From assembly GCA_025936825.1 (NCBI GenBank), contig JAICSO010000002.1:558001-622000 (forward strand): DNA of 64,000 nucleotides, written 5' to 3'. Source of the stretch: Terriglobales bacterium (GTDB lineage: Bacteria; Acidobacteriota; Terriglobia; Terriglobales; Acidobacteriaceae). A model generated the notes under the pieces. That model had not been told where the DNA came from. It did no database searches and worked only from the letters and a program-made list of their open reading frames with translations. This document shows, piece by piece, positions 1 to 64,000 of the stretch (position 1 is its first letter; every line of letters starts with the position of its first letter). Both the position numbers and the translations under genes were made by a program.

Positions 1-987
1 GGTTTCGACAGCTTGCTTTAGAGCGGTAGCGACGTCGACGGTGAGGAGTTCCCCTTGTGGCTCGGGCTGTTCGGTGGCGTCAATGTCAAGCGCCTCAATG
101 TAGGGATCCTGGTTGGCACCAATCGTCAGGCGAAGGTTCTCTTCCGCCTGCTTGACGGCGTAGTCGGCCTGAATCACTTGCAGACGGCGGGAGGCGACTT
201 CCGACTCAGATCTGTAGATGTCGAGCGGCGGCAGAGCGCCGAGTTCCAGTGCGCGCTTGTCGTGCTGGTAGGTGGAGTCGGCGGCGTCCTGCGACTTGCG
301 GGCGACGTCGAGATTGTTGTGAGCGCGGACCAGGTCCCAATATCGCGTGATCGCTTGCAGCAGGGCGGCATTGACTTGCGCCTTAAACGCGGACCGCGAG
401 GTTTGCAGATTCGTGCGGGCAATCACGACCGGCGCGGTGTTGGCGAAGCGCCAGCGATTGCGCAGCAGCGGCTGGGTGACCTGGATGTTCAAAAAGGATT
501 GATAGTAGGGATTCAGAAAGTAGAAGCCGCTGTTGCTCGAATCTTTGGTGCTGTTCATCCCGATCTGCAAGTTCGTGCCTGTTGGCAGCGTCTGGCTGTA
601 GTTCAACTGGGCGGACTGGTTTAAGTCGTTGAACGTTCCGGCCCCCTGGATCTGGCTGAAACCGGGATAAGAACTGTGGCGGGCGGAGAAAACCGATTGG
701 AACTTCGGATCAAATGGCTGGAAGGACCTCAGCAAGGTGAATTTCGCGCTCTCAACCGAGGCTTCCTGCACGTGGATGGCGCTATTGTTCTCGAGGGCAA
801 GAACGATGGCGTCGTGAAGAGCGAGCTTCAGCTTGCCGTCGACGACATAGTCGTGGAGGTGTTGCGGAGTGGCGGCTTTGGGCGAGCGCACCTGCGCAGT
901 GAGCAATCCACGGTAGGTTTCGTTGGATTGCGCGGAAGCAGTGAAAGATGATGCAAGCAAGAGAAAGCAGATGAGACGGAGTTTCAT
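1..987 (-). CDS. TolC-family outer membrane efflux protein (3' end runs off the window)
   Basis: Reverse-strand reading from ATG at 987 gives a signal peptide (MKLRLICFLLLASSFTASAQ) followed by TolC-like sequence (LALENNSAI..., LNYSQTLPTGTNLQIG, QAEENLRLTIG); precedes efflux genes in the same direction. Absent from the ORF track because it is truncated. Confidence 0.85.
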   Translation of the reverse strand, partial: MKLRLICFLLLASSFTASAQSNETYRGLLTAQVRSPKAATPQHLHDYVVDGKLKLALHDAIVLALENNSAIHVQEASVESAKFTLLRSFQPFDPKFQSVFSARHSSYPGFSQIQGAGTFNDLNQSAQLNYSQTLPTGTNLQIGMNSTKDSSNSGFYFLNPYYQSFLNIQVTQPLLRNRWRFANTAPVVIARTNLQTSRSAFKAQVNAALLQAITRYWDLVRAHNNLDVARKSQDAADSTYQHDKRALELGALPPLDIYRSESEVASRRLQVIQADYAVKQAEENLRLTIGANQDPYIEALDIDATEQPEPQGELLTVDVATALKQAVET

Positions 988-1036
988 TCGTCCTCCCACA
1001 GAAATGCGATCGGGCCCCGACTGCGGTATTGCTAGG

Positions 1037-2329
1037 TCATTCGTAGCGGATGGCTTCAACGGGATCGAGACGCGCGGCTTTCATCGCCGGATAAATGCCG
1101 AAGATCAGTCCCACGCTGATAGAGACGACGAAGGCGAGGATGATCGAGAACGCGGTCACGATCGTAGACCAACCCGCGAGCCAAGCGATGAGGCGCGACA
1201 TGAAGACGCCAAAGATAATGCCGAAACTTCCGCCGACGAATGAGATGATCGTGGCCTCGACTACAAACTGGCGCACGATGTCGAACTGACGCGCGCCCAC
1301 AGCGCGGCGCACCCCGATCTCGCGCGTGCGTTCCAGGATGCTAGCCAACATGATGTTCATGATCCCAATCCCGCCGACGAGCAAGGAAATGGACGCAATA
1401 GCGACCATCACGGCGTTGAACAGGCGCTCGGTGCGGCGCTGTTCGGCCAGCAGTTCCGCGGGAACAATCACGCTGAAGTCCCCGGCGGAGTGGTGGCTCC
1501 AGTTCAGAATGGCGCGCACGACCTGCGCGACTTGCGGCACATCGGCGGTATCGGCCAGATGGAGATAGATGCCGTCGATTTCATCGCGAACATTACTGTA
1601 ACTGTCTTCAAGGCGCAGAATGGCAGCATTGAGAGGGACGTACACAACATTGTTCAGGTCCTGCGAGGGGACTCCGGCGACTTCGGTTTGCGAACTGAGC
1701 TGAGGGCTGGCTACACCGATCACTTGAAACCATTGCTGGTTCAGCTTGACGTATTGACCGATGGGATCGGCGGCACCAAACAAGTTCGACTTGGCACCTG
1801 CTCCGAGGACGCAGATGGAACGCGCGTGACTCTCTTCGTCAGGGCTGAAGAAACGGCCCTGGATCAGATGCAGTCCCGCAATGTCCGTGTAGTTGGCCGC
1901 GACGCCATAAACGACGGGAGGATCCTGCTGCGACTTAGGAATCGTTTTGCTCGGAGTAAAGCGCTTGCGCGGAGTAGCGGCAGCAATGTCGTCAACATCG
2001 TCTCGGATGATGCGGTAGTCCTGCAGCGTGAGCCCGGGAGAGATTCGGCGAATTTTATCGTGTGCCTGCCACTCAATCGTCTCCTTTGCCTCGACGATCA
2101 GGTTGTGCACGCCCATCTGCTCGATTAATGCCATGACTTTCTGCCGAGCGCCAGCGCCGATGGAGAGCATGGAGACGACCGCGGCCACGCCAAAAATCAT
2201 GCCGAGCATGGTGAGCAGAGAGCGCATCCTGTTGGCGAGCAGATTCTGCAGGCCGAGGCGCAGATCGGGCAGCCATTGTTTGCATCCCCCGATGGCACGG
2301 CGGATTGGAGGCGCAGTGAGGACCGGCAT
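1037..2329 (-). CDS. MacB-type ABC transporter permease
   Basis: ORF 430 aa; N-terminal LLANRMRSLLTMLGMIFGVAAVVSMLSIG and C-terminal FtsX-like GGIGIMNIMLASILERTREIGVRRAVGAR. Confidence 0.93.
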   Translation of the reverse strand: MPVLTAPPIRRAIGGCKQWLPDLRLGLQNLLANRMRSLLTMLGMIFGVAAVVSMLSIGAGARQKVMALIEQMGVHNLIVEAKETIEWQAHDKIRRISPGLTLQDYRIIRDDVDDIAAATPRKRFTPSKTIPKSQQDPPVVYGVAANYTDIAGLHLIQGRFFSPDEESHARSICVLGAGAKSNLFGAADPIGQYVKLNQQWFQVIGVASPQLSSQTEVAGVPSQDLNNVVYVPLNAAILRLEDSYSNVRDEIDGIYLHLADTADVPQVAQVVRAILNWSHHSAGDFSVIVPAELLAEQRRTERLFNAVMVAIASISLLVGGIGIMNIMLASILERTREIGVRRAVGARQFDIVRQFVVEATIISFVGGSFGIIFGVFMSRLIAWLAGWSTIVTAFSIILAFVVSISVGLIFGIYPAMKAARLDPVEAIRYE

Positions 2330-3630
2330 TAGAGATTGCCTCCTCCGAGCGGCGACGCGGAGCCTGAGCTAGAGGACTTTCGAGGCAAAGTGGGATCGAT
2401 CAGCGCGACCTTGTCTCCTTCTTTCAGCCCCTCGATGGCGGTGCGGCTTTCGTTCTGCGCGCCCACTTTGACTTGCAATTGCTCGAAGCCCGACACCTTC
2501 TTCAGGTAAACGGTCTGCTTGCCGTCTTTTTGAAAGACGGCAAGCCGGGGAACATACAACCTATTCGCGTTCTTCGAGCCAAGGATGACGATTTGCGCAG
2601 TCAATCCGGGACGCAAAGCTGGGTCAGCGTCAGTCAACTGAATGGCGACATCGAACCTGCTGGTCGAAGTAGTTTCCCAGAAAGGCCGCTGCACCATGCC
2701 GCCAGCAGACTTCACGGTGCCATGAAAGGTCCGGCCCGGCAGGGCGTCGAATTCGATCTCTGCCGGTTGTCCGATGGTGATATTGGCGCGCTCCAGTTCG
2801 GTGACCTTGGCCGAAAGCTGCATTTCGCTGGAGACAATGACGCGTGCGATACCGGTGCCGGGCTGCACCTGATCGCCTTCATGGAAGTCGGGCACGGCCA
2901 TGCCGCTGAAAAAGAAGTCCCCCGTCATGTTCTTCTCTATAGACACCAGGCCGTCGGTGGTGGCCGTCACATGCATCTTGTCGATGTTCTGCTGGGCGAC
3001 GTCCATAGAGAGCTTGGCTTTGTTCCACTTCTCCTGGGCGAGGTCGATTCCAGTCTGGCCAGTGGTGCCGTGAGACTTGATGTCCTGTTCCAGCTCGGCA
3101 AGAGCACGCTTGGCCTGGTCGAGGGCGAGCTTGTTTTTCTGAGCATCGATGGAGCTGACCAGTTCGTTCTTCTGCACTTCCAGTTCGGCCTGACGAACGT
3201 CAAAACGAGCCTTGAGGAGAGCAACATCGTCCTGCGCCTTCTGCACGGCGGCGTCGGATTTGGCTTTGAGGATGTCCTGCTCGGCTTGGTGCAACTCGGA
3301 GCGACTCTGCTCGAGGACATAGTGCTGCTCGGTAGGATCGAATTCGATCACGACGTCGCCCTTCTTCACCACCGCGCCGGTATGGAGCAGATGCGTGATT
3401 TGCAGCGATGCGCCGGCCACAGGAGGAGCGCTCAGCGTCACAGAATCCTTGGCCTCAAGCTCGCCGCTAGTGTAGACACGCAGATCGAGTTCGCCACGCT
3501 TGACGGTAGCAACTGGGATGTCGTCGGAAGAGCTGGAGAGAGGTGCTTTACGGGACGCGCGGCTGATGGCGATACCGGCGATCAGCACAACAGCTACAGA
3601 AATCCCGATAATCAATCGTCGGCGCGTCAT
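2329..3630 (-). CDS. HlyD/MFP-family efflux periplasmic adaptor (1)
   Basis: ORF with N-terminal TM segment (MTRRRLIIGISVAVVLIAGIAI), coiled coil and lipoyl/barrel segments; start chosen at the overlap with the upstream stop. Confidence 0.88.
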   Translation of the reverse strand: MTRRRLIIGISVAVVLIAGIAISRASRKAPLSSSSDDIPVATVKRGELDLRVYTSGELEAKDSVTLSAPPVAGASLQITHLLHTGAVVKKGDVVIEFDPTEQHYVLEQSRSELHQAEQDILKAKSDAAVQKAQDDVALLKARFDVRQAELEVQKNELVSSIDAQKNKLALDQAKRALAELEQDIKSHGTTGQTGIDLAQEKWNKAKLSMDVAQQNIDKMHVTATTDGLVSIEKNMTGDFFFSGMAVPDFHEGDQVQPGTGIARVIVSSEMQLSAKVTELERANITIGQPAEIEFDALPGRTFHGTVKSAGGMVQRPFWETTSTSRFDVAIQLTDADPALRPGLTAQIVILGSKNANRLYVPRLAVFQKDGKQTVYLKKVSGFEQLQVKVGAQNESRTAIEGLKEGDKVALIDPTLPRKSSSSGSASPLGGGNL

Positions 3631-4889
3631 TCGCTCTTCCCTGCCGCAGGATCCTGCAAAGCAATGCGGTCGCCGGCTTGCAGCCCCTTGGCCACGAGAA
3701 CGCGATCGCCGCTTCTGCGGCTGATTTCGATCGCCTGAGTTCGAAACTTGGAGCCACTCCAAACGTAGGCCAGGGTCTCCCCTTCCTTCTGGAACGACGC
3801 CTGGACCGGGATGGCAAGGGCGTCGCGAACGCGGTCGACGATGACTGTAACCTGCGCCGTCATACCCGGTTTGAGGCGCGGGTCGGAATCATCCAGAACG
3901 ATGCGCACGTCGAAGTCGCGCGGAACAGGCCAACCCGCGGAAAAATCCTCGGTTGCCAGTGCGCTGATGTCTTCGATCCTGCCCGTGAACTGGCGGTCAG
4001 GGATGGCATCGAGATGGACTGTGACGGGTTGCTTCGGCGCCAAACGTCCGCGCTCGGTTTCATCAACGTGGGCAGTAACGCGTATAGAGCCCGGATCGGG
4101 GAGTTCCGCCAGCGGCGTGCCGGGCCAAGCGCGATCTCCTGGCTTGAATGGAGAGACGTTTCCACCATGCCACACGGGTACAAGGCTGACCATACCGGCA
4201 GCGGGCGCTTTTAGCGTCATTTTCGAGAGCGCTGTTTCGGCACGCTGCACGTCGAATGCAGCTTTGCGGCTGGTTTCGACCTTCCCTTGAATACTGGCTT
4301 TCGCCGCGGCGCGGTCGGAATTCAGTTTCTGTTCAGCCTCACGCAGCGTCTGCTCGGCATTGCGGACCTTGAGCTTGGCTTCCTCACCTTCGATCTTGGA
4401 AACGATCTCTTGTTTGCTAGCATCGAGCTTGGCGGATTCGAGATCAAAGCGCGCCTTGGAGACAGCAGTGAGGTCCTGCTCCTCGGTGATGCGCGACTGC
4501 GCACGAGTTTGGTCAATGTCGGCCGTCGAGTACTTCAAGGTGGAACGGAACTGCGCGAGGTCTTGCTCAGTCTTGGTCTTATCGAATTCGACGATCATGT
4601 CACCAGGTTTGACCTTGGCCCCATCGGCGGTAATTTTCAGGATTTGGAGGTCGCCGGCATCGGCGGGAGCAGTGATGCTCAGGGACTTGAGCGCTGTACA
4701 TTCGCCACGGAACTGAACGGAATCGAGAAACTCGGTGCGCTTGACTTCAATCGTGGGAACTGAGGGTGATCTGCGGCTGTAGCGGACAGCGCCAAAAACA
4801 ACGCCGCAGGCAAGCAGGACGATTATTGCTGTCACGAGCTTGCGCTGCATCAGTAACGCTCTGATTCTCCCGATCATACGTGCAATCAC
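3627..4889 (-). CDS. HlyD/MFP-family efflux periplasmic adaptor (2)
   Basis: 420 aa ORF, same architecture; RPGMTAQV-like motif (LKPGMTAQVTVIVD). Confidence 0.88.
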   Translation of the reverse strand: MIARMIGRIRALLMQRKLVTAIIVLLACGVVFGAVRYSRRSPSVPTIEVKRTEFLDSVQFRGECTALKSLSITAPADAGDLQILKITADGAKVKPGDMIVEFDKTKTEQDLAQFRSTLKYSTADIDQTRAQSRITEEQDLTAVSKARFDLESAKLDASKQEIVSKIEGEEAKLKVRNAEQTLREAEQKLNSDRAAAKASIQGKVETSRKAAFDVQRAETALSKMTLKAPAAGMVSLVPVWHGGNVSPFKPGDRAWPGTPLAELPDPGSIRVTAHVDETERGRLAPKQPVTVHLDAIPDRQFTGRIEDISALATEDFSAGWPVPRDFDVRIVLDDSDPRLKPGMTAQVTVIVDRVRDALAIPVQASFQKEGETLAYVWSGSKFRTQAIEISRRSGDRVLVAKGLQAGDRIALQDPAAGKSE

Positions 4890-4895
4890 ATGTAC

Positions 4896-6017
4896 TTACT
4901 GGAACGCGCCGGCACCCCCAGCTTGCAATGAGAGATTTACGTCAACTGCCGCCGAGAGGTCCGGCATCAGCTTGGGGTCTACACCAGCAATCGAAAACAC
5001 CACCGCAAAGGAGCGGAGTTTATCGGAGAAATCGCCGCTGCGCGCGATGGGTGCCATCTCCACCAGCTTGCCGGGAAACACGAGTTCCGGATAGGCATCA
5101 AGGTGAATTTGCGCCGTGTCTCCGAAGCGCAACGCCGGGAAATCCTCCTGATTCACAAATGCACGCACCTGCATGGACGATGGGTCGACCACTTGCATGA
5201 AGCTGACACCCGCCCGCACCTGGTCCCCCTCCTGCACCTGGCCCATCTTGCCTTGTTTCCAAATGGTGTTCAGGACGACGACGCCATCAATCGGTGATTT
5301 GATCTCCATCAATTCGGTGTTAGCGCGCGCATGTTCCATCACCTGCTGAGCGCGATCACGCTGAATTTCCAGCAGGCGCACCGCGGAATGCGCCGACTTG
5401 CGTTTAAGATCGAAAGTGGCACGAAGTTGCTGCAGAGTTGCTTTGGCCTCATCGAGCGTCTGTTGCGCCTTTTCGGCATCGATCCGGGAGAGCAGTTCTA
5501 TCTTCTGCATCTCAAGCTGCGCCTTGCTCAGATCGCTTTCTGCTTGCTGGATCTCAGTCTCGTCTTTCGCGCGAGCGGCATCGTCCTTGGCCTGCTCCTG
5601 AATCGCCTGATTGGCAAGCTTCTGATAATCATCCTGCTTGTCGACAAAGTTGCGCATCTGCGCCTGGCGATCGAAGTCGACGAGTAACTCGCCCTTTCTG
5701 ACATGAGTCCCGCTGGGCACGAGTTTCGTGATGGTCAGGGTGCCGAACTGCTGGCCTTCCAACATGGGCGCAACGATAGTCCGCATGCGGACTGCTTCGG
5801 TGGTGCCGGCAAGTCGAGTGACGTTGGGCGCTTGAGCGGAAAATCGCGCGGTTTTACTCACACTGCGCCTGGAGCGCGAGCCCAGCACAATTACTGTAAC
5901 TACGAGGATCGATGCCACGACGGAGATCGCGCAAACTACCTGCCACCTGGCAGGACTCCACGCAGGCCTAGGTGATTGACCAGGGGGGGTGCTCTCACCG
6001 TGTACCGACGGCGTCAT
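4896..6017 (-). CDS. HlyD/MFP-family efflux periplasmic adaptor (3)
   Basis: ORF with TM segment and long heptad-rich coiled coil; start placed at the internal Met (MTPSVHG). Confidence 0.82.
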   Translation of the reverse strand: MTPSVHGESTPPGQSPRPAWSPARWQVVCAISVVASILVVTVIVLGSRSRRSVSKTARFSAQAPNVTRLAGTTEAVRMRTIVAPMLEGQQFGTLTITKLVPSGTHVRKGELLVDFDRQAQMRNFVDKQDDYQKLANQAIQEQAKDDAARAKDETEIQQAESDLSKAQLEMQKIELLSRIDAEKAQQTLDEAKATLQQLRATFDLKRKSAHSAVRLLEIQRDRAQQVMEHARANTELMEIKSPIDGVVVLNTIWKQGKMGQVQEGDQVRAGVSFMQVVDPSSMQVRAFVNQEDFPALRFGDTAQIHLDAYPELVFPGKLVEMAPIARSGDFSDKLRSFAVVFSIAGVDPKLMPDLSAAVDVNLSLQAGGAGAFQ

Positions 6018-6303
6018 GATCAGGATCTCGCAACAAAGTCTCTCAGCAATGCGGACACCGAGCAAGGTAAATTTGTACTGTTTCCGACTTAGACGTATCA
6101 GGGGTATGTCAGTCAACGGCTAACTTCCGCAAAGACGTAGCGGCTTCACCTGCTACCCCCCAATTGGCACTAAGACAGCGAATCAAGGGATAGTCACGAC
6201 GGCTCAAACGACCTCCACGGCTGATAGGACTGAATTCCTGGATCAACCAGTTTTTGGACTTGTAAATCTTTCTAAAGATAGTTAATTTAGTTCATCAGCG
6301 GAA

Positions 6304-7530
6304 ATGAGCCGAGCGAAATCCACTTTTCGGGTGCTGAATCCTGCAGGCGAGCCGAAACATGCCCGCCCCTCTCGTCCAGGACTGCTCAGGCAACTGAACG
6401 CGCGACAACTGCTGGCTTTGGTTCGCGCAAACAACCCATGCTCACGCGCCGATCTGGTCCGCCTATCAGGACTGAGCGCGCCGACCGTTTCGAGCGCCAT
6501 CGATTACCTGGAACGCAAGAAACTGGTCGCCCGACTGGGGCTCGGCAGTTCGAGTGGCGGACGTCGCCCCGACATGATTGCGTTCAACTCTTCTCGTGGA
6601 GTGGTTGGGGGGGTTGACTTGGGCGGCAGCACGGGGCGGCTAGCAATTGCAGATCTGGACGGGAAGATACAAGTCAGGTCCGTTTTTAGCACACGGGGAA
6701 ATAAAAGACCCGAAAGAATTGTCGCCTTGATTCATTCGGGGCTGCTCAATCTTTTGAATCTGGCCCACATTCCGAGAGAAAAATTGCTCGCCGTTGGATT
6801 AGGGGTGCCAGGCATCACGGACGTTCAAGCGGGGATGGTTATCTCGGCTCCCAATCTTTCGGGGTGGCAGGACGTACCCTTGCGAGACCTTCTCGAGTCG
6901 AAATTCCAGGTACCTGCGATTATCGAAAACGACGTGAATGCCGCTGCAGTCGGCGAAAGCTGGGCAGGCTCTGCGCAAAGCGTTCCGGATTTTGTCTTTC
7001 TCGCAATCGGAACCGGAATCGGCGCGGGAATCTTCATCAAAAACCAGCTCTACCACGGATCGACTTGGGCGGCAGGCGAAGTTGGTTATTTCGCAGTGCC
7101 AGGTGCCTATTTGCCTCGCATCGAAATCGACAAAGCAGGGGCGCTCGAAAGCGCGATTGGAGGAAAAGCAATCGAGCGCAATTGGCGTGAGATGTGTAAA
7201 AGAGGCGGTGCGCCCGCGAGTTTGCGCGCAACTGATGTGTTTGAGCTTGCTGCCCAGGGTCATCTGCAGGCTCGACAGCTGCTGGAATCGTCAGCACAGG
7301 TACTGGCCCACACAATCACTAATATCTGCCTGCTTTTGAATACATCATTAGTGGTGCTTGGCGGGTCGGTAGGAACAAGTGAGCCATTACTGCGAGCCAC
7401 TCGAGAAATAGTGGAGCGGAACGATTTTGCGCGCCCACAATTAGCGATCAGCCGTTTGGGGCGGGATGCCCAGTTACACGGCGCAACACGGCTAGCGCTC
7501 GATTGTGTTGAAACTGCAATCCTGCCTTAA
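6304..7530 (+). CDS. ROK-family transcriptional regulator / sugar kinase-like
   Basis: 408 aa; N-terminal winged HTH (NPCSRADLVRLSGLSAPTVSSAIDYLERKKLV) and ROK core (GVDLGGSTGRLAI, IENDVNAAAVGESW, GTGIGAGIFI). Confidence 0.92.
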   Translation: MSRAKSTFRVLNPAGEPKHARPSRPGLLRQLNARQLLALVRANNPCSRADLVRLSGLSAPTVSSAIDYLERKKLVARLGLGSSSGGRRPDMIAFNSSRGVVGGVDLGGSTGRLAIADLDGKIQVRSVFSTRGNKRPERIVALIHSGLLNLLNLAHIPREKLLAVGLGVPGITDVQAGMVISAPNLSGWQDVPLRDLLESKFQVPAIIENDVNAAAVGESWAGSAQSVPDFVFLAIGTGIGAGIFIKNQLYHGSTWAAGEVGYFAVPGAYLPRIEIDKAGALESAIGGKAIERNWREMCKRGGAPASLRATDVFELAAQGHLQARQLLESSAQVLAHTITNICLLLNTSLVVLGGSVGTSEPLLRATREIVERNDFARPQLAISRLGRDAQLHGATRLALDCVETAILP

Positions 7531-7638
7531 GAGTTAATAAAGTCCGAGACGGTCGACTAAGGGCGGGGATTCTGCAGGCACTTTATAAGTGCTGTTAACA
7601 AAGTAGCTTGATCCATGTTGTTCTCAGCAGTTCACAAT

Positions 7639-8637
7639 ATGATCCTCGCAGGCGACATCGGCGGAACGAAATGCACGTTAACTATCTTCCAAGCGGATGA
7701 CAGAACACTCACACCTCAGTATCGAAATACGGTACCCACCCGGGACTTCCACGGCTTTGGATCTGTCTTAGAGCGTTTTCGAGTAGAGGCGGAACAGAGT
7801 GGGGTACGGATCGAGGAAAACCTCCGTTCTGCCGCATTTGGGGTAGCTGGCACGATCATCGAAGGAAAAGCACTGAGCAGCAATCTCCCATGGCAAGTTG
7901 ATAGGCAAGCGATTGCGGAATCGCTGAACCTGAATTCCGGACGCGTGTTGCTGTTAAATGATCTGGTCGCGGCGGCAGCAAGTCTGGCTCATCTCCAACC
8001 CAGCGACCTTTTGCAATTGAATAAGGGTAATGCGGAGCCCTATGCGCCGAAAGCTCTGATTGCGGCGGGCACCGGTTTAGGAGAGGCGATTCTGTTCTGG
8101 GATGGGACCCACTATCGGGTTTCTCCCTCGGAAGCGAGCCTGACGGATTTCGCACCACGCAACGACCGCGAACTGTTGTTGCTGCAATCTTTGCGGCATC
8201 GCATGTCGCGAGTCTGCTGCGAGGAAATTGTCTCGGGACGCGGGTTTCGCGCGATCCACCAGATTCTCTTCCCCGAGGTATACCACCCATTCTTCGACGA
8301 ACCGGGCGTCGATCCGGCGGCGAAGATTACGCAGCAAGCTTTGGAGGGAAGCTGCCCTGCGTGCGAGGAAACCCTCCATATCTGGATGGAAGCTTATGGG
8401 GCCGAAGCCGGCAACATGGCCTTGCGCGTGCTTCCGTTCGGAGGCGTTTATATTGCAGGCGGGATTGCACTGAAAATTCTTCCAAAACTCAAAGACGGAA
8501 GCTTTGTGCGAGCCTTCAGCGATAAGGCTAATTTGAGCACGCAGCTCGCAAAGATTCCGATATACGTTGTGTTGAATGAAGATGCGCCCGTGCTTGGCGC
8601 GGCTTATGAGGCGCTCGCGTTGAGTAGCGAGAAGTGA
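7639..8637 (+). CDS. glk: Glucokinase (Glk family)
   Basis: ILAGDIGGTKCTLTIF, LLNDLVAAA, IAAGTGLGEAILFWDG, VYIAGGIALKILPKL motifs. Confidence 0.9.
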   Translation: MILAGDIGGTKCTLTIFQADDRTLTPQYRNTVPTRDFHGFGSVLERFRVEAEQSGVRIEENLRSAAFGVAGTIIEGKALSSNLPWQVDRQAIAESLNLNSGRVLLLNDLVAAAASLAHLQPSDLLQLNKGNAEPYAPKALIAAGTGLGEAILFWDGTHYRVSPSEASLTDFAPRNDRELLLLQSLRHRMSRVCCEEIVSGRGFRAIHQILFPEVYHPFFDEPGVDPAAKITQQALEGSCPACEETLHIWMEAYGAEAGNMALRVLPFGGVYIAGGIALKILPKLKDGSFVRAFSDKANLSTQLAKIPIYVVLNEDAPVLGAAYEALALSSEK

Positions 8638-10383
<1,746 letters not shown>

Positions 10384-10395
10384 GAAGGCAGGATG

Positions 10396-11376
10396 CTATT
10401 TGGCCGCGTTGCCGGAGTTATCTTGCGGGGCATGAGTCAATCCTTCTTCCATGCGCCGGCGAACCTTATCGAGATTATCCGCCGTCTCGCGCTGCAAAGC
10501 CGCTTCGCGGTTGGCATCATCTTTTCTGCCGACGCCTGAGTAGGCAAGCGCCAACTGGAAATGGCCGGTGGGACTTTCCGGCGCCATCTTCTCATAACTC
10601 TCGAGTGGCGGGATGGCTTCCTGGAACTGCTTGGCCGCAACCAGCGATTGCCCAAGGGCCAAGTAGGCTTCTGCAAAGCCCGTGTCGAGTTTTACCGCAC
10701 GTGAGTAATGGCGAGTTGCCGTCGAAAAGTCGTTGTCGTTGCGTGCGAGTTCGCCGAGCACATACTCGGCATTGGCATTCTTCGGATCGATTTCAAGCTC
10801 GGCCTCAAAATTCTTTTTGGCTTCGGCAACCACCTGCGGCGACTGCGGCTTGGACAACAGTGCTCGTCCCAAGCGGGCGTGGATCCCTGGCAACATCGGG
10901 TTGATTTCCAGAATTTTCTTGTACTCGGCTGCTGCCTCATCCCACTTGCCTTGCATTTCAAGCGCTTCCGCATTCAGCAAATGCACCTGGTACGAAAATG
11001 GGGCTTCGCGTGCCAGAGTCTGCGAACTTAACATCGAGAGGTCCGAATACGTATGGATTGCCGCATACAAAACTTCGGGATCGTTTGGAAATTCCCGGCT
11101 GAGCATCTCCAGAAAGCCGAGCGACTCGTGGGGAGCATTGTGCGTCATAGCGCAATGCAGACCGTCGAGTCCAGCGCGCTTCAGCAGGTCTTTGTCGGCA
11201 GTTCGTCGAAGCGATGCTTTCAGCAGAGGCAACGCTTCAGCACAGTGACCACTCTCGGCGAGTGTAATGGCACGTTCCAGACCGCCAGCGGCTGGTGCAG
11301 CGGACTTGACTTGACCGAGTCCAGAAGGAGCACAGCAGAGCGCGCCCACGAACACGCACGAAAACAACTTCAGCAT
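10396..11376 (-). CDS. Tetratricopeptide repeat protein with signal peptide
   Basis: Signal peptide (MLKLFSCVFVGALCCAPSGLGQ) and TPR units (WDEAAAEYKKILEINPMLPGIHARLGRAL; AEAYLALGQSLVAAKQFQEAIPPLE). Confidence 0.85.
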   Translation of the reverse strand: MLKLFSCVFVGALCCAPSGLGQVKSAAPAAGGLERAITLAESGHCAEALPLLKASLRRTADKDLLKRAGLDGLHCAMTHNAPHESLGFLEMLSREFPNDPEVLYAAIHTYSDLSMLSSQTLAREAPFSYQVHLLNAEALEMQGKWDEAAAEYKKILEINPMLPGIHARLGRALLSKPQSPQVVAEAKKNFEAELEIDPKNANAEYVLGELARNDNDFSTATRHYSRAVKLDTGFAEAYLALGQSLVAAKQFQEAIPPLESYEKMAPESPTGHFQLALAYSGVGRKDDANREAALQRETADNLDKVRRRMEEGLTHAPQDNSGNAAK

Positions 11377-11540
11377 CGCCCGATTATAAACGGAAGAGTG
11401 TGGCGCCCTGTTCACGATGTTTCCAGTTGCGAAAGCCAGCGACGTTCGCTCGGATCTCCTAGAATGCGCTTAGCGGAGCATGGTTCAGCCTCGAAAGAAA
11501 AAGGCAGGCGCCGCGAAGACGCCTGCCCCTTGTGCAGAGG

Positions 11541-14500
11541 TTAGAAGTAGAATTTCATACCGAACTGCAATTCCCTCGCCCCTTGTGATCCGGTGATGTG
11601 GCCGAAATTCGGATTGCCGCTGCCCGGATCGAACGAACCGTTCGCCGGACCTCCCGAGAACGTCCACACAGGATGGTTGAACGCATTCAGCGCTTCGAAT
11701 CGGAACTCCAGCCGTTTGCTTTCGGTGATCAGGAAGTCTTTGTGGAGACTGAGATCCACGTTGGCATAAGTGGGCCCCCTGACGTTACCCACGCTGCAGG
11801 TACCGAAGGTATTCGCGGCGGCTGGACTCACGTTGCTGGGATCAATCCACTGAATGTACGCAGGTGTACTTCCGGTTGCATTCACTTTGTGATTCAGCAC
11901 GTGCACCGGGCCGTTGCAATCGGGCAGTCCAGCCAGGGTGTACGGATCGACGCCATTGGTATTGTCGGAATTCCCACCGACTCCCCAACCACCAAAATTG
12001 TTGAGGGTGAGAGCATTGCCGGAATGCAGGCTGACAATTCCGCCGATTTCCCAGTTGCCAAGGACGGCGTTAATTACGGAGTTCATGTCTTTGCCGAACT
12101 GCTTGCCGCGGCCGATCGGCAGTTGGTAGGTGACATAGCTGCTGACGATGTGAGTTTGATCGTAGTAGCAGGGTCCCCAATCGAGACGCGGATTGTAGAT
12201 ATTCTCCCATCCCGGCTGTCCACCGGAACTGGTAGCCTGGGTGCTGCCCCAGCCGGTACCGAAGTAGCCAGGTGAGTTGCTCATGCACTTCGACCAGGTG
12301 TACGCGACTTGTGCCTGCAGGCCGTTGCTCATGCGCTTTTGCAGAACGGCTTGCAACGCGTTGTATTTCTGATCGGAGTTGGACATGTTAGTTCCGGCGA
12401 GGGTCTCGACACCGCCGAAGTTAGAGTTGTCTGCGAGATATAGCGAACCCGGAGTTCCGCCTCCCAGATATGGGCCAGGGACTCGGGTCGCGATTTGCTC
12501 GCCAGCCCCGGCGATCTTACCTTGGGCATTCAACGGAATAGATTGGGCGATATCTTCGAAGTTGAGCAGGTGTGCTCCTCTCTGTCCGATATAGCCGATC
12601 TGGAACGTCAAGCTGTTGCTAAGTTGCTGCTGGATGGTGAAGTTCCACTGATCGATCATCGCGGGCTTGAAGTTCTGGTCGAACACCCGGATGCGCTGGC
12701 CAGCGTAGCAGGCCTGATCTATGGTTGCGCATGCTGCTGCTGAAGGAGCGCCGAAACCGTTCTGTATCGTATTCAGGCCGCCGGCAGCGGATTGCTGCAG
12801 GAAACCAAACGGCAGGTTCTGCGTGAGTTCTTCGTTGCTGCCGCCGCCTTCCATAAATTCCGAAATGCCGAATCCACCGCGAATGACGGTTTTGCCTCCC
12901 AAAGCCGCCGGGGTCCAGGCAAAGCCGACGCGAGGCAGGAAGTCCCCAATTCCGAGATAGTTGTTGTAAAGCGCTTGGTTCCCGAACCTCGCGGATCCAT
13001 CCACACCAGTTGCGGTGTAGATGGTTCCGGTGAACAGGCCGAAGTTCACCGCGCGATTATTCAATTCGTAAATGGGGGAGTGGTCTTCAAACCGAATGCC
13101 CAGATTCAAGGTGAGGGTGTTGGTCACGCGCCAATCGTCTTGGACGAATGCGCCGAACATGTTTCCGCGAAGCTTTGCGGGAGAACTGATTTGGCCCCCC
13201 GTATCGCGCAACGAGGCGCTCGCACCGACGGCAAGATTGCCAAGGTAAAAATCTGCCAGTCCCGAGCCCGTTGCCGTACCAATCCCAAAGAACCCGAGCG
13301 CGCCATTGTTGCCGGGATATTTGAAATCCTGACGCTCACGCACAAACTGGAATCCAGTTTTGAATTGATGGCGTCCGTGCGTAACGATCAAGTTGTCTTC
13401 GAATTGTGCTTCTGTGGAGTGGAAGACCTGAACGAGATTTCGCAAGCCCAGGCCAGCACTTCCTCCATTGTTTCCGGTGATATCAATTTCCACCAAACCC
13501 GGCGCCTGGATGTTCGCACCTGCGATGCCAAGTTGTTCGCTGATATTTCCGAGCGAGGATGTCGGTGTCAACGTCTGGTCAAAACGCACCGCGTTAAATC
13601 CAACGCGGGCTTCGTTGAGCAAATTCGCGCCAAAGCTGTGTGTCCAGGCAAGGGCAGCGTTGCGAACCGGCTCGTCACTGCCTTCCGCCGCGCCGGCGTT
13701 GCAGAAGACGCAACCCGTGTACGTCGGCTGATTGAGGTCCATTTGCGACCAACGACCGAACAAACGGTCTTTCTGAGAAGGCAAGTAGTCGAGCCTGAGA
13801 TCGCCTTGGTTGTTATTGAGGTGGTTGCCGCTGTTGTAAAAGTAGTTGTTGGTGTTCAGGGTGTCGACCTGGGGCACCGGATAATACTTGGTCATCGCGA
13901 ACAACGCTTGAGCCACTGGGCTTTCCGCCAACCCACCAGTGTTTGCCGGGCTTGCGATGTAGGCCGCAAGATTGTTGTTTGGAATGGGGTTGCTATTTGT
14001 GGGATCGATGAGCTGCGTGGTGACTCCAACTGGCGCGGTCGCCCCGGCGCAGGTGCCGCCTGGCCCGGTAAACGTGCCGCCCCAACCTGTACAGAGTTGC
14101 CCAAAGTCGCCGTTACGCGCAGCCGAAGTGAGCAACTGCGCTGGCGTCGGACCGGCCTGCACCATTCGTTGCCCTTGGTAATCGCCGAAGAAGAACAGTT
14201 TGTCTTTGATAATCGGGCCACCAAAAGTTCCGCCGAACTGGTTGTAACGAAGCTCGGGCTTTTTGGCGACGCCTTGCGCGTCGAAACCAAGAATCCCGTT
14301 ATCGACGCCTTTTGTCCATCCAGCCGAAGCCAGATTGGCATCCAGTGCATCGTTGCGGAAGAACTCAAACAGATCGCCATGGTAGTTGTTGGTGCCGGAC
14401 TTGATGCTGGCGCTAACAATTCCGCCCTGGTAATTGCCGAATTCCGCGGACGCGTTTTGGGTTATCAGGTTGAACTCCTGAATGGCATCAATGCCCGGCG

Positions 14501-15152
14501 TGTAGCCAACTTCGTTGTTCTTGTCTTCGCTATTAATGATTCCATCGAGCAGGTACTCATTCGCCTGCTCGCGGTTGCCGTTGATGTAAGGCCGTCCGGA
14601 ACCGAGCATGGTTTGCGGCTGACGCATGCTGCTCGGATCGACGTTGGTGGTGCCTGGCGCGAGCAAGGTCAACTGCAGGTAGTCACGGGATGCAAGGGGA
14701 AGGCTGACTTCGGTATTAGCATCGATGACCGTGCTTACTTCAGTTGAGTCCGCCTGCAAGAGGGGCTGTTGGGCCACGACCTCAACGTTCTCAGAGGCTT
14801 GGCCGATTTTCATCTGCACATCAACACGAGCCGTCTGGTTTAAGACGAGTGTGAAAGGTTGGTGAGTCACTGTCTGGAACCCCGCCGCGGAAACCTTCAC
14901 GGTGTAATTCCCAACCAGCAGGCGGGTGAGATTGTAGACTCCGGTGTCGTTGGTCTTGACGGTGCTGACCGTACCACGATCGACGTCAGTGGCAATAACG
15001 GTGGCGCCGCTGATCGGGGCGCCGCTAGGATCTGTCACAGTCCCAGCAATCGACGCAGTCACTTCCTGCGCGAGGGCGCTCCGGCCTACGGCAGCGAGCG
15101 CGACAATAAGAGATAGAACCAGCGCTACGGAAAACCTTCGGCTTGTGGCCAT
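11541..15152 (-). CDS. TonB-dependent receptor, Oar-like, with N-terminal carboxypeptidase-regulatory domain
   Basis: 1203 aa; ASIAGTVTDPSGAPISGATVIATDVDRGT..., plug region, C-terminal FHFGMKFYF-like beta signal (ELQFGMKFYF). Confidence 0.93.
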   Translation of the reverse strand: MATSRRFSVALVLSLIVALAAVGRSALAQEVTASIAGTVTDPSGAPISGATVIATDVDRGTVSTVKTNDTGVYNLTRLLVGNYTVKVSAAGFQTVTHQPFTLVLNQTARVDVQMKIGQASENVEVVAQQPLLQADSTEVSTVIDANTEVSLPLASRDYLQLTLLAPGTTNVDPSSMRQPQTMLGSGRPYINGNREQANEYLLDGIINSEDKNNEVGYTPGIDAIQEFNLITQNASAEFGNYQGGIVSASIKSGTNNYHGDLFEFFRNDALDANLASAGWTKGVDNGILGFDAQGVAKKPELRYNQFGGTFGGPIIKDKLFFFGDYQGQRMVQAGPTPAQLLTSAARNGDFGQLCTGWGGTFTGPGGTCAGATAPVGVTTQLIDPTNSNPIPNNNLAAYIASPANTGGLAESPVAQALFAMTKYYPVPQVDTLNTNNYFYNSGNHLNNNQGDLRLDYLPSQKDRLFGRWSQMDLNQPTYTGCVFCNAGAAEGSDEPVRNAALAWTHSFGANLLNEARVGFNAVRFDQTLTPTSSLGNISEQLGIAGANIQAPGLVEIDITGNNGGSAGLGLRNLVQVFHSTEAQFEDNLIVTHGRHQFKTGFQFVRERQDFKYPGNNGALGFFGIGTATGSGLADFYLGNLAVGASASLRDTGGQISSPAKLRGNMFGAFVQDDWRVTNTLTLNLGIRFEDHSPIYELNNRAVNFGLFTGTIYTATGVDGSARFGNQALYNNYLGIGDFLPRVGFAWTPAALGGKTVIRGGFGISEFMEGGGSNEELTQNLPFGFLQQSAAGGLNTIQNGFGAPSAAACATIDQACYAGQRIRVFDQNFKPAMIDQWNFTIQQQLSNSLTFQIGYIGQRGAHLLNFEDIAQSIPLNAQGKIAGAGEQIATRVPGPYLGGGTPGSLYLADNSNFGGVETLAGTNMSNSDQKYNALQAVLQKRMSNGLQAQVAYTWSKCMSNSPGYFGTGWGSTQATSSGGQPGWENIYNPRLDWGPCYYDQTHIVSSYVTYQLPIGRGKQFGKDMNSVINAVLGNWEIGGIVSLHSGNALTLNNFGGWGVGGNSDNTNGVDPYTLAGLPDCNGPVHVLNHKVNATGSTPAYIQWIDPSNVSPAAANTFGTCSVGNVRGPTYANVDLSLHKDFLITESKRLEFRFEALNAFNHPVWTFSGGPANGSFDPGSGNPNFGHITGSQGARELQFGMKFYF

Positions 15153-15204
15153 TTCAGAACCTCCGGGAGAACGCGATTCAACAGCGCGAATAACAGGATG
15201 CGAA

Positions 15205-15502
15205 TGCTATATAGCAGATGAATGTCATTGGTCAAGCAAAAAGTGAGAAGAACCTGAGGAAATCTTTCCAGGCATGTGGCGAAGTGCTCTATAAATCATC
15301 CAAGGTGGCACCAAAGCGGCTCCTAACATTGCACTTTCACGATGCTAGGTCGTTTCAGTGTGATCTACGGTTTGCACTCATAACCTTAGGGCAACAACCA
15401 CTTTTGAAGCCGTTGTCTGCCGCTATATAGCTATAAACAGGTGCAATCTTACTTTTCATGGCTCATGACCCTTTACTTTTTCCTGAGTATTCGCTATATA
15501 GC
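15205..15502. promoter_or_regulatory. Three copies of the palindrome GCTATATAGC (15205-15216, 15422-15431, 15493-15502): candidate GntR operators
   Basis: Exact repeats in the divergent intergenic space between the TonB receptor start (15152) and the GntR gene start (15562); a degenerate fourth site CTCTATAGTG lies near 15535. Confidence 0.6.
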
Positions 15503-15561
15503 AGAGGACTCCTTAATTTCTCGTTTTTGGAATCCTCTATAGTGGGACGGAGAGAGCAGTA

Positions 15562-16284
15562 ATGTCGCGAAACGGCCAAAATGGCATGCCGGCTTATCAG
15601 CGGATTCAGGGGGCAATCCGCGAGCGCATCGAAGCGGGTGAGCTACGGCCAGGGGACTCAGTAGCCTCGGAACGGGAACTCGCGCGTGTGCATGGCGTCA
15701 GCCTGATGACCGCGCGCCATGCACTGGCCGGCCTGGAGCGCGAAGGAATCGTGGAACGGCGGCGTGGCGCCGGTACGTTCGTGGCTCCGCCTCGAATTCA
15801 TTTCAATAAGCTGATGAGCTACACGGAGCAGATGTCCAGCCGCGGGCTGGCTCCAAATTCCAAGATCATCACGTCCAAGATCATTGAAGATGAACACGAG
15901 ATCGCGGCTCGACTGAAGCTTCCCGCCGGCGGTCGAATGATCAAAATCGAACGAGTGCGGCATACATCGGAGGAGCCGTTTGCGCTGGAGACCTGCTATC
16001 TTCCGGCGGACGAATTTCCTGGACTGGTACGCGCGCCGCTCGGGCGAACTTCACTGTTTGTTACTCTTCAGCGGGAGTACGGCGTTGAAATCACTTACGC
16101 CGACGAAGAAGTGGACGCAACGGCTGCGGACACGCGCGTCGCACAGTTGCTCGAAGTACCGCGAGGATCGCCAGTCCTGCGAATTCGCCAGGTGATCCAT
16201 GCTTCGAATGGAAGAGCAGTCGTGTACGTGATTGGTTTCTATCGTTCCGAGCGCCATACGTTGTTCATCCGTCGCTTCCGGTGA
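15562..16284 (+). CDS. GntR-family transcriptional regulator with UTRA domain
   Basis: PAYQRIQGAIRERIEAGELRPGDSVASERELARVHGVSLMTARHALAGLEREGIVERRRGAGTFV plus UTRA-type C terminus. Confidence 0.93.
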   Translation: MSRNGQNGMPAYQRIQGAIRERIEAGELRPGDSVASERELARVHGVSLMTARHALAGLEREGIVERRRGAGTFVAPPRIHFNKLMSYTEQMSSRGLAPNSKIITSKIIEDEHEIAARLKLPAGGRMIKIERVRHTSEEPFALETCYLPADEFPGLVRAPLGRTSLFVTLQREYGVEITYADEEVDATAADTRVAQLLEVPRGSPVLRIRQVIHASNGRAVVYVIGFYRSERHTLFIRRFR

Positions 16285-16317
16285 GTGCTTCTTCGCGGTT
16301 GCAACGGAGCAGACGGG

Positions 16318-16429
16318 ATTGAATCATTGAAACATTGGATCATTGAATCATTGAAAATCCATGCGTCTCGGCATCTTCTCAATGATTGAATCCCTCAATG
16401 ATTCAATCCCTCAATGATTCAATGACTCA
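16318..16429. repeat. Intergenic inverted array of the word ATTGAATCATTGA / TCAATGATTCAAT
   Basis: Left arm attgaatcattgaaacattggatcattgaatcattga, right arm tcaatgattgaatccctcaatgattcaatccctcaatgattcaatgactca. Confidence 0.85.
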
Positions 16430-16446
16430 GTTCCTTCGGAGGTGAA

Positions 16447-18390
16447 ATGCCGCTTACATCCACCGATTGGATCGTCATCATCGGCTATCTGCTGGTCAAC
16501 CTAGCGATCGGCATCTACTACCGTCGACGCGCCAGCGGAAATACGGAAGAGTTTTTCGTTTCCGGCAGAGATGTTTCTTGGTGGCTGGCAGGGACGTCGA
16601 TGGTAGCGACGACGTTCGCCGCAGACACGCCATTGTTCGTTTGCGGCGTGGTGGCCAAGCAAGGGATCGCCGGCAACTGGATCTGGTGGGCGTTCTGCGT
16701 AGGCGGCATGTTGACAGTATTTTTCTTTGCACGCTATTGGCGGCGTGCGGCCATTCTCACCGACGTTCAGTTTGTCGAGATCCGTTATGGCGGACGTCCC
16801 GCGGCATTTCTTCGCGGGTTCAAAGCGATTTATCTCGGCTTGTTCATGAACTGCCTCATCCTGGGATGGGTGACCAAGGCGATGGTCAGCATCATCACGG
16901 TGCTGCTTGGCCCGGCGATTGCGCAAGGACGCGTGCTTGATCTCGGATTTTTGGGCCAGCATACTTTAGGCGACCCGCAGAACACCGCACTCGCGATCTG
17001 CATTTTTGTGCTGATTCCCTTCACCGGTCTCTATACATTCATCGGCGGCCTTTGGGGCGTTCTGGTTACGGACCTCTTTCAATTCGCGCTGAAGATGGCC
17101 ATGATCATCGTGCTCGCATGGGTCGCCGTCTCGCAGCTTGGCGGAATGCACAGTCTCGAGTCGCATCTGCAGACCATTCGTGCGAACACGCCAGGAGCGA
17201 CATCGGATGTAACCGCATTCCTGCCGGATTTTCATCAGGGGCTTACGGGCGAGGCGCTGTGGACATTGCCATTGCTGACATTCTTCGTTTATCTCGGAAT
17301 GCAGTGGTGGCTGGCATGGTATCCGGGCGCGGAACCGGGCGGAGGTGGATACGTTGCGCAACGAATGTTTAGCGCCAAGGACGAAAAGAATTCGCTTGGC
17401 GCGACCTTGTGGTTCAACATCGCGCATTACGCGCTCCGGCCGTGGCCCTGGATCGTTACGGCGCTAGTGGCGATTGTGGTGTATTCGCCAAATGGAGGGA
17501 TCCATCCTAGCGCGGCCTTCGGGCAAAACCCGGAACAGGGATATGTGATGGTCCTGCGCGACTACTTACCGCCTGCGCTGCGTGGATTGATGGTGGCGGC
17601 GTTCCTAGCGGCATTCATGTCAACTGTGGGAACTCAACTGAATTGGGGATGCTCGTACCTGGTGAATGACTTCTACAAGCGTTTTCTCGTGCGTGGATCA
17701 ACCGAACGCCATTATGTTTTTGTGAGCCGATTATTCACGATTCTGCTGGTGCTGGCGAGCGGATTCACTGCGTCGCGTTTGACCTCCATCGGTGAAGGGT
17801 GGGGCGTGGTGCTGAGCATTGGATTTGGCACCGGCGCGGTGTACATCCTGCGGTGGTATTGGTCGCGCATCAACGCATGGAGCGAAATCTCAGCGATGAT
17901 GGCGGCGGCGGCAGTTACGCTATTTTTGAATTGGCCGGGACATGCGCTGATTACCTTCACTGGAAGCGGCGCCCTGGTCTACGCAAAGCAGAGCCTAGTG
18001 ATTGGCGGGGTCACGACGGTCGTGTGGGTGCTGACCACCGTTTTGACAAGGCCAGAGACAGATGCAACGCTCATTGCCTTTTATCGCCGAGTTCATCCGG
18101 CGGTGTATGGCTGGGGCAGAATTGCAAGGCTCGCACCGGAACTGCCGCCGGTCCGCGATTTCGGCGGGAATGCACTGAACTGGGTTCTGGGAACGGCGCT
18201 GGTTTACGGCTGCCTATTTGGAATTGGCAAGCTCATATTCGGTCAATGGATCTCGGGCATTCTGATGCTGGTTGTGGCTGCCGTTTCTGGATATCTGATC
18301 TTCTGGAACCTCTCGCGACTCGGATGGGAAACTCTGTCGGGGAGAGAGCCGGTGGCTCCATCAAGGGCGAATGTGGTCGAAGCGCATTAG
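16447..18390 (+). CDS. Sodium:solute symporter family protein
   Basis: 647 aa multi-TM; IGIYYRRRASGNTEEFFVSGRDVSWWLAGTSMVATTFAADTPL is typical SSS. Confidence 0.9.
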   Translation: MPLTSTDWIVIIGYLLVNLAIGIYYRRRASGNTEEFFVSGRDVSWWLAGTSMVATTFAADTPLFVCGVVAKQGIAGNWIWWAFCVGGMLTVFFFARYWRRAAILTDVQFVEIRYGGRPAAFLRGFKAIYLGLFMNCLILGWVTKAMVSIITVLLGPAIAQGRVLDLGFLGQHTLGDPQNTALAICIFVLIPFTGLYTFIGGLWGVLVTDLFQFALKMAMIIVLAWVAVSQLGGMHSLESHLQTIRANTPGATSDVTAFLPDFHQGLTGEALWTLPLLTFFVYLGMQWWLAWYPGAEPGGGGYVAQRMFSAKDEKNSLGATLWFNIAHYALRPWPWIVTALVAIVVYSPNGGIHPSAAFGQNPEQGYVMVLRDYLPPALRGLMVAAFLAAFMSTVGTQLNWGCSYLVNDFYKRFLVRGSTERHYVFVSRLFTILLVLASGFTASRLTSIGEGWGVVLSIGFGTGAVYILRWYWSRINAWSEISAMMAAAAVTLFLNWPGHALITFTGSGALVYAKQSLVIGGVTTVVWVLTTVLTRPETDATLIAFYRRVHPAVYGWGRIARLAPELPPVRDFGGNALNWVLGTALVYGCLFGIGKLIFGQWISGILMLVVAAVSGYLIFWNLSRLGWETLSGREPVAPSRANVVEAH

Positions 18391-18452
18391 CGGCCTAACG
18401 CGCTACATTCCCGCGACTTCAAAAAAGCTGGGGTGGATACCCACCCCAGCAG

Positions 18453-19799
18453 TTACGACTTCTCCGACTCGAGCGCGCGGATGTACTCGATGACCGACTC
18501 GCTCCAGCCATCGATGTGCGTCCATTTGCCGTAGCCGACGCCGTTCTTGTACGAAGCCACGTTGATCACGTAGCCCGACGGGCGAGGACGCCCGTCGCTC
18601 CACTTGCTGGGAAGCGGAGCCGGTACTGTGTCGTGCGCCTGCTCGTCGGTGATCACGATCAGGCGGTCATACTTCTCCTTGCGATTCAGTTCCTCGACCG
18701 CCTTACCGAGATAAGTCGCACCGTTCTGCTGCGAAGCATCGATCGCGTCGCGCAGTGCGAACCCCCGCCGAGCGGGTACCTCAACGAGATCATTGGAGAA
18801 AGAAAACACAGAAACCTTCTCTCCAATCTCACGTAGAAGTACCGCGAGGCCGTATGCCGCATCGGTCCGCTGCATCTCCGAACGGCGGGAGAGCGGCGCA
18901 GTCATCGAGCCGGAAACGTCCACCAGCACGATGGTCTTGCCCGGCAGCTTCTCTGCCGAGGCCACCGACTTCAGCATGGCCTGCTCGAGTGCCTCTTCCC
19001 ACTGCGGTGCATAACGCGCAGCAGCAAGGAAGCGGAACGGGAGCACACGCGCCGTGCTCATCTCGCGAAGAGCACCGAGCACGAGATCCTCGTTTACCCC
19101 AGCATCCTTCATGTTGCGAAGGTTGCGGAGAAGAGCAAGTGCTCCGAGCTTCTGTTCAGTGAGCAGCCGCTCCCATGCCTCCCGCTTGTCGGCGCCAGAG
19201 CTGAGAGCAACCTCCCAGGTGTCGGGCGTAGTCATGCGTCCCCAGATGAGGCGCTTCCACACGGCTGCCTGCGCCTCGTCGCGAGGCTTCGCGTGGCAGA
19301 GGAACAGCACGTCCCGCAGCTTGATGGGCCCGCCGCGGTCGTACTTGGCAAGCTGGTACTCATCGAACTTCGGGAACGCGGCCGCCAGCCCCTTCTTCAC
19401 CTGGCCGGAAAGAGGGACACGTCCGTCCTTCCAGTAGATGGCGACAAACTCGGCGAGTTCGTCGGCGCGCTGGATGACGGTGGCGAGCGTGTCGCTCACG
19501 AGGTGACGGTGCGTCTTGTGCCGCGCCATCTCACGAACGAGCAGAAGCGGGGCGTGACGCAGCTTCATCTTCGCGCGAGCCTCGAGGGCAAGCGCGGCCA
19601 CCTTCTCGGCCGCAACCTTCGGAACCAGCTCAGCAATGCGTCCGGCGATCTCGACTCCGTCCTCGTAGAACTGGCTTTCCCAGAGCAGGCACGCGAGAAC
19701 GGAGCGCCGCAGCTGCAGTTCCGTCGAGATGTGACGCGCGGGCGCGCCCTCGTGCGTGCGAGGTCCAAAGTTGAGGTTGAGTGTGTTCAGTCGGGCCAT
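18453..19799 (-). CDS. rsr: Ro60/Rsr-like TROVE domain protein with vWA domain
   Basis: N-terminal alpha-helical repeat region ending in ...VVIQRADELAEFV.../LRNLRNMKDAGVNEDLVLGAL, followed by vWA/MIDAS KTIVLVDVSGSMTAPLSRRSEMQRTDAAYGLAVLLRE and TDEQAHDT; TROVE family organisation. Confidence 0.85.
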   Translation of the reverse strand: MARLNTLNLNFGPRTHEGAPARHISTELQLRRSVLACLLWESQFYEDGVEIAGRIAELVPKVAAEKVAALALEARAKMKLRHAPLLLVREMARHKTHRHLVSDTLATVIQRADELAEFVAIYWKDGRVPLSGQVKKGLAAAFPKFDEYQLAKYDRGGPIKLRDVLFLCHAKPRDEAQAAVWKRLIWGRMTTPDTWEVALSSGADKREAWERLLTEQKLGALALLRNLRNMKDAGVNEDLVLGALREMSTARVLPFRFLAAARYAPQWEEALEQAMLKSVASAEKLPGKTIVLVDVSGSMTAPLSRRSEMQRTDAAYGLAVLLREIGEKVSVFSFSNDLVEVPARRGFALRDAIDASQQNGATYLGKAVEELNRKEKYDRLIVITDEQAHDTVPAPLPSKWSDGRPRPSGYVINVASYKNGVGYGKWTHIDGWSESVIEYIRALESEKS

Positions 19800-19921
19800 G
19801 GTGGCCTCCTTTCTAGCTTTCAGCTGTCAGCTATGCGTGAGAGCAAACACCGTCGTTGGTCGTTGGCTAACCCCAGTCGTCGGTCGTCGGTCTTCGGCCG
19901 TCGGCAAAACCGAACCCGGGA

Positions 19922-20264
19922 GGGCACGGCTTCAGCCGTGCCGATATTAATTGTCTTTTTGTCATTCCGAGCGAAGTGGGAAGGATTCGCCTGCGAACCC
20001 TCCCACAAGTCGAGGAACCAGCTTTTCCCGCCGGGGAATCAGGCGACGACGGTATTCGCGATGCTCTACCACTGAGCTACACGGCCGAAGCCATGGCAGG
20101 AGTCGAACCTGCGACCTTCGGGTTAGAAGTAACCGTAGTCTTCACCACCGGCGAATTGCAGATCCCTCGATCCACCAGACAATTCGCAAACGCGAACCGT
20201 CTGGCTTCGCTCGGGATGACATGTTCAAAAGGTGAAGGAAAGCGGCACGGCTGAAGCCGTGCCC
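19922..20264. repeat. Nested inverted REP-like elements flanking ncRNA 1
   Basis: GGCACGGCTTCAGCCGTGCC (19923-) and its inverse GGCACGGCTGAAGCCGTGCC (20244-), plus GTCATTCCGAGCGAAG (19961-) and CTTCGCTCGGGATGAC (20205-). Confidence 0.8.
20029..20153 (-). ncRNA. Y RNA-like ncRNA 1 with circularly permuted tRNA-like module
   Basis: Ends pair CGCCGG/CCGGCG; GACTACGGT/ACCGTCGTC. Inside, in transcript order: T-arm GCAGG-TTCGACT-CCTGC, acceptor stem CATGGC-[TTCG]-GCCGTG, D-arm GCTC-AGTGGTA-GAGC. Lies between rtcB and the Ro60 gene. Confidence 0.85.
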
Positions 20265-20361
20265 TTGTCGATCGATCCCTCCACGCGAGAGTTAATGCGC
20301 GGATGTCCTCGTTAGACGACTGATCTGCGATCAGGCAGACGTCGAGTCTGCATCTTCCGCC

Positions 20362-21591
20362 TCATCCCTTCACGCACACGACCTGGCGCAACGTGTGGAC
20401 TACGTCCACCAGATCGCGCTGCGCTTCCATCACGGCATCGATGGACTTGTACGCCATCGGTGTTTCGTCGATGACGTCCGCATCCTTACGGCATTCGACG
20501 CCGGCGGTTGCCTTGGCGTGGTCGTCCAGCGTGAAGCGGCGCTTCGCCTCCGCACGAGACATGGCGCGTCCGGCTCCATGACTACAGCTCATGAAGCTTT
20601 CTGGATTACCCTTGCCGCGCACGATGTACGAACGCGCACCCATGCTGCCCGGAATGATTCCCATGTCGCCCTCACGCGCACGGACTGCGCCCTTGCGCGT
20701 GATGAGCACGTTCTCGCCGTGGTGGTGCTCCCAGGTCACGTAGTTGTGATGGCAGCTAACAATTTCCACATTGGCTTCGAACGCCGGGACCTGTCCCGAC
20801 TCGCGCACCGCGGCGATGATGTTGCGCATCATCAGATCGCGGTTGGCGAGCGCGTAGTCCTGCGCCCAGTGCACTGCGCGGACATAGCCCTCGAAGTGCT
20901 CCGTTCCCTGCGGCAGGTACGCGAGGTCCTTGTCCGGCAGGTTGATCATCCACTGGCGCATGTCGTTCTTGGCCAGCTCGATGAAAAATGTGCCAAAGCG
21001 GTTCCCCACGCCGCGCGATCCCGAGTGCAGCAGGAACCAGACGTTCTCGTTCTCATCGAGGCAGACCTCGATGAAGTGGTTCCCGGTGCCGAGCGTTCCC
21101 ATGTGATTCACCCGCTGCGGATGATTCAGCTTGGGATACTTCTCGACAATCGCCTGATACGCCGGCTCCATCTTCGCCCACACGTCCAGGTGATGCGCCG
21201 GAGCATCGCGCCACGCGCCGCGATCGTTCTTGCCGCCGTTGTCAGTGCGTCCGTGCGGCACCGCCTTCTCAATGGCCGAGCGGATGCCGTGCAGGTTGTC
21301 GGGCAGATGGTTCGCGTGCAGAGACGTCTGCACCGCCATCATTCCGCAGCCGATGTCCACGCCAACCGCGGCGGGGATAATCGCGCCGCGCGTCGGAATG
21401 ACGCTGCCTACGGTCGCACCGATGCCCCAATGCACGTCGGGCATCGCCGCCACCCACTTGTAGATGAACGGTAGCTGCGCGACATTCAGCAACTGCTGCT
21501 TCGCCGCATCCTCGAGCTGGACACCCTTGGTCCAGGCCTTGATGGGGACCCCGGTTGTGGGCGTGATTACGTTGTAGGTTGTGTTGGTCAT
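20362..21591 (-). CDS. rtcB: RtcB family RNA-splicing ligase
   Basis: 409 aa; AAVGVDIGCGMMAVQT, MGTLGTGNHFIEVCLDE, LLHSGSRGVGNRFG, SCHHNYVTWEHH, MSCSHGAGRAMSR motifs. Confidence 0.97.
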   Translation of the reverse strand: MTNTTYNVITPTTGVPIKAWTKGVQLEDAAKQQLLNVAQLPFIYKWVAAMPDVHWGIGATVGSVIPTRGAIIPAAVGVDIGCGMMAVQTSLHANHLPDNLHGIRSAIEKAVPHGRTDNGGKNDRGAWRDAPAHHLDVWAKMEPAYQAIVEKYPKLNHPQRVNHMGTLGTGNHFIEVCLDENENVWFLLHSGSRGVGNRFGTFFIELAKNDMRQWMINLPDKDLAYLPQGTEHFEGYVRAVHWAQDYALANRDLMMRNIIAAVRESGQVPAFEANVEIVSCHHNYVTWEHHHGENVLITRKGAVRAREGDMGIIPGSMGARSYIVRGKGNPESFMSCSHGAGRAMSRAEAKRRFTLDDHAKATAGVECRKDADVIDETPMAYKSIDAVMEAQRDLVDVVHTLRQVVCVKG

Positions 21592-21615
21592 GATCCTTCT
21601 CGCAAAGTGGCAGTA

Positions 21616-21915
21616 TTAAGCTGCTCCCTGTTCGTATTCAGCTGTTGCGATCTCGCGAACGAAGCCAATGTCCCGAGTTCGTAGTACGTTCCTCGTGCGG
21701 TAATCCGTGCAGTACAGCACATCCAGCTTCATCGGTCGCACGAATCCTCCGTAAGTGCAGGAAATCGAACGCTGAGCTTTCGCTCCGTACTGCACGTGCG
21801 CGTAGAAGCAGTCCGTGCAAATGGCGCTGGGCTTTGCCTTACGCCGAGCTCGAATGCGCGCAATCACGGGCTCAATAAGTATTCTGAACAGCAACGCGAC
21901 AAACAACCAAGGCAT
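21616..21915 (-). CDS. Small protein with N-terminal hydrophobic segment and CxxC / additional Cys
   Basis: 99 aa between rtcB and the AAA gene, same strand; CTDCFYAHVQYGAKAQRSISCTYGGFVRPMKLDVLYCTDYR. Confidence 0.7.
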   Translation of the reverse strand: MPWLFVALLFRILIEPVIARIRARRKAKPSAICTDCFYAHVQYGAKAQRSISCTYGGFVRPMKLDVLYCTDYRTRNVLRTRDIGFVREIATAEYEQGAA

Positions 21916-21932
21916 GTGCGACCTCCTTTTCG

Positions 21933-23182
21933 TTAGATCAGGACGACCACATCCTCGTGTTCCGTCCTTCTGCTTCCCTGCTCCAACTGCAACAATCTTC
22001 CCTGAAACTCAGCCATCGTTTCGGCCGAGCGCGACGCTTCGACAAACTCGCGTGCCTCGCCGTCGGATGATTCCGGAAGAAATCGTCGATACAACTCAAC
22101 CTTCTGGCGATCCGTGGCCTTACCCAGGTATAGCTTGTAATCAATGCGGCCGGGACGCAGCAACGCCTCGTCCAGCTTCTCGATGTGGTTCGTAGTCATC
22201 ACGAACAGCACACCGGTCGGGGCGTAAAACCCGTCGAGCACATTCAGCAGGCCAGAAAGCGTAACCGTGTTCTGCGTCGACGAGTTATCCTTGCCTGCTG
22301 CGGAGCTTCCGCTTGCAGCAGACTTCGCATCGACTCGCGCCTGACTGCCTTTTATGCAATCAACGTCCTCGAACAGGAGGATCGACTTGGGCGGCACCTG
22401 GTTGACCGCGTTCATCAGCGTGCGATCATTGAACTCGGTCAAGTTGCAGGTGTAAATCGAGAGTGCAAAGTGCGCGGCCACAGCCGAGACCAGCGATGTC
22501 TTCCCTGTCCCCGGCGGTCCATAAAACAAATAGCCGCGGTGATACGGTACGCCCAGGCGCTGATAACGAAGCTTCGACCTGTGAAACCTGCTTATGTCCT
22601 CCAGTAAATGCTCCTTCTCTCCGGGCTCCAGGACGACTGAGTCCAGCAGGCGTGCCGAGTAGCCCTGCACCCAATCCCAACCATCGTTGAACGTGTACAG
22701 ATACGACTGCACTCCCAGACGCTTGTTGTGGCACTGCACAACATCGTTGACGAAACCCTGCAGGACTCCACGCTTCCTGCCCAGAGTTCGAAACGTGAAC
22801 GACTCAGAGCGGCGAGTTGCATACCTTTCTGAAGGCTCAGTTCGCGAGAACCAGACTTCGAACGGACGCCTGCCGTACCAGAACCAGTGCTTCCCTGGCG
22901 CCGGATCATCGCGATGCGCTCATTGCGCAGCGTGGTGTCCAGATCCAGGTTGCGGATACGCGCGAGAAACCTCTGCTCCAGAAACCACTCTTTCACCCAA
23001 ACGAACGCCGCGTCGTCATCGGTGACCGTGATCAACATCGTGGTCTGCCGAATGATGCAGTACCAGATAGCTTCCGGCACGCTGCGCAGATACACGCTGA
23101 GCCCGCCGATGATCATCAGGAACAGACCGCCCGACGCAAACGCGTTCTGGCCGGTCAATAGGTTTTTCAGCAAATCGAACAT
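21933..23182 (-). CDS. BCS1-like AAA ATPase, apparent single-base frameshift near 22896-22910
   Basis: N-terminal part MFDLLKNLLTGQ...FVWVKEWFLEQRFLARIRNLDLDTTLRNERIAMI in one frame; continuation PAPGKHWFWYGRRPFEVWF...YLFYGPPGTGKTSLVSAVA...LLFEDVDCIKG in another (BCS1_N then Walker A/B). Confidence 0.8.
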
Positions 23183-23254
23183 CTTGCTCTTTCTAACCGG
23201 CAGAGCCGGAGTAAAGTTTTCGCGGGCGAGGGCGCCCGCGCCACACAACAAACT

Positions 23255-23416
23255 CGCCGGGGAACCGGCGAGAAGAGTAGACTCGGGGCGCGATTTCTCC
23301 TGGCACTTTGTGCATCGAGGCTACGCCTCTGTCCCAGAAGCTCTGATCCCCGGCAGGGCCGCCGCCCTGCACGTCTTCATTTGGCGCGAAGTATCCCTTC
23401 TCTTTCACCACCGGCG
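23255..23416 (-). ncRNA. Y RNA-like ncRNA 4 (no obvious tRNA module)
   Basis: Ends pair CGCCGG/CCGGCG and GAGAAG/CTTCTC; carries GTGGTG-N9-GGATACTTC and CGCCGGTTCCCC; internal hairpins GCAGGGC-GGCG-GCCCTGC and GAGGC-GTA-GCCTC. Intergenic between the methyltransferase and AAA genes. Confidence 0.65.
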
Positions 23417-23453
23417 AACTTGTGCTGCGACGTTGCAACGTCTCATCACTCAC

Positions 23454-23996
23454 CTACTTGCCATCCCAACCAACTGCATCCATTACTGGTGTCAAGACTT
23501 CGCCACGCACTTCGTGCAGCATTTCTCTTAACGGCAGCAATGGTGCATTTCCCGCCAACTGTCGCGACATCAACCGATGCGCGAGTACAACGTTCACTGC
23601 CGCACTCAGGTTCAAGCAGAAGTGCGCTGGAATATGTACGAACCGGTGACACATTCGCCGAGTCACTTGCGGCACTTTGCCGTCCTCCGGCCCGAATACG
23701 TAAACAGCGTCTTCCGGATGTTCAAACGTCGTCAGAGGCTCGCTTTGGTCATACACTTCCACACACACCGGCGTGCCTTCGGTGAACAGATCGAACGGCC
23801 GCTCATGATTCATCAACTGGACGCTCTTGTATCCCTTCATGCGCTCTTCCCGCGGAAGGCGGTCGTATTGGGATAACCGAATGCGCGAGCCCGTCCATAC
23901 CAGGGATTCCACGCCGAAGCACGAACACGCGCGAATCGTCGCACCCACGTTGTGCGGGAACTTCGGATTAATCAGCACTACACCTGGCGCATGCAT
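23454..23996 (-). CDS. SpoU/TrmH-family RNA 2'-O-methyltransferase
   Basis: INPKFPHNVGATIRACS, YVFGPEDGKVPQVTRRMC, FCLNLSAAVNVVLAHR are the three SPOUT motifs. Confidence 0.9.
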   Translation of the reverse strand: MHAPGVVLINPKFPHNVGATIRACSCFGVESLVWTGSRIRLSQYDRLPREERMKGYKSVQLMNHERPFDLFTEGTPVCVEVYDQSEPLTTFEHPEDAVYVFGPEDGKVPQVTRRMCHRFVHIPAHFCLNLSAAVNVVLAHRLMSRQLAGNAPLLPLREMLHEVRGEVLTPVMDAVGWDGK

Positions 23997-24056
23997 ACGA
24001 ATGTCCCTCACGTACGCGGACAAGTATGTCCGACCCACACAACACGATCAATCAAT

Positions 24057-24165
24057 GGTCAGGGAACAAGCGGTCACGGCAGGGCTTTCGCCCATGGGGA
24101 TTCGAACCCCGCAGCCCGAAGGCTGTTCTGCCAGAAGAAGTATCCGTAACCAAACACCACTGACC
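24057..24165 (-). ncRNA. Y RNA-like ncRNA 2 with degenerate tRNA-like module
   Basis: Ends pair GGTCAG/CTGACC; inner helix GGTTACGG/CCGTGACC; internal CAGCC-[TTCG]-GGCTG, T-arm GGGG-TTCGAAT-CCCC, GGGC-[GAAA]-GCCC. Confidence 0.8.
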
Positions 24166-24244
24166 GTGGAACCCTCGCTAACTAGAGCCGAGCGCAGCTC
24201 GGGCCTGGACAGACGAAGGCGCAGCCCTACGCAGACTTTTTAGC

Positions 24245-24315
24245 GCTGGGGGGAATGAACGACAGCGGTATTTGTCGAGTTCCAGTCGAAGTAACCGCAG
24301 CCTTCGCCACCCAGC
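24245..24315 (-). ncRNA. Y RNA-like ncRNA 3, compact, no tRNA module
   Basis: Ends pair GCTGGG/CCCAGC; inner helix GCGGT/ACCGC; carries GTGGCG-N8-GGTTACTTC and CGTTCATTCCC. Confidence 0.75.
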
Positions 24316-24733
24316 TGAGTTTGATTGTGCGGAAGAGCGTCTAACTTGCCGAAGAACTCGGCTAAGTTACCGTCCGGTCAGCGCGACCAGATACGACGCC
24401 CTACTGCAACCTAGCCAATTGCTTGGCCTAAGTTGCCCGCTTAGCGTTTTAATTGTGAAATCCGCCAATTCGGGCGTCCTTTCGTAAGAAGATAATCGAG
24501 CATGCCATGAGTTTTGATTTCGCGCAAGAGGAAGTTACAACTTTTTTTTACATGCGCGATTGCGAGAAGTGGAAAACTGAAGACTTCATTTCCTGATTGA
24601 AGAACCAAGTAAGCTGTTCGAAATCTGAAATCACAAGTCTACAATCTGCAACTAAAGCTTAATCTTGCTCCGAGTCCAGTAACTTCTCTGTCCAGCAGTG
24701 ACTTAGTCCGTTCCAAGTCATTCACCGAAACGT

Positions 24734-26326
24734 TTAGGCCTTGTCGGATGCGGCCGCTCCCTTGTGCCGCATTTCGGAGATTCGGATTAGTCCGGGCAAG
24801 ATGTGTCCCATCTGTCCCGCCGCCTTGCCGAATTCGAAATACAGCCGGCTGAACAAGCGATAAAGTTCGTCGTAGATGCGCTGCTCGCCAGCTTCCGGTG
24901 TGTAAGTTTTATGGGGAGGACAGATTTTGTCTTGCGCTTCTTCGATGTTCTTGAACGCGCCAGCCGCCATGAATGCGAAGATTGCAGACCCAACGCTCGT
25001 TGTGCTTTTCGTCGGCACGAGAACGGGGCGTCCTAGCACGTTCGCGTAGACCTGATTCAGCACGTCATTCTTTTGCGGAATCCCGCCAGCGTTGATCACG
25101 CGCGCAACTCGCACGCCCTTTTCGTTCATGCGGTCAAAGATGACGCGAGTGTGAAGCGCAGTACCTTCGATCGCGGCGAAGAGTTCGTCTTGCGCCGTGC
25201 TCTGCAGGTTCCATCCCAGCGTGATGCCGCGCAGGTTCGGGTTGACCAGGATCGTGCGGTCCCCGTTGTCCCAGGTCATGCGCAGCAGGCCGGTTTGCCC
25301 GGCGCGATAGTTCTCCAGCCCTTTACTTAACGTAGCGACGTCGGTTCCTGCACGAGCGGCGATCGCATTGAAGATGTCACCGACAGCAGAAAGTCCTGCT
25401 TCAATTCCCGTCCGTTGCGGATGAACGCTTCCCTGCACCACGCCGCAAACTCCCGGCACGAGGTTCGGCGAGGGAGTGATTCCGATAATGCACGTCGACG
25501 TGCCAACCACATTCACCATGTCGTCAGTGCGGCAGCCCGCACCGATGGCATCCCAGTGCGCGTCGAATGCACCCACAGGAATTGGAATACCTGCTTTCAG
25601 CCCCAGTTTCTCTGCCCAAAAAGCCGAAAGATGTCCCGCAATCGCATCCGATGTTGTGTACTCGCCATCGAGTTTTTCTCGCACCCCCTTCAACAGTGGA
25701 TCAACTGCAACCAGGAAGGACTCGGGCGGAAGCCCACCGAGCTGCGCGTTCCAGAGCCACTTGTGTCCCATGGCGCAAATGCTGCGCTTCACTCTTTTCG
25801 GATCGGTGATACCGCACAGCGTGGCGGCCACCATATCGCAGTGCTCGAAAGCAGACGCGAATTTGTCCCGCCTTTCAGGATTGTGCCGCAGCCAGTGCAG
25901 CAGTTTGGAGAATCCCCATTCCGACGAGTACACGCCGCCGCACCACTCGATGGCCTCAAGTTTCTTCTGGTGCGCGGTGCTGGTAATTTCCTGCGCTTCG
26001 CCTTTGGCGCGGTGATCGCACCAGAGGTAGTACTCACCAAGAGGCTGCATCTTGGCATCGACAGGAATCACGGAGGAGCCGGTGGTATCGAGGGCGATGG
26101 CTTCGACCTGATCGCCGGAAATGCCCGTCTGTTTGACCGCAGCGCGCGTCGCTTCAGCCAGGGCACGCATGTGATCTTCATGGGACTGCGTGGCGTGCTC
26201 GGGATCTTCACGCCTGCGGTGTAGCGGATATTCAGCCACAGCCGAGCCCAACATGCCGCGCTCGCTGTCCACAATCGACACGCGAACGCTCAGGGTTCCA
26301 AAATCAACGCCAGCGACGATTGCCAT
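24734..26326 (-). CDS. araB: Ribulokinase
   Basis: 530 aa FGGY kinase; VAGVDFGTLSVRVSIVD, GVYSSEWGFSKLLHWL, GAFDAHWDAIGAGC, GTSTCIIGI. Confidence 0.93.
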   Translation of the reverse strand: MAIVAGVDFGTLSVRVSIVDSERGMLGSAVAEYPLHRRREDPEHATQSHEDHMRALAEATRAAVKQTGISGDQVEAIALDTTGSSVIPVDAKMQPLGEYYLWCDHRAKGEAQEITSTAHQKKLEAIEWCGGVYSSEWGFSKLLHWLRHNPERRDKFASAFEHCDMVAATLCGITDPKRVKRSICAMGHKWLWNAQLGGLPPESFLVAVDPLLKGVREKLDGEYTTSDAIAGHLSAFWAEKLGLKAGIPIPVGAFDAHWDAIGAGCRTDDMVNVVGTSTCIIGITPSPNLVPGVCGVVQGSVHPQRTGIEAGLSAVGDIFNAIAARAGTDVATLSKGLENYRAGQTGLLRMTWDNGDRTILVNPNLRGITLGWNLQSTAQDELFAAIEGTALHTRVIFDRMNEKGVRVARVINAGGIPQKNDVLNQVYANVLGRPVLVPTKSTTSVGSAIFAFMAAGAFKNIEEAQDKICPPHKTYTPEAGEQRIYDELYRLFSRLYFEFGKAAGQMGHILPGLIRISEMRHKGAAASDKA

Positions 26327-26344
26327 TTCGTGCTCCAGTCTTCT

Positions 26345-26419
26345 CTAACCACAAAGGACACGAAGGATCACGAAGGAAACGCAAAAACCTTCGTGTGCCT
26401 TCGTGTCCTTGGTGGTTAG
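26345..26419. repeat. 75-nt intergenic hairpin CTAACCACAAAGGACACGAAGG ... CCTTCGTGTCCTTGGTGGTTAG
   Basis: Outer arms complementary at 21 of 22 positions. Confidence 0.9.
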
Positions 26420-26469
26420 TCGTTTTCTAGCGAACCGCTTGCCCATCCTCGCGCATTCGCGAGAGGGCT

Positions 26470-27897
26470 CTAAGCAATCTCCGGCCGCTCGTGCCAATAC
26501 ATATCCCAACCTAAATAGCGGGTTGCGGCTTCGTAAACCGCGGGCGCGACCGACGACAGGTTAGCGGCCACGTGGTGCTCGAATCCGTTCTCGCAGATGT
26601 AGTGCAAGAGTTTCTGCATTTTCGAAATTTCGCAGACGCCAGCGCCACCGAAGGTGTTTAGTGCGTCGTCAGTGAAGCGGCCCTCGCCGACGTAGCCACG
26701 CATCTTCCCTTCCAGATCCGCGGTCGAGAAGCGGGTAAAGGTCATCTTCTCCGGCTTGATCAGGCCGACCACCGTTCCAAACGTATTCTCTTTGCCGACC
26801 GTGCCCGCGATGATTTCCTGGAAATCCATCTTGAACGAGCGGAAGAAGTGTTTCGGCAGATTGGCGCAGTGGAAGCAGACCGCCTTATCGGGATTGCTGC
26901 CGTAATTATTGTTCCAATCGAGCAGCGCGGAGGGCGTACCCGACGCCAACTGCATGGCATGCATTCCCAGCACGCCGGCAATATCAACTTCGCAGGCGCT
27001 GGAAAGCAACTGCTCGCTCATCATGCTCATGACCGTGCAAGGCACGACGCCGAAATTCTCTTCCAGAGACGTCCAGCACTGAATAGCGCTGATCTTTACT
27101 TGTGTCGCCGCCATCCACTGATCAATCACTGCGCCAAGTTTCGACATCTTCATCAGCGCGTTGGCCGGCACGTCTTTTGTGTCGACGTATTTCTGGATGG
27201 TTGCCAGCTTCCCTTGCGCCGCAGGATCAGAGTCCTTCATGCGATCAATACGGCCCAGGACTTCTGACAAGTCCAGCGTCTCGATTGAAATCCCATTGTG
27301 CTCGAGAATCTTTTCGCTGAAGCGAACCGTGTTGAATGCGGTAGGTCTCGCGCCGATTGAGCCCACGCGCAGATTACGAAAGCCGTTCACGATGCGGCAG
27401 ACTGCGGCAAACCATTGCAGATCTTTCGTGAACTCGGGCGAATCCGGAGCTTCGGTATGCAGCGTGGTAATCGAGTAAGGAATGTTGTACTGCCTGAGGT
27501 TGTTGCATGCCGACATCTTTCCGCAGAAGCTGTCGCGGCGGAAAGCGATGGTCATCTTTTTGGGATCATCGGGCGTGGCCTGGATCAGGACTGGCACACG
27601 CAGGCCCGAAAGCCGCAGCGTGTCAGCAATCGCGCGCTCTTCGCCGAAATTCGGTAGGGTCACGATAATGCCGTCAATCCGGTCGGCATTCTTCTTGAAT
27701 AATTCCGCACAGCGCGTCGATTCCTCACGCGTTTCAACAGCGCCGTACTTACTCTGCTCGGGAGTGAGCGCAACTACTTCCATGCCGGCCGTTTGGAGAA
27801 CGCGAATCATCTCTTCACGGCCGCTCTTGGCGAGGTGATCGGGAAAGAATCCCCGGTTCCCCACGATCAGCCCCATTGTCATCTTGTTATTCGTCAT
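26470..27897 (-). CDS. L-fucose/L-arabinose isomerase family protein
   Basis: 475 aa; family resemblance (NRGFFPDHLAKSGREEM, VTLPNFGEE, NNYGSNPDKAVCFHCANLP); located next to araB. Confidence 0.82.
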   Translation of the reverse strand: MTNNKMTMGLIVGNRGFFPDHLAKSGREEMIRVLQTAGMEVVALTPEQSKYGAVETREESTRCAELFKKNADRIDGIIVTLPNFGEERAIADTLRLSGLRVPVLIQATPDDPKKMTIAFRRDSFCGKMSACNNLRQYNIPYSITTLHTEAPDSPEFTKDLQWFAAVCRIVNGFRNLRVGSIGARPTAFNTVRFSEKILEHNGISIETLDLSEVLGRIDRMKDSDPAAQGKLATIQKYVDTKDVPANALMKMSKLGAVIDQWMAATQVKISAIQCWTSLEENFGVVPCTVMSMMSEQLLSSACEVDIAGVLGMHAMQLASGTPSALLDWNNNYGSNPDKAVCFHCANLPKHFFRSFKMDFQEIIAGTVGKENTFGTVVGLIKPEKMTFTRFSTADLEGKMRGYVGEGRFTDDALNTFGGAGVCEISKMQKLLHYICENGFEHHVAANLSSVAPAVYEAATRYLGWDMYWHERPEIA

Positions 27898-28004
27898 AAA
27901 GCCCCTAAAAGAAATTCAAAACTTCTTGGGTTCGGCTACCCGCTTTCAGCAATCGTTTACCCGACCAAACAGTGTACGCCGCAAGCCAACGGAAACACGT
28001 CAAG

Positions 28005-28217
28005 TTATGTATTCTTTGGCCTGAAGATCAGGCAGTATGCCCCGCCCAGGACGATCAGCAGAGCGCCCCACCAGACAGGCGCGTGCAGGTTAGACAGCAC
28101 AGTGTCGGGCGGATGCGAGAGTTCCGCAATCCCGCTGATGAAAATCAGTATGCCGTACACGAACAGCAGCACGCCGACAAAGAACCAAACCGGAATGATG
28201 TGATGTTTTTCGCTCAT
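28005..28217 (-). CDS. Small two-TM membrane protein
   Basis: 70 aa hydrophobic ORF between symporter and isomerase genes, same strand. Confidence 0.65.
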   Translation of the reverse strand: MSEKHHIIPVWFFVGVLLFVYGILIFISGIAELSHPPDTVLSNLHAPVWWGALLIVLGGAYCLIFRPKNT

Positions 28218-28221
28218 CGTC

Positions 28222-29931
28222 TCACCAGAAAATGATTTGCAAAACTACGAACAGCACCATCGCCACCGCCCCCCAGAACGCCGGCTTGTGGAAGATGCTT
28301 GCGTGTTCTTCATGCGCGATTGGAGTCAGGCTGTAAACCAGGCCCACCAATTCCTGGTCCGGCTTGGGCTTGGTAACCAGCGTGACCAGGACCGTCACCA
28401 CTACGCAGGTAACGCAGGCCCAGAGAGACTGGTACATGTCTTGCGCAAGTCCCTTTGCCAGCGGTGAACGAGCAAAGATTGGCACCCATTTGTCCGGGTC
28501 GATTTTGTGCATCAACAAAAACATCGTCAAGGACGAAAGAGTACCGGCGAGCAAACCGAGGAAGCCAGCCCACCGTGTGACGCGTTTCCATAACATCCCC
28601 AGCAGCACCGTGCCAAACAGCGGCGCAATGAAGAACCCAAACAGCGCCTGCACGTAATCCATGATGCTGGCGAAACCCATCACCAGGTAGGCTGTGCCGA
28701 TGCTGATAATCAAGCCAATAATGGTGCACCAGCGCCCCATGGAAACGTAATGCTTGTCTGGAGCAGTCTTGTTGAGATAGGGACGATAAATGTCGTACGT
28801 CCACACGGTCGCGAAGGCGCTAACATTTCCAGCCATGCCAGCCATGAATCCTGCGACGAGGGCGGTAATTCCGAGGCCCAATAGGCCTGGGCCGCAGTAG
28901 CGGGCAAGCATGAGAGGCAACACTTCGTTATAGCTGTGTTGGCCTGCTTGCAGGTCGCTGGCGGGCACGAGGTGCATGGGAAGAACGGCCAGTCCCAGCA
29001 GACCGGGAAGGATGACGATCAACGGAACGGCCATTTTGAAGAACGATCCGATAATCGGCGCCAGTTTTGCGGAACGGATGTCCCTGGCGGAGAGTACGCG
29101 CTGAACCACCAGGAAGTCCGTAGTCCAGTAACCCATCGACTGCACCGCGCCGAGGCCAAAAACAATTCCGATCCAATTGATGCCCATGGGATTATTGGCA
29201 AATGAACCCATCGGCGCCCACATATGGGTGAAGTCTTGACCCGGAAAATTCTGCTGAATGCGCGCGACCATGCCCGCCCAGCCGTGGGTTTCAATCAGGC
29301 CGAGAATCGGGATGAGCAACGCGCCGAACCAGATGAGGAAAAACTGCAACACTTCGTTGAAGATTGCTGAGAACAGACCGCCTGCGGCCACGTAGACGCC
29401 GACCGTCAGAGATGAAACCCAAATGCTGAAGTTGATGTCCCATCCGAGGACGACTTTCATGACCACGGCCATGGCGTACATATTCACGCCCGACATCAGG
29501 ATTGTCATCACCGCGAAGGTGATCGCGCTCAGACCGGCAGCTTCCGTGCCATAGCGCAGCTTCAGATATCCGGGGACAGAGTGCGTCTTGGAGATGTAGT
29601 AGAACGGCATCATCACCAAGCCGAGGAACACCATGGCAGGAATGGCGCCGACCCAGTACCAGTGCGCGGCCATGATTCCGTACTGGTAGGCTGAACCCGC
29701 CCATCCGAGCAGTTCAAGTGAACCAAGGTTGGCAGAGACGAAGGCCAGGCCTGCGACCCACGCGGTCATCTCGCGGCCGGCAAGAAAAAAGTCTTCGCCG
29801 GTATTGGCAAATTTCTTGAGATAAAAGCCGATAACCAGAACCAATAGGAAGTAGAAGGCGATGATGGCCAAGTCAACGCCAGAAAGTTTCACCAACCGCT
29901 CTGCGACAAACATCGCCAAGAGTGGACTCAT
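28222..29931 (-). CDS. Sodium/solute symporter (SGLT-like)
   Basis: 569 aa; GFYLKKFANTGEDFFLAGREMTAWVAGLAFVSANLGSLELLGWAGSAYQYG. Confidence 0.93.
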   Translation of the reverse strand: MSPLLAMFVAERLVKLSGVDLAIIAFYFLLVLVIGFYLKKFANTGEDFFLAGREMTAWVAGLAFVSANLGSLELLGWAGSAYQYGIMAAHWYWVGAIPAMVFLGLVMMPFYYISKTHSVPGYLKLRYGTEAAGLSAITFAVMTILMSGVNMYAMAVVMKVVLGWDINFSIWVSSLTVGVYVAAGGLFSAIFNEVLQFFLIWFGALLIPILGLIETHGWAGMVARIQQNFPGQDFTHMWAPMGSFANNPMGINWIGIVFGLGAVQSMGYWTTDFLVVQRVLSARDIRSAKLAPIIGSFFKMAVPLIVILPGLLGLAVLPMHLVPASDLQAGQHSYNEVLPLMLARYCGPGLLGLGITALVAGFMAGMAGNVSAFATVWTYDIYRPYLNKTAPDKHYVSMGRWCTIIGLIISIGTAYLVMGFASIMDYVQALFGFFIAPLFGTVLLGMLWKRVTRWAGFLGLLAGTLSSLTMFLLMHKIDPDKWVPIFARSPLAKGLAQDMYQSLWACVTCVVVTVLVTLVTKPKPDQELVGLVYSLTPIAHEEHASIFHKPAFWGAVAMVLFVVLQIIFW

Positions 29932-30656
29932 TTTTTCTCCCCTGCCTGACCGTAGTATGCGTTGCGACCGTGCTTGCGCAAGAAATGGCGGTCGTGAAGC
30001 GTGCTTGAAATATTACCCATCCCCGGATTCAAAGTCGTAGTGAAATATGCCATGCGAGCGATGGACTCGAGAACCACCGCGTTATGCGCGGCGCTGCTGA
30101 CATCTTTGCCCCATGCAAATGGACCGTGATTCGCTACCAATACCGCTGGAATCACGTCAGGATCCTTGTCGCGAAAGGTGCGCGCAATCGCCTCGCCAGT
30201 GTTCCATTCGTACTCGCCCGCGATCTCCTCGGCAGGCATAGGATCAGTCACCGGCACCGGTCCGTGAAAGTAATCAGCGTGGGTAGTCCCAAAGCAGGGA
30301 ATGTCCCGTCGGGCCTGGGCCCATGCGGTCGCGTACTCAGAATGCGTGTGAACGACGCCGCCAATGTTTTTGAACCGCTGATAGAGCAGAACGTGCGTGG
30401 GTAGATCGGAGGAGGGCCGCAGGTTGCCTTCGAGCACCTTACCGTTCAGATCCGTCAAAACGAGGTGCTCCGGCTTCATCTGATCATAAGGCACGCCGCT
30501 TGGCTTGATGACTACCAATCCCTCTTCGCGCAGGATGCCACTCGCATTTCCGAAGGTGTACAAAACTAGTCCGCGTCTCACCAACTCGAGGTTGGCTTCG
30601 AGCACCTGCTCACGGAGTTGCTGCAAGGTTTTGCTTGAAGTTATGGTTGCAGACAT
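29928..30656 (-). CDS. araD: L-ribulose-5-phosphate 4-epimerase
   Basis: LRPSSDLPTHVLLYQRFKNIGGVVHTHSEYATAWAQARRDIPCFGTTHADYFHGPVPVT. Confidence 0.95.
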   Translation of the reverse strand: MSATITSSKTLQQLREQVLEANLELVRRGLVLYTFGNASGILREEGLVVIKPSGVPYDQMKPEHLVLTDLNGKVLEGNLRPSSDLPTHVLLYQRFKNIGGVVHTHSEYATAWAQARRDIPCFGTTHADYFHGPVPVTDPMPAEEIAGEYEWNTGEAIARTFRDKDPDVIPAVLVANHGPFAWGKDVSSAAHNAVVLESIARMAYFTTTLNPGMGNISSTLHDRHFLRKHGRNAYYGQAGEKK

Positions 30657-30726
30657 GAGATTCGAGTGCTTGAAATTGGGGCCGCCATTCTGTGCGGCCC
30701 CAAATGCTGCTTTCCTTACTGTCGAA

Positions 30727-31839
30727 CTAGCGTGCCGAGAACCGGAAAACCGTTACCCAATGATATTTCTGTCCTGGCTTCAACTCGGTTGATGGGAACT
30801 TCGGATGATTGGGCGAATCCGGGAAGTGCTGGGTCTCCAGACAAAGTCCCGAACGGTGTCCGTAAACCTTGCCGCCTTTGCCGGTGATGCTTCCGTCAAG
30901 GAAGTTGCCGGTATAGAACTGAACGCCCGGTTGGTCGGTTATGACCTGGAGAACGCGACCGCTGGAAGGCTCATAAACTTCGGCCGCTTCAGCCAATTTC
31001 CCGGTGCTGTCGAGCACCCAGTTGTGATCGTAGCCGTGCCCTTTCTTCAATTGGTCGTTGTCGTCATTGATACGGGCGCCGACAGCGGTTGGCTTGCGAA
31101 AATCAAAAGGCGTGCCCGCCACCGACGCAATCTCTCCGGTGGGAATCAGGTTCGCATCCACGGGCGTGTAGTGACTGGCGTTAATCTTCACGTCGTTCTT
31201 CAGGATGTCGCCGCTGCCTGCGCCTGCGAGGTTGAAGTAGGAGTGATTTGTAAGGTTGAGGACGGTGTCCTTGTCGGTGGTGGCTGAGTAGTCAATCTTG
31301 AGGTCTTTACCCACTAGCGTGTAACGCACAACTGCTGTCAGCTTGCCAGGAAAGCCTTGGTCGCCATCGGGACTCACGTAAGTAAGCTCAACCCCATGAG
31401 GGATTTCCTTTGCGTCCCAAACGACTTTGTCAAAGCCTTTCGGACCGCCGTGGAGCGCGTTGACTGGGTGGTTCGGGTCTGGACCGTCGTTCACTGGAAT
31501 CGAATAGGTCTTACCGTCGAGCGTGAACTTGCCCCCGGCGATGCGGTTGCCATAACGCCCGATCAGCGCGCCGAAATACCCCTTATTTCCTTTGACGTAT
31601 TCGTCCAGGGTATCGAACCCAAGGACGATATCGGCTGACTTACCATTTTTGTCGGGAACTTTCAGCGCCTGGATAATGCCCCCATACGTAATGATGTGTG
31701 CCTCTATCGCCCCATCTTTGAGCGTATAAATGTCGACATTCTTGCCGTCGGGCGTCTTGCCGAAGCTTTGTTTGGTTACTTGAGCCGAGACCACGGAAGT
31801 CATTGTCATGAGCGCAATTACGAGAGCCGCAACCCTCAT
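30727..31839 (-). CDS. galM: Aldose 1-epimerase (exported)
   Basis: Signal peptide MRVAALVIALMTMTSVVSAQ; IGRYGNRIAGGKFTLDGKTY, NLTNHSYFNLAG, GLCLETQHFPDSPNHPKFPST. Confidence 0.93.
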   Translation of the reverse strand: MRVAALVIALMTMTSVVSAQVTKQSFGKTPDGKNVDIYTLKDGAIEAHIITYGGIIQALKVPDKNGKSADIVLGFDTLDEYVKGNKGYFGALIGRYGNRIAGGKFTLDGKTYSIPVNDGPDPNHPVNALHGGPKGFDKVVWDAKEIPHGVELTYVSPDGDQGFPGKLTAVVRYTLVGKDLKIDYSATTDKDTVLNLTNHSYFNLAGAGSGDILKNDVKINASHYTPVDANLIPTGEIASVAGTPFDFRKPTAVGARINDDNDQLKKGHGYDHNWVLDSTGKLAEAAEVYEPSSGRVLQVITDQPGVQFYTGNFLDGSITGKGGKVYGHRSGLCLETQHFPDSPNHPKFPSTELKPGQKYHWVTVFRFSAR

Positions 31840-31932
31840 CTCGTATTCCTCCAAGTTGGAATGAAACGATTTAGACCAGTGCTGCAATATGAAACCACGG
31901 GCCGATCATTATCCCGCATTCGATAGCCCATT

Positions 31933-31944
31933 GTAAACGTTTAC
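31933..31944. promoter_or_regulatory. Candidate LacI-type operator GTAAACGTTTAC
   Basis: Perfect 12-bp palindrome with CG centre between galK and galM starts/ends. Confidence 0.5.
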
Positions 31945-31985
31945 CGTACAACCTTGGTCACCGGTGGTACTACGGTCCATTCGTA

Positions 31986-33161
31986 CTAGACGGCAGCATG
32001 TTCCGCCTCGAGACCTGCGCCATTGGCAGCTGAGCAGACGAAGACATCGGGCGTGATTCCGGTCTTGGCTTTATAGCGAGAAGCCACTGCTTTAGCAAAG
32101 CTTTGCGAGTTCGTGTGCTCAACGAGATTGATGGTGCATCCGCCAAAGCCGCCGCCCGTCATACGGCCACCGATAAAGCCAGCCACGCCGTGAGCAGATT
32201 CCACCATAGCATCGAGTTCTATGCAGCTGACCTGGTAGAGATCGCGAAGGCTTTCGTGTGATGCGCGCATGAGCATGCCAACTTTGGCAAGGTCGCCGGA
32301 AGCGAAACACTTGACCGCCTCCAGCGTGCGCGCATTCTCCTCTACTACGTGCAGGCATCGGCGATAGACGATTGCGGGCAGGTCAGACTCGTGCTTGGTC
32401 AGTTGCTCAGCCGACACATCGCGAAGCGCCTTAATTCCCGGGTAGAACTTCGACAGGACTCGAACACCTTCTTCGCATTGCGCCCGCCGCTCGTTGTATT
32501 CGCCGCCCGAAAGCTCGTGCTTCACCATGGTGTTGCAAATGACGAAATCCACCGCGGGCGGAATCGGCACCAGTTGAAAGTCGAGCGAGCGGCAATCGAT
32601 CAGTACCGCATGTCCCTCTTTGCCGAAGCAGGAAACGAACTGGTCCATGATGCCGACATGGGCGCCGACAAATTCGTTTTCGGCACTTTGGCAAAGCTTG
32701 GCGACCTGCTTGAGCGGAAGCGTTTTGCCGGAAAGGCTCTGAAGCGCGAGAGCAGAAGCCACTTCCAATGCGGCGGACGAACTCAGACCTGAGCCGACGG
32801 GCACTTCGCTGTGCAACAGCAGATTCGCGCCACTCAAGGGAATACCCGCGCGCTTTAACTGGTGCGCCACGCCCACCACATAGTCCGCCCATTCGTCTTG
32901 CTTCTTATCAGGAAGGCGAGCCACATCGTATTCGAACTGGCCATCGTAGGCGGTAGATTTGAGGATAAGCTTTTCGTCTGCGCGGGGAGCAATTGCAACG
33001 TGCGCGTAGAAACCGATGGCGCTTGGCAACACAAAACCATCGTTGTAATCGGTGTGCTCGCCAATGAGGTTTACGCGACCGGGCGCCCGGAAAATCTTTG
33101 GACGTGCATGAAATTCCCGTTCGAAAACTTGCGGCAGTTCGTTCGCCTTCAAATTTTTCAC
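31986..33161 (-). CDS. galK: Galactokinase
   Basis: FRAPGRVNLIGEHTDYNDGFVLPSAI, EVPVGSGLSSSAALEVA, GGRMTGGGFGGCTINLV. Confidence 0.97.
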   Translation of the reverse strand: MKNLKANELPQVFEREFHARPKIFRAPGRVNLIGEHTDYNDGFVLPSAIGFYAHVAIAPRADEKLILKSTAYDGQFEYDVARLPDKKQDEWADYVVGVAHQLKRAGIPLSGANLLLHSEVPVGSGLSSSAALEVASALALQSLSGKTLPLKQVAKLCQSAENEFVGAHVGIMDQFVSCFGKEGHAVLIDCRSLDFQLVPIPPAVDFVICNTMVKHELSGGEYNERRAQCEEGVRVLSKFYPGIKALRDVSAEQLTKHESDLPAIVYRRCLHVVEENARTLEAVKCFASGDLAKVGMLMRASHESLRDLYQVSCIELDAMVESAHGVAGFIGGRMTGGGFGGCTINLVEHTNSQSFAKAVASRYKAKTGITPDVFVCSAANGAGLEAEHAAV

Positions 33162-33332
33162 TTGCGGCGCGCTCCCCTGTTGGCGTGTCTCTGCGCGGAT
33201 TCTAACGTATCTGCGAACATCCCGGTTCGAAGTCCCACGCTATTGTAATGGCACGGTGTTTGTGAGAGAACATACTAAAGTCGAATCAAGTAAGGTGGAC
33301 CAGTAATTGCAGGGAAGGCGCTACAAGACCCC

Positions 33333-34376
33333 ATGGGAAATTATCTGGATGCAGTATTCCGCGAGTCGCCGCACCGCAGGTTCAATCCGCTCAGCAACGA
33401 ATGGGTTTTAGTCTCACCGCACCGCACGCAGCGTCCCTGGCAGGGTGCAGTGGAGGCGATGCCCCAGGCGCAACGCCCCAAATACGATCCTTCCTGCTAT
33501 CTCTGTCCCGGCAATCAGCGGGCTAACGGCGCGCTGAATCCGCAGTACCATTCAACTTTCGTTTTCGAAAACGATTTTGCTGCGCTAAAAAAGGATGTTC
33601 CCTGCTCCCATCTGGACGTTAATAACAAAGGGTTGCTGGTGGCGGAAACCGAGTCGGGAATCTGCCGCGTGATGTGCTTCTCGCCCCGCCATGATTTGAC
33701 GCTCGCGACGATGGCGGCGCAGGATATCGAGCCGGTCATTCGTGAATGGACAGCGCAAACGCGGGAGCTTTCGAGTACTCACGGGATCCGGCACGTCCAG
33801 ATTTTCGAGAACCGCGGAGAGATGATGGGTGCGAGCAATCCGCACCCTCATTGCCAGATCTGGGCCACTGCAACGGTTCCTCAAGCGCCGGCGCGCGAGT
33901 TTTTCGCACAGCAAAATTACCGGGAGAAGAACGGCGCGTGCTTGCTTTGCGATTACGTCGAAATCGAACGGGAGCAGAAGGCGCGTGTTGTCTGTGAAAA
34001 CGACGGATTTATCTCCGTCGTGCCGTTCTGGGCGGTGTGGCCGTTTGAAATATTGGTATGCAGCCGCAGACATTTTGGCAGTTTCACGGAGTTCCAAGCA
34101 GGCGAAGTGGCGCAACTTAGCGCATTGCTCAAGCGGATTACGTCCACCTACGACTGCGTATTCGACGTGCCATTTCCGTACTCAATGGGATTTCATCAGC
34201 ATCCGTTTGACGGGGAGTCCCATCCCGAGTGGCACTTCCATGCGCATTTTTATCCGCCACTGCTGCGGTCGGCGACCGTGCGAAAGTTCATGGTGGGATT
34301 CGAAATGCTGGGAACTCCGCAGCGCGATATCACGCCGGAGTTAGCGGCGGAAAAGCTAAGATCGATTGCCAAGTAA
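33333..34376 (+). CDS. galT: Galactose-1-phosphate uridylyltransferase
   Basis: HRRFNPLSNEWVLVSPHRTQRPWQG, NPHPHCQIWA, HQHPFDGESHPEWHFHAHFYPP. Confidence 0.97.
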   Translation: MGNYLDAVFRESPHRRFNPLSNEWVLVSPHRTQRPWQGAVEAMPQAQRPKYDPSCYLCPGNQRANGALNPQYHSTFVFENDFAALKKDVPCSHLDVNNKGLLVAETESGICRVMCFSPRHDLTLATMAAQDIEPVIREWTAQTRELSSTHGIRHVQIFENRGEMMGASNPHPHCQIWATATVPQAPAREFFAQQNYREKNGACLLCDYVEIEREQKARVVCENDGFISVVPFWAVWPFEILVCSRRHFGSFTEFQAGEVAQLSALLKRITSTYDCVFDVPFPYSMGFHQHPFDGESHPEWHFHAHFYPPLLRSATVRKFMVGFEMLGTPQRDITPELAAEKLRSIAK

Positions 34377-34419
34377 GTCGGGCCAAGGCGCTGGCACTAC
34401 TCATACCGGATCAGCTTGG

Positions 34420-34572
34420 GTGCCAGGGTTTTCAGCCATGCGTCTGCTCTGAGTCCGGCTTTAGCCGCCTGAGAGATTTACATCATTGGAAGAGCTCAAC
34501 CTAAGGGGCTGAAGCCCGCGTCTTGTCGGCATTTTTCATGCAGGCCTTGAAGGCCTGCTCCACCCAAAATCT
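34420..34572. repeat. Cluster of REP-like GC-rich hairpins
   Basis: gcaggccttgaaggcctgc palindrome and ggggctgaagccc units between convergent galT and thiolase genes. Confidence 0.6.
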
Positions 34573-34593
34573 CTGCCGATCGAGATGATCGGG

Positions 34594-35805
34594 TTACACC
34601 CGCTCCAGCACGGTCGCGATTCCCTGCCCTACACCAATGCACATGGTGCACAGCGCGTATCGCGACTTCATTCGCCTGAGTTGATATACCGCCGCCGTCG
34701 CGAGACGAGCGCCACTGGCTCCGAGTGGATGACCGAGCGCAATCGCCCCACCATTGGGATTCACGTGCGCTGCGTCATCGGGAAGGCCGAGGTCTCGCAG
34801 AACAGCCAGCGATTGCACGGAAAACGCCTCATTCAACTCGATCAGATCGATTTGCGAAAGGTTGACGCCGGTCTTCTCCAGAACACGGCGAGTGGCGGGA
34901 ACCGGTCCGATACCCATAATGCGCGGGGGAACTCCGGCTGTAGCTGATCCCAGAACCCGCGCCAGAGGAGTCAATCCGTATTTCGCTACCGCTTCTTCGG
35001 AAGCCAGCAGCAACGCGCCAGCGCCATCATTCACACCGGAGGCATTGCCCGCGGTGACAGTTCCGTTCGGCTTCACAATGGGCTTGAGTTTGGCCAGAGC
35101 TTCCATCGTGGTATCCGGACGCGGGTGCTCGTCCTGAGTAACCACGGTCTCCGCACCCTTCTTTCCCGGGATTCGCACCGGCACAATCTCTTCCGCGAGA
35201 TTTCCGTTTTTCATTGCGGCAGCGGTGCGCTGCTGGCTTCGCAGGGCAAACGCGTCCTGATCCTCACGCGAAATCTTCCACTGCTCGGCGACGTTCTCCG
35301 CAGTCTCCGGCATGGAATCGGTTCCGTACTTTTCTTTCATCGCGGGATTGACGAAGCGCCAGCCGATGGTGGTGTCTTCAATCTTGGCTCCGCGGGAAAA
35401 AGGAGCTTCAGCCTTCCCGATCACGAAGGGCGCGCGTGACATGCTTTCGACGCCGCCGGCAATCACCAGCGAGGCTTCTCCCGACTTGATCGCGCGTGCG
35501 GCGACGGAAATCGCTTCAAGACTGGAGCCGCAAAGGCGGTTCACCGTGGCTCCTGGCACGTCGACCGGCAGTCCCGCCAGCAGTAACGCCATGCGCGCGA
35601 CATTGCGATTGTCCTCGCCCGCCTGATTGGCGCAACCGTAGACGACGTCATCCAGCGCACCCCAATCCACGTTGGGATTGCGTTCCAGGAGTGCTTTGAT
35701 CGGTATGGAAGCGAGATCGTCGGTGCGCACTGATGCCAAAGCTCCGCCATAACGCCCAAAAGGCGTGCGAATCGCATCGCAGATGTAGGCGTGAGTGTCT
35801 GGCAT
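34594..35805 (-). CDS. Acetyl-CoA C-acyltransferase (thiolase)
   Basis: YICDAIRTPFGRYGGAL, TVNRLCGSSLEAI, ANGNASGVNDGAGALLLASEEA, NPNGGAIALGHPLGASGARL, CIGVGQGIA. Confidence 0.95.
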   Translation of the reverse strand: MPDTHAYICDAIRTPFGRYGGALASVRTDDLASIPIKALLERNPNVDWGALDDVVYGCANQAGEDNRNVARMALLLAGLPVDVPGATVNRLCGSSLEAISVAARAIKSGEASLVIAGGVESMSRAPFVIGKAEAPFSRGAKIEDTTIGWRFVNPAMKEKYGTDSMPETAENVAEQWKISREDQDAFALRSQQRTAAAMKNGNLAEEIVPVRIPGKKGAETVVTQDEHPRPDTTMEALAKLKPIVKPNGTVTAGNASGVNDGAGALLLASEEAVAKYGLTPLARVLGSATAGVPPRIMGIGPVPATRRVLEKTGVNLSQIDLIELNEAFSVQSLAVLRDLGLPDDAAHVNPNGGAIALGHPLGASGARLATAAVYQLRRMKSRYALCTMCIGVGQGIATVLERV

Positions 35806-36000
35806 GAGGGTACTTATTGCAGAACGAGTGTATATCAGGGCTGAAAATGAAAACGGCCCCGCAAAGAGGCCGTCTCTGGAACGCTGGCGTCCCGTCAAGA
35901 TCATCTAAATTATCACTGCAGTTGGGTTGAATATCAAGGGAAAGTAGTGTCCCGCGCCCTACTTTCCCATTCTGAAACAAGCCCGATCAATGTTCGGGAA

Positions 36001-36072
36001 TGGACCTGATGGGATTCGAACCCGCACCTGCCGTCTTGACGGGACGCCGTGCTTCCTTTACACCACAGGCCC
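36001..36072 (-). tRNA. tRNA-Asp(GTC), atypical
   Basis: Acceptor GGGCCTG/CAGGTCC, D-arm GTGT-AAAGGAA-GCAC, anticodon loop CCGTCAA, T-loop TTCGAAT; mismatches at 27-43 and 50-64. Confidence 0.75.
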
Positions 36073-36213
36073 ACGCGTGCAGCATAGCGGCGCTTCAAAT
36101 GACAATGCACGGTCATGTATCACACCGTCGCCTGTGAATTTCCCAAACCCTGAAATATGTCATTTACAATGTTCCCTTCACCCGCCCCGCAATTTAACCC
36201 CGGGGCATCGACG

Positions 36214-37830
36214 ATGCTGACCTACCTTCCAGCCCTCGCCGTTTTCTTTGCCCAGCACGGGATTACGCAATACGTGCGACGGCATTTTCTCGACACTACG
36301 TTTAAGGGGCTGTACGAGGCCAACGGCTTCGATCTGGCACTTCTGATCCCCTATTTCATCGTCCTGATCCTGCTAGCGACGTACGGAATTCATCGCTACA
36401 CACTGGTTTATCTCTATTACAAGAAGAAGGACCGGGCCACCAAGCTACCGCAGGAATTCGCCGAGCTGCCGCTAGTAACGGTTCAACTGCCGATTTTCAA
36501 CGAGCAGTACGTTGTGGATCGCCTGTTGCAGGCGGTGTGCCGGATCGAGTATCCGCGCGAGAAGTTGGACATCCAGCTGCTTGATGATTCCACCGACGAA
36601 ACCGCAACCGTGGCGCGCGACTTGTGCGAGCATTACGCCTCGCAGGGATATCCGGTGGTCTACCTGCACCGCACCAACCGAGCAGGATTCAAAGCCGGCG
36701 CGTTACATGAGGGATTGAAGAGCGCCAAAGGCGAATTCGTCGCCATCTTTGACGCGGATTTCGTACCGCCGAGTGATTTTCTGCTGAAAACGGTCCACCA
36801 CTTCACCGATCCCAAGATCGGGATGGTGCAAACTCGCTGGACGCATATCAATCGCAACTACTCTTTCCTCACGGAAGTGGAAGCCATCCTGCTCGATGGA
36901 CATTTCGTGCTCGAGCACTCGGGACGCGCGCGGCATGATGTGTTCTTCAATTTCAATGGCACAGCCGGAATCTGGCGTCGTCAGGCCATCGATGATGCCG
37001 GCGGCTGGGAGCACGATACGCTCACCGAAGATACCGATCTTTCCTACCGAGCTCAGCTTAAGGGGTGGAAGTTCGTCTATCGGCAGGACGTGGAGTGCCC
37101 GGCGGAGTTGCCGGTCGAGATGACGGCGTTTAAAACGCAGCAAGCACGCTGGGCGAAAGGGTTGATTCAAACTGGCAAGAAAATTCTCCCGCGTGTGCTC
37201 AAAAGCAAGCAACCGTTCCGCGTCAAACTTGAAGCTTGGTATCACCTGACCGCGAATATGAGTTATCCCCTTATGGTGATTTTGTCGGTGTTGCTGCTAC
37301 CCGCAATGGTCATCCGCTTCTACCAGGGATGGTTCCAGATGCTCTACATCGACATCCCGCTTTTCCTGGCATCAACGTTCTCGATTTCCAGCTTTTACCT
37401 GGTGTCGCAACGAGAGCTCTTTCCGCGAACCTGGCCACGAGCATTGCTATACCTGCCATTTCTTATGGCGCTGGGGATCGGTCTAACTCTGACGAACACC
37501 ATTGCGGTTCTCGAAGCACTGATCGGCAAGCAATCGGCATTCGCCCGCACTCCGAAATATCGCGTCGAGAAGAAGAAGGATGTAGTGCGCGCCAACAAGT
37601 ATCGCAAGCGCCTGGGCTGGGTGCCCTGGGCGGAATTGTTGATCGGAAGCTATTTCGCGCTTACTGTCTATTACGCGCTGGATAACGAAAACTTCCTCAC
37701 CGTTCCGTTCCTGCTGTTGTTCGTCGTTGGATACTGGTATACGGGGTTAATGTCGCTGCTGCAGGGGCGGTTCTCGTCTCTGTCGCTGGCCGCCGAGGGC
37801 CACACGAAGCCTTACCCGGTTGGCGTGTAA
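36214..37830 (+). CDS. Family 2 glycosyltransferase, membrane-bound, cellulose synthase-like
   Basis: QLLDDSTDETATVARDL, AIFDADFVPP, TEDTDLSYRAQLKGWKF, QQARWAKG. Confidence 0.93.
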   Translation: MLTYLPALAVFFAQHGITQYVRRHFLDTTFKGLYEANGFDLALLIPYFIVLILLATYGIHRYTLVYLYYKKKDRATKLPQEFAELPLVTVQLPIFNEQYVVDRLLQAVCRIEYPREKLDIQLLDDSTDETATVARDLCEHYASQGYPVVYLHRTNRAGFKAGALHEGLKSAKGEFVAIFDADFVPPSDFLLKTVHHFTDPKIGMVQTRWTHINRNYSFLTEVEAILLDGHFVLEHSGRARHDVFFNFNGTAGIWRRQAIDDAGGWEHDTLTEDTDLSYRAQLKGWKFVYRQDVECPAELPVEMTAFKTQQARWAKGLIQTGKKILPRVLKSKQPFRVKLEAWYHLTANMSYPLMVILSVLLLPAMVIRFYQGWFQMLYIDIPLFLASTFSISSFYLVSQRELFPRTWPRALLYLPFLMALGIGLTLTNTIAVLEALIGKQSAFARTPKYRVEKKKDVVRANKYRKRLGWVPWAELLIGSYFALTVYYALDNENFLTVPFLLLFVVGYWYTGLMSLLQGRFSSLSLAAEGHTKPYPVGV

Positions 37831-37919
37831 ACTCGCTTCCTTGTTCTTTCGTCCTGCGCAGAGGTAGAATTCCTCTCGCTTCCTTCACGATTTTCGACGA
37901 ACGTCTGAGGAGGTCTCCC

Positions 37920-38912
37920 ATGACGCGAACGCGCATTCTCCTTTCTGTATTGCTGGCCGCCGCACTGTTGTCGCTGGCTTCGTGTGCCGGTGGTCATAGC
38001 GGCGAAAAATATGTTTTCATTTCGACGAACGTCAAGATTCCTTATTGGCAGACGGCGTCAGCCGGGTTCTATCAATCTGCGGATGAGCTGAAAGTGGGCT
38101 ACCAATTCACTGGCCCCGACAGCTACGACGCCAACGGCGAACGGGACGAATTAGATCGTGCTATCGGCGCGAAGCCAAATGGGATCCTGATATCCGTTGC
38201 CGACGCTAATGTGCTGCAACCCAGCATTGACCGCGCCATCGCCGCAGGGATCCCGGTCATCACCATGGATTCGGACGCTCCTTCCAGCAAGCGCCTGTTC
38301 TTTATCGGCACAAACAACTATCAAGCGGGCGTGGAGGGCGGCAAGCGCCTGGCCCAGGAATTAAAGGGTAAAGGCAACGTTGTCGTATTTGCGATGCCCT
38401 CGCAACCCAACCAGACCGAGCGCCTGCGCGGCTACAAAGATGCGCTGGATAGTTCCCCGCAGATCAAAATCGTCCAGGTCATTGATATGAAGGGGGACTC
38501 CCGCATCACTTTCGACAGCACCACCCAATTCCTCGCTAACGACAAAAAGCAACACATCAATGCCTTTGTTTGTCTCGAAGCGCTGTCCGGAAAAGAAGTA
38601 GCTGCAGTTTTGAGCAACAACAGCATCAAGGACCGAGTGGTGATCGCCATGGACACCGACCCTGAGACGCTGGATTGGATCAAAAAAGGCGTGATCTCCG
38701 CGACCATCGCGCAGAAACCGTACACCATGGCTTTTGTCGGATTGAAGATGCTCGACACCGTGCACCACCAGAATCTGCCTAATCTTGGCGCCGACTGGAA
38801 GGACAACGGCTTTTCTCCGATCCCCGAGTTCGTCGATACAGGTTCGGAGATTTTGGACAAGAGCAATGTCGATGCCTTTGAATCTGCCACTAAGAACCTG
38901 ACGAGAAAATAA
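37920..38912 (+). CDS. Sugar-binding periplasmic lipoprotein (ribose-type SBP)
   Basis: Lipobox LLSLASCAGG; type I PBP pattern (NGILISVADANVLQPSIDRAIAAGIPVITMDSDAP). Confidence 0.9.
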   Translation: MTRTRILLSVLLAAALLSLASCAGGHSGEKYVFISTNVKIPYWQTASAGFYQSADELKVGYQFTGPDSYDANGERDELDRAIGAKPNGILISVADANVLQPSIDRAIAAGIPVITMDSDAPSSKRLFFIGTNNYQAGVEGGKRLAQELKGKGNVVVFAMPSQPNQTERLRGYKDALDSSPQIKIVQVIDMKGDSRITFDSTTQFLANDKKQHINAFVCLEALSGKEVAAVLSNNSIKDRVVIAMDTDPETLDWIKKGVISATIAQKPYTMAFVGLKMLDTVHHQNLPNLGADWKDNGFSPIPEFVDTGSEILDKSNVDAFESATKNLTRK

Positions 38913-38918
38913 TTGCGA

Positions 38919-40268
38919 ATGAAATCCACGGGTCTGAGGTATGTACTTGCTGGAACCCTAATTCTTGCTTGCCTGCCGGCGTTAGGACGCGAGCGCCAGC
39001 CCAATTCCGACTATCATGCTCGCCGCGAGAAACTTGCCGCCAAACTGGATGGCGGAGTGGCGTTGCTGTTTGCTCCGCCGGAATTGCCAGGTCCGAATGA
39101 TGTTTACGGCTATTTCCCTGACGCCAACTTCTATTACCTGACCGGGTGGTCGGAGCCGGGCGCAGCAGTCCTGGTCGCGCCTGCCGCGGAAGCTAAGAAC
39201 GACAACCCTTCACGTCCTTACACCGAAGTCTTATTTCTACCTCAACGAAACTATTCGCAGGAGCGCTGGACCGGTCCGAAGTTGGGGCCGGACTCGCCGA
39301 ACGCTGCGCAGGTCACAGGATTCGATCGTGTCGAGTCGCTTGATAACATGCGCGCGGAATTTGTGAAGCTTTTCCCTGGCGGCGTAAAGATTTACACCGA
39401 CATTCCCGCAGGAGACGAGCCATCCAACTCGACGCAGCCGCTGGCGTGGTTGAACAATGCGAACGCGTTTGCGGTGCGAACGTCATTCGGCGATATCCGT
39501 CCGCTGCTCGCGTCGTTAAGAACTATCAAAGATGATGGCGAAATCGATCTGATTCGCAAAGCGACGAATGCATCCATTGCGGCGCAGTTCGCTGCGATTC
39601 GAAACATAAAACCCGGCGTCACGGAACACGAGGTTTCGGCAGTCTTGCAGTACGAGTGGGGAAAGCGCGGCTGCCAGAGGCCTGCGTACGCGCCGATTGT
39701 CGGCAGCGGTGTGAACTCAACCGTACTGCATTACTCCGACGACTCCGGCACGATTCAACAGGGCGACATCGTCGTCATGGACGCGGCGGGCGAGTACTCA
39801 CTTTACGCCTCGGACATCACCCGTACTGTTCCGGCTACGGGCAGGTTCACAGCGCGCCAGCGTGAAATCTATGAGATCGTTCTGGGCGCGCAGAAGGCGG
39901 CGATCGCGGCATTTCAGTCGGGAAAATCGCACCTGCTCAAGGATCAGGAAGACTCTCTGTACGGTGCCGCGTACAACTACATCAACACTCATGGTAAGGA
40001 CCTGCATGGGGAACCGCTCGGCAAGTACTTCATCCACGGTCTGGGACACTACGTTGGCTTGAACGTGCATGACGCAGGAGACTACAAGATTCCGCTGGCT
40101 CCAGGCATGGTTTTCACCATCGAGCCCGGCATCTACATCCCTGAAGAGAAACTCGGGGTCCGGATTGAAGACATCTTTTATGTGGACAAAGATGGTAAGT
40201 TGGTCCGCCTTACCGAGTCCCTGCCCCAGGCGCCGGATGAGATCGAAAAGCTGATGTCTGGCCGATGA
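38919..40268 (+). CDS. Xaa-Pro aminopeptidase (M24B)
   Basis: MDAAGEYSLYASDITRTVPATGRFTARQREIYEIVL, HGLGHYVGLNVHDAG, MVFTIEPGIYI. Confidence 0.94.
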   Translation: MKSTGLRYVLAGTLILACLPALGRERQPNSDYHARREKLAAKLDGGVALLFAPPELPGPNDVYGYFPDANFYYLTGWSEPGAAVLVAPAAEAKNDNPSRPYTEVLFLPQRNYSQERWTGPKLGPDSPNAAQVTGFDRVESLDNMRAEFVKLFPGGVKIYTDIPAGDEPSNSTQPLAWLNNANAFAVRTSFGDIRPLLASLRTIKDDGEIDLIRKATNASIAAQFAAIRNIKPGVTEHEVSAVLQYEWGKRGCQRPAYAPIVGSGVNSTVLHYSDDSGTIQQGDIVVMDAAGEYSLYASDITRTVPATGRFTARQREIYEIVLGAQKAAIAAFQSGKSHLLKDQEDSLYGAAYNYINTHGKDLHGEPLGKYFIHGLGHYVGLNVHDAGDYKIPLAPGMVFTIEPGIYIPEEKLGVRIEDIFYVDKDGKLVRLTESLPQAPDEIEKLMSGR

Positions 40269-40303
40269 TTCCCCGCACAATTTGCTAATCTTCAGGAGAT
40301 TTC

Positions 40304-40711
40304 ATGCAGGATGTCAGTATTCTTCTCGAACATCGTCCTGGCGAACTCGCCCGCATGGGTGAAGCCCTGGGACGCTCCGGAATAAGCATTGAGGGAGGCG
40401 GCACGTTCCTGGTTGGCGGCACGGGCATCGCGCATTTTTTGTTCAAAGACGGCGCGGCCGCACGAGAAGTTCTGGAGCGCGAAGGCTTAACTGTACTCGG
40501 GGTTCGCGAGGTGGTCATTCAGAAGCTTCGTCAAGGCGAACCCGGCCAACTCGGGAAGCTTTGCCGCGAAATGGCGAACGCCGGTATCAACATCGAAGTG
40601 CAGTACAGCGATCACAACAATCAGTTGATCCTCGTAGTGGACAATATCGAAAGAGCTCGAGACGTCTCTGAAAGATGGACGCAACGCTCAGTCGCTCGAG
40701 GTGTTCGGTGA
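40304..40711 (+). CDS. ACT-domain protein
   Basis: Tandem ACT-like halves: VSILLEHRPGELARMGEALGRSGISIEGGGT and GQLGKLCREMANAGINIEVQYSDHNNQLILVVDN. Confidence 0.8.
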   Translation: MQDVSILLEHRPGELARMGEALGRSGISIEGGGTFLVGGTGIAHFLFKDGAAAREVLEREGLTVLGVREVVIQKLRQGEPGQLGKLCREMANAGINIEVQYSDHNNQLILVVDNIERARDVSERWTQRSVARGVR

Positions 40712-41187
40712 AACAGCATAGCTACCAATGTGCGATCGAGTGGACCGGTAACGACGGCCAGGGCACGAAGAGTTACACCAGCTATCGTCGTGATCACGTC
40801 ATTCGTGTGGCGGGCAAGCCGGATATTCCTGCTTCGAGTGATCCGGGTTTCCGCGGCGACAAGACCCGCTACAACCCCGAAGAACTTCTCGTCGCCAGCC
40901 TGTCTTCCTGCCACATGCTGTGGTATTTGCACCTGTGCGCGGTAAATAAGATCACGGTGCTTGAATATCGCGACTCGGCTGAAGGCGTGATGCGTGAGAA
41001 CGCAGACGGTTCCGGGGAATTTGTGAGCGTCACCTTAAAGCCGCAAGTTCTTGTTGCCGAATCAGACAAAGAGACTCTCGCCTCTGAACTCCACCACAAG
41101 GCGCATTCACTTTGTTTTATCTCGCGGTCGGTAAACTTTCCGGTTGAGGTCTCGCCGACAACCGAATCAGAAGAAGGGTCGGCGTAA
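40708..41187 (+). CDS. OsmC family protein
   Basis: DKTRYNPEELLVASLSSCHMLWYLHLC and hydrophobic C-terminal Cys motif AHSLCFISRSVNFPVE; GTG start overlaps upstream stop. Confidence 0.88.
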   Translation: MKQHSYQCAIEWTGNDGQGTKSYTSYRRDHVIRVAGKPDIPASSDPGFRGDKTRYNPEELLVASLSSCHMLWYLHLCAVNKITVLEYRDSAEGVMRENADGSGEFVSVTLKPQVLVAESDKETLASELHHKAHSLCFISRSVNFPVEVSPTTESEEGSA

Positions 41188-41288
41188 CTTCTCTCCATGA
41201 ACCGCTCCGCCGGGAACATCTGACTGTAAGTGTGCGTATTCTCAGCGTACAATGTTGTCGCTCCCCACGGACATCAAAGGAGTCCACC

Positions 41289-43982
41289 ATGACAAGGCGT
41301 TCCGCCTTTGCGTTTTGCTGTCTCTTATTTATCTTTCCTCTTCTTCTCAATTCCCAGACTAAAGACAAAGCCACCGGCCTGCCGCCGATTATCGATCGGG
41401 ACCTCTTCTTCGGCGACCCGGAAATCGCTGGCGCCCAGATCTCTCCCGATGGCAAATTCATTTCTTTCCTCAAGCCGTGGAAAGACACCCGCAATATTTA
41501 TGTCAAAGGAGTGGACGAACCCTTCAGCGCAGCGCGCCTGCTGACCACCGAAACGAAGCGCCCGATCCCAGGTTATTTCTGGACGCGCGACAGCAAATAC
41601 ATCCTGTATGTCAAGGACAACGACGGCGACGAGAACTTCAACATCTATGCCGTCGATCCAGCCGGCAAGCCCGCGACTGGCGCGGATGCTCCTCCTTCGC
41701 GCGACCTCACTGGCCTCAAAGGTGTTCGCGTTCAACTGTTCGATCTCCCGAAGAAAAATCCTGACGTGCTGTACATAGGGCTGAATGATCGCGACAAGGC
41801 CTGGCACGATTTGTACAAACTCAGCATCTCTACCGGCGAAAAGACGCTGGTCCGAAAGAACACGGACCGGGTCAGCCAGTGGGTCTTCGACCTCGACGGC
41901 AATCTCCGCATGGCCACGCGCTCAGCGGAGAACGGCGACACGGATTTTTTGCGCGTGGATGCGGACAAGTTCACAAAAATCTATTCCTGCAATGTGTTCG
42001 AAACCTGTGCGCCGCTGCAGTTCAAGCCTGGTAATCAGCGCATCTACGTCGAAACCAACAAGGACGCCAACCTGATCTCGCTGGCGCTTCTCGATCCACA
42101 AACCGGCAATACGGAGAGTGTGGAATCTGATCCATTGGGTAAAGTTGATTTCTCCGGCGCTTTGTTTTCTGAATCCACCGACGAACTGGTGGAAACCTGG
42201 TACACCGCCGCACGCACCAAGACGTATTACAAGGAAAAAGCGTTCGGCGACGATGTTCACTGGATTGAACGCAAGTTCCACTATCCGAAGTACGAGGTCA
42301 TGGTAGGGTCACGCACCCGGGATGAGAGCACATGGCTGGTGACCATCGAAAGCGACACGGAACCGGGTCAGACATATCTGTTCACCCGCAAGAGTCGCAC
42401 CCTGACGCCTCAATTCAAGATTCGCGAAAAGCTGCCGCGTGAGTACCTGGCGGAGATGAAAGCCATTTCGTATCCCTCTTCTGATGGCCTGGAAATCCCG
42501 GGATATTTGACTCTGCCGAAAGGAATCCCGGCAAAGAACTTGCCGACGCTCATGTTTCCGCATGGCGGCCCCTGGGGCAGAGATGGCTGGGGTTACAACG
42601 GATTGGCGCAGTTCTTTGCCAATCGCGGTTACGCGGTGCTCATGCCCAACTTCCGCGGATCGACCGGATACGGAAAGAAATTCCTCGACGGCGGGAATCT
42701 TGAATGGGGCAAGAAAATGCAGGACGACATCACCTGGGGCGCAAAATATCTCGTTGCCCAAGGTATTGCCGATCCTAAGCGCATTGGCATCGTGGGCGGT
42801 TCTTACGGCGGATACGCCACGCTCGCTGGCGTGACGTTTACGCCTGACTTGTACGCCGCTGCCGTGGACATTGTTGGTCCGTCAAACCTGATCACCTTGC
42901 TCGAATCCTTCCCTCCTTATTGGGAGCAGATACGCAAGATGCTCTACAGCCGCGTGGGCGATCCCGGCACTGCGGAAGGCAAAACGCTGCTGAAGGAGGC
43001 TTCGCCGCTAACCTATGCCGACAAGATCAAGACGCCTCTGCTGGTAGTCCAGGGCGCAAATGATCCGCGTGTAAATCGCCGTGAAGCAGAGCAAATTGTC
43101 ATTGCATTACGCGATCGAGGATTCCCGGTTGAGTATCTGCTGGCGCCCGACGAGGGTCACGGCTTTGCACGACCGGTGAACAACCTGGCCATGTTCATCG
43201 CAGCCGAGAAATTTTTCGCAAATCACCTCGGTGGCCGCGCACAAGAGGGCGGATCACCCGATGCTATGAAGCGTCTGGCCGAGATCACGGTTGATCCCAA
43301 GACTGTGGTGCTGGCAAAGAAAGTTGATCCAAATGCAGTAAGCCTGCCCACCCGCGCAGTCGATCTCGCGCCGGGTACGTATAACTACAAAGCGAAAATT
43401 TCGGTAGGTGGTCAGGAAATTGCTTTGACCGTGTCCACCATCATTCAAGAAGAGAACGGGGCCTGGAGCGCGGTCGATAAGATGCAAACCCCAATGGGCG
43501 CAATCACCGATGCAGCCGTGCTCGACAAGGCTACACTGGCGGTTCGAAAGCAGACCATCGAGCAGGGGCCGGTCAACATCAAGCTCGACTTCACGGACAA
43601 AAAGGTCAGCGGCACAATGGGCATGAACGGGCAAGACAAGCCGGTTTCCGCCGATTTGGGTGGTCCGATTTTTGCTAACGGTGCTGGCAGCATGGAATGT
43701 ATTGCCACCCTGCCTCTTGCTGAAGGATATGCGACCAACTTTCGCAACTTCGACGTACAAAAGCAAAAAGAGAAGCTTATGGCGCTCAAAGTTTCCGGGG
43801 TCGAGAGCGTGACCGTGGGAGCGGGCACATTTGACAGCTACAAAATCGAGATCACGTCGGCGGACGGAGGAAACGATAAACAGACCATCTGGATCGCCAA
43901 AGACTCGCGCAAGCCGGTGAAGCTTGAAGCATTGCTGCCGTCGATGGGCGGCGCAACCATGACCATGGAACTGGTTCCCTAG
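41289..43982 (+). CDS. S9 family prolyl oligopeptidase with C-terminal extension
   Basis: GIVGGSYGGYATLAGVTF catalytic Ser, VQGANDPRVNRREAEQIV Asp, DEGHGF His. Confidence 0.92.
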   Translation: MTRRSAFAFCCLLFIFPLLLNSQTKDKATGLPPIIDRDLFFGDPEIAGAQISPDGKFISFLKPWKDTRNIYVKGVDEPFSAARLLTTETKRPIPGYFWTRDSKYILYVKDNDGDENFNIYAVDPAGKPATGADAPPSRDLTGLKGVRVQLFDLPKKNPDVLYIGLNDRDKAWHDLYKLSISTGEKTLVRKNTDRVSQWVFDLDGNLRMATRSAENGDTDFLRVDADKFTKIYSCNVFETCAPLQFKPGNQRIYVETNKDANLISLALLDPQTGNTESVESDPLGKVDFSGALFSESTDELVETWYTAARTKTYYKEKAFGDDVHWIERKFHYPKYEVMVGSRTRDESTWLVTIESDTEPGQTYLFTRKSRTLTPQFKIREKLPREYLAEMKAISYPSSDGLEIPGYLTLPKGIPAKNLPTLMFPHGGPWGRDGWGYNGLAQFFANRGYAVLMPNFRGSTGYGKKFLDGGNLEWGKKMQDDITWGAKYLVAQGIADPKRIGIVGGSYGGYATLAGVTFTPDLYAAAVDIVGPSNLITLLESFPPYWEQIRKMLYSRVGDPGTAEGKTLLKEASPLTYADKIKTPLLVVQGANDPRVNRREAEQIVIALRDRGFPVEYLLAPDEGHGFARPVNNLAMFIAAEKFFANHLGGRAQEGGSPDAMKRLAEITVDPKTVVLAKKVDPNAVSLPTRAVDLAPGTYNYKAKISVGGQEIALTVSTIIQEENGAWSAVDKMQTPMGAITDAAVLDKATLAVRKQTIEQGPVNIKLDFTDKKVSGTMGMNGQDKPVSADLGGPIFANGAGSMECIATLPLAEGYATNFRNFDVQKQKEKLMALKVSGVESVTVGAGTFDSYKIEITSADGGNDKQTIWIAKDSRKPVKLEALLPSMGGATMTMELVP

Positions 43983-44043
43983 AGTTTCGCTCTCGACTAG
44001 GGGGGCGCACTGCCCCTTATTGCATTTGATATCCTAGGTTATC

Positions 44044-44187
44044 GTGCGGATGATCTGGTGGTATCTGGTGGTTGCAGTCGCCGCAGGGGCGGTACTGTGG
44101 GCTGCATTGTCCGCATACGTATGGGTGCGTCAGCGTTTGCGGCAAGCGGAACATCAGACCGCTGAGCCGCCGCATCATTCCGAATGA
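44044..44187 (+). CDS. Small single-TM protein (47 aa)
   Basis: GTG-initiated ORF VRMIWWYLVVAVAAGAVLWAALSAYVWVRQRLRQAEHQTAEPPHHSE ending just before bioY; below ORF-track length. Confidence 0.5.
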   Translation: MRMIWWYLVVAVAAGAVLWAALSAYVWVRQRLRQAEHQTAEPPHHSE

Positions 44188-44196
44188 GGAGGACCG

Positions 44197-44772
44197 ATGT
44201 CGCATTCTGTGAGCCAAACCGCAACCGTGCGCAACCGCGCACTGGATTACAGTCTGAATGCCGCTCTGATTGTGGCCGCAAGCTTTCTGGTTGCAGCGAG
44301 CGCTCATTTGTCGATTCCGATTCCTGGGACACCGGTGCCTCTCACCGTACAGAACCTGGCGGTGCTCGTAGTTGGTCTAGCCCTGGGGCCGTGGCGTGGC
44401 TTCGCAGCTTTGTCGCTGTACCTGATTGAGGGCGCCTCAGGGATGCCGGTGTTCAGTCCTACAGGACCGGGGGGAATTGCACAACTAATCGGACCAACCG
44501 GCGGATACCTGATTGCTTATCCTTTCGTTGCTGCGCTGGTCGGATATATCGCGCACTTGGGAAAGCAGAGCTTCCTGCGCGCAGCCGTCGCATGTGTTGC
44601 CGGCGAAATTTTGTTATTTATCTGCGGCCTGAGCTGGCTCTACACCATGACGCATTCTCTGCGAACGGCGATTGCGCTCGGCTTGTACTGGTTCGTGTTC
44701 GCCGAAGTAATCAAGATCATGCTCGCCGCGGGAGCGAGGAAAACATGGCAACACGTCTTCCCGCGCGCTTAA
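44197..44772 (+). CDS. bioY: Biotin transporter BioY
   Basis: IPIPGTPVPLTVQNLAVLVVGLALGPWRGFAALSLYLIEGASGMPVFSPTGPGGIAQLIGPTGGYLIAYP. Confidence 0.95.
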   Translation: MSHSVSQTATVRNRALDYSLNAALIVAASFLVAASAHLSIPIPGTPVPLTVQNLAVLVVGLALGPWRGFAALSLYLIEGASGMPVFSPTGPGGIAQLIGPTGGYLIAYPFVAALVGYIAHLGKQSFLRAAVACVAGEILLFICGLSWLYTMTHSLRTAIALGLYWFVFAEVIKIMLAAGARKTWQHVFPRA

Positions 44773-44799
44773 CTTCGAACCACATTCTGGAGAACAAGT

Positions 44800-45657
44800 T
44801 TGTCAACCACTGCAGCTGACATCCGCGACATCAGCATCGCCCACAGTCCTGATTCCGACGACGCCTTCATGTTTTATGGCCTCGCGACCAATAAGGTGCA
44901 GGTACCCGGCCTGCGCTTTTCGCACAAGCTGTGCGACATTCAGACCTTGAATCAACAGGCAATGGAGGGCGACGGTGTATACGACGTCACCGCGGTTTCG
45001 TTTCACGCGTACCCATACATTCAGAACCGCTATGCGTTGATGACGTGCGGAGGCAGCGTCGGCGAAGGCTATGGGCCGATGGTTGTTGCCACGCGCGCGT
45101 CCTCCACTAGCGAGATTAAAAGCATTCGCATTGCGGTGCCGGGAAAACTCACAACCGCCTATCTTGCGCTGCAGCTCTTCTCACCGGGAATTGAGACTGA
45201 GGTAGTTCCGTTTGACGAAATCATTCCCGCGGTACTGCAGGGCAAGTATGAAGCAGGTCTCATCATCCACGAGGGCCAGCTAACCTACGATCGCTCCGGT
45301 TTGTATCGCATTGTGGATCTCGGCCGCTGGTGGCAGCAGATGACGGGACTTCCCTTGCCCCTAGGTGGCAATGCGATTCGGCGCAGCCTCGGCCCAGAGC
45401 TGATCTCCAGCGTCTCGCAAGCCCTTCGCGACAGCATTCAGTACGCTCTCGACCATCGCGAGCAGGCGCTGGCGTACGCGATGCAGTTTGCACGCGACCT
45501 CGATCCTTCCATGGCAGATAAGTTCGTCGGGATGTACGTGAATGAGCGGACGCTCGACTACGGCGCCGATGGAAAGGAAGCTATCGTTCGCTTGCTGGAT
45601 ATGGGCTATCGCGCCGGAGTCATCTCAGTCGAGCCGAGAGTCGAGTTCGCGGGCTAG
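44800..45657 (+). CDS. mqnD: 1,4-dihydroxy-6-naphthoate synthase (futalosine menaquinone pathway, MqnD)
   Basis: [49 protein letters not shown]. Confidence 0.9.
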
Positions 45658-46010
45658 CTATTCTGGACGGAAGTAAAACTCAATTTCCTCAGTGTCCGTG
45701 TCGGTTGCCGGCTCGAATTTCCATTGCTTCACCGCTTCGATCCCTGCGTTAACCAGTGCTGGATTCCCGCTAATCGGCTTAACGCTCTTGACGCTACCAT
45801 CAGGGGCAATCACCACGCTTAGGTGAACCACTCCGCCGAGTTGCTGATTTTTAATTTCTTCCGGATATTTCGGCGCCGACCGTCGTGATGACTTTACGCT
45901 CCGGCTGCTCCTGCGCGTGGAGGCCCCGGCTGGTGGTCTGGGCAACAAAGGTCATCACCAAACAGAACACGCTTAGAGCCGTAGATAAACGCCAACCAGC
46001 AATACTCATT
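45658..46010 (-). pseudogene. TonB C-terminal-domain secreted protein with apparent 1-nt frameshift
   Basis: Signal peptide half MSIAGWRLSTALSVFCLVMTFV...RKVITTVGA in one frame, APKYPEEIKNQQLGGVVHLSVVIAPDG...KQWKFEPA in another; intact paralog next door. Confidence 0.7.
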
Positions 46011-46047
46011 GTCTTCGCGTTCCTCTTAGGCAGAATTCGGCGCGTGA

Positions 46048-46443
46048 TTACTGTTTTCGGGGAGTGAATTCGAGCTTCACTTCGAAGGTGTCGCTGCTGT
46101 CTGATGGCGCGTACTTCCACTGCTTTACCGCGTCTGTCGCTGCATCCAGCAAAATTGGATTCCCGCCAACCGGCGTGACGCTCTTCACGTTCCCGCTAGG
46201 GGTAACGGTTACGTTCAGGCGTACGACTCCGCCGATTTCATGCGTCTGAAGGTATTCCGGATATTTCGGCGCCACCCGCGTAATCAGCTTACGTGCCGAC
46301 TCCTGGGCCCGAGCTGGTGCTGAACTGCTGGCCCCAAAAGCTGTCAGTAAGCAAAACAGCAATGCTGTCCGCCTGACCCATGCAGAGAAAGAACATCCCA
46401 CGAAAATTCTTGTTGACGTCACGAGTGCCTCCCCTAACAGCAC
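46048..46443 (-). CDS. TonB C-terminal-domain secreted protein
   Basis: RKLITRVAPKYPEYLQTHEIGGVVRLNVTVTPSGNVKSVTPVGGNPILLDAATDAVKQWKYAPS. Confidence 0.85.
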   Translation of the reverse strand: MLLGEALVTSTRIFVGCSFSAWVRRTALLFCLLTAFGASSSAPARAQESARKLITRVAPKYPEYLQTHEIGGVVRLNVTVTPSGNVKSVTPVGGNPILLDAATDAVKQWKYAPSDSSDTFEVKLEFTPRKQ

Positions 46444-46541
46444 ACTCCTTCATGGGACTGTAGCAAAGGGCAAAGTCGGAAGGAACGTCACCAAAGTCAC
46501 AAAGATCGACCGCGTCGCTGCGATTGCAGGGCCAACTCGCC

Positions 46542-48269
46542 TTACTGAACCTCTCTGGGGAAAGAAAATAGCGGGTCAACGTCGATGGGCACGCTGCTGG
46601 CTTTGTCCAACGCCTGCTGGACTTCCGGCGAGATCACGTCGTATTTCTTGAACCAAGCCTCCGCCCGGGCCCGGTCGCCGGTCGCTTCCATTTCAAGGAG
46701 TTCTTTACCAAGGTTCTCTATTTGGACCGGCATCTTCTCGTAATCAACTTCATACTTGCCGGATGGCAGACGGCGCACTGCGCCGTGCTCTAGGTAATAG
46801 TTGAACTCCATCATCTCCGCCTGGCCATGGGCCTCAGCAGCACCGAAGCGTAGAGTGCGGAAATTGCCCGCCAGGTACGACGCGTAGTATCCGTGCAATT
46901 TTTCCTTGGGAAGGACACCGTGGTCCACCAGCCACTTTAATGCGAACATGCCAACCACATCTGCCTTAGCCTCTTCCAGACCGCCGTAAATCGGACCGGT
47001 GGCCTGGCGAATATCCACCTTCTGACCCGAGTTGTTGTGCGCGAAGTCAGGCCCGAGTCCGTGACAGATCTCGTGCATGATCGTGCCGAACAAGTAGCCT
47101 TCGCCGGAAACTATTGCCACCTGCTCTTCCGGCATCATGTAGCGGGCAAGGGGAAGAATGACGTAGTTCACACGGGCATCCATGAAATTCTTGAAGAATA
47201 TTTTCTTACTGCCCTTCAATTCGTGGACGCGCGGATCATTCGGCAAATTGTCCGCTACCGCCTGGTATCCATGGCCGAGATCAGCAGTCCGGAAAGGCGA
47301 GTCGACCACCTCCATCGGCGTTTCCAGGCCGTGCTTGGAAGGACGGTCGCGTTCGGGAATCGGCAACGCGTCCTGAATGTCTGCAACGTACTTCTGGAAG
47401 GTTTCCATGCGGCGGCTCGCATCTTCGTCGCGGATCATCACCGCGCCGCCGTAGGTGGCTTTCACGCCCAGCAAGCCGTCGTTGTAAGTTTCGTAGGGCG
47501 CAAAAATCACGTCCACTTTGGGGCGCTTGAGTTCCAGCCAGGCAATGTCGCTATCGAAATACTGATCGTTCAGGAGCGCGTCGGCACGCATGCGCAGGAA
47601 TTTCGCGAACGCGTCATCGGAACTGAGGTCGGCAGCCTCGCGCAACGCCTTGGCAGCCGGCTCGAGGAATGAGCGAAACGCGACATGATAAGGAATCGCT
47701 TCGAGGTCCTTGCCCTTCCAGCGCACGATCGTGGTGTTGCTGTAGATTTCGGTGCGCTTTTCCGGATGCTGTTTCACGTACTCTTCGATTTGCTGGCGTG
47801 TAATCCCGTCCGGATAAAAGCCACCGCCGATGGAGGACGGCAAGTTCACGAACGGCTGGTTGCCATGCAGAAGATCGAAGTGCGAGCCGTTGATCCAGAG
47901 AAAGCGGCGGAGTGCGACATCTTCGGGAGTGGTGCTGCCTTCAAGAGACTTGTAGAGGTCCAAAGCTTCTGGATCCACCTGCCGCCAATAGATATCATCC
48001 AGGTGACGACAGGCGTCAACGAGCTTGAGCACCATCTTCTTTTCGCGCGGCGAGAGCCCCTCGGGATGAAACGGCATCTGCACTTCGCGGAACTTCGCGA
48101 GCCGCTGTTCCAGATCCGGAACAACGCTCAACTGCGCGCTACGAGCGGCTTTGGACTGGTTGGACTGTGGATTTGCCTGCCCCGAAACCAGCAGGCACAC
48201 GAAGAGCAGCGCAACTACAACCCCCCTGATGACCATTGTTTGCGATTCTAGCAGCAAACGTTCTCTCAA
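46542..48269 (-). CDS. M49/DPP III-like zinc metallopeptidase
   Basis: GYLFGTIMHEICHGLGPDFAH zinc motif and GGLEEAKADVVGMFALKWL second motif. Confidence 0.8.
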   Translation of the reverse strand: MRERLLLESQTMVIRGVVVALLFVCLLVSGQANPQSNQSKAARSAQLSVVPDLEQRLAKFREVQMPFHPEGLSPREKKMVLKLVDACRHLDDIYWRQVDPEALDLYKSLEGSTTPEDVALRRFLWINGSHFDLLHGNQPFVNLPSSIGGGFYPDGITRQQIEEYVKQHPEKRTEIYSNTTIVRWKGKDLEAIPYHVAFRSFLEPAAKALREAADLSSDDAFAKFLRMRADALLNDQYFDSDIAWLELKRPKVDVIFAPYETYNDGLLGVKATYGGAVMIRDEDASRRMETFQKYVADIQDALPIPERDRPSKHGLETPMEVVDSPFRTADLGHGYQAVADNLPNDPRVHELKGSKKIFFKNFMDARVNYVILPLARYMMPEEQVAIVSGEGYLFGTIMHEICHGLGPDFAHNNSGQKVDIRQATGPIYGGLEEAKADVVGMFALKWLVDHGVLPKEKLHGYYASYLAGNFRTLRFGAAEAHGQAEMMEFNYYLEHGAVRRLPSGKYEVDYEKMPVQIENLGKELLEMEATGDRARAEAWFKKYDVISPEVQQALDKASSVPIDVDPLFSFPREVQ

Positions 48270-48323
48270 AACGTTGGTGCGTTGATTCCTCTGAAAATAC
48301 GCGACCGCCGTTATGATAGTTCC

Positions 48324-49028
48324 GTGCCGCGCTTCGAATTGTCACAAACACTTTTGATCGATGCCGACGATACACTCTGGGAGAACAATATCTATTTTGA
48401 GCGTGCCATTGCAGATTTCATTTCGTTTTTGAATCACTGTGAGAGAACTCCCGCGGAAGTGCGGGAAATTCTCAATGAAGTGGAGCGCGATTGCATCGTC
48501 AGCCACGGATACGGCTTGAAGAGTTTTGCGCACGCCTTAGTGAAAACCTTTGAGCGGATTTCCGTGGAACCGATTACGCCGGAATTGCACCACGCCATCC
48601 ACGGATTTGCGCACACGATCGCAACCCAACCAATCCAACTTTTGGCAGATGTCGAGAAGACGCTCGAATACCTTGCGGGACGACACCGGCTCGTTGTAGT
48701 CACGAAAGGAGATCCGCACGAGCAATCTGGAAAGGTGGAACGCTCAGGATTGAAGAAGTTTTTCTCGGCGGTCGAGGTAGTGCCGGAGAAAGACGAGCGC
48801 ACGTACGCAGGTGTGATCGCGCGGCACCAACTGGCACACGAGCACACATGGATGGTTGGTAACAGCCCAAGATCGGACATCAACCCCGCGCTGCGCGCCG
48901 GAATTAATGCCGTCTTCGTGCCGCACAATGACACTTGGATTCTCGAGCACGAAGACGTAATTGGCTGTGAACCGCCGCAAAAATTACTGGTGCTGGGATC
49001 GTTCCGCGAATTGGCCCAGCACTTCTAG
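48324..49028 (+). CDS. HAD-family hydrolase
   Basis: LLIDADDTLWENN, VVVTKGDPHEQ, HTWMVGNSPRSDINPALRAGINAVFVPH. Confidence 0.9.
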   Translation: MPRFELSQTLLIDADDTLWENNIYFERAIADFISFLNHCERTPAEVREILNEVERDCIVSHGYGLKSFAHALVKTFERISVEPITPELHHAIHGFAHTIATQPIQLLADVEKTLEYLAGRHRLVVVTKGDPHEQSGKVERSGLKKFFSAVEVVPEKDERTYAGVIARHQLAHEHTWMVGNSPRSDINPALRAGINAVFVPHNDTWILEHEDVIGCEPPQKLLVLGSFRELAQHF

Positions 49029-49075
49029 ACAAGACAACTGTGGACAGCATCCCACTTTTCTACATGGGACCATTC

Positions 49076-49612
49076 CTACTTGTGGGCGGTTGGTTTTAAT
49101 CGGTCGAGCGCTTTTTGAGCGTCAGCAGCAAAGGGCCCTTCGGGCAGGATCTTCAGGTAGGCTTCGTAGTGCTGGGTGGCATCGGCCGAATTTCCCATCT
49201 TCTCTTCACACTCCGCCAAGCGGAAATTCGCGACCGCATCATTGGGCTTATAGACGAGCGCGTCTTTGTATCGTTCCAGCGCACCTCTGTAGTTCTTGCG
49301 CTTGAAATAGTAGTCGCCAACTTCGATGTCTTTCGCCGCTTTGTGTGGATCCCAGGGATGCATCTCGTCGGTATCAGACGGTGCCTCGTCGGAATCCACG
49401 GTTGGCACGGAGCTGTTGGGATGATTTTTCACATCGTCCCTGGGGGGACTGATGTCGATGCGGGTGTCTTTGCTGGAACTCATCTCCGTTTGCCGGGCAG
49501 CATCGTCAGCCTTAGTCGGAGCCGAGTCGTCGTCTTGTGAGACGAGTTTCGGCGCCAGCAACGGCAGACATACGAGGCCGACAAAAACAATGCTCAGCAG
49601 GCGAAACTTCAT
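49076..49612 (-). CDS. Exported TPR-containing protein
   Basis: Signal peptide MKFRLLSIVFVGLVCLPLLAP; YYFKRKNYRGALERYKDALVYKPNDAVANFRLAECEEKMGNSADATQHYEAYLKILPEGP. Confidence 0.82.
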   Translation of the reverse strand: MKFRLLSIVFVGLVCLPLLAPKLVSQDDDSAPTKADDAARQTEMSSSKDTRIDISPPRDDVKNHPNSSVPTVDSDEAPSDTDEMHPWDPHKAAKDIEVGDYYFKRKNYRGALERYKDALVYKPNDAVANFRLAECEEKMGNSADATQHYEAYLKILPEGPFAADAQKALDRLKPTAHK

Positions 49613-49705
49613 ATGCCCATTCTACCGACTCTGAAGAGAAAAAAAGGCCACGCTGTTTCCAGGGTGGCCTTTGGCGAAGTCCTCCGGGGAGGAGGGAAAA
49701 CTGTG

Positions 49706-50446
49706 TTACATCGACGGTGGAGCCGAACCGGTAGCCGAACCCGTCGTCGCGGGTTGACCCGAGCCTTCGGCGGTATTTGTCATCAGGCGAATGTCAACGC
49801 GGCGATTGGCTGCGCGGCCATCGCGGGTCTTATTCTCCTGGACCGGCTTGTCCTTGCCCAGACCGATCAAATAAATCTTGTGGGCCGGAATGTTGTACTT
49901 CGATCCGAGATATTGAATGACTGAGTTTGCACGGCGCTCGCTCAAGTCATAGTTGTAATCCGCCGGGCCAACCGAGTCGGTGCCGCCTTCGACGGTGATG
50001 ATGTATCCCTTGGTGTTGGGAACATTCGCCGCGAGCTTATCCAGTTCGTCCTTGGCGTCCTTGGTAAGAGCGTCCTTGTCGAAACCGAAGTGAACTGCGG
50101 TCTCGCTGACGATCCGATAGTTGTCGAGGTTGGCGACCGCGTTCGAGAGCACATCAACGCGGTGAACGGCGTTATCGGCCGACTGCTGCGCCTGCGCGGC
50201 CTGCTGACCGGCGGCTTGCGCCTTCTGGTCGGCGGCGGCTGCGGCCTGCGTCACCTGCTGAATTCCCTGCTGCGCGCGGGCGTCAACATCTTTGATCGCC
50301 TTTGAGTTCTGCGCGGTCAGGTCGTCGAGTTCATTGGTCTTGTTGATCAGGGGCGTGGTCTGTTGTTTGACGTAGTTTTTGCTGGCGCAGCCGACCGACG
50401 CCGCCATGCTCGCTGCCAGTGCAATGACTAAAGAAGCGCGATTCAT
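49706..50446 (-). CDS. OmpA-family protein
   Basis: Lipobox ASVGCAS, Ala/Gln coiled coil and OmpA domain VHFGFDKDALTKDAKDELDKLA...YDLSERRANSVIQYLGSKYNIP...NRRVDIRLM. Confidence 0.93.
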   Translation of the reverse strand: MNRASLVIALAASMAASVGCASKNYVKQQTTPLINKTNELDDLTAQNSKAIKDVDARAQQGIQQVTQAAAAADQKAQAAGQQAAQAQQSADNAVHRVDVLSNAVANLDNYRIVSETAVHFGFDKDALTKDAKDELDKLAANVPNTKGYIITVEGGTDSVGPADYNYDLSERRANSVIQYLGSKYNIPAHKIYLIGLGKDKPVQENKTRDGRAANRRVDIRLMTNTAEGSGQPATTGSATGSAPPSM

Positions 50447-50519
50447 TGTTGGAGGACTCCTTCCTCACTGATGATTTAAAAACCTGGGCAACAGGAGTTT
50501 TGAGTTCCGTGCCTGGGGT

Positions 50520-50537
50520 GACACGCCATGGCGTGTC
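50520..50537. repeat. 18-bp perfect palindrome GACACGCCATGGCGTGTC
   Basis: Exact self-complementarity upstream of the OmpA-family gene. Confidence 0.8.
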
Positions 50538-51068
50538 GTACAAACTCCACAAATCCTTGGGGCAAGTCCGCTGACTGGCCTGGGTTTGAGCCTTGTGGCC
50601 TCTCGGTCTTGCTGAGCCACTCTGACATTAAGCACGGAGGGTGCCAACTGCCGAAAGTACCCAAACAATCCCTAAGCCTCTCATCTCGCAAGGCTTAGAT
50701 GCGAACCCAGCATACACCCGATGCTTCTACAAAGGCGCAAGTAGTGGAAATTTTTATACGGTGGGGGAAAAGCGCGGCGAGGAAGATCGTCGTGAACTCC
50801 ACCCTCCGGATCTCGACGGCTTCCCTCTGAATGGCGTAACCCTCATTTTGTTCACGATTGCCGGGAAAACTGGCCCATTCCCCATTCTTAAGAATTCCTG
50901 AGAAAGTGCTGACCGAATACTATCTCCTTCCATATCAATGACCTGCAGCTTCTACTTTGTTACGTTTTTGAGAATTTAAACGAAAGTGTGTTTTGTGTGC
51001 ACACCCCCCTTTTGAGCGGCATTCTCGCGGTGCAATCCCAAATTTTTTCCTTCGAGGAGATTTCACCG

Positions 51069-51184
51069 TGAAAAAGACCCTACTGCTGCTTGCTGCTGTA
51101 CTACTCGCACTAACCATGTCGACGCCACCGGTTGCGCTGGCAAATGTTCCGACCTGCCTACCGGGTTTAGCTTGCAGCCAATAA
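51069..51184 (+). CDS. Short secreted peptide precursor (38 aa)
   Basis: GTG start after GGAG; (M)KKTLLLLAAVLLALTMSTPPVALA-NVPTCLPGLACSQ: signal peptide plus 13-residue two-Cys tail. Confidence 0.5.
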
Positions 51185-51244
51185 CCCAGTCAATAAATTT
51201 TCGGTTGGTGGGCTGTCAGTGAAGCGATACGATTCTGACAGCCC

Positions 51245-52000
51245 ATGACTTTTTTGCGCTTGTATCTTTACTTTGCGCCCCAACTATTTCTTGGGCTGGC
51301 GCTCCTGCTCTTCGTCCGACACCGCCTGGGCAAGTCATATCCCTTTTTTTTAGCCTACCAAGTCTCTCAGCTTGTCTATTTTGGAGTCAGCCTGGCGATA
51401 TATTTCTGGGCGCTTTCAGACCCTGTGCACTTGACACGCAAATATCAATGGGTCGTGACCTATGGAGTTGCCTTCAGTGCACTATTTGAGTTCGGAGTTT
51501 TGTACGAACTCGCTGACCAGATCCTTCTCTCACGGTTGGATCACTCCGAAAGCTTTCGATCCCTGCTTCGCTGGACGGTGGCACTACTGGTTCTCGCGGG
51601 CTCTCTGGCTTCTGCTCTTCTGACGCGAGCCGACCTGAGAGAGGCTATGAGCGCTTTTCAGGCCTTGAATCTCTCAGTCAATCTGATCAAGGTGGGTTTC
51701 CTGGGCGCACTGATGCTGCTAACCCGATTCTTGAACATCTCCTGGAAAGGCCTCGCCGCGGGAATCTCCCTCGGGTTTGGAATCTCGGCCGCCGCAGAAT
51801 TTGGTGCTACTGCGCTGTTTTCGGTGACTGGAAACGTAACCGCTGACGTGGTACGCATGGCGGCGTTTCACGTCTGCGTCGTAATCTGGATCATCTATCT
51901 GCTTCGTTTCAACAACTCTCGGCCCACCGCCCTGGATCAAGTTCCGATAGAAGAACTGGAACAGCATCTGCAGGAGTTGAGGAAGGTAGTACAGAAATAA
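51245..52000 (+). CDS. Multi-pass membrane protein (tandem paralog A)
   Basis: 251 aa, about seven hydrophobic segments; shares FEFGVLYELADQILLSR... with the next ORF. Confidence 0.8.
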   Translation: MTFLRLYLYFAPQLFLGLALLLFVRHRLGKSYPFFLAYQVSQLVYFGVSLAIYFWALSDPVHLTRKYQWVVTYGVAFSALFEFGVLYELADQILLSRLDHSESFRSLLRWTVALLVLAGSLASALLTRADLREAMSAFQALNLSVNLIKVGFLGALMLLTRFLNISWKGLAAGISLGFGISAAAEFGATALFSVTGNVTADVVRMAAFHVCVVIWIIYLLRFNNSRPTALDQVPIEELEQHLQELRKVVQK

Positions 52001-52046
52001 CCTAATCTCACCTCTGGTGAGATGCAGAAGCGGGATTCAACAACCG

Positions 52047-52808
52047 ATGCGGCTCGTAGAGGTCTTTCTCGACGTTGCGCCGCACCTGGTCCTCGTGTTT
52101 GCGCTGGTCTTGTTCTTTCGACGCAAGCTGCTGAAGCGCTATCCCTTCTTTTTCGCTTTGATCTCCTTCCAACTGCTCTATTTCGCAACAGCCCTGCTTA
52201 TTTACCTTTACGCAGTCTCCGATCCAGCTCATCGTTCTCAGCTGTATAAATGGGTCGCGACATCCGGACTCGCGATTGGTTCGATATTTGAATTTGGGGT
52301 GCTTTACGAACTCAGCGACATTTTGCTGTTGTCACGGATTAAACGCTGGGAAGGAGTTCGCCCCTTACTGCGCTTGACGACGGCCATCCTGGTGCTGGTG
52401 GCGTCCTTGGCGTCGGCCTTATTGTCCCAAGCTAACCTGTCCAGGGTTTTATCCACATTTCAAACCCTGAATTTCTCGGTCAACCTGTTCAAACTGGGTT
52501 TCTTACTTATCATGATCTTATTGACGAGAGTCCTCAGCATTTCCTGGAAGGGGCTCCCGGCAGGGATTGCGCTCGGACTGAGCATTTCCGCGGCGGCTGA
52601 CCTGGGAGCTTCTGCATTGATGTCGCGCTTTGCCAATCTCGCCTCGGGAACCGTGGACATGATCCGTATGGCAGGCTTCAATGTTTGCGTAATCGTTTGG
52701 ATTACCTATATTCTTCGCCGCGAAAGACCCTGGGGGCCGCCTCACGACTTGCCACTGTCCGACGTTGAAGTTCATCTGCGAGAGTTACAGAGAATGACGG
52801 AACGATAA
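52047..52808 (+). CDS. Multi-pass membrane protein (tandem paralog B)
   Basis: FEFGVLYELSDILLLSR, LVLVASLASALLSQANLSRVLSTFQTLNFSVNLFKLGFL parallels ORF at 51245. Confidence 0.8.
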   Translation: MRLVEVFLDVAPHLVLVFALVLFFRRKLLKRYPFFFALISFQLLYFATALLIYLYAVSDPAHRSQLYKWVATSGLAIGSIFEFGVLYELSDILLLSRIKRWEGVRPLLRLTTAILVLVASLASALLSQANLSRVLSTFQTLNFSVNLFKLGFLLIMILLTRVLSISWKGLPAGIALGLSISAAADLGASALMSRFANLASGTVDMIRMAGFNVCVIVWITYILRRERPWGPPHDLPLSDVEVHLRELQRMTER

Positions 52809-53110
52809 TTCTGATCGGGATGTAACGGTTCGAGCCTCCACAACAGGACGCCTGCTAATTTCGGAGCTCGAACATCGTCTTTACGACCTGCAACGAACGG
52901 AGTAGCAATACTCAGATCCCATGATCCTCCTGCGCTACTACTTGTGGATTGCCCCCCTCTGATCTGCGGTGTCGTTCTTGCTTTTCGAGAATCATTCACA
53001 AGCACTACCCCGTGTTCGTATCACTAGATCCTATTGTGTTTGTTCCCTGCCCTTCCGCTGTCTGACGGGTTATGAGGTATATCTTCCTCTAAAATAGAAC
53101 TACGCTCCCC

Positions 53111-54994
53111 GTGGACCTGCAGCAGAAAATTCGCACCATCCCGACCTCACCCGGCGTGTACCTGTACAAGAACGCCGAAGGAGAGGTCATCTATGTCGGC
53201 AAGGCGAAAAGCCTGCGGCACCGCGTCAGCTCGTACTTCCACGAGGGTCGGGTTGCGGACGCGAAGACTGGAACGCTGGTGCGGGAGGCGGTCGATGTCG
53301 ATTACATCGTCGTCGCGAATAATAAAGAGGCGCTGGCTCTCGAGAACCACCTCATTAAGCAGAAAAAGCCGCGTTTTAACATCCTGCTGCGGGATGACAA
53401 GACGTATCCGTATGTGAAGCTCACGCTGGGCGAACGATATCCGCGGGTTTACGTGACACGTCGTCTGAAAAAGGATGGCAGCGTCTATTACGGGCCGTAC
53501 TTCCCTGCGAACCTGGCCTACCGGATCGTTGACCTGATCCACCGCAGCTTCCTGGTGCCCTCGTGCAATGTGGATTTGAGTCGCGCGCATCCGCGGCCGT
53601 GCCTCCAGTTCTACATAGGTCGATGCCTTGGGCCGTGCGTAGCCGGCCTGACCACGCCGGAGATTTACCAGGAAGCGGTGCGCGATGTGAAGTTGTTTCT
53701 GGATGGTAAGCAGGGAGAACTGGCGAGATCGCTACGCGATCGTATGGCAAAGGCAGCCGAGGCACAAGAGTTTGAGCGCGCGGCAAAGTATCGCGACTTG
53801 ATTTCGACTGTCGAGCAGTTGCAGGAAAAACAGCGCATCGCTGCAGCCGAGGGCGATGACGCCGACGTATTCGGATATCACTACGAAAACGGGATGCTGG
53901 CCGTGAATTTGTTTCACATGCGCGGCGGGCGGGTGCTGGACCGGCGAGAATTTTTTTGGGAAGATTTGCCGGAATTTGAGTCCAGCGACGCTCATGTAGG
54001 GGCGGGTGCCCTCACCCGCCCGGTCGAGCAAGCCTCGACTGATTTCGACCCGCCGCAATTCTTTTCTCAATTTCTGAGTCAACTCTACCTTGGCCAGCCA
54101 TACGTTCCTCGGAATATTTATGTCCCGGTGGAGTTTGAGGATCGCGAAATGCTGGAAGAAGTGCTGTCAGACCAATTGTCGGACAAGAATGTCCGAGCCA
54201 CACGGGTGCATATTCTCGTCCCACAGCGTGGGGACAAGCGGTCGCTGATTGATTTGGCTTCGAACAATGCGAAGCAGCTCTACGATCAGCGCTTCCGGGT
54301 GATGAAGCCGAATGCGAAGGCGATTCAGGAAGCACTGCAGGATGCACTTGCACTGCCAGAGCCTCCGAAGCGGATTGAGTGCTTCGACATTTCCCATATC
54401 CAAGGCGCCGAAACCGTCGCATCCATGGTGGTCTGGGAAGACGGCAAAATGAAGAAGTCAGACTACCGAAAGTTCATTATTCGGACGGTCGAAGGTGTTG
54501 ATGACTTCGCGTCGATGCGCGAAGTAGTAACACGCCGCTACAAGCGAATTCAGGACGAGAAGAAAGAAATGCCCAGCCTGATTCTGATCGATGGCGGACT
54601 GGGTCAATTACATGCGGCGGCAGAGGCGCTGGGGTTGCTGCAGATCATCAATCAGCCGCTGGCTTCGATTGCCAAGCGCGAAGAAATCATTTATGTCTGC
54701 GGGCAGGAGGATGATCCGATCGCGCTGGATCACCACAATCCAGTTCTCCATTTAGTACAGCTCATTCGAGATGAAGCTCACCGCTTTGCCGTAACGTTCC
54801 ACCGCAAGCGGCGGCAGATTCGCGATCGCGCGACCGAACTACGGGAGATTCCGGGCGTGGGCGAGCGGACAACGCGGCGCTTACTGGAACACTTCGGCAG
54901 TCTGCAGGCGGTGAAGCAGGCGGACGTGGCGGCGCTTTCCGCGGTAGTCACCAAAAACCAAGCAGAAGCTATCCTGCAGCACTTTCAGAAGTAG
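53111..54994 (+). CDS. uvrC: Excinuclease ABC subunit C
   Basis: GIY-YIG: TSPGVYLYKNAEGEVIYVGKAKSLRHRVSSYF; CLQFYIGRCLGPC; FDISHIQG; IDGGLGQLHAA; HhH IPGVGERTTRRLLEHFG. Confidence 0.97.
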   Translation: MDLQQKIRTIPTSPGVYLYKNAEGEVIYVGKAKSLRHRVSSYFHEGRVADAKTGTLVREAVDVDYIVVANNKEALALENHLIKQKKPRFNILLRDDKTYPYVKLTLGERYPRVYVTRRLKKDGSVYYGPYFPANLAYRIVDLIHRSFLVPSCNVDLSRAHPRPCLQFYIGRCLGPCVAGLTTPEIYQEAVRDVKLFLDGKQGELARSLRDRMAKAAEAQEFERAAKYRDLISTVEQLQEKQRIAAAEGDDADVFGYHYENGMLAVNLFHMRGGRVLDRREFFWEDLPEFESSDAHVGAGALTRPVEQASTDFDPPQFFSQFLSQLYLGQPYVPRNIYVPVEFEDREMLEEVLSDQLSDKNVRATRVHILVPQRGDKRSLIDLASNNAKQLYDQRFRVMKPNAKAIQEALQDALALPEPPKRIECFDISHIQGAETVASMVVWEDGKMKKSDYRKFIIRTVEGVDDFASMREVVTRRYKRIQDEKKEMPSLILIDGGLGQLHAAAEALGLLQIINQPLASIAKREEIIYVCGQEDDPIALDHHNPVLHLVQLIRDEAHRFAVTFHRKRRQIRDRATELREIPGVGERTTRRLLEHFGSLQAVKQADVAALSAVVTKNQAEAILQHFQK

Positions 54995-55097
54995 TGCCTG
55001 GCTCCCGATCAGGTTATAATTCGGGCCTGCTTTACACCTGACGGCGCCAGAGGACTTCTGGCGGCCAACCTTCAGAAATGAGAAACCAGGGTGACAA

Positions 55098-57311
55098 ATG
55101 AGGAACTGGCGATCTAATTACTTTGAGTCCCAAAATAAAGTAACAGCCTTGTTAGTCTGCGCAACATTCATCCTCCTTTCTGACACCTTGCTCGCCCAGA
55201 AAAGAAAAGCGGACCGCCACGACGAATCCCCATCTGCTGCGGTCGTACTAGATGGCGACACGTCGATCCTTGTGTCCTCCGATGAAGCGCCGGTGCGTAA
55301 AGCCGCGGAGGATTTGGCGAGCGATATTGAGAAGGTCACGGGGAAGCGGCCCGAGATCGTGGAGCGATTGAAAGAGCGTGGCCAAACAGCGATTTTTATT
55401 GGAGAACCCTCGAAGCTTGCCGAAGAAATCCGACCTACTGGCCTCAGCGCACCAGAGTCGTTTTCGATTTCCGTTCACAAGGGCAACGCGGCCAATGCCT
55501 CAGGAACCGTGGTGCTTTCCGGCGCTGATATGCGGGGCACGATTTTTGCGGTGTACCAGTTCTCGCAAGAATACCTCGGCGTCGATCCTCTTTATTACTG
55601 GACGGACCAGCCACCGGTTCATCGCGCGTCCATTCGAATTCCAGCGGACCTGAACCGCACCTTCCCTGCTCCGGTTTTCGCTTACCGTGGTTTCTTCATC
55701 AACGACGAAGACCTCCTGACCGGCTGGGCTCCTGGCGAAGCTAAGGACAAAACCGGAATCTCCCTCGAAGTCTGGGACAAGATCTACGAAACGATTCTTC
55801 GTTTGAAGGGCAACATGGTCGCGCCCGGAACGTGGATCTTTCCCGATGAGCCACAAGTGAAGCTTGCCGCCGAGCGCGGACTCATCGTCACTCAACATCA
55901 TGCCATCCCGCTTGGCTTGAACGTCGCTCGCTGGCCCAAAGACGTTCCCTACAACTACACCGAGCATCCTGAAGTCCTGCAGCGCGCGTGGAAGAACGCC
56001 GTGAATTCTTATTTGCCGAACCAGGAAGTGCTCTGGTCGGTAGGGTTGCGCGGCTTGTCGGATGTGAGCTATGCGTCCATGGATCCGAGCGTGCGCGATA
56101 ACAACAAGGAATTGGGCCAGTTGATAAGCAAAGCGATCGCTGATCAGATCAACATCGTGCGAGCGGTCAGGCCTGATGCGAAGTTCGTGACCAATCTTTG
56201 GCAGGAAGGCGCACGGCTGGTGCAGCAAGGCGACCTGAAGATTCCGCCGGAGGTTTCGACGGTGTGGGCCGACGACGGTTACGGATACATTCAGGACCAC
56301 GGCGAGGTCACAGCCGGTCAAGGTATTTACGACCACATCGCCATGATGAATGGCCGCGCCAATCAACTCACGGAGATGGTCCCGATCGAGCGCAGCTTTG
56401 AGGAGATCGGGCGATACATCAAGGCCGGAGCCACTCATTATTACTTGGTAAACACCAGCGACATCCGACCTGTGACGATGTCCACCCGCGCGGTTATGGA
56501 TGCTGTCTGGAAAGGAATTCCGGACGGCGAATCACCTGCCGACAAGTTCTATCAGCAATGGTCCGTGGAGGAATTCGGCAAGGCGGCCGCACCAAAGCTG
56601 GCCGGACTATATAAGGACTATTTCAAAGCGCCGGCGCATTTCGGCGAGCCGTCTCACGAATATGGCGACCAGCTATATCAGACCGAAGCGCGGATGTTAA
56701 TGCTCACCTACATGACGGATTCGCCACTCTATGCGATCCCAAGCCAGTCGCCGAAATGGCAGGTGCCGCGGGTGCTCGATTTGGGATTCGGTCCGAACCA
56801 CATCCCGCCGAAAGAGTGGCTCGCTGAAATAATTAAGCGTGAGATCCAGCAATGCGGCGATGCGCAAGCGCGCTGGGATGCGGTCTGGAAACAAGCCCAG
56901 GCGATTGAGGCACTGGTGCCTCAGGCTCGCCGGCCCTTCTATGGTGAGCAAGTGCTGACGATGATTGCGACCAACCGCGAGAGTAATCGCATGCTGTTCC
57001 TGTTGACACAAGCTTTACAAGATGCCCAGAGCGGAAATAAGACTCGCGCCCATGTGGAAGTGAATCAGGCGATTGCCGCTCTTGATGAGATTGAACGCTC
57101 TGAGTCACAAGCCGAGTATGGCAAGTGGAAGAACTGGTATCGCGGAGATTGGCTGGCTGGCGTTTATCGTACGAAGCAGATGCTCGAGGTGTTTTCGAAG
57201 TTTCTCGACGACCGCAACACTCATTCAGCGCCACCGATTTTATGGGATGGCTGGGAGGCGTATTACCACATCATGCATTACGAGGGCGATCGCTCGGCTG
57301 ACGTGAAGTGA
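55098..57311 (+). CDS. Glycoside hydrolase family 115-like (alpha-glucuronidase)
   Basis: YRGFFINDEDLLTGWAPGEAKDKTGISLEVWDKIYETILRLKGNMVAPGTWIFPDE; signal region at N terminus. Confidence 0.82.
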   Translation: MRNWRSNYFESQNKVTALLVCATFILLSDTLLAQKRKADRHDESPSAAVVLDGDTSILVSSDEAPVRKAAEDLASDIEKVTGKRPEIVERLKERGQTAIFIGEPSKLAEEIRPTGLSAPESFSISVHKGNAANASGTVVLSGADMRGTIFAVYQFSQEYLGVDPLYYWTDQPPVHRASIRIPADLNRTFPAPVFAYRGFFINDEDLLTGWAPGEAKDKTGISLEVWDKIYETILRLKGNMVAPGTWIFPDEPQVKLAAERGLIVTQHHAIPLGLNVARWPKDVPYNYTEHPEVLQRAWKNAVNSYLPNQEVLWSVGLRGLSDVSYASMDPSVRDNNKELGQLISKAIADQINIVRAVRPDAKFVTNLWQEGARLVQQGDLKIPPEVSTVWADDGYGYIQDHGEVTAGQGIYDHIAMMNGRANQLTEMVPIERSFEEIGRYIKAGATHYYLVNTSDIRPVTMSTRAVMDAVWKGIPDGESPADKFYQQWSVEEFGKAAAPKLAGLYKDYFKAPAHFGEPSHEYGDQLYQTEARMLMLTYMTDSPLYAIPSQSPKWQVPRVLDLGFGPNHIPPKEWLAEIIKREIQQCGDAQARWDAVWKQAQAIEALVPQARRPFYGEQVLTMIATNRESNRMLFLLTQALQDAQSGNKTRAHVEVNQAIAALDEIERSESQAEYGKWKNWYRGDWLAGVYRTKQMLEVFSKFLDDRNTHSAPPILWDGWEAYYHIMHYEGDRSADVK

Positions 57312-57348
57312 ATCCTTGGCCGTTTCTGACGGCAAACAAACCTGTGAT

Positions 57349-57990
57349 TCAGGTTTGCGGCGGATCCGGAACCATGAGCCCCTTCCTGCTTTCCGGCAAT
57401 ACGGATTCCAGAACTTCTTGCGAGAACCTGCTGGCGAACTCCTGGGCGCGGGTCGGGGGCGTCTTTTCGCTGCGGAGCAACGCCAGTTGCACTTCAGGAC
57501 GCAAACACCAGTTGCGGTGCTCGCTGGCGAGTTCAAACAAGGTCGCGGGAACGCGCGGCTTCATTAGTGCCTGAATGAGGAGAGACTCGGTAAGTTGCGG
57601 GTTGTCGAGAGCAGGTGCGACGACGTGAGAATCTTCATCCTGAAGAAGCGCTCCAGCCACACGGCCCGACGCACGCTTGGCAAGCGTGGTCTTCTCTCCG
57701 GCGGAAAGAGTTTCCAGGCGTACGAGCAGCTGGTCTTCGGCGGCGCGCTTGATGTCGGCAGGAATCGTCGGCGTGAGCGTGACCTGCACGAGATCAAAGA
57801 CCAACACGCGGCGGAGTAGTGGGACAGAAATATGGCGCGGCGTCCGGGGATGAGCAATAAGGGCCAGCACGACTTTACGACTCTTGACGGCCTCGGGATT
57901 GCGGGCGAGAGAGGTCAGCATTTCGGCGGTCAAGTCTCTGCGCTGCAGGAAGGCAATGGCCTGGTCTTCGTTGAAGGCGCTTGAACTCAT
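57349..57990 (-). CDS. Uncharacterised alpha-helical protein (213 aa)
   Basis: Long ORF with start after intergenic gap, no recognised catalytic motif; repeated ALI/LLIQALMKP helices. Confidence 0.7.
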   Translation of the reverse strand: MSSSAFNEDQAIAFLQRRDLTAEMLTSLARNPEAVKSRKVVLALIAHPRTPRHISVPLLRRVLVFDLVQVTLTPTIPADIKRAAEDQLLVRLETLSAGEKTTLAKRASGRVAGALLQDEDSHVVAPALDNPQLTESLLIQALMKPRVPATLFELASEHRNWCLRPEVQLALLRSEKTPPTRAQEFASRFSQEVLESVLPESRKGLMVPDPPQT

Positions 57991-58114
57991 ATTTTCCGCG
58001 CCCGCACGTCAAAACCTTCACCACCGAGGACACTGAGTTCCACAGAGGAACGCCACAGAGGAAAGACACAACGCCTCAAGCGCAGGTCGCAACGCGGATT
58101 CAGGGAGGAGATTT

Positions 58115-59041
58115 TCATTTCACGTTCTTGTGCCAGATGGTGAATTCACGGCGGGCGCGGTTCAGGGCGCCGAGCGCGGGATCAATCGCGATATCAAGCA
58201 CTCCAGCCCGGGGGTAAAGTGCTTTAAGTTCCGCGGTAAATGCACTCTTCACTCGGGCACTCGCGGCAAAAACTCCCCCATGAGTCGCGATACAAACTTG
58301 TCCAAAACCGGGGAACAACTGGGTCGCTATGGAATTCACCGGCACAGCTAATTCTCGACCGGCACGGTCCAGCAGATCGGTTGCGATGGGGTCGCCGGCT
58401 TCTGCAGCGGCGAGCACCACGGGAAAATGAGAAGCGAAATCCTGGGCGGCATTCGCATTTACGCGGACCGCCAAGTCGTGCACACTCCTGGCTTCCAGCG
58501 ATTCCATTAATTTTCGCAGCAAGCGGGGATTGTATCCGGCATCGTATGCACGCAAGGATGCCCGCAGCGCCTCAATCACAATCCAGTGACCGGAGCCTTC
58601 GTCGGAGATCATTCTTCCCCAACCGCCGGCGCGCAACGATTCACCGCGGTCGTTCCTGCCGAAAGCTATGGAACCCGTCCCCGCGATCAGGACGATGCCG
58701 GGTCCGCCGTTGAAGGCGCTCTCCAACGCAATTTCCATATCGCCGATGACTTCGATGGCGCCGCCGATGATTTCAATGAGAAGCCTCTGAACCAGGCTTG
58801 CGATGCCGTCGTCCGCTGCGCCAGTAACGCCCGCACAGGTTCGGGAAATCTGCTGCGGAGAAACGCCCGCCTGAACGCATGCTTCGTGGATTGCGCCTGC
58901 CAGCGAATCGCGAGCGCAAGCCTCACCGACTCGAAGGATGCTGCATCCCGAGCCAGTTCCGGAACCGAGAATGGAATCATCGTCGCCGAGGACGCAACGG
59001 GTTTTGGTGCCGCCGCCATCGATGCCGAGGAAGTATCGCAC
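58115..59041 (-). CDS. BadF/BadG-type ATPase (N-acetylglucosamine kinase-like)
   Basis: YFLGIDGGGTKTRCVLGDDDSILGSG, CAGVTGAADDG, VLIAGTGSIAFGRN, ISDEGSGHWI. Confidence 0.92.
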   Translation of the reverse strand: MRYFLGIDGGGTKTRCVLGDDDSILGSGTGSGCSILRVGEACARDSLAGAIHEACVQAGVSPQQISRTCAGVTGAADDGIASLVQRLLIEIIGGAIEVIGDMEIALESAFNGGPGIVLIAGTGSIAFGRNDRGESLRAGGWGRMISDEGSGHWIVIEALRASLRAYDAGYNPRLLRKLMESLEARSVHDLAVRVNANAAQDFASHFPVVLAAAEAGDPIATDLLDRAGRELAVPVNSIATQLFPGFGQVCIATHGGVFAASARVKSAFTAELKALYPRAGVLDIAIDPALGALNRARREFTIWHKNVK

Positions 59042-59070
59042 GCAAGGATTCTAACTGGAGAAGAGCTGTT

Positions 59071-59170
59071 CACCACAGAGGCACGGGAGACACAGACAAA
59101 ACCAAAAACTGGGCAAAAGATAAACCAATCTGTTTTGTTGCGTTCCCTGTGCCCCCGTGCCTCTGTGGTG
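59071..59170. repeat. Intergenic hairpin CACCACAGAGGCACGGG ... CCCGTGCCTCTGTGGTG
   Basis: Perfect 17-bp terminal inverted arms. Confidence 0.9.
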
Positions 59171-59187
59171 TATTGCCGGAGCAAAAC

Positions 59188-59856
59188 CTACATTGCCCGC
59201 GTCACGAGCGTTCCGGCGATCATGTCGTGCAGGCCCTGGTTGCGTTGGGTAAAACCGACCATGATGTAGCCGATCAGCAGGATCATTCGCGACAAGATTT
59301 TGGAAAAATAGCGAGCCGAGGCTCGAGCAAACGAAATCCGTCGCCCGTCCTCGTCCGTCACTTTCAATCCGAGCGCCATTTTTCCGACGGTGGCCTGCTT
59401 GGATGAACTCTCCAGCCCCGCTTCATAAAGCCAGCCAGCGCCCATGAAGAGCACCCATCCCACAATGCCCCGCACCAGGTGCACTCCGATTTCTGGCATG
59501 CTCACCTGACTGCCGGCAAGTCCAATGCTCAAACCGAGTATCCCAAGCACAGGAAATACCACGATGCCGAGCAGAATGCCGTCAATAATCGCGGCGACCA
59601 CACGAATCCAGAAACCGCCATACCGGATCGCTGGAGCAGGCGCCACATATGTGGCCGGAACGGCAGGTGGCGTGTACTGAACGGGTGGCGGGGACGGCGG
59701 CTGTGCTGGTCCTTGTGGGCTTGGCGTTACACCGGCTGGAGTTGCTGGGGCACTCGCCGCATCTGCGGTGAACGGGGTGCCACAATTCGAGCAAAATTTC
59801 GCCAGTGCGGAGTTCTGGGCGCCGCAGCGGTTACAGTAAACAACTCCGTTTGTCAT
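59188..59856 (-). CDS. RDD family membrane protein with N-terminal zinc ribbon
   Basis: YCNRCGAQNSALAKFCSNCG and RYGGFWIRVVAAIIDGILLG. Confidence 0.9.
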   Translation of the reverse strand: MTNGVVYCNRCGAQNSALAKFCSNCGTPFTADAASAPATPAGVTPSPQGPAQPPSPPPVQYTPPAVPATYVAPAPAIRYGGFWIRVVAAIIDGILLGIVVFPVLGILGLSIGLAGSQVSMPEIGVHLVRGIVGWVLFMGAGWLYEAGLESSSKQATVGKMALGLKVTDEDGRRISFARASARYFSKILSRMILLIGYIMVGFTQRNQGLHDMIAGTLVTRAM

Positions 59857-59904
59857 GGCCGCGAATATAAACGGGCAGAGGGGAGAGTGTAAAGCAGCAC
59901 TCAG

Positions 59905-59974
59905 GCGTCAGGCGTCAGGCGTCAGGCGTCAGGCGTCAGGCGTCAGGCGTCAGGCGTCAGGCGTCAGGCGTCAG
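59905..59974. repeat. Tandem repeat: ten exact copies of the 7-mer GCGTCAG
   Basis: Direct reading. Confidence 0.97.
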
Positions 59975-60112
59975 CAAAAATGAAAACGTAGTATGTGCCA
60001 TCAGTAAAGCACGATTCGTGAAACGAATTTATAAAACAAATTCCTCACTGCTGAAGCGTCTCGAAATGACATCTCCTTGAGATGTCCAAACCTGACGGCT
60101 GATGGCTCAACG

Positions 60113-60940
60113 CTATTTTGGCGTCCACATCGGATGTGTGCTGAAAAGACCGTTCACAATGCAGATCTGATACGCAATGAACAACCCGAAGCATAGGCTC
60201 AGCAATCCCGAGGCGAAGGCGAGGCGCTGAAAGAATTTCTGGCCGCCGCGGACAAGATGGAATGCGGACGCAATCGTCATCGTAATCAGCATCATCCCCA
60301 CAATGGTACCGATGCCAAAGACAAGCAGATAAGCAATCGACCACTTGGGATCGCGAATGATCGGCACGACCAGCAAAGCCACGGCGGCGGAGCCCGAGAG
60401 CCCGTGCACAATGCCAATGATCAGAGGTCGAATGAGACTATAGGTGCGAAAGCGCTGCAGCATTTTGTCGAGCTGAGCGACGGGAGTCTTGTCGGGTGAA
60501 TGCGGATGCGATTCCGGCGCATGGCTGTGGGGATGCGAATGGATGTAATCGCCATGCGCGTGGGAATGCGAATGCACGACCGCATCGTGAGCGACCGACG
60601 GTACCCAGCGAGAGAACCGTCGCAGATTCATGATTCCAAGCACGATTAGCATCAACGCGACCGCGAGATCCATGACGAGCCCAAGCCGGGGGCTGAGATG
60701 AAACTGCACCGCACCACTTCCCTGCTTCGTCCCGACAAAATCCAGCAGGATGAGCGCAGCTCCTACCACGAAGATGGTCAGCGTGTGCCCCACGCCCCAC
60801 ACGGCTCCGACCCATGCTGATTTCGTGATGTTTCGCTCGCGGCTGACAATTGTGCTGACCGCGATCACATGATCGGGATCTGTGGCGTGCCGCATCCCAA
60901 GAAAAAATCCCAGCGCGATAATTGAGACAAAGCTGATCAT
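60113..60940 (-). CDS. Nickel/cobalt transporter-like (HoxN/UreH type) with His-rich loop
   Basis: LGFFLGMRHATDPDHVIAVSTIVSRE and HSHSHAHGDYIHSHPHSHAPESHPHSPD. Confidence 0.88.
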   Translation of the reverse strand: MISFVSIIALGFFLGMRHATDPDHVIAVSTIVSRERNITKSAWVGAVWGVGHTLTIFVVGAALILLDFVGTKQGSGAVQFHLSPRLGLVMDLAVALMLIVLGIMNLRRFSRWVPSVAHDAVVHSHSHAHGDYIHSHPHSHAPESHPHSPDKTPVAQLDKMLQRFRTYSLIRPLIIGIVHGLSGSAAVALLVVPIIRDPKWSIAYLLVFGIGTIVGMMLITMTIASAFHLVRGGQKFFQRLAFASGLLSLCFGLFIAYQICIVNGLFSTHPMWTPK

Positions 60941-61161
60941 CGTTCAAAGCAAACGAAGCAAAATCGCCATCTCCGAACAGTGAATTCGTGTTGCTGTTGG
61001 ATTCTCTTATTATGCCGTGAGCAAGGAATCGATGTCGAAATGCAGATGGGCGCGAGGGTCAATAGATGGAGAGGCTTGCCGTCTTCCAAGGGAATGCCGC
61101 TCCGGTTTGCGGACGAATGGGCCCAGGGTTCGTTTCGGTAAAAACCGGTCCAGATTGTCCG

Positions 61162-61335
61162 TCAGGCAGCGTCTTTCGCCGTGGTGCTTGGGAGTTTTTC
61201 GGCGCCATCTTCTGGCACTTTTCCACCCAGAATAGTGTTGATCTCTTGGACCAGTTCCATAAGGCGGTTCGGGTCTTTTTCTTGAGAGGCTTGTTCGCAG
61301 AGGCTCTTCCAACGTTCATCATTGCGACCTGACAC
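61162..61335 (-). CDS. Small protein (57 aa), unannotated
   Basis: GTG-initiated frame (M)SGRNDERWKSLCEQASQEKDPNRLMELVQEINTILGGKVPEDGAEKLPSTTAKDAA; balanced composition, shorter than ORF-track cutoff. Confidence 0.65.
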   Translation of the reverse strand: MSGRNDERWKSLCEQASQEKDPNRLMELVQEINTILGGKVPEDGAEKLPSTTAKDAA

Positions 61336-61739
61336 GGTTCACCTCGGTATCTTGCTATTCCCCGCCAATGCCATGCTATAAGGTTCAGTTTTCAGAGTCG
61401 GTCGTTCGACTGACAATTCAGCATCTCTCGCTGAGGCTGCTGTTTTCTTCCCCAGCAAATTTCCAAGCTTTCTCAACGGAACCTGCTTGAAATTGAATTT
61501 TGATTTCTTCTTCATTCCTGCTCCTTGCTACAAGGTAGCAGGGCCAGGTTGATACGGGTCACCTCTTTAGGGACCCGTTGAGTTCGGGCCCTTGAATTAC
61601 CGACCACTACTAGGGAATCTTTAGCGGTCGCTCTAGCGTGGGTTAAACACGATCTTCAGCCGTTCTAAAACCCCAAAAAATACATTTGACGATAGTTTTA
61701 TGTTACGTTTACGATACGATTACGATAGCGAGAAAGGGG

Positions 61740-62027
61740 ATGAACATGAAAGGCAGGAAGAATTCAGTTTCCATGAACTTCGCCACCATGGAGCAGTCGG
61801 ATGTTCCACAGGGACGCAATGGCAAACATAAAGAGATTGTGACGAAGATTCTGAACGACCTTGACCAGTTGCCGGCGGGGCGTGCGCTGAAAATACCCCT
61901 GGCGGAATTGGCATCCAGTAAGGAGAAAGTGAGATCTGCGTTGAATCGCGCAACGCACAAATCGGGACGCGAGGTCACCACCGCGACCGATGGCGGGTAC
62001 CTTTACATCTGGAACGAGGCGAGCTAG
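61740..62027 (+). CDS. Small basic protein (95 aa), possibly nucleic-acid binding
   Basis: MNMKGRKNSVSMNFATMEQ...KIPLAELASSKEKVRSALNRATHKSGREVTTATDGGYLYIWNEAS; promoter-like TTGACG-N18-TACGAT upstream. Confidence 0.65.
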   Translation: MNMKGRKNSVSMNFATMEQSDVPQGRNGKHKEIVTKILNDLDQLPAGRALKIPLAELASSKEKVRSALNRATHKSGREVTTATDGGYLYIWNEAS

Positions 62028-62143
62028 CGATCGAAAGATTCCCGCCTGCTTGTCACAGACGCAAGACAGCAGAGAGAGATCACCTTTGTTGAAGCAAACG
62101 AAAGCCCACGACGCAAGCCGTGGACTACGACAAAAGAAAACCT

Positions 62144-63565
62144 TCAGTGCCCGCCCGTGAGTTCCTTCACAATATTCGTGACAAACGCTTTGGCATCGCC
62201 AAACAACATCAGCGTGTTGTTCATGTAATAGAGCGGGTTATCAATCCCTGCGAATCCCGGATTCATCGAGCGTTTGATCACCATCACCGTGTGCGACTTT
62301 TCGACATCCAGAACAGGCATGCCGTAAATGGGGCTAGCTTTGTCGGTCTTGGCAGCCGGGTTGGTCACGTCGTTAGCACCGATAACCAATGAGACATCCA
62401 CCTGCGGGAAGTCACCATTGATCTCGTCCATTTCTTTCAGGTGATCATAGGGAACGTCGGCTTCGGCCAGCAGCACATTCATGTGCCCCGGCATGCGTCC
62501 CGCGACAGGGTGAATGGCGAACTCTACATCAATTCCTTTCTTCGTGAGCGCATCGTAAAGCTCGCGCACCTTATGCTGCGCCTGGGCAACAGCCATGCCA
62601 TATCCGGGAACAACAACCACGCGGCTGGCGGCAGCAAGGATTCCTGCAGCTTCATCGGCAGAAGCGCTCCTCACAGTCCGCTGCTCTTGCACAGCTCCGC
62701 CAGAGGCCTGCACTTGGCCGAACGCACCGAACAGCACGTTGGTGAACGAACGGTTCATGGCCTTGCACATGATGACGGAGAGAATGAAGCCGGAAGAACC
62801 GTCCAGTGCGCCAGCGATGATCAGCAGCTTGTTTTGCAGCACGAAGCCCATCGCCGCGGCTGACAAGCCAGCGTACGAGTTCAACAGCGAGATGACCGTC
62901 GGCATGTCGGCACCACCGATCGGGATCACCAGCATCACTCCGAAGACGACCGCGATGCCCACCATGAACGGATAGAGATAAGTAGCGCTCGGATTGTGCA
63001 CCAGATAAACCGCAAGCCCGATCGCCACGGCCAGCATTCCGAGGTTGACGATGTTCTGGCCGCGATAAATGATGGGCCGCTGCGGCAGCACTTCCTGCAA
63101 TTTCCCAGCAGCCATCAAGCTGCCGGTGATTGTCAGTCCGCCGAGAATGACTTCGCAGCACAGCACTGACATCTTGAAGGTGGGAAGATTGCCGGCGTGA
63201 ACACCGAGATAATATTCAGCCGTGCCGACGAGCGTGACGCAGAACGCGCCAAACGCATGGCTAAGAGCGGTCCGCTGCGGCACCGCCGTCATCTGCACCA
63301 TGCCGAGCGGGATTCCAATCGCGGTGCCAATGCCGAGTGCGATGAAGATCCACGTATAGCTGATGGCGATGTGCTCGAGCTTGCCTTCCGTGCCGAGCTG
63401 CAGGATGGTGCCGCCGATAGCCAACACCATGCCGATCTCGCCGGACAGAATGCCGCGGCGCGCGGTCGGAGGCGCGTTCATCCATTTCAGAGAAAGGATG
63501 AACAATGCGCTGGCGATGAGATAAACGAAGCCGATGAATGCCTGACTGCCAAAGAAATCTGTCAT
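62144..63565 (-). CDS. pntB: NAD(P) transhydrogenase beta subunit
   Basis: GGADMPTVISLLNSYAGLSAAAMGF, VVVPGYGMAVAQAQHKVREL, IHPVAGRMPGHMNVLLAEADVPY, VIGANDVTNPAA. Confidence 0.97.
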   Translation of the reverse strand: MTDFFGSQAFIGFVYLIASALFILSLKWMNAPPTARRGILSGEIGMVLAIGGTILQLGTEGKLEHIAISYTWIFIALGIGTAIGIPLGMVQMTAVPQRTALSHAFGAFCVTLVGTAEYYLGVHAGNLPTFKMSVLCCEVILGGLTITGSLMAAGKLQEVLPQRPIIYRGQNIVNLGMLAVAIGLAVYLVHNPSATYLYPFMVGIAVVFGVMLVIPIGGADMPTVISLLNSYAGLSAAAMGFVLQNKLLIIAGALDGSSGFILSVIMCKAMNRSFTNVLFGAFGQVQASGGAVQEQRTVRSASADEAAGILAAASRVVVVPGYGMAVAQAQHKVRELYDALTKKGIDVEFAIHPVAGRMPGHMNVLLAEADVPYDHLKEMDEINGDFPQVDVSLVIGANDVTNPAAKTDKASPIYGMPVLDVEKSHTVMVIKRSMNPGFAGIDNPLYYMNNTLMLFGDAKAFVTNIVKELTGGH

Positions 63566-63858
63566 GATTTTGTAGGACGCGTCGATTTGAACATCTTCAA
63601 CATGCGGTCAGTAATCAGGAATCCGCCCACGATGTTGCTGGTGGCAGCAATCACCGCGAGGATTCCGAGAATGAATGCGAGCTTGCTTTCGTGACGCCCG
63701 ACGAGCACGATCGCGCCGACCACGGCGATCGCGTCGAGAGCATTGGTGATGGACATCAGCGGGGTATGAAGCAGCGGCGAAATCCGCTTAATCACTTCAA
63801 AACCAATAAACCCCGCCATCATGAAAACGAACAGACTGTCGATGAGGATGGTGCCCAT
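63562..63858 (-). CDS. NAD(P) transhydrogenase alpha subunit membrane part (PntA2-like)
   Basis: FVFMMAGFIGFEVIKRISPLLHTPLMSITNALDAIAVVGAIV. Confidence 0.92.
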   Translation of the reverse strand: MGTILIDSLFVFMMAGFIGFEVIKRISPLLHTPLMSITNALDAIAVVGAIVLVGRHESKLAFILGILAVIAATSNIVGGFLITDRMLKMFKSTRPTKS

Positions 63859-63891
63859 AGTCCTCTTCCTGGTGCTTGAACTGGTGCTACA

Positions 63892-63979
63892 AGTTGCTAG
63901 TGACTAGCGGCTAGTTGCTAGTAAAAACCTCCGAACCTATGCAGTTGAACTAGCAACTAATCACTAGCCACTAGTCACT
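63892..63979. repeat. Intergenic inverted array built from CTAGT/ACTAG words
   Basis: agttgctagtgactagcggctagttgctagt vs actagcaactaatcactagccactagtcact. Confidence 0.85.
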
Positions 63980-64000
63980 GCGCAGCTACTGCCGCAGGTA

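Follow-up and report, generated by a model that had tools for sequence, protein, structure and literature searches.

Introduction

In permuted tRNA genes, the 3′ half is encoded first, followed by a linker and then the 5′ half. A circular permutation is also seen in bacterial Y RNAs. The crystal structure of YrlA (PDB entry 6CU1) superposes on tRNA with such a permutation (ARTEMIS paper, PMC11472068), and a review describes YrlA as having a tRNA-like domain that is modified by DusA and TruB, and as binding Ro and PNPase. Here, a Y RNA is described from a Terriglobales bacterium, identified within 64,000 nucleotides of contig JAICSO010000002.1 (the window, in whose coordinates all positions below are given unless a locus is named).

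Identity and architecture of the Y RNA

The minus-strand transcript of 20029–20153, CGCCGGUGGUGAAGACUACGGUUACUUCUAACCCGAAGGUC-GCAGGUUCGACUCCUGC-CAUGGCUUCGGCCGUG-UA-GCUCAGUGGUAGAGC-AUCGCGAAUACCGUCGUCGCCUGAUUCCCCGGCG, is almost certainly a YrlA-type bacterial Y RNA (Table 1). A search with the Rfam YrlA covariance model (RF02553), the check proposed in the initial annotation, aligns model positions 1–114 to 20037–20148 end to end (54.1 bits, E = 1.8e-11). The score is below the curated gathering cut-off of 69 bits, which is a database threshold and not a biological property, and which no relative scored here reaches either. Our own covariance model, R1, scores the RNA at 129.6 bits, this sequence having been included in its construction.

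Table 1. Features of the Ro/RtcB locus and its Y RNAs
Feature	Position	Strand	Description and evidence
Y RNA, YrlA-type, whole element	20029–20153	−	125 nt; RF02553 match and own covariance model R1
Ro-binding module, 5′ strand	20126–20153	−	CGCCGGUGGUGAAGACUACGGUUACUUC; nearly invariant in 18 aligned homologues; pairs with 20029–20053
Anticodon-stem 3′ strand	20118–20122	−	CCCGA (tRNA 39–43); register set from T-arm
Variable loop	20113–20117	−	AGGUC, 5 nt, tRNA-like (44–48); G46 in 72/75, C48 in 63/75 relatives
T-arm	20096–20112	−	GCAGG-UUCGACU-CCUGC; sequence and alignments
Sealed acceptor hairpin	20080–20095	−	CAUGGC-UUCG-GCCGUG; two-sided changes at 6/6 pairs in relatives
D-arm	20063–20077	−	GCUC-AGUGGUA-GAGC; A14, G18G19, A21 present
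Anticodon-stem 5′ strand	20057–20061	−	UCGCG (tRNA 27–31); coordinates and loop-open relatives
Ro-binding module, 3′ strand	20029–20053	−	ACCGUCGUCGCCUGAUUCCCCGGCG; conservation and pairing in homologue alignment
Ro60/Rsr orthologue (TROVE and vWA domains)	18453–19799	−	PF05731, PF25045; matches solved TROVE protein 9kop
RtcB RNA ligase	20362–21591	−	PF01139, E = 2.6e-130
AAA ATPase	21933–22739	−	PF00004
Second Y RNA	23255–23416	−	162 nt, non-tRNA-like insert; R1 46.1 bits, E = 2.6e-8
SpoU-family 2′-O-methyltransferase, between Y RNAs	23454–24038	−	PF00588
Third Y RNA	24057–24165	−	109 nt; T-arm, UUCG-capped hairpin, short GAAA-capped hairpin; R1 37.6 bits; fold z −3.25
Fourth, minimal Y RNA	24245–24315	−	71 nt; Ro module and one small closing hairpin; R1 42.6 bits, E = 1.5e-7; fold z −2.89

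The initial annotation placed the T-arm, acceptor hairpin and D-arm exactly, to the base and on the minus strand. The T-arm comes first, the closed acceptor hairpin next and the D-arm last, as in the Rfam YrlA consensus, and 6CU1 is permuted likewise; the proposed topology, whose identity with YrlA had been left to be checked, is therefore the known YrlA topology. It is already published, and the novelty of the tRNA-mimic reading was overstated. The acceptor comprises six base pairs before the tetraloop, rather than seven. A loose motif of T-arm, sealed hairpin and D-arm occurs once in the window, against a mean of 0.05 (maximum 1) in dinucleotide shuffles. The nucleotides that make tertiary contacts in tRNA are present in the T loop (UUCGACU) and D loop (AGUGGUA), and U8, A14, G18G19, G46, C48 and the T-loop sequence UUCRA are conserved across 75 non-redundant relatives. 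A canonical tRNA reading, against which the permuted mimic had been set, was rejected, as neither ARAGORN nor Rfam RF00005 finds a tRNA gene at the locus; nor does the RNA form an open-acceptor cloverleaf in canonical order.

The ends of the molecule leave through the anticodon-stem position into the predicted Ro-binding helix, as had been proposed. No other part of the RNA is as conserved as this helix, both strands of which are conserved and paired in 18 homologues. In the window copy, the anticodon-stem remnant UCGCG/CCCGA forms four of five pairs.

Thermodynamic folding of the single sequence, also suggested in the initial annotation, recovers the Ro helix, T-arm and D-arm with a z score of only −1.85. 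The acceptor hairpin is not recovered by minimum-energy folding and therefore rests on comparison. As this hairpin is missed and the folds of some clear relatives are no more stable than those of shuffled sequences, single-sequence folding is uninformative here and was rejected as structural proof.

Conservation and covariation in relatives

Ro loci were sampled from Acidobacteria, Alphaproteobacteria, phages, and IMG/VR viral contigs. Eighteen Y RNAs were aligned, and a covariance model derived from them was used to search all collected loci. The aligned homologues adjoin Ro genes in Acidobacteria and phages. The search returned 278 unique matches, 97 of which parsed as T-arm, acceptor hairpin and D-arm; removal of six misparsed matches and of redundancy left the 75 relatives, which belong to Acidobacteria, Alphaproteobacteria and phages.

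The six base-proximal acceptor pairs are formed in 60–75 of the 75 relatives, with most pair types represented, and the T-stem pairs in at least 74. In the alignment that includes the window sequence, 95.7% of cells are paired, compared with 40–55% when the structure is slid along it; the values for a second fixed alignment of 29 sequences are 97.7% and 25–47%, with double changes at 13 of 20 pairs. Two-sided changes are found at all six pairs of the acceptor hairpin, and in the T-stem at one pair in alignment A1 and three in alignment A4. The D-stem is nearly invariant, so the D-arm is uninformative on covariation. Of the three arms expected to covary, the acceptor hairpin and T-arm thus do so, and comparative support for both is strong.

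Apical loops vary among relatives (GCAA, 9; UUCG, 8; GAAA, 5; GUAA, 3; and many others); the closed acceptor is therefore conserved, and the cap is not. The UUCG cap named in the original description of the acceptor is present in the window copy, as one of several interchangeable tetraloops.

Anticodon arms in relatives

An anticodon arm, comprising a three-base-pair stem and a seven-nucleotide loop with U33 and a variable triplet, is kept in 43 of the 75 relatives, a count for which the register was allowed to shift by ±1 and only the stem and U33 were required. Under stricter rules (stem 29–31/39–41, seven-nucleotide loop with pyrimidine 32, U33, purine 37, and A38), 32 of 75 relatives have the arm at the exact tRNA register, compared with 0–3 at other registers within five bases and a mean of 0.08 in shuffled segments. 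The lower anticodon stem is completed across the break, with 27–43 formed in 42 and 28–42 in 41 of the 43 anticodon-arm relatives. The 28–42 pair uses AU, GC, and CG in the alignment of 29 sequences, and so covaries. The frame is fixed while the triplets vary (GUU, GCU, UGU, CUG, CAU, CUU, GAU, GUG, and others). Position 37 in these relatives follows the rule of the genome's own tRNAs, in that A37 comes after U36 in all 29 cases and G37 after G36 in eight of nine. C38 is found with the Asp-type triplets GUC and AUC, and likewise in one genomic tRNA-Asp loop (CUGUCAC). Given the register-exact stem and loop, the pairs across the break, and the position 37 rule, the anticodon-arm RNAs look like permuted cloverleaves, and are best read as complete ones opened between 28 and 29.

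The window Y RNA is a loop-open form lacking an anticodon hairpin, in which 27–31 pair with 39–43 and the opening lies in the loop. Among loop-open relatives, 27–43 is formed in 27 of 32 and 28–42 in 28 of 32; the inner three pairs are formed less often.

No earlier report of an anticodon arm in Y RNAs was found in the literature consulted, which did not include the primary YrlA papers, and the subclass may already be known. An annotated tRNA-Thr of Xanthomonas phage 10KY502B (L053:4461–4528) overlaps a Y RNA whose anticodon-like triplet is UGU (L053:4457–4588) and is probably a misannotation.

Genomic context and further Y RNAs

The Y RNA gene lies between the RtcB and Ro60/TROVE genes, all on the minus strand, with Ro60 229 bp downstream. 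No sigma-70-type promoter was found in 19700–20500, and transcription of the Y RNA as part of an operon is therefore assumed. In several related loci, a relative of the AAA ATPase directly precedes the Y RNA/Ro gene. The SpoU-family methyltransferase has no counterpart in the other Ro loci searched. Both TrmL and TrmJ models score this protein far under their cut-offs, and its identification as TrmL was rejected.

Copies of a short palindrome, GGCACGGCTTCAGCCGTGCC, flank the Y RNA at 19923–19942 and 20244–20263. Together with nearby inverted sequences it belongs to a family repeated in the genome (the query segment has 59 matches), and its core is missing from most related Ro loci. Just downstream of RtcB, 20301–20353 could adopt a multi-branched fold on either strand (z −2.0, minus strand).

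Three further RNAs with a Ro module were detected with R1 in the window, upstream on the minus strand (Table 1). The third Y RNA weakly resembles the Deinococcus Y RNA (RF01053, 23.2 bits, E = 0.19), a match that is not significant alone. At least two Y RNA matches are present in 24 of the 29 bacterial loci with matches. Other permutations appear to exist among Y RNAs, for instance opened in the D-loop. Candidates of this kind, read by eye, are L030:5778–5910, L026:5833–5972, L032:5827–5965, and L028:3786–3915, in which the anticodon arm is often capped by a tetraloop. Weak RF02553 matches were not counted as Y RNAs because at least two of them (in L005, and L054:608–670) fall on tandem tRNA junctions.

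Discussion

The best overall explanation, which we consider very likely, is a YrlA-type Y RNA composed of a Ro-bound stem and a sealed, tRNA-shaped effector arm. By analogy with other species, the Ro60 ring would be bound by the long basal stem in which the two transcript ends pair. The inserted module would fold as a tRNA body, with a D/T elbow and a stacked acceptor and T-arm; its acceptor end would be closed by the tetraloop, and its strands opened at the anticodon end where they join the Ro helix. Having no acceptor terminus, the RNA can undergo neither aminoacylation nor CCA addition. Within the Ro particle, the tRNA-shaped module may instead be the effector arm, a handle shown to tRNA-binding proteins. 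As in other species, its T and D loops may receive tRNA-type modifications, and it may recruit PNPase or further proteins that handle tRNAs when RNA is repaired. This handle mechanism, drawn by analogy, is favored here with moderate confidence.

A different role is suggested by the anticodon arms. The Y RNA might mainly lure enzymes that damage tRNAs, anticodon nucleases among them, and so shield the tRNAs or stall the enzyme itself, with the complete-loop relatives acting as nuclease-specific baits. The three-base-pair stem and seven-nucleotide U33 loop of the 43 relatives, with variable triplets in a fixed frame, and the agreement of position 37 with tRNA rules would suit such a role, as would the presence of these Y RNAs in phages. 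Cleavage of anticodon loops induces the Salmonella RNA repair operon, and the authors of that study propose YrlA as a competitive nuclease inhibitor (PMC7790460). However, the window copy has no anticodon hairpin, the SOS-induced anticodon nuclease leaves Salmonella YrlA uncut, and no result here links a nuclease to these loci. As a general account of the Y RNA, luring of nucleases is rather unlikely, while for the anticodon subclass the model, by analogy, seems attractive. The broader proposal that complete permuted cloverleaves on a Ro stem make up a large subclass of the Y RNAs of bacteria and phages, and act as tRNA-specific baits or guides in conflicts over anticodon cleavage and repair, is put forward tentatively and is judged less likely than not.

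It is very improbable that the element is a permuted tRNA gene, in which a 3′ half, a 4-nt linker and a 5′ half would be circularized and then cut by tRNA-processing enzymes and RtcB into a working tRNA. The arm order matches that of such genes, the RtcB gene adjoins the Y RNA, and CUUCUAA, at the right register, is identical to the loop of the genome's tRNA-Arg(UCU). Set against this, there is no CCA and the acceptor is closed by a tetraloop, the anticodon region contains a C–C mismatch and runs on into the conserved Ro helix, and a normal tRNA-Arg(UCU) is present among the genome's 77 tRNA matches. The reading of CUUCUAA as an anticodon loop is itself unsafe and was dropped, since the invariant Ro motif includes CUUC and no three-base-pair stem is present.

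Least credible is a mere junction between tandem tRNAs, where the 3′ half of one runs into the 5′ half of its neighbor; this is refuted as the identity of 20029–20153. Weak matches to the Y RNA and the YrlA model do occur at the tRNA-Arg/tRNA-Gly junction of phage Rctr197k (30 bits), the Thanatos tRNA-Arg/tRNA-Met junction, and two adjoining tRNAs of the L005 rRNA spacer. However, neither ARAGORN nor Rfam finds a tRNA gene here, the two acceptor strands form covarying pairs, and the Ro module lies on both sides. Two tandem tRNAs nevertheless give the YrlA-like order where they meet, and such a junction is a possible evolutionary source of the permutation.

With the YrlA-type Y RNA described here, the YrlA architecture now reaches an Acidobacterial Ro/RtcB locus. 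Y RNAs of Ro loci are often in arrays, and most of the permuted RNAs appear to belong to a subclass that keeps an anticodon arm obeying tRNA rules. If this is true, the purpose of the tRNA-like arm of the Ro particle becomes testable, as each triplet would predict partners among anticodon nucleases, anticodon-loop modifying enzymes or RtcB.

Comparison with known systems

Permuted tRNA genes of archaea and algae likewise place the 3′ half before the 5′ half. Those genes yield a tRNA with an opened acceptor, whereas in the Y RNA the acceptor is sealed and the ends form the Ro helix. The Salmonella rsr-yrlBA-rtcBA RNA repair operon also brings Ro, Y RNA and RtcB together. In the window, RtcB is present, neither RtcR nor RtcA was recognized among the six neighboring proteins scanned, and an AAA ATPase and a SpoU methyltransferase lie there instead. 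With YrlA itself (RF02553; Salmonella YrlA, 6CU1), the RNA shares its arm order, T- and D-loop sequences, basal Ro stem and Ro/RtcB neighborhood. It differs in its sub-cut-off Rfam score, UUCG cap, Acidobacterial host and the several Y RNAs at its locus, and in having relatives with a full anticodon arm, a feature that is not conserved in the Rfam consensus. The Deinococcus radiodurans Y RNA (RF01053) has the same Ro-binding basal stem and a T-arm inside its insert; in contrast to it, the RNA at 20029–20153 carries the complete YrlA-type module.

Follow-up and report, generated by a model that had tools for sequence, protein, structure and literature searches.

A probable bacterial Y RNA with a tRNA-like core upstream of the Ro60 orthologue gene in a Terriglobales genome

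Introduction

Which RNA, if any, is encoded at positions 24057-24165 of the Terriglobales DNA analysed here (a stretch of 64,000 nucleotides, hereafter the window), and what might it do next to genes for the Ro60 orthologue Rsr and the RNA ligase RtcB? A first-pass annotation, which named no strand, had described this segment, here called Y2, as a tRNA mimic and a diverged relative of a neighbouring candidate, ncRNA1, and had overlooked the Y RNA identity of the Rsr/RtcB locus, a D-arm-like hairpin, and two further Y RNAs. Vertebrate Y RNAs have a Ro60-family protein partner and a terminal stem, features in which Y2 would resemble them, but they are without a tRNA-like domain, and the similarity is only remote. 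Most knowledge of bacterial Y RNAs comes from Deinococcus and Salmonella, and little is known of their partners beyond PNPase. Two papers (PMC8394870, PMC7790460) describe them as combining a basal stem that tethers them to Rsr with a tRNA-like domain, and report that YrlA is modified by DusA and TruB; in the same papers and in a third (PMC8058203), the Y RNA of Deinococcus radiodurans is described as tethering PNPase to Rsr and changing the substrate choice of this nuclease.

Results

Read on the minus strand, from 24165 to 24057, the segment gives the RNA GGUCAGUGGUGUUUGGUUACGGAUACUUCUUCUGGCAGAACAGCCUUCGGGCUGCGGGGUUCGAAUCCCCAUGGGCGAAAGCCCUGCCGUGACCGCUUGUUCCCUGACC. All the elements previously named are present in it (GGUCAG/CUGACC ends, CAGCC-UUCG-GGCUG, a T arm CGGGG-UUCGAAU-CCCCA, and GGGC-GAAA-GCCC; Table 1), and every one of them appears in the predicted minimum-energy fold, whose energy of -48.2 kcal/mol was not reached in any of 200 shuffles (mean -36.6, z = -3.25). 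Two matches to the pattern GGTTCGAANCC exist in the window, one in Y2 and the other in a genuine tRNA-Asp gene, where 0.2 would be expected. Rfam, at gathering thresholds, reports tRNA-Asp only for the whole window, and a search at Y2 for a promoter or terminator that would account for independent transcription found none.

Table 1. Y2, its structural parts, and the neighbouring genes and Y RNAs (positions in the window).
Feature	Positions	Strand	Evidence
rsr, Ro60 orthologue (TROVE + vWA)	18453-19799	-	Pfam TROVE 4.7e-17, vWA_Ro60 1.3e-6
YrlA-type Y RNA (ncRNA1): T arm, sealed acceptor, D arm	20027-20155	-	Rfam RF02553, 54 bits, E 2e-10, match 20037-20148
rtcB RNA ligase	20362-21591	-	Pfam RtcB 2.6e-130
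Fourth Y RNA, longer inner module, no T arm	23255-23416	-	R1 40.3 bits, E 1e-5; E 7e-5 in whole genome
SpoU-family RNA methyltransferase gene, directly downstream of Y2	23454-24038	-	Pfam 3.2e-16
Y2, bacterial Y RNA (probable)	24057-24165	-	109 nt; 113.6 bits with model R1; related Terriglobia have homologues upstream of rsr
Y2 closing basal stem, 5' strand GGUCAG.GG	24157-24165	-	Partner CC-CUGACC 24057-24064; helix 1, 99% of cells paired, 7/8 pairs with double changes
Y2 inner basal stem GGUUACGG (24144-24151), then conserved AUACUUC	24137-24151	-	Helix 2, 96% paired, 7/8 pairs with double changes
Y2 D-arm-like hairpin UUCU-UCUGGC-AGAA	24126-24139	-	4 bp; 86% of cells paired; GG in loop region in 26/28 homologues; moderate support
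Y2 UUCG-capped hairpin CAGCC-UUCG-GGCUG	24112-24125	-	Double changes in 5/5 pairs; 94% paired
Y2 T arm, loop UUCGAAU	24095-24111	-	95% paired; double changes in 3/5 pairs; UUCRANN loop in 25/28 homologues
Y2 GGGC-GAAA-GCCC hairpin	24082-24093	-	Close relatives only; letters in about 10/28 homologues; no compensatory change
Y2 inner basal stem, 3' strand CCGUGACC	24072-24079	-	Covariation of helix 2
Y2 closing basal stem, 3' strand CC-CUGACC	24057-24064	-	Covariation of helix 1

The pairing of Y2 is maintained, with extensive compensatory change, in 28 distinct homologues. In an alignment fitted to the Y2 structure, which favours that structure, pairing holds in 95% of the cells, both sides have changed in 24 of the 33 pairs, and cells with a double change number 138 compared to 38 in shuffles, a count that none of 500 shuffles reached. 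When the pairing partner is slid along as a control, paired cells fall to about 40-54%, and a MAFFT alignment of 12 sequences gives the same picture (12 pairs with a double change, 0/500 shuffles). On this comparative evidence, the predicted closing stem, inner basal stem, capped hairpin, and T arm are strongly supported. The homologues also carry what would be expected of a bacterial Y RNA, with ends paired in a long basal stem (double changes in 14 of the 16 pairs of helices 1 and 2), and of a tRNA mimic, with a UUCRANN T loop on a stem of 4-5 bp (25/28), and Y2 indeed mimics tRNA in the same sense as bacterial Y RNAs do. A pseudogene of a tRNA or tmRNA in decay, or a set of chance hairpins, might be invoked for a sequence with an almost flawless tRNA T arm, but the compensatory changes in five helices across the 28 homologues, the drop in pairing upon sliding, and the rsr-specific location make this hardly conceivable, and we consider such a reading already refuted by the covariation.

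The expectation that the hairpins of Y2 be kept in orthologous loci is borne out for the hairpin at the UUCG position and for the T arm, but not for the GAAA hairpin, which is found in close relatives only. The latter had been proposed to be the counterpart of the sealed acceptor stem of ncRNA1, a proposal that finds no support in this form, as this hairpin is absent in most homologues (present in about 10 of 28) and never covaries, while the hairpin at the UUCG position occurs throughout. Also contrary to the first-pass annotation, which recognised no D arm, a hairpin of 4 bp whose loop bears GG (UUCU-UCUGGC-AGAA) sits 5' of the UUCG hairpin. Its consensus in the 28 homologues is UUCN-NNNGGY-N'GAA, with 86% paired; covariation in this stem is limited because the stem uses an invariant UUC, and one relative, L040, changes it from UUCU/AGAA to UUCG/CGAA. 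The GG is in the loop of 26 of 28 homologues, against 18.5 expected in shuffles, and none of 5000 shuffles reaches 26, a comparison in which relatedness is not controlled. Two distant relatives that are without the T arm (L027 and L053) are also without this GG, as would be expected if the GG makes a D-loop/T-loop contact, two cases being few. The reading of the hairpin at 24126-24139 as a D arm is moderately supported, and would place D arm, capped hairpin, and T arm in the order of a tRNA, with the basal stem replacing the acceptor stem. The capped hairpin was also considered as an anticodon arm, a candidate that we rejected, as most of its loops are tetraloops and no variable region is present.

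A DNA search identified Y2 homologues in two genomes of the same family, in both cases just upstream of rsr, and a scan for rsr yielded 80 named loci, foremost from Acidobacteriota (Terriglobia), then from Alphaproteobacteria and others. The pattern UGGYG...CGGWUACUU...CCC, combined with a closing stem, revealed that most loci from Acidobacteriota have between one and five Y RNAs upstream of rsr, with the CGGWUACUU element found in all the Y RNA types of these loci. A search of 400 Terriglobia genomes with R1, a covariance model built from Y2 and 11 homologues, took no account of rsr and returned 56 matches in 38 genomes. Rsr is encoded in 36 of these 38 genomes, as opposed to 44 of the 400 overall (Fisher p = 5e-41, relatedness not controlled), and 52 of the 56 matches share contig and strand with rsr, each lying 29-4258 nt upstream of it. 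The eight genomes with rsr and no R1 match would be accounted for by Y RNAs of other types, or by matches that are weaker. When R1 was applied to the window and 75 loci, 204 matches were obtained and, in the rsr-oriented loci, all but one low-scoring antisense match were on the rsr strand.

In the window, Y2 lies about 4.3 kb upstream of rsr on the same strand, with rtcB in between, and its 3' end is 19 nt before the start codon of the SpoU-family open reading frame, also on the same strand. Such proximity would suit a cis-acting leader of this gene, in which Y2 would be a tRNA-like operator bound by the methyltransferase. However, the 13 related rsr loci searched, some of which are cut by contig ends, yielded no homologue of the SpoU gene, and the linkage is therefore not conserved; Y2 homologues are kept in SpoU-less loci (including G030, G080, G022, G034, and G062), where the constant neighbour is rsr, and the closing stem joins both ends of Y2 into a self-contained RNA. 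Due to the absence of the SpoU gene from the related loci searched, we reject the leader, which appears very improbable, in favour of a Y RNA.

Four Y RNAs are found in the window, all on the minus strand and upstream of rsr. The YrlA-type RNA sits between rtcB and rsr, and its RF02553 score is below the gathering score of 69; because ncRNA1 matches YrlA in Rfam and is also detected by the Y2-based model R1 (39.8 bits), the earlier view of Y2 as its diverged relative stands. Relatives, too, repeatedly have Y RNAs of more than one type in tandem, as in loci L021, L024, L026, L064, and L071. Short Y RNAs resembling the third one, minimal in size (71 nt, no T arm, 24245-24315, minus strand; Y scaffold with a 6-bp closing stem, R1 25 bits, E 0.03), were seen in L026, L027, L050, and L051, some with an anticodon-like loop. 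The inner module of the fourth is unusually long, and this RNA is located directly upstream of an AAA ATPase gene (21933-23251, minus strand) that appears to be split over two frames, owing to a frameshift or a sequencing error; the ATPase homologue in L020 is in a single frame, also beside Y RNAs and rsr. A 99-aa open reading frame with no Pfam match (21616-21915, minus strand) is near rsr also in L019, L022, and L024.

Which known Y RNA, then, does Y2 most resemble? With YrlA (RF02553), it has in common a gene near rsr/rtcB, paired ends that form a basal stem, and an inner tRNA-like domain with a canonical T arm, and the YrlA-type RNA of the locus shares its basal-stem scaffold. The order of the arms differs, however, being T arm, sealed acceptor stem, and D arm (that is, permuted) in YrlA, and D-arm-like hairpin, capped hairpin, and T arm, with a dispensable GAAA hairpin, in Y2. 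No RF02553 match was obtained at 24057-24165 up to an E-value of 5, and assignment of Y2 to YrlA was rejected both by the model and by the arm order, as no D arm is found 3' of the T arm. With the Y RNA of D. radiodurans (RF01053), Y2 shares a basal stem followed by CGG-UUACUUC, and a T arm immediately preceded by a small capped hairpin and followed by the 3' strand. For RF01053 Rfam also draws an inner pairing between UACUUC and a GAAGU located 3' of the T arm, which is not possible in Y2. Y2 is the best RF01053 match in the whole 6.5-Mb genome, yet a weak one (23.2 bits, E 0.25, against a gathering score of 80), and its close homologues show no match to this model even at an E-value of 1. 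Membership in RF01053 was rejected on these grounds; the plan of Y2 is closest to that of the Deinococcus Y RNA, though Y2 is not one by the model. Deinococcus gobiensis also has the Y scaffold at its Rsr locus, where R1 scores 51.9 bits at a site some 38 nt upstream of the TROVE gene. A CRISPR array with CRISPR-DR9 repeats (L143:10797-11188) was observed near the rsr locus on plasmid P2 of this species.

The YrlA-type RNAs of related Terriglobia offered an observation of their own. Between ACUUC and the T arm they carry a 5-bp stem with a 7-nt anticodon-arm-like loop (UUCGN-NUNNNNN-N'GGG), as seen in L021:14104-14233, L024:8425-8553, L026:11687-11821, L054:6140-6271, L058:6315-6446, L064:5589-5715, and others. 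All 14 such loops seen have a U at the U33 position (e.g. CUGUUAA, CUCAUAA, CUGCUAA), and a variable-loop-like stretch follows. With their sealed acceptor of up to 7 bp and their D arm, these RNAs amount to complete circularly permuted tRNAs; the copy in the window, at 20027-20155, is without a clear anticodon-like arm. ARAGORN called 16 of 18 rotated YrlA-type relatives as tRNA, but still called 536 of 900 controls in which the anticodon segment was shuffled, and such calls alone are therefore no evidence for an anticodon arm.

Discussion

Taken as a gene for a bacterial Y RNA, with a basal stem that would be bound by Rsr and a tRNA-like core that would recruit or block an elbow-recognising protein, Y2 is in our opinion very probably explained. 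It is a known kind of RNA, in a variant missed by the public RNA-family library, and its identity and predicted secondary structure are shown by comparison of homologous sequences. Our literature search for "permuted tRNA" and "Y RNA" together found no paper; because primary surveys of Y RNAs were outside this search, novelty with respect to them is uncertain.

It is possible to envision how Y2 might work. Its paired ends, together with the conserved ACGGAUACUUC element, would form a stem bound by the neighbouring Rsr (Ro60) ring protein, as suggested by synteny and by the scaffold common to the YrlA-type RNA; the inner basal stem and AUACUUC, common to the Y RNAs of these loci, are presumably what Rsr binds. 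The inner part would fold into a small core resembling a tRNA, with its arms in the usual tRNA order and the Rsr-binding stem at the place of the acceptor stem. If Y2 is expressed and bound by Rsr, as we infer, this core would most likely recruit or block a protein that recognises the tRNA elbow, perhaps PNPase, the partner known from Deinococcus, or else an enzyme that modifies tRNA, for instance TruB, and Rsr and Y2 could then handle damaged or structured RNA next to RtcB-based repair.

Alternatively, the core might not tether an effector to Rsr at all, and might rather act as a decoy for tRNA-cleaving nucleases (a competitive inhibitor) or as a sensor of tRNA damage. RtcB is encoded at the locus, and PMC7790460 raises a decoy or sensor possibility for YrlA, whose operon is induced after tRNA cleavage while YrlA itself is uncleaved. 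The capped hairpin of Y2, however, is without an anticodon-like 7-nt loop, with UUCG or GNRA tetraloops in most homologues, so that an anticodon nuclease would have little to recognise. We consider a decoy or sensor unlikely and favour the tethering of an effector to Rsr.

The four Y RNAs of the window may have different roles, and the specialisation for different tRNA-binding enzymes that the first-pass annotation suggested is likewise a conjecture. In a tentative extension, to which we give somewhat less than an even chance, the Rsr loci of Terriglobia would represent a Y RNA toolkit in which a common Rsr-binding scaffold carries exchangeable inner modules, be they complete circularly permuted tRNAs, mimics of the tRNA elbow in unpermuted order like Y2, or minimal hairpins, and each module would recruit a different tRNA-handling protein to one and the same ring. 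This one locus, whose four Y RNAs differ in inner architecture and one of which, Y2, is preserved through compensatory change, would let the question of what Y RNAs tether be addressed directly by comparing pull-downs. Our results suggest that the Y scaffold supports two topologies of tRNA mimicry, one permuted and one non-permuted, the latter being missed by current RNA-family models.
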